Shown: one piece after another, positions 1-13,233 of the stretch | Layout of the letters: every line of letters starts with the position of its first letter | Numbering within the stretch: position 1 is the stretch's first letter | Source: Candidatus Brocadiaceae bacterium | GTDB taxonomy: Bacteria > Planctomycetota > Brocadiia > SM23-32 | NCBI GenBank assembly: GCA_003567495.1 | Contig: PWZK01000298.1 | Span: 1-13,233 of the forward strand | DNA length: 13,233 nucleotides | Reading direction: 5' to 3' | Translations under genes and position numbers: made by a program | The notes under the pieces: generated by a model | What the model saw: the letters and a program-made list of their open reading frames with translations, nothing else | Told to the model about the DNA's origin: nothing | Database searches by the model: none

Positions 1-64
1 ATTATCGCGACGACAGGCTGGCAGTTCACTGAATATATACGTTGGGAGGAATGGGAGGGGAAAG

Positions 65-142
65 TGGGGTGACCAGAGGGACTTGAACCCTCAGCCCCCA
101 GAGCCACAGTCTGGTGCTCTATCCGATTGAGCTATGGTCACC
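65..142 (-). tRNA. tRNA-His (anticodon GTG)
   Basis: The - strand folds into a complete cloverleaf. The acceptor arm is GTGACCA pairing with TGGTCAC, the D stem is GCTC/GAGC, the anticodon stem is CCAGA/TCTGG around loop CTGTGGC, and the T stem is GAGGG/CCCTC around TTCAAGT. The anticodon is GTG (His). An extra G at position -1 (base 142) faces C73 (base 68), the identity feature of tRNA-His. The 3' CCA is encoded (bases 65-67). The gene diverges from the protein operon that starts at 438 and has its own promoter. Confidence 0.96.
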
Positions 143-164
143 ACCGGTGTATTGTTGCATTGCT

Positions 165-193
165 ATTATACAAAGGTTGTGTCCTTCTTGCAA
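165..193 (-). promoter_or_regulatory. sigma70-type promoter of tRNA-His
   Basis: On the - strand a -35 TTGCAA (188-193) and a perfect -10 TATAAT (165-170) are separated by exactly 17 bp. Transcription would begin near base 158, giving a leader of about 16 nt before the mature tRNA at 142. Seen directly as motif and spacing; function is inferred. Confidence 0.75.
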
Positions 194-204
194 ATGCAGA
201 GGGG

Positions 205-283
205 GGAGTAGGCGCTTAATGTCCTGACATCAGCAACAAATTGTCGATATGCGAAAAAGAATGAATATCCAATGACGAAGGAA
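205..283 (+). repeat. dispersed intergenic repeat, copy 1
   Basis: Three modules lie in order. GGAGTAGGCGCTTAAT (205-220) is identical to 8626-8641. The stretch 210-259 aligns without gaps to 6795-6844 at 36 of 50 positions and includes CAACAAA and TGTCGA. The stretch 264-283 matches 8639-8658 at 19 of 20 positions. At the other locus the first and third modules are fused without the middle part. No reading frame here looks coding. A short inverted pair, GCGCTTA (213-219) and TAAGCGC (294-300), flanks the copy. It looks like a small non-autonomous repeat; no transposase is visible. Confidence 0.7.
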
Positions 284-437
284 CGACCTAAGTAAGCGCT
301 GAAAGCGCGATATGTTATAGCCTGTGGCGGAGCGCGGGCCCCGAATGGGGCCGAAGCAAAGCCATAGGAGAGGAGATGCACAAACGAGAGTCCTGAAGGG
401 ACGATATAAACGATCGCGCACAATGGCACCATAAAAA
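284..437 (+). other. non-coding leader with two hairpins upstream of the S55 operon
   Basis: No convincing gene is seen on either strand; the open frames on the - strand lack recognisable protein character. Two short palindromes are visible: GGCCCC-GAAT-GGGGCC (337-352) and GTCC-TGAAG-GGAC (390-402). They could form hairpins in the operon leader or be REP-like sequences. No clear -35/-10 pair was found for the operon, so its promoter is not placed. The segment ends in ATAAAAAATGCG (431-442), which is also the start context of the gene at 6971 (6964-6975). Confidence 0.4.
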
Positions 438-2432
438 ATGCGGGCTAAATTAATGTGCATAAAAACAATTCTGAGTGTTACGGGGAAAAACGGTCGCAGG
501 TTTTTATCGGTTTTGTTGTTTTTCACCTTGCTTTTTATCTCACATAACCCTGTTTTCGGGGCGGAGTTTGTGGTGCCCGGAGCCGATGGCGCCATGGTGG
601 AGAGTTTTCCGGCAAACGAAGTTACCGCCGGCATGCGCGGAAAGGGTTATACTTCCTTCCGGGGCGACGAACTTCAGGAATTTGAGTTCGAGGTGCTGGG
701 GGTGCTGCGTTCCTGGCACCCGCAAGGGCGGGTGTTTCTGGTCGAGCTCGAGCATCCTGTGCTTGAGAAAAGTGGCGTTATAGCGGGCATGAGCGGCAGC
801 CCGCTCTACATTGACGGGCGCCTGCTGGGTGCGGTGGCTTACGGTTTCCGTTATAGTCTGACCGCGCTTGCCGGGGTTACCCCGGCCGAAGAAATGCTGG
901 TTCCCTTTGAAGCGTTAGAAGCCGGGGAGGGAGAACGGGCGGAGAAAGAAAAGAGTAAAGCTCTCCTGCGTAACTCCTTAGCGCGAAGTTCAGCCTGGAT
1001 TGCAGAGGATTATATGAGAGACCCCGACGGCTCGGATGCCCTCATGTTAAGGCTGCTTCAAGAGTTTGTTGCTGCGACCCTGCGTCCCGGCGGCGACTTC
1101 AGGAGCGGGATAGGTGTTGAACGATTAAGCGGCGCTTCGTCTGAACTCGGGGATTTTAAGCCCGGCTCACGGCTGATGCCGCTGCCCGTGCCGCTGTCTT
1201 TCAGCGGTATAGATGTAGGCAGACTCGGTGATCTTAAAACCGTGCTGGGTTCGGGCGGCCTTGTGCCTGTACAGGCGCCGCGCGCGGGGGGCTTTGCACC
1301 TTTTGACCCGGACCGTGACCTGCGTCCCGGTGTGCCGATCGGAGCGCTGCTGATGACCGGCGATATAGATATTGCGAGCATGGGTACGCTTACATTTTCC
1401 GACGGAAAGAGGGTTGCGGCGTTTGGCCATCCGATGGTTGATGCCGGCAAAACTGATCTGCCTCTGGCGCTTGGACACGTAGAAGCGGTCGTTCCTTCCC
1501 GCCTTATATCTTTCAGGCTTACCTCGGGCAGGGAAATAATAGGCAGCATCACGCAGGATCGGCAAAGCGCCATAATAGGGGAAATAGGCAGGAAGGCGCC
1601 CATGTTTCCCGCAACCGTCAACATCTCGGGCTTCCATGATGCTACGTACCGCTACGAGCTGGCGGGACACTGGCGATATGCGCCGATGATGTCGCTATAC
1701 GCCGCGGCGCTTTCCGCGCAGCGGTGGGAAGGTATGTCCGATCGGCTGACCGTTGACGCATCGGTGCGCATTAAACTACGCGGACGCGAAGAGGCGCTGG
1801 TTCTGGAGAATGTATATGCCGGCAACCCGCTAAGGCCGTCGTTCGAGCTGGTCATGGCGCCCATACAGAGCCTTATGCTTAACCCGTTTGAAGAAGTTGA
1901 GATAGATTCGCTGGATGTCGATTTCAAAATCGGGGAAGAATTGAAAGCTGCAAAAATAGAATCCGTGCGGCTGGAAAAACAGGAAGTGAGCCCGGGCGAG
2001 AAATTGAGGATGTGGGTGACCCTGCGTGAATACCATGGCCCGGCCAGGGTGGAGAAAATAACACTTGACATCCCTGAAGATGCGGAGCCCGGAACAACCG
2101 TCAGGTTGTATATTTCCGATGCCGCTGCCGTCATGGCGTCGAAGTATGGCAAGGATCCGGGGCTGTTCAGGCCGCAAACTCTGGACGGGCTTATTGAGTC
2201 GCTGCAGGTGATGGCGTCGAATACGCGCCTTTATGTAAGGGGTGATTTTATAAGGACGGGGCTCCGATATGCCGGCGAGGCAATGCCGGCGCTCCCGGGT
2301 TCGGCCGAGAGCATGCTGAAATACGGAACCGTTCGCGGAAAAACTCATCCTTTGATGCAAGATGTTAAAAACAGCATAGATACTGGTTGGGTCCTGGATG
2401 GCTCGCATGGAGTCGAGGTCAGAATAAATTAG
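438..2432 (+). CDS. exported SpoIVB peptidase S55-like protein (permuted motif order)
   Basis: A 664-aa protein. Residues 19-42 form a signal peptide (basic n-region, hydrophobic core, FGA before the likely cut at about 42), so it should act in the envelope. Residues 117-122 read GMSGSP, the serine-nucleophile motif of peptidase family S55 (candidate Ser119), followed by YIDGRLLGAVAY. Residues 316-332 hold the second conserved block, with GTLTF and AFGHPM (candidate catalytic His331). In Bacillus SpoIVB the His block precedes the Ser block; here the order is reversed. The C-terminal half (about 400-664) is beta-rich and unassigned. Whether it is an active peptidase is not shown. ATG 438 has no clear Shine-Dalgarno; ATG 453 is an alternative, because 438 sits in an ATGCGGG motif resembling a repeat found elsewhere. 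It is the first gene of a tight operon; one base separates it from the propeller gene. Confidence 0.85.
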   Translation: MRAKLMCIKTILSVTGKNGRRFLSVLLFFTLLFISHNPVFGAEFVVPGADGAMVESFPANEVTAGMRGKGYTSFRGDELQEFEFEVLGVLRSWHPQGRVFLVELEHPVLEKSGVIAGMSGSPLYIDGRLLGAVAYGFRYSLTALAGVTPAEEMLVPFEALEAGEGERAEKEKSKALLRNSLARSSAWIAEDYMRDPDGSDALMLRLLQEFVAATLRPGGDFRSGIGVERLSGASSELGDFKPGSRLMPLPVPLSFSGIDVGRLGDLKTVLGSGGLVPVQAPRAGGFAPFDPDRDLRPGVPIGALLMTGDIDIASMGTLTFSDGKRVAAFGHPMVDAGKTDLPLALGHVEAVVPSRLISFRLTSGREIIGSITQDRQSAIIGEIGRKAPMFPATVNISGFHDATYRYELAGHWRYAPMMSLYAAALSAQRWEGMSDRLTVDASVRIKLRGREEALVLENVYAGNPLRPSFELVMAPIQSLMLNPFEEVEIDSLDVDFKIGEELKAAKIESVRLEKQEVSPGEKLRMWVTLREYHGPARVEKITLDIPEDAEPGTTVRLYISDAAAVMASKYGKDPGLFRPQTLDGLIESLQVMASNTRLYVRGDFIRTGLRYAGEAMPALPGSAESMLKYGTVRGKTHPLMQDVKNSIDTGWVLDGSHGVEVRIN

Positions 2433-2433
2433 A

Positions 2434-4527
2434 ATGATTATGAGGCTGCAAAACATGAAAAAGCGGGAAAAGATATTTGGTGTCGGGTCGTTTTTTTTAA
2501 TTTTGCTTCTTTTCGGCATCCCCGCAGCCGCTCAGGCTGGAAGAACATGGTCGGTGAGAGGAGAGGAAGAATTTTCAAAAGGCGAATTCGACGGCGTTTC
2601 GGTGCTGTCCTCCGGGGAGTTGATACTAGCGCCGCCGGTAGAGACTTTTGACGGTCTGGAAGCTGACATCGTGTGGGATATAAATATCGACGCTGATGGA
2701 CGGGTGCTGGTTGCCACGGGGGCCCCGGGCGCCCTTTACGCCATCGAAGACGATACTGCATCTCTGATTCACAGGACGAGCGAGGAGCACGCACTGAGCG
2801 TGCTGCCGCTGCCGGACGGTTCCGTGCTTCTGGGCACCGCGCCGCGCGGCATTATCTACCGGATCGCGGAAAGCGGCGAGGTGACGGTTTTCGCGGATCT
2901 TGATGTTAATTACGTCTGGGATATGGCCCGCTCCGAGGACGGCCTGGTTTATTGTGCCACCGGCGCCGGCGGCAAAATTCTGAGTTTAACCTCCGAAGGC
3001 GACGTTACCGAGGTCTTCAGTGCGCCGCAGGCAAACCTTATGTGTCTTGAGATCGACGAAAAAAGGGGCGGCATATATGTTGGCACGCAACCCGACGGGA
3101 TCGTTTATGAGGTGAAAAAAAACGGGGACTATTCGATCCTTTTTGATGCGGAAGAGGATGAGATTCGGAATATGGTGTTTTCCGAAGGCCGCAAGCTTTA
3201 CGTTTGTACGGCTCAGAGTAAGCCGGCGATGCAGGGGGAGGCTTCGGGCGATGACGGTGCCGTAAGCGTTCGCCCCGCCGATGGACGCGACGGCTCGCAA
3301 AACCTGCTGCCCGGCAAACCAACCGCATCAAACAGCATATACCGTATTGATCCGGACACCGGCGCTTACAGAGTTGCGCGTTTCAGGGAAGAAATGGTGC
3401 TTTCGATCGCGCTCAGAGAAGACGGTGAAATATTTGCCGGCACCGGGGATGCGGGACGTTTGATCGGAGTGCGCGAAGACGGGCGCACTCGCATGATTTT
3501 GAAGACAGGTTCAAGGCATGTTTCGGCGTTGGCCGGGGCCGGCGACGGCCGGGTTCTTATGGGCGCATCAAGTCCGGGCAGATTATACCGGCTCGGCGTT
3601 GGATACAGGCCTGAGGGCGCCTACGTTTCGCACGTTTTTGATGCCGGTTATCTTTCCGGCTGGGGAGCTGTAAGTTTGCCCGGAGCCGACGGCGATACCG
3701 CCGGAACGGAAATCTACCTGAGGACCGGCAATTCCCGCAAGCCCGATCGCACCTGGAGCGATTGGGCAGGGCCGGCCAGCGGCGGTGTACCGGAACGTCT
3801 CGACGTACCTATGGGGCGGTTTGCTCAGGTCAGAATAAAGTTGACGTCGAAAGACGGCGTGAAAACACCGGAGGTAAATCGCTTTGCCGTCAGTTACCGA
3901 CAGGCAAACAGGCGGCCGGTGGTTGAGCGGCTTGAGATAAATGAAGGCGGCGGGGGGGGGAATGCGAATAGACCGGGCAGAACCATAACCTGGGAAGTGT
4001 CGGACCCCAACGATGATGATCTGAAAAGCAGTCTTTACTACAGGGGTGTGGACGAACGGGATTGGAAAAGTTTGAAAGACGGCCTGCGCGATGAAACCAG
4101 CTATAGCTGGGACACTGTCAGGGTGCCGGACGGCTATTACCTGGTTAAACTGATCGCCTCCGACAGGCCATCCAGGGGCCTCACCGAAGCGCTGCAGGAC
4201 GAGAAAGTTATCGGGCCGTTTCTTATCGATAACACTCCGCCCAGGGTGCACGAGATAAAAGCGGTGCGACGCCGTAATTCCGGCAGCTACGTGATAACGG
4301 GCATTGCAGCCGACCGGGCAAGCAACATAACGTCCATTCAGGTAAGCCACAATTCGGGCGACTGGCGGGCGGTTTTCCCGGACGACGGGATATTTGATTC
4401 GCGCCGGGAGCCGTTTACATTCGTGACGCCGAAGCTGGATGAGGGCGAGCATGTGTTCGTATTTATCGCCGAAGATTCCGCCGGAAATGTCGGCAGTGGC
4501 AAAATAGTTATCGATACGGTGCAGTAA
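2434..4527 (+). CDS. exported beta-propeller protein with C-terminal Ig/FN3-like domains
   Basis: A 697-aa protein with a signal peptide (core at about 15-33, cleavage near AQA at 33-35). Residues about 77-388 contain seven repeats, each with a hydrophobic strand, a D/E-D-G turn, a G-T/A-G segment and a Y-x-I/L strand, consistent with a seven-bladed propeller. Blade five carries a low-complexity insert (about 262-299). Residues about 390-490 resemble a beta-sandwich, then a Gly linker (505-509) precedes two Ig/FN3-like parts: TWEVSDPNDDD to FLIDNTPP (519-603) and about 615-697, with AEDSAGNV near the end. Similar propeller plus SDPNGDxL plus DNTPP architectures are, from memory, common in Acidobacteria-like secreted proteins. 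No enzyme motif is seen; a binding or scaffold role is inferred. Starts at 2440 or 2455 are also possible. There is no clear ribosome binding site, so translation may be coupled to the upstream gene. Confidence 0.8.
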   Translation: MIMRLQNMKKREKIFGVGSFFLILLLFGIPAAAQAGRTWSVRGEEEFSKGEFDGVSVLSSGELILAPPVETFDGLEADIVWDINIDADGRVLVATGAPGALYAIEDDTASLIHRTSEEHALSVLPLPDGSVLLGTAPRGIIYRIAESGEVTVFADLDVNYVWDMARSEDGLVYCATGAGGKILSLTSEGDVTEVFSAPQANLMCLEIDEKRGGIYVGTQPDGIVYEVKKNGDYSILFDAEEDEIRNMVFSEGRKLYVCTAQSKPAMQGEASGDDGAVSVRPADGRDGSQNLLPGKPTASNSIYRIDPDTGAYRVARFREEMVLSIALREDGEIFAGTGDAGRLIGVREDGRTRMILKTGSRHVSALAGAGDGRVLMGASSPGRLYRLGVGYRPEGAYVSHVFDAGYLSGWGAVSLPGADGDTAGTEIYLRTGNSRKPDRTWSDWAGPASGGVPERLDVPMGRFAQVRIKLTSKDGVKTPEVNRFAVSYRQANRRPVVERLEINEGGGGGNANRPGRTITWEVSDPNDDDLKSSLYYRGVDERDWKSLKDGLRDETSYSWDTVRVPDGYYLVKLIASDRPSRGLTEALQDEKVIGPFLIDNTPPRVHEIKAVRRRNSGSYVITGIAADRASNITSIQVSHNSGDWRAVFPDDGIFDSRREPFTFVTPKLDEGEHVFVFIAEDSAGNVGSGKIVIDTVQ

Positions 4528-4529
4528 GG

Positions 4530-5378
4530 ATGACATCCGTCGGGATAGATTCGGGGAGCGTGGCCGTCAAAGGCGTCGCCATGGACGGTGAAGAGCTTTT
4601 ATCGGTCCAGATAGAGCCGGCCGGCACTGATATTGCCGCGCAGTGCAGCCGTATGACGTCGAGGTTGAAAGACGTCCTTCCCACGGAGTGCCATACCCCG
4701 GTGTGTTTTACGGGATACGGGCGGGAGAATTCAGGTGAGGCCGCCTACAGCGTGAGTGAAATATTGGCCAACGCACTCGGGGCCGGATGGGCATGGCGTA
4801 ACTGGTCACGTATGAAGGAAATGGGCGAGCAATTCTATGGCAACCCGGAGCCTGTGCGGAAGACGGACAAGTTCAATACTATAATTGATGTAGGCGGGCA
4901 GGACTGTAAAGTAATAACGCTCGGAGCCGGTGGAGTCATTGAGGGGTTTGCCATGAACGACAGATGCGCGGCCGGCACCGGCAGGTTTTTGGGGGAGCTG
5001 GCGGCTGTTCTTCAGCTGAAAGGGCTTCGAAGGCTCGATGAACTGGCGCTTGGGAGTTCCGAGCCGGCGCTTATATCCAGCGCCTGCACAGTTTTTGCCG
5101 AGTCAGAGGTGGTTTCTATGATTGCAAAAGGTGTCTCTCCGGCAAATATCGCAGGCGGCGTATTCAGGGCTGTAGCCGACAGAACGGCCGAGCTGGCCGA
5201 GAGCTTGGGCTGGTGTGGGCCGGTATTTTTTGATGGGGGCCCCGCGCGGCTCGGGGCGCTGCGCGATTCGCTTCAGGCAAGGCTTGCCACAACAGTATCC
5301 GTGCCCGCCTGCCCGCAGCATATCACCGCTGTGGGGGCGGCGATTTATGCCCGAAACAGGAGGGATCTGAGCGTATGA
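4530..5378 (+). CDS. BadF/BadG/BcrA/HgdC-type ATPase (CoA-dehydratase activase-like)
   Basis: A 282-aa cytoplasmic ATPase of the ASKHA fold. GIDSGS (5-10) is the phosphate-1 loop, IDVGGQD (119-125) phosphate-2, and FFDGGPAR (233-240) the C-terminal nucleotide-binding part. Cys146 in NDRCAAGTGRF and Cys186 in SSACTVFAESE match the two cysteines that bind the shared [4Fe-4S] cluster of dimeric activators such as HgdC. Known members drive ATP-dependent electron transfer to 2-hydroxyacyl-CoA dehydratases, benzoyl-CoA reductases or double-cubane-cluster proteins. No such partner is present here. An extra stretch of about 25 residues (88-114, rich in W, R, M) lies before phosphate-2, and the usual SEI-x-x-H-A segment reads SEILANALGA (77-86). 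Two bases follow the propeller stop and the 3' end overlaps the lipoprotein gene. A cytoplasmic redox ATPase among exported proteins is odd. Confidence 0.87.
   Translation: MTSVGIDSGSVAVKGVAMDGEELLSVQIEPAGTDIAAQCSRMTSRLKDVLPTECHTPVCFTGYGRENSGEAAYSVSEILANALGAGWAWRNWSRMKEMGEQFYGNPEPVRKTDKFNTIIDVGGQDCKVITLGAGGVIEGFAMNDRCAAGTGRFLGELAAVLQLKGLRRLDELALGSSEPALISSACTVFAESEVVSMIAKGVSPANIAGGVFRAVADRTAELAESLGWCGPVFFDGGPARLGALRDSLQARLATTVSVPACPQHITAVGAAIYARNRRDLSV
5358..5364 (+). promoter_or_regulatory. strong Shine-Dalgarno for the lipoprotein gene
   Basis: AGGAGGG lies inside the 3' end of the activase gene, 10-11 nt before ATG 5375. It is the only strong ribosome binding site within the four-gene operon and supports the ATGA-overlap start. 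Confidence 0.7.
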
Positions 5379-6217
5379 AACTCAAAAAAAAAGAGATTTT
5401 CAAACTGTTCCTGGTCCCGGTAGCAAGCCTGGTTTTCGGACTGCTCCCGGTCGGCTGCCGCGCAATTCCGCTGCGTCGACTCCGGAGGCCGCAGGAGCTT
5501 TCCCGCGAGGAAGTGATCGCCGCACTGGAAGAAAAAACACTTCATTTTTCAACTCTCAGGGATACGAGGGGTTCGCTGGATATTGTCCGGGAAACCGTGG
5601 AAGGCCGTGAGCGCTTTCCTTCGGTACGTGCGCTGATGGCATTCGACAGGGAACTGCCCGGGCTTTATCTGCGTACCGAGCGGCTGGGACAAAATATCTT
5701 TACGCTGCGCGCTCATAAGGACGGTTTCTGGCTTGAAATACGGGATACACACGAGATCATAACCGGCAGTGATAAGGCTTACGAACGCATGCCGCATCTT
5801 ATAAGGCCGGGGGAAGCGGCGCTCTGGTTTGCAAATCCACGGTGGCTGGGACTGACCTGGGATGAAACGCTGATGCATACCGGCCGCCACGAATACGTTT
5901 TCGAGGTTGAGCTGAGCGGGTTTCCGTTCAGAAAAGTAACTGTCGACAGATACGATCTTCACATCAACTCGATAACGTCCTACGACATTTTAGCCGAGAT
6001 CAATACCGTGGTGGAGATGGACAGATACAGGTGGAGGGAAGGTGGCTTGTTTCCCTACAGGCTGGCTATTTACAGGCCTCAGGAAGGTTATGATATTACT
6101 TTAAACCTGGGCCGGCCGGAGTTTGACCACGACATTCCGGAAAGTTTCTTTATGCCGCGCGAGCGGCCGGGCTGGGAACACATCGATCTTGACCGTTCCC
6201 CTCCCTCTGATTTTTAG
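5375..6217 (+). CDS. probable lipoprotein with a LolA-like region
   Basis: A 280-aa protein. A basic start (MKLKKKE) and hydrophobic segment (10-24) lead to LPVGC with Cys28 as the likely lipidated residue. The -3 position is Pro, which is unusual for a lipobox, so lipidation is probable but not certain. The mature part (about 40-260) alternates hydrophobic strands and contains patterns seen in LolA/LppX-type and DUF4292-like folds: a mid-protein FTLRAHKDGFWLEIRDTHEI strand pair, a central KVTVDRYDLHINSITSYD strand pair, and a late FPYRLAIYRP strand before the C-terminal helix. Such proteins bind lipids or lipoproteins in the periplasm; the substrate here is unknown. The gene overlaps the activase stop by 4 nt (ATGA) and ends with tandem stops TAG TAA. 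Confidence 0.65.
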   Translation: MKLKKKEIFKLFLVPVASLVFGLLPVGCRAIPLRRLRRPQELSREEVIAALEEKTLHFSTLRDTRGSLDIVRETVEGRERFPSVRALMAFDRELPGLYLRTERLGQNIFTLRAHKDGFWLEIRDTHEIITGSDKAYERMPHLIRPGEAALWFANPRWLGLTWDETLMHTGRHEYVFEVELSGFPFRKVTVDRYDLHINSITSYDILAEINTVVEMDRYRWREGGLFPYRLAIYRPQEGYDITLNLGRPEFDHDIPESFFMPRERPGWEHIDLDRSPPSDF

Positions 6218-6220
6218 TAA

Positions 6221-6250
6221 AAGGCGGGACTGTGGGGCCGTAGTCCGCTT
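6221..6250 (+). terminator. possible terminator hairpin after the S55 operon
   Basis: AAGGCGGGACT (6221-6231) and AGTCCGCTT (6242-6250) can pair with two single-G bulges across a GC-rich loop, just after the lipoprotein stop codons. The following bases (ATTTCACG) are not a proper U-tract, so intrinsic termination is only a possibility. Confidence 0.25.
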
Positions 6251-6278
6251 ATTTCACGCGTTCTCAGCGGTGCATATG

Positions 6279-6322
6279 TATGAAATATGCGGGATAGTCC
6301 ATAAAGTCCATTGCGTCCATTC
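6279..6322 (+). repeat. TATGAAATATGCGGG repeat followed by a 9-nt periodic GTCCAT array
   Basis: TATGAAATATGCGGG (6279-6293) recurs exactly at 12069-12083 upstream of hpf. It is followed here by GTCCAT at 6297, 6306 and 6315, an exact 9-nt period. No protein is encoded. A 9-nt run of T follows (6325-6333). Such short periodic GTCCAT arrays are, from memory, seen between genes in some PVC-type and candidate-phylum genomes. Confidence 0.6.
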
Positions 6323-6331
6323 ACTTTTTTT

Positions 6332-6360
6332 TTGCGATTCGATGTTTTGCTGAATATTTT
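6332..6360 (+). promoter_or_regulatory. possible sigma70-type promoter of ruvX
   Basis: TTGCGA (6332-6337) and TATTTT (6355-6360) are 17 bp apart, each matching the consensus at four of six positions. The position, 18 bp before ATG 6379, would leave a very short leader. AT-rich sequence makes chance matches likely, so this is tentative. Confidence 0.3.
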
Positions 6361-6378
6361 CCATTAAAAGGAAATAAT

Positions 6379-6804
6379 ATGACAATTCTGGCTCTGGATC
6401 ACGGCGAGAAACGTATCGGGGCGGCCTTCAGCGATTTATCGGGCTCGGTGGCGCTGGGGCTTGAGACCATCGAGGTCGACGATTGTGGGGGAGAGATAGA
6501 AAAAGTAAGGGAAATTGTCGAGAAACGCGGAGTTGAAACTATAGTCGTGGGGCTGCCCAAGCACATGGATGGCTCCGAGGGACAGCGTGCAAGGCGGGTC
6601 CGGGGATTTGTGAAAAGGCTGCGCAGGGTGCTGCCCGATGTAAGATACGAGTTTGTGGATGAGCGCTACACTTCCGTGCAGGCGAACAGAGTTCTGAGCG
6701 AAGAGGGGGCCGACAGAGACGCCCGCAAAAAAAATGTCGACAGGGTGGCGGCTCAGTTTATCCTGCGGCGTTTTTGTGACAGGCCGGATGATACAGGTGC
6801 GTAA
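6379..6804 (+). CDS. ruvX: RuvX/YqgF-family Holliday junction resolvase-like nuclease
   Basis: A 141-aa protein of normal length for the family, which has an RNase H fold. LDHGEKRIG (6-14) gives the first catalytic Asp (Asp7), VVGLPKHMDGSEG (56-68) is the conserved central loop, VDERYTS (93-99) supplies Glu95, and KKNVDRVAAQFIL (117-129) carries the final Asp121. YqgF is implicated in recombination-intermediate processing and in pre-16S rRNA 5' maturation in E. coli. The start is supported by AAAAGGA (6366-6372) just upstream. The last codons (GGT GCG TAA) lie inside the left edge of a dispersed repeat. The next genes encode a possible DNA-binding membrane fusion and RecG, fitting a recombination neighbourhood. 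Confidence 0.95.
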   Translation: MTILALDHGEKRIGAAFSDLSGSVALGLETIEVDDCGGEIEKVREIVEKRGVETIVVGLPKHMDGSEGQRARRVRGFVKRLRRVLPDVRYEFVDERYTSVQANRVLSEEGADRDARKKNVDRVAAQFILRRFCDRPDDTGA

Positions 6805-6931
6805 AGTCGCAACATCAACAACAAAGTGTCGAGGTACTCAAAAAAAATGTCGTTTGCCTTTCGTCGTTTGCCGTTGTCTTTTTATTAATTCTTTTTCAAG
6901 CTCCGTCTTGAAAAAGAATTAGGTGCGTAAA
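6795..6931 (+). repeat. dispersed repeat copy 2 with long inverted repeat, flanked by an 11-bp direct repeat
   Basis: AGGTGCGTAAA occurs at 6795-6805 (overlapping the ruvX stop) and again at 6921-6931. Between them, 6795-6844 aligns to 210-259 at 36 of 50 positions. A perfect inverted repeat follows: AATTCTTTTTCAAG (6887-6900), a 6-nt loop CTCCGT, and its exact complement (6907-6920); T6886-A6921 adds one more pair. The stem is AT-rich, so as RNA it could form a hairpin, but no U-tract follows. The flanking direct repeat could be a target duplication or an internal module. The rest of the 6805-6970 gap shows no gene. Confidence 0.6.
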
Positions 6932-6970
6932 AATGTGAATATCAGACATCCATCTGTTTGTATATAAAAA

Positions 6971-8632
6971 ATGCGAATAGCTTTCGTTTCGGACATTCAT
7001 GCGAACCTTGCGGCCTGGAATGCGGTTCTTGCAGATACTTCCGCCCGTTCGGTTGATAAGATTATATGTCTCGGCGATATCGTGGGGTATGGGCCGCAGC
7101 CGGCCGAAGTGTTGAGCAGTGTCTATGCAAATGTTGATTATTTTGTCCTGGGCAATCATGATGCGGTGGTAGGCGGGCTTATGGAGCCTTCCGGGTTTAA
7201 CCCCCTGGCAGGCAAGCTGATTGAGCATACCCGCAGCTTGCTGGGTGTTCGCGCTCATCGTTTTTTCAGGCAGGTGCCTTTGCTTCTCAGACACGCGGAA
7301 TTTGAGGCCTCACATGGATCGGTGTCGGCGCCTGGCAAATTTCTTTATTTAACCGGCGAGCGCGATGCCAGGGACGCCTGGAGAAAATCATCCTCCTCTC
7401 TCATATTCGCCGGACACACGCATGCGCTTTGCCTGCACGCCCTCGCTCCCGGCGATCGTTATCGGCGTCTGAAATCTCCTTCCGGCCGTGTGCCTCTTCA
7501 GACGGGGCATCGCTACATTGTAAACTGCGGCTCGGTAGGTCTGTCTCGAAGCGGAGATTTCAGGGCCGGCTACGTGATTTACGACACCGGTGCAAAGACG
7601 GTAAGCTGGCGCCGGCTGCCATACGATTTGCAGTCCTTTTGCCGCGCCGTACGCTCTACCTATGCCGACCCGAAGCTCGCCGGTTTTCTCCTCAAGAGGG
7701 TTGAGCGCTGTTCACGCAGCCCCGTTCGTGAGCTGATAGATTTTACTCCGGGCCGTTCGACTGTCTCCGCAGAAGTTACGGTAAAACGGGATATAAATCA
7801 GATCAGAGGACGGCTCAGGCGCTGGCGTCTGGCTGCAATAGCGGCACTTTTTCTGCTGCTGCTGATTGCCTCTGGAGTTGTGTTGGGCTTTCGGCGGTTG
7901 CCGCGCAGTCAAACTATCGGGGCGGAAGTAAAAGATTTGATTCGTCCCCGGCTCTCACTGGATGGCTGGATTTACGATTATATGCTTTCAGAGAGCCATG
8001 CCGGCAGGCCGCTGCCGCAGTCATGGTCGGCCGCGCTTTCTGATGCCGGGCGCCAGTCCGTCAGGTATGCAGGCGGAAGGTTGGAGGTATCGTCGAAAGA
8101 AAAAAGACCTCTTACTGTTTTCCTGCAGCCGATATCCACCGAGCATATTCGAAGGATTAAGTGGGAAATTGATGCTCTGGTTTCGGGGCATTGGGATGGA
8201 GAGACGCCCGTGCTCGTTCTGGATTATACCGCCGATGACGGTTCCGTTACGGAAGGGGCATACCGCGTTGCTTTGCGGGAAGTGGACGGTGCAATGCAAA
8301 GAACCCGAACCTTGGCTCTCCCCGCCGGCACGGCGGCCGTAAGACCGCGTATGTATTTTAATGCGGCCGGCTTTTTTTTGATCGACAGCATAAGCGCCGA
8401 GTTGATGCCAACGGACGAAAAATCGCTGCTTCTTCGCGGCCCTCTGGATCTTAACAGCGCATCCGCCGCGGATCTTGAGTCGATCCCGGGCGTCGGGCCG
8501 GCATTATCCGGCCGGATAGTAAAGTACAGACGCAAGGAAGGCGGATTTAAAAATGTCGACGAGCTGATACGGGTGAGCGGTATAGGCGAGGTCACGCTGG
8601 AGAGGATAAAAAAATATGTTGTGGTGGAGTAG
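6971..8632 (+). CDS. metallophosphoesterase - TM - beta-sandwich-like - ComEA-like HhH fusion protein
   Basis: A 553-aa single-frame fusion. Residues 1-210 are a calcineurin-like metallophosphoesterase of YfcE/MJ0936 type with all metal motifs: SDIHAN (7-12), GDIVGYGP (35-42), GNHD (61-64), SHGS (114-117) and GHTH (148-151). It has no signal peptide, so this part is cytoplasmic. A basic segment (RGRLRRWR, 279-286) precedes one membrane helix (287-307), predicting the C-terminus outside. Residues about 320-480 look beta-rich; the end (FNAAGFFLIDSISAELMP, 463-480) resembles the last strands of carbohydrate-binding jelly-roll domains. Residues 491-553 are a ComEA-like double helix-hairpin-helix (LNSASAADLESIPGVGP, GGFKNVDEL, VSGIGEVTLERI), a fold that binds double-stranded DNA without sequence specificity in DNA uptake. 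Function is unknown. A DNA-linked membrane phosphodiesterase is one inference, supported by ruvX upstream and recG 14 nt downstream. ATG 6971 is fixed by the SDIH motif despite a poor ribosome binding site. Confidence 0.85.
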   Translation: MRIAFVSDIHANLAAWNAVLADTSARSVDKIICLGDIVGYGPQPAEVLSSVYANVDYFVLGNHDAVVGGLMEPSGFNPLAGKLIEHTRSLLGVRAHRFFRQVPLLLRHAEFEASHGSVSAPGKFLYLTGERDARDAWRKSSSSLIFAGHTHALCLHALAPGDRYRRLKSPSGRVPLQTGHRYIVNCGSVGLSRSGDFRAGYVIYDTGAKTVSWRRLPYDLQSFCRAVRSTYADPKLAGFLLKRVERCSRSPVRELIDFTPGRSTVSAEVTVKRDINQIRGRLRRWRLAAIAALFLLLLIASGVVLGFRRLPRSQTIGAEVKDLIRPRLSLDGWIYDYMLSESHAGRPLPQSWSAALSDAGRQSVRYAGGRLEVSSKEKRPLTVFLQPISTEHIRRIKWEIDALVSGHWDGETPVLVLDYTADDGSVTEGAYRVALREVDGAMQRTRTLALPAGTAAVRPRMYFNAAGFFLIDSISAELMPTDEKSLLLRGPLDLNSASAADLESIPGVGPALSGRIVKYRRKEGGFKNVDELIRVSGIGEVTLERIKKYVVVE

Positions 8633-8658
8633 GCGCTTAATATCCAATGACAAAGGAA
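8626..8658 (+). repeat. dispersed repeat copy 3 spanning a stop codon and the recG start
   Basis: GGAGTAGGCGCTTAAT (8626-8641) is identical to 205-220, and 8639-8658 matches 264-283 at 19 of 20 positions; the middle module present in copy 1 is absent. The TAG stop of the fusion gene (8630-8632) and the recG start ATG with its first four codons (8647-8658) both lie in the repeat. Confidence 0.65.
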
Positions 8659-9837
8659 AGAAAAATACTTTTCACTGATCCCGGTTGTCTTAAAGGAATC
8701 GGCTCGGCCCGGTCGAAGCAGCTTGCCCGGCTGGGCTTGCGCAGGGTATATGACCTGCTTTTTCACCTTCCGAGAGATTATGAAGACAGACGCCGCATCA
8801 CACCCATACGTAAGCTCAAAGAGGGCCGGGTGGCGGTGATCTCCGGCACTGTTCTGGACGTGGAATTTAAAAGGGGGCGCTCACGTCAGGGGATTCTTGA
8901 GGTGCTCGTATCGGATGGCACGGGAGCGCTTGCGCTGACCTGGTTCAACGCACGTGCGTCCTGGACGCGGCGTTTCAGGGATCGCAGTAAGATCGTTGCC
9001 TGCGGCAAGGTGCAGTATTACCGGGGACCGCAAATCGTATCGCCGGATTATGCCCTCGGAGACAACGCGGAACAGTCCCCGAAGTTCGGTCGCATTCTTC
9101 CGCTTTACCCTCTTACGGAAGGTATTTCACAGGTAATGATGCGAGGTATCGTGCGTTCCGCCCTGGATATGGCCGCTGAAAAGGTGGTAGATATAATACC
9201 GCCCGCTCTGGCGGAAGAAAAAGGATTCGGGGACAAAACGGAGGCGCTGCGGACCGCTCATTTTCCCGATTCACCTGAGTCGGCGGCTATGGCGAGAAAA
9301 AGGCTTGCATACGAGGAGTTGCTTGTATTTCAGACCGCCTTTGCACTGCGCAGGTCGGTGGTAAAGAACTTAAAGGGGTGTTCATTCAAGACCGGCAGGA
9401 ACGTGGAAAGGCGGATCAGGCGCCTTTTTCCTTTCGAGTTTACGGAAGCACAGAACGAGGTGATAGAGGAGCTATGCAGAGACCTGCGTTCCGAACGTCC
9501 AATGCACCGGCTGTTGCAGGGAGATGTGGGGTGCGGCAAGACCGTGGTGGCTGTGTATGCGCTGCTGTCGGTTCTGGCCGAAAGCAGCAAGGGCTACCAG
9601 ACGGCGTTCATGGCGCCTACCGAAGTGCTTGCCGAGCAGCATTATCTGACGCTCGAGCGGCTTCTGGCCGGGACAAACGTCCGCATTCTGCTATTGAAGG
9701 GAAGTCTGCCGCCTCAGCAGCGTTGCGATGCCCTGGCCGCTATGGAGCGGGGTGAAGTCGACCTCGTGGTCGGCACCCATGCTCTTTTGCAGGAAGATGT
9801 CGCGTTCAGAAAGCTGGCACTTGCGGTAATCGACTAG
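8647..9837 (+). CDS. recG: RecG N-terminal part: wedge domain and most of helicase lobe 1
   Basis: If the TAG is obeyed, this 396-aa product ends at Asp396, the D of the DEQH box. It keeps the N-terminal helical segment (GCLKGIGSARSKQLARLGL), the junction-binding OB fold (about 60-145) and Walker A (292-299), but lacks the catalytic Glu and all of lobe 2. It should not be a working helicase alone, although the wedge could still bind branched DNA. Confidence 0.7.
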   Translation: MTKERKILFTDPGCLKGIGSARSKQLARLGLRRVYDLLFHLPRDYEDRRRITPIRKLKEGRVAVISGTVLDVEFKRGRSRQGILEVLVSDGTGALALTWFNARASWTRRFRDRSKIVACGKVQYYRGPQIVSPDYALGDNAEQSPKFGRILPLYPLTEGISQVMMRGIVRSALDMAAEKVVDIIPPALAEEKGFGDKTEALRTAHFPDSPESAAMARKRLAYEELLVFQTAFALRRSVVKNLKGCSFKTGRNVERRIRRLFPFEFTEAQNEVIEELCRDLRSERPMHRLLQGDVGCGKTVVAVYALLSVLAESSKGYQTAFMAPTEVLAEQHYLTLERLLAGTNVRILLLKGSLPPQQRCDALAAMERGEVDLVVGTHALLQEDVAFRKLALAVID

Positions 9838-9870
9838 CAGCATCGTTTTGGCGTTCGCCAGAGGCTTGAT

Positions 9871-10731
9871 TTGACCCGTAAAGGGCGACGTCCGGACGTT
9901 CTGCTTATGACCGCCACTCCGATACCGCGCACGCTCACTCTGACATGTTTCGGCGACATGGATGTCAGCATCATCGACAGGATGCCGCCCGGCCGTCCGC
10001 CGGTTCGCACTTCATGGCTTGCGCCGGCGAACTGGGAACGTGCCTACAAAGAAGCTCTGGCCGAGCTCAAAGCGGGGCGGCGTGTTTTTGTCATCTTCCC
10101 GCTGGTCGAGACCAATGATGAACTTGATCTTACAAGCGCAACCGAGGCCTATCTTGAATTAAGCCGGGGTATATTCAGCGATTTTAAGTGCTGTCTTATG
10201 CACGGGCGGATGCCTGCGGCGGAGAAAAAGGAAAAAATGAAAGGGTTCAGGGATGGTGCTTTTCAGCTAATGGTTGCGACGACCGTTGTGGAGGTCGGCA
10301 TTGACGTGCCGGAGGCCACGGTGATGATAGTCCAGCATGCGGAGCGTCTCGGGCTGTCGCAGCTTCATCAGCTCAGGGGTCGTATCGGGCGCGGGACTGC
10401 GCCGGGATTCTGCTACCTGCTCGCCGAGCCTTCTACCGAGGATGCCAGGCGCAGGCTGGAGGTGCTTGCAGAAACCAGGGACGGTTTCAAAATAGCGGAA
10501 AAAGATCTCCAGCTGCGCGGCCCCGGCGATATGTTTGGCACGGAGCAGAGCGGAATGCCGGAATTTCGGAGTTTTGATTTTTCTGATATGAGTTTGCTCA
10601 AAGAAGCGCGTAGCGATGCGTTTGACCTTGTTGAGGACGATCCCGAGCTTCAGCGCCCGGAAAACTCTTTGCTCAAAAAAGCGATAAAACAGCAATACGC
10701 CGGACGATTCGTGTTCGGGGGGGTGTTGTAA
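9871..10731 (+). CDS. recG: RecG C-terminal part: helicase lobe 2 and TRG region
   Basis: This is the same frame as the N-terminal part, with the 11 codons after the TAG (QHRFGVRQR and so on) preceding TTG 9871. TTG 9871 follows a weak AGAGG (9860-9864), so re-initiation is conceivable. ATG 9907 is another start but would lose sequence just before TATPIPRT. The segment keeps MTATPIPRTL (motif III), HGRMP, VATTVVEVGIDVPEATVMIV, the QLRGRIGRG arginine-finger motif, and the conserved C-terminal KDLQLRGPGDMFGTEQSG hairpin. It is most simply the second half of the broken gene rather than a separate protein. Confidence 0.65.
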   Translation: MTRKGRRPDVLLMTATPIPRTLTLTCFGDMDVSIIDRMPPGRPPVRTSWLAPANWERAYKEALAELKAGRRVFVIFPLVETNDELDLTSATEAYLELSRGIFSDFKCCLMHGRMPAAEKKEKMKGFRDGAFQLMVATTVVEVGIDVPEATVMIVQHAERLGLSQLHQLRGRIGRGTAPGFCYLLAEPSTEDARRRLEVLAETRDGFKIAEKDLQLRGPGDMFGTEQSGMPEFRSFDFSDMSLLKEARSDAFDLVEDDPELQRPENSLLKKAIKQQYAGRFVFGGVL

Positions 10732-10743
10732 TAATAACGTAAT

Positions 10744-10836
10744 CGGGGTCTGACCCCAATATGTTACGATATGTTTTTGTTTAACAATGTTACGGGGTCT
10801 GACCCCAATATGTTACGATATGTTTTTGTTTAACAA
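10744..10836 (+). repeat. two perfect 44-bp direct repeats with the GGGGTCTGACCCC palindrome
   Basis: The 44-bp unit occurs identically at 10744-10787 and 10793-10836 (period 49 bp). Each starts CGGGGTCTGACCCC, an inverted repeat with 6-bp arms around one T, and then runs ATATGTTACGATATG, a T-run and TTTAACAA. The junction contains TAACA-A-TGTTA, another small palindrome. It sits 12 nt after the recG stop. From memory, GGGGTCnGACCCC sequences are common near IS200-like/RAYT transposase genes in many bacteria; no transposase is in this window. The hairpins could also act in 3'-end processing of recG mRNA. Confidence 0.8.
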
Positions 10837-11087
10837 GTGGATAAGCTTATTGCAGGCCTCAAAAAGGGTCTTTAAACGCATTTTCAGGGGGTGTTTTCGG
10901 GCTTTAAGGTGTTTTGCCTGCTGTCATACGTGCAGGAAGTAATCTTCCGGTGCAGGCTGTAGAACGCCACGCGAAAAGAGCTCCGCCCGCGCCCTTTCAG
11001 GGCGCATGTGTTGTCTCCGTTCGGTGCCTTTTCGTGCATGTGCGACCACATACCACCGCAAAACTCCATCGCAATATACATCCTTAC
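10837..11087. other. non-coding region with hairpin potential
   Basis: No convincing protein gene is seen on either strand. Two potential RNA structures stand out. GCCTGC (10916-10921) pairs with GCAGGC (10952-10957) around an inner GGAAG-TAAT-CTTCC hairpin (10935-10948). GCGCCC-TTTCA-GGGCGC (10989-11005) is a perfect 6-bp hairpin. I tested it by eye against SRP RNA, 6S RNA, tmRNA and RNase P hallmarks and found no match. It could be a small RNA, a REP-like sequence or nothing functional. Confidence 0.3.
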
Positions 11088-11116
11088 TTGACGGTTTGGA
11101 TTTTGCGGTGTACAAT
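11088..11116 (+). promoter_or_regulatory. sigma70-type promoter of the DUF502 gene
   Basis: TTGACG (11088-11093, five of six consensus bases) and TACAAT (11111-11116, five of six) are separated by exactly 17 bp. The start of transcription would be near 11123, about 55 nt before ATG 11179. This is the best + strand promoter in the window and marks the start of the DUF502 transcription unit. Confidence 0.75.
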
Positions 11117-11178
11117 ATATACGCTGGTTTTTTATGGACTGATTCCGCCCGCTTTTTTTCGCGATGTTGTGTGGATAA

Positions 11179-12027
11179 ATGAACGAGACGCGATATACAG
11201 AACGGATGAAAAGAGCATTCCTGACGGGTCTTGCCGCTTTATTCCCGATTCTCATTACCATTTTTCTGCTCACCTGGTTGTACGGACAGATGGACGCCTT
11301 GCTTGGCAGCAAAGTCAATGTCGTGGCCCGGCGCACCCTGGTGCAGAACGAGAGACTGTTCGGCATGGCGTTTCCCGGTGCGCCCGATGAAGTTTCGGAA
11401 ACCTCCGAAACGCGCCGCGAGCATGTTGTTGATAATTACCCTGAGTTCATCGGGGGCGTTGTAGGCATTTTGGGTGTTGCCTTTGCGGTTTTGATCATGG
11501 GTTTCTTCCTGCGCGGTTTTGTGGGCGCGAAGGTGATGAACAAGGTGGACGGTTTTTTCGAGCGATTTCCGGTAGTCAAGGGGATATATCCGCATGCAAG
11601 GCAGGTGGCCGATTTTCTGTTCGGATCCCGCGACAATCTCGAGTTTCAGCGCGTTGTTGCCGTTGAGTATCCCCGCAAAGGAATATATTCTCTCGGTTTT
11701 TTGACCGGGTGCGGTCTTAAAGACGTGCAGGAACATGCGGGACAGAATCTGGTTGCCATATTTATACCGAACTCGCCTGCGCCGCTTACCGGGTTCGTGA
11801 TAATGGTTCCCAAAAACGAGGTTGTGAGTTTGGATATGCGCGTGGAAGATGCAATAACCTTCTGTGTGACCGCCGGGATGGTAAGCGGCAAAGGTGACCG
11901 GTCGCAGCAAGTGACGACACGTCTTCCGGCAGGCGGATCGGCGCCCGCAACCTCGCGGCGGGAGGAGCCGGGAGTCGTAGAGGATAAAGATGAAGGTGAT
12001 GGAGAGGTCGGGAGCGAGGCACAGTAA
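11179..12027 (+). CDS. DUF502 family inner-membrane protein
   Basis: A 282-aa membrane protein. Two hydrophobic helices are visible: 14-36 (FLTGLAALFPILITIFLLTW) and about 91-113 (IGGVVGILGVAFAVLIMGFF). The soluble part contains the family hallmarks: the FPVVKGIYPHARQVADFLFG region (130-149), NSPAPLTGFVIMVPKNEVVSLDM (198-220) and VEDAITFCVTAGMV (222-235). DUF502 proteins include plant COV1-like proteins; their bacterial function is unknown. A spacer of about 43 residues lies between the helices (residues 45-88), and the C-terminal 30 residues are acidic and low-complexity. ATG 11206 (residue 10, MKRAFLTG) resembles the usual family start and could be the true one; neither start has a clear Shine-Dalgarno. 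hpf follows after 93 nt. Confidence 0.88.
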   Translation: MNETRYTERMKRAFLTGLAALFPILITIFLLTWLYGQMDALLGSKVNVVARRTLVQNERLFGMAFPGAPDEVSETSETRREHVVDNYPEFIGGVVGILGVAFAVLIMGFFLRGFVGAKVMNKVDGFFERFPVVKGIYPHARQVADFLFGSRDNLEFQRVVAVEYPRKGIYSLGFLTGCGLKDVQEHAGQNLVAIFIPNSPAPLTGFVIMVPKNEVVSLDMRVEDAITFCVTAGMVSGKGDRSQQVTTRLPAGGSAPATSRREEPGVVEDKDEGDGEVGSEAQ

Positions 12028-12068
12028 TTAAAATGCTGATTGTCAGGCCTTAACTTCTGTTGTTGGTT

Positions 12069-12083
12069 TATGAAATATGCGGG
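12069..12083 (+). repeat. TATGAAATATGCGGG repeat upstream of hpf
   Basis: An exact second copy of the 15-mer at 6279-6293. It is followed by TATAAC (12091-12096), a possible -10 element, without a convincing -35 at the right distance. It could be part of an hpf promoter or a dispersed repeat remnant. Confidence 0.45.
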
Positions 12084-12105
12084 TTCAGGCTATAACCTTT
12101 GATAA

Positions 12106-12113
12106 GGGAGGTG
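12106..12113 (+). promoter_or_regulatory. Shine-Dalgarno that fixes the GTG start of hpf
   Basis: GGGAGGTG lies 7 nt before GTG 12121 and is a near-perfect ribosome binding site. It decides the non-ATG start, which also gives the conserved N-terminus MDITISARHM. Confidence 0.85.
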
Positions 12114-12120
12114 AGAAGAA

Positions 12121-12423
12121 GTGGATATTACCATAAGCGCCAGGCATATGGATTTGACGGATGCGATGGATGTCCACATAAGGGAGCGTATTGAAAAGCT
12201 GCCACGTTATGACGATCATATAATCAGTATAGACGTGACGCTGGATGACGATGCGGCACAGGAGCATGTCGAGATAATTGCCAGGTGCCACAAGGATGTT
12301 CTGGTGACAAAATCTCGCGGGCACGACCTGTATGCGGCAATTGACGATGCATTTGATAAACTGGAACGCCGCGTCACCAAATTACATGACAAACTGACTG
12401 AGAAAAGGCCCCGCCGAAGGTAG
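12121..12423 (+). CDS. hpf: short-form ribosome hibernation promoting factor (HPF/RaiA family)
   Basis: A 100-aa protein from GTG 12121. The beta-alpha-beta-beta-beta-alpha pattern of the family is visible: ITISARHMDLTDAMDVHIRERI (3-24), ISIDVTL, HVEIIARC, DVLVTKSRGHDLYAAIDDAFDKLERRV and a basic tail KLTEKRPRRR. It should bind the 30S decoding and P/A-site region and silence ribosomes in stationary phase or stress. The length is that of the short form; the C-terminal dimerisation domain of long HPF is absent, so 100S formation would need another factor. The TAG stop is followed by an in-frame TAA three codons later. It lies upstream of ptsN and HPr, as in the proteobacterial rpoN-hpf-ptsN region, but rpoN is replaced here by the DUF502 gene. 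Confidence 0.95.
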   Translation: MDITISARHMDLTDAMDVHIRERIEKLPRYDDHIISIDVTLDDDAAQEHVEIIARCHKDVLVTKSRGHDLYAAIDDAFDKLERRVTKLHDKLTEKRPRRR

Positions 12424-12468
12424 CAGGGCCTGTAAATCCAATTCATGTTTAAGGGATAACAGCGATTT

Positions 12469-12939
12469 ATGGAATTGTTTGAAAACTTTTCAAAAGAACA
12501 TGTATGTATGGAGCTCGGCGCAGCCGGGCGGGATGAAGCGCTTCATGAAATGCTGAAAATGTTGGTAAAATCGGGCCGGATTCCGAAAGAAAACCTGGAT
12601 ACTGTTTTGGTGGAGCTCGTCAGGCGCGAGACTCTGGGCACTACGGCAATAGGTCGGTCCATGGCTCTGCCGCACGCCAGAATGGAAGAAATTTCGAATA
12701 TTTCCATAGCTCTGGGGATGAGCAGGGAGGGTATTGAATTTCATGCGCTTGACGGGCAGCCTGTCAATGCGATTTTTTTGGTGGTAGGGCCGAGGTCTGA
12801 TTCCGACAGCTATATAGGTGCAATGAAGACCGTAAGCAATATGACACAATCAGAGGATTTCCGCCGGTTTCTCTTCAGGTCTGATTCCGAAGAAGAGGTG
12901 GTCGATCTTGTCAGAGAAATGGCCGGTAAGATGGGATGA
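12469..12939 (+). CDS. ptsN: PTS EIIA domain protein (Ntr/fructose type)
   Basis: A 156-aa single EIIA domain of PtsN/fructose-type length. The phospho-acceptor is His69 in MALPHAR, preceded by RRETLGTTAIGRS, the hallmark of this fold. Later conserved strands IEFHALDGQPVNAIFLVVGP (93-112) and the ATG-rich helix after it are also intact. It should accept phosphate from HPr and act as a regulatory or transport-linked phosphocarrier; no EIIB or EIIC is in the window, favouring a regulatory role. Start ATG 12469 lies 45 nt after hpf, with a weak AAGGGA 13 nt upstream. Its stop TGA overlaps an ATG of the next gene. Confidence 0.92.
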   Translation: MELFENFSKEHVCMELGAAGRDEALHEMLKMLVKSGRIPKENLDTVLVELVRRETLGTTAIGRSMALPHARMEEISNISIALGMSREGIEFHALDGQPVNAIFLVVGPRSDSDSYIGAMKTVSNMTQSEDFRRFLFRSDSEEEVVDLVREMAGKMG

Positions 12940-13233
12940 TTTTCAATAAAATGAATGCTGATAACGAATACAGAAGTGAGTTGCGCATTGGAAATCCGCT
13001 GGGGTTTCACGTGCGTCCGGTTCAGCGCTTTGCTGAGCTCGCGCAGGCGTTTGAATCACAGGTTACGGTCGAAATCGATGGAAGGGAATCCTCCGGAAAG
13101 AGCGTGATGGGGCTCATGAGTCTGGGCGGACGCCATGGGGCCCGCATGAAGATAAGGACCAGCGGTGAGGATGCCCGGCAGGCTCTGAATGTTATCCGTT
13201 ACCTGGTCGATCAGGATTTTTTTGTTGAAGATG
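12936..13233 (+). CDS. ptsH: HPr phosphocarrier protein (3' end beyond the window)
   Basis: A partial gene, open to the right edge. From ATG 12951 the protein begins MNADNEYRSELRIGNPLGFHVRP. His20 in GFHVRP is the PEP-derived phosphorylation site (commonly GLHARP), and Ser51 in SSGKSVMGLMSLG is the equivalent of the regulatory Ser46 phosphorylated by HprK. ATG 12936 is in the same frame, overlaps the EIIA stop as ATGA, and would add MIFNK; either start may be used, and translational coupling favours 12936. About 94-99 residues are visible against a usual total near 85-100, so little is probably missing. Presence of the Ser site suggests an HprK homologue elsewhere in the genome. Confidence 0.9.
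   Translation, partial: MIFNKMNADNEYRSELRIGNPLGFHVRPVQRFAELAQAFESQVTVEIDGRESSGKSVMGLMSLGGRHGARMKIRTSGEDARQALNVIRYLVDQDFFVED

What the first reader, a model, noticed from the sequence alone, without database searches (positions are those of the whole stretch)
6971..8632. Metallophosphoesterase-TM-beta-sandwich-ComEA fusion placed between ruvX and recG
One uninterrupted frame joins a complete cytoplasmic calcineurin-like phosphoesterase, a membrane helix, a jelly-roll-like region and a ComEA-type double HhH that topology places outside the membrane. I do not know this architecture as a described family. The recombination neighbours suggest a role at the membrane-DNA interface, for example in DNA uptake or signalling of extracytoplasmic DNA to a cytoplasmic phosphodiesterase. 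All MPE metal residues and both HhH hairpins look intact.
Basis: partly seen in the sequence, partly recalled or inferred. Interest (0 to 1): 0.8.

Follow-up and report, generated by a model that had tools for sequence, protein, structure and literature searches.

The report
Membrane phosphoesterase with ComEA-like tail
A real bacterial protein joins an enzyme domain predicted to lie inside the cell to a sugar-binding-type fold and a DNA-uptake-type module predicted to lie outside; it is a rare Planctomycetota version of a broader receptor-like family, and its position between two DNA-repair genes is not kept in its relatives.

The parts
6971..8632 (+). whole gene, 553 aa: MPE-TM-jelly-roll-(HhH)2, stop TAG
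   Evidence: 17 further full-length homologues
6971..7705 (+). residues 1-245: calcineurin-like metallophosphoesterase, 3RQZ/SapH type, ligands present; predicted cytoplasmic
7727..7798 (+). residues 253-276: probably flexible linker
   Evidence: pLDDT under 50
7829..7885 (+). residues 287-305: single membrane helix (modelled helix 276-308), basic residues before it
7910..8410 (+). residues 314-480: jelly-roll ectodomain, CBM/galactose-binding-like fold
8444..8620 (+). residues 492-550: ComEA-type double helix-hairpin-helix
   Evidence: HHH_3 6.7e-19; ComE operon protein 1 (8dss) 2.5e-13

Best explanation
It is a receptor-like, membrane-anchored phosphoesterase. The N-terminal MPE sits in the cytoplasm. 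A flexible linker and one membrane helix connect it to a jelly-roll of the carbohydrate-binding-module/galactose-binding type outside the membrane, to which one Planctomycetota lineage has added a ComEA-type (HhH)2. The ectodomain most likely holds an extracytoplasmic polymer (a glycan through the jelly-roll; a second ligand, possibly DNA or a protein, through the HhH). This clusters or positions the protein and so sets where and how strongly the cytoplasmic MPE hydrolyses its phosphoester substrate (by analogy with SapH a nucleotide such as Ap4A, or a phosphoprotein). Shown at sequence and model level: the domain order, the intact active-site motifs, the single hydrophobic helix and its charge polarity, the fold of the ectodomain, and lectin-type ectodomains in homologues. 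Inferred: the ligands, the substrate, and that binding outside alters activity inside.
For: Invariant MPE site (80/80), closest to 3RQZ and then to SapH-like structures. One hydrophobic segment in 18 of 18 fusions, with more K/R on the N side in 16 of 18. Jelly-roll model whose best matches are CBM70, Eph-receptor ligand-binding domains, phage tailspike modules and CBM16. Relatives keep MPE and a membrane segment but differ in the ectodomain: in the second search 112 of the 120 listed proteins carry LamG, PA14, F5/8, PF07953 or PF22825 (counted by eye from the printed table; some checked directly), and all 122 of P0121-P0242 have a hydrophobic segment, the strongest starting at 292-375. HhH carriers group together on the MPE tree. 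pN below pS in all parts.
Confidence: 0.45

Rival explanations
1. Constitutive membrane tether: the ectodomain only fixes the MPE at the envelope (wall glycan or partner protein) and the HhH is a structural or protein-binding tail. No signal crosses the membrane.
For: Low-confidence linker; no recurrent neighbours; HhH net charge runs from -8 to +7 and the K164 site is not basic in 12 of 18; a ComEA relative, Pasteurella ComE1, binds fibronectin as well as DNA (PMC2601033, start of abstract).
Against: Ectodomain diversity with one conserved enzyme is what ligand-sensing families typically show (general knowledge); hairpin glycines are largely kept (G509 18/18, G507 17/18, G537 16/18, G539 15/18).
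Confidence: 0.33
2. DNA-uptake factor: a ComEA paralogue that binds incoming DNA outside while the MPE processes or signals inside.
For: HhH is clearly ComEA-type; two of the four lysine sites tested in B. subtilis are basic here (Arg545, Lys547), and over the 18 fusions the K193 site is K/R in 10 and the K199 site in 13; a Thermus ComEA-related protein (2duy; organism recalled) also has Leu at the K164 site (alignment); ComEC, DprA and T2SS/T4P-type ATPases occur in 3 of 3 genus genomes; Gram-positive ComEA has the same order TM, middle domain, HhH (PMC9747964, passages).
Against: Separate ComEA of 124-129 aa in all three genus genomes, with Arg at the K164 site where this protein has Leu512; NCBIfam comE and TIGR00426 cut-offs not reached; no com gene seen beside it in three genomes; 102 of 120 listed relatives lack the HhH.
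Confidence: 0.14
3. Opposite topology or secreted DNA-degrading enzyme: MPE and HhH on the same side acting together on DNA, like the DNaseI-like HhH enzyme of Thioalkalivibrio.
For: Nuclease-HhH fusions with a ComEA-related tail exist (PMC4777378, passages including the abstract); a human endonuclease/exonuclease/phosphatase-family protein (9yi2; organism recalled) carries ComEA-like HhH.
Against: No N-terminal signal sequence: the MPE motif starts at residue 1 (by reading); the only hydrophobic segment separates the two parts; more basic residues on the N side in 16 of 18; the MPE is closest to 3RQZ/SapH, and no Mre11/SbcD chain is among the 15 sequence matches or the 50 rows (capped lists, so no proof).
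Confidence: 0.05
4. Sequencing or assembly chimera, or frameshift artefact.
For: The window comes from an assembly of 387 contigs and the next gene, recG, carries an in-frame stop.
Against: 17 further full-length homologues, two in congeneric genomes with different neighbours; pN below pS in every part.
Confidence: 0.01

Closest known systems
3RQZ (Sphaerobacter thermophilus MPE) and SapH (streptococcal asymmetric Ap4A hydrolase/phosphodiesterase, 3QFM; activity from the PDB title)
   Different: The solved chains are about 240-260 residues, the MPE part alone; here it is joined to a membrane helix and an ectodomain. Substrate not tested
ComEA (ComE operon protein 1, 8DSS and 8DFK)
   Same: C-terminal (HhH)2; membrane helix, then a middle domain, then HhH outside, as in Gram-positive ComEA (PMC9747964, passages)
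   Different: Large N-terminal enzyme; jelly-roll in place of the oligomerization domain; K164 site is Leu; the genome has its own short ComEA
Unnamed MPE-TM-ectodomain proteins of Lentisphaerae, Kiritimatiellae and Verrucomicrobia (e.g. P0079, P0088, P0122)
   Same: Same MPE, membrane segment at a similar place, ectodomain after it
   Different: No HhH found; ectodomain without Pfam match, or LamG, PA14 or F5/8 type
CBM70 hyaluronan-binding module (4D0Q; CBM number recalled), CBM16 and CBM22
   Different: 12% identity; sugar-contact residues not compared; no Pfam CBM hit
DNaseTA of Thioalkalivibrio and human EEPD1 (abbreviation and organism recalled; 9YI2)
   Same: A phosphodiesterase-type enzyme joined to a ComEA-like HhH
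   Different: Another enzyme superfamily; DNaseTA is described as two domains only (PMC4777378, passages)

Membership tests
Calcineurin-like metallophosphoesterase (PF00149/PF12850) | Profile match above cut-off and intact metal/catalytic motifs | tested here: met
   55.8 and 53.0 bits against 21.5 and 27; ligands identical in 80/80
3RQZ/SapH-type MPE | Overall fold of the MPE | tested here: met
3RQZ/SapH-type MPE | Ap4A hydrolase/phosphodiesterase activity | not testable with these tools
   needs biochemistry
ComEA family | ComEA-type (HhH)2 domain | tested here: met
   HHH_3 68.2 bits, cut-off 27; 8dss 2.5e-13
ComEA family | NCBIfam ComEA models over cut-off (TIGR01259, TIGR00426) | tested here: not met
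   61.7 against 152.35 and, narrowly, 51.6 against 53.1 bits
ComEA family | Lysine equivalent to B. subtilis K164 in HhH1 | tested here: not met
   Leu512; K/R in 6 of 18 fusions; role of K164 from PMC9747964 section 10. A ComEA-related protein of solved structure (2duy) lacks it too
ComEA family | DNA binding and requirement for transformation | not testable with these tools
   needs experiment
MPE-TM-ectodomain family of PVC bacteria (as delimited here) | MPE at N-terminus, one membrane segment near residue 287, ectodomain after it | tested here: met
Carbohydrate-binding modules (CBM70/CBM16/CBM22) | Sequence-family membership and sugar-contact residues | tested here: inconclusive
   fold similar but no Pfam CBM at E up to 0.1; sugar-contact residues not compared
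ruvX-fusion-recG operon | Gene order conserved in relatives | tested here: not met
   different neighbours in G001 and G002, recG on other contigs; no neighbour family in three or more of 21 loci

The most novel reading that the evidence does not exclude
PVC-group bacteria use a family of one-component transmembrane receptors whose output is a cytoplasmic SapH-type phosphoesterase acting on a nucleotide signal, with interchangeable lectin-type ectodomains; in one Planctomycetota lineage the receptor gained a ComEA-type module and reads extracellular DNA together with a polysaccharide (for example biofilm matrix).
Probability: 0.15. Interest if true: 0.82.

Novelty: new variant of a known kind. 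Interest (0 to 1): 0.48.

Why it matters
Known bacterial transmembrane enzymes that turn over nucleotide signals mostly use GGDEF/EAL, HD or DHH output domains (recalled). A family that pairs outside lectin-like domains with a calcineurin-like phosphoesterase inside would be a further type of one-component receptor in a large, poorly studied group of bacteria. The HhH version offers a directly testable case of an envelope protein that could report extracellular DNA. It also cautions that a striking neighbourhood (ruvX, recG) can be accidental.

Tried and rejected
Neighbourhood as evidence: rejected, because the order is seen only in G000 among the three genus genomes, and in 21 wider-family loci no gene family occurred in three or more loci except the gene itself (17 loci) and a cluster of reverse-strand ORFs in four loci. 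The ORFs there were chosen greedily by length and several contigs are short, so this is a crude test.

ComEA replacement: rejected, because each genus genome has its own short ComEA.

Recent capture of the HhH from the host's ComEA: not supported; the P0001 HhH is 41-44% identical to the three genus ComEAs, no closer than to many other fusions, the range there being 33-57%. The domain is too short for a sound tree and none was built.

Wider fusion count: a phylum draw of 392 genomes, with at most three candidates scored in the genomes shown, found the full-length fusion only in G000; the class set of 75 genomes found it only in the three genus members, which are 82-87% complete, and in none of the 43 that are at least 90% complete and at most 5% contaminated. 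The other carriers are known to me only as proteins, without context. In one search I also tried to look for a membrane helix in eight other loci; the filter recognised only L094 (241 aa, no segment over the threshold), so that question stays open. Longer frames around some MPE hits (e.g. 508 aa in G012, 933 aa in G009) were not examined.

Tree (quick method, SH-aLRT only): 80 of the 120 listed relatives plus 10 long ones; 40 were left out, P0011 for its long N-terminal extension, the rest to thin the set. It needs two changes of state because P0020, with no HhH match, falls inside the HhH clade.

Paper searches (0 papers; 40: 40 papers, 20 listed; 64: 2; 77: 1; 78: 26, 15 listed; 80: 0) gave nothing in the listings that describes the architecture. 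PMC8195603 (passages) names calcineurin-like domains only among those on TRADD-N proteins. A search for the SapH paper listed nothing useful, so its activity is taken from the PDB titles. comF was not searched. The promoter/terminator scan and an AGGAGG scan were not clearly above chance.

Full report
What is there. The frame 6971-8632 codes for 553 residues, ATG to TAG. Pfam finds Metallophos and Metallophos_2 at the N-terminus and HHH_3 at 492-550, all above their cut-offs. There is one hydrophobic segment at about 287-305. AlphaFold2 with an 80-row alignment gives mean pLDDT 91.7 (pTM 0.52, so the relative placing of the domains is not known), with the only stretch under 50 at 253-276, between the MPE and the membrane helix. 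The middle domain predicted alone (residues 311-486) has pLDDT 95.1 and pTM 0.90.

The tail. The HhH is ComEA-type: 8dss 2.5e-13, 8dfk 7.8e-11, 2duy 5.7e-10, and, best of all, an EEP-family protein (9yi2) 4.4e-19 over two copies. Among the 18 fusions the first hairpin keeps G507 in 17 and G509 in 18, the second G537 in 16 and G539 in 15. In B. subtilis ComEA, K164A and K199A each cut transformation more than 100-fold, K193A and K197A 2-4-fold; purified Geobacillus K166A (the K164 equivalent) did not bind DNA, while K201A (the K199 equivalent) lost about 2-fold (PMC9747964, section 10 read). The spacing 164-193-197-199 fixes the register on the alignment. Here the four sites are Leu512, Val541, Arg545 and Lys547; over the 18 fusions they are K/R in 6, 10, 6 and 13. 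The three genus ComEAs have Arg at the first site, but the ComEA-related protein 2duy has Leu there. The same section says that HhH domains typically bind DNA through backbone contacts, so DNA binding is possible but not implied.

Topology. Exactly one hydrophobic segment was seen in 18 of 18 fusions, 91 of 102 listed relatives without HhH (10 had none over the threshold, 1 had two) and 116 of 122 long relatives (6 had two). More K/R stood on the N side in 16 of 18, in 84 of the 92 relatives with a segment, and in 84 of 122 (a Kyte-Doolittle scan, not a trained predictor; near-copies were not removed). With no N-terminal signal sequence to be seen, this argues for MPE inside and the rest outside.

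Relatives. Of the 120 listed hits of P0001 (605 in all at E up to 1e-10), 18 including itself have MPE and HhH at 99-100% coverage; the other 102 show no HhH and are mostly 470-525 aa long. Three of the 18 carry an organism name from a source, all Planctomycetota (one Candidatus Brocadiia), and G002's contig is in NCBI as a Planctomycetota MAG (L013). The relatives without HhH are Lentisphaerae, Kiritimatiellae or Verrucomicrobia where named, and most near matches of the genome scan likewise. A second search with the MPE-TM part of a Roseibacillus relative listed 120 proteins (254 in all at E up to 1e-15), 112 with a LamG, PA14, F5/8, PF07953 or PF22825 domain, 108 of them with LamG (counted by eye; the query choice favours such proteins). 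So the constant part is MPE-TM and the variable part is the ectodomain. On the MPE tree the HhH carriers fall together with support 89, P0020 without HhH inside; two changes of state are needed, most simply one gain and one loss, though the tree is unrooted and cannot tell gain from loss by itself (quick method, 17 of 18 fusions used).

Distribution. The fusion is in 3 of 3 held genomes of the genus and in 0 of the other 72 genomes of the class at E up to 1e-40; among 392 genomes drawn from the phylum only G000 had the full length. All 58 genomes of the relatives search had some match, outside the genus to the MPE part or the HhH part alone among the rows listed, mostly in MPE frames of 230-330 aa (the listing is capped).

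Constraint. Between the three congeners pN is 0.21-0.46 and pS 0.58-0.88, with pN below pS in MPE, linker+TM, jelly-roll and HhH in each of the three pairs. Synonymous sites are near or at saturation in most comparisons, so no ratio is quoted.

Neighbourhood. In G001 the gene lies between a secDF-like gene and a 189-aa membrane protein followed by xerC-like and mfd-like genes; in G002 a fumarylacetoacetate-hydrolase-like gene is next to it (names by reading the translations, not by a family search). recG is on other contigs in both, in G001 beside what read as rpsB and tsf. Among 21 wider-family loci no neighbour family occurred in three or more. The placement between ruvX and recG carries no functional weight. 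In this genome the gene ends 14 bases before the recG start, so co-transcription with recG is possible here.

Host context. ComEC is found once in each of the three genomes, a stand-alone ComEA in each, DprA-type proteins in each (2, 2 and 1) and T2SS/T4P-type ATPases in each (10, 13 and 5 matches, two of the 13 below the cut-off). The lineage may well be competent, but through ordinary parts.

How it probably works. A receptor-like or anchoring protein: the ectodomain holds an extracytoplasmic polymer and thereby positions, clusters or modulates the MPE inside. I put 0.45 on a sensing role, 0.33 on simple tethering, 0.14 on DNA uptake. Ligand, substrate and coupling are all inferred.

Novelty. 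Each domain is known; the combination was not found as a named family in Pfam or NCBIfam nor in the paper searches listed, which cover open-licence papers only and whose longer listings were capped. I call it a new variant of a known kind.

Noticed in passing
window 8647-10731: recG is interrupted by one in-frame TAG at 9835-9837, inside helicase motif II (motif name recalled). It is the only recG match over the cut-off in the held assembly (82% complete); the congeners' copies show no stop, G002's reaching the contig end. Error, polymorphism or a truly broken gene cannot be told apart here. TAG also ends the fusion gene, so general read-through is unlikely.
   Followed up: partly
L110 268-1683 (G000:C102): Another protein of this genome, 471 aa with several hydrophobic stretches by reading, also ends in a ComEA-type HhH after an acidic linker.
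   Followed up: no
L014 5965-9069, L028 6001-8955, L030 6001-8973, L029 6001-8328: Proteins of 776-1035 aa (a Kiritimatiellia, two Roseibacillus, one unnamed bacterium) joining the same MPE to LamG, PA14 or DUF2341 domains; a receptor-like set that deserves its own study.
   Followed up: partly
window 438-2432: 664-aa protein with a SpoIVB-type S55 peptidase domain (PF05580, 1.2e-10) in a Planctomycetota genome.
   Followed up: no
window 4530-6217: Stand-alone 282-aa BadF/BcrA-type ATPase (acyl-CoA dehydratase activase fold) followed by a 280-aa protein with no Pfam or NCBIfam match.
   Followed up: no
window 11179-13232: DUF502 membrane protein, a short ribosome-hibernation-factor-like ORF, a PTS EIIA (PtsN-like) and an HPr-like ORF in a row; the second and fourth are named by reading only.
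   Followed up: no
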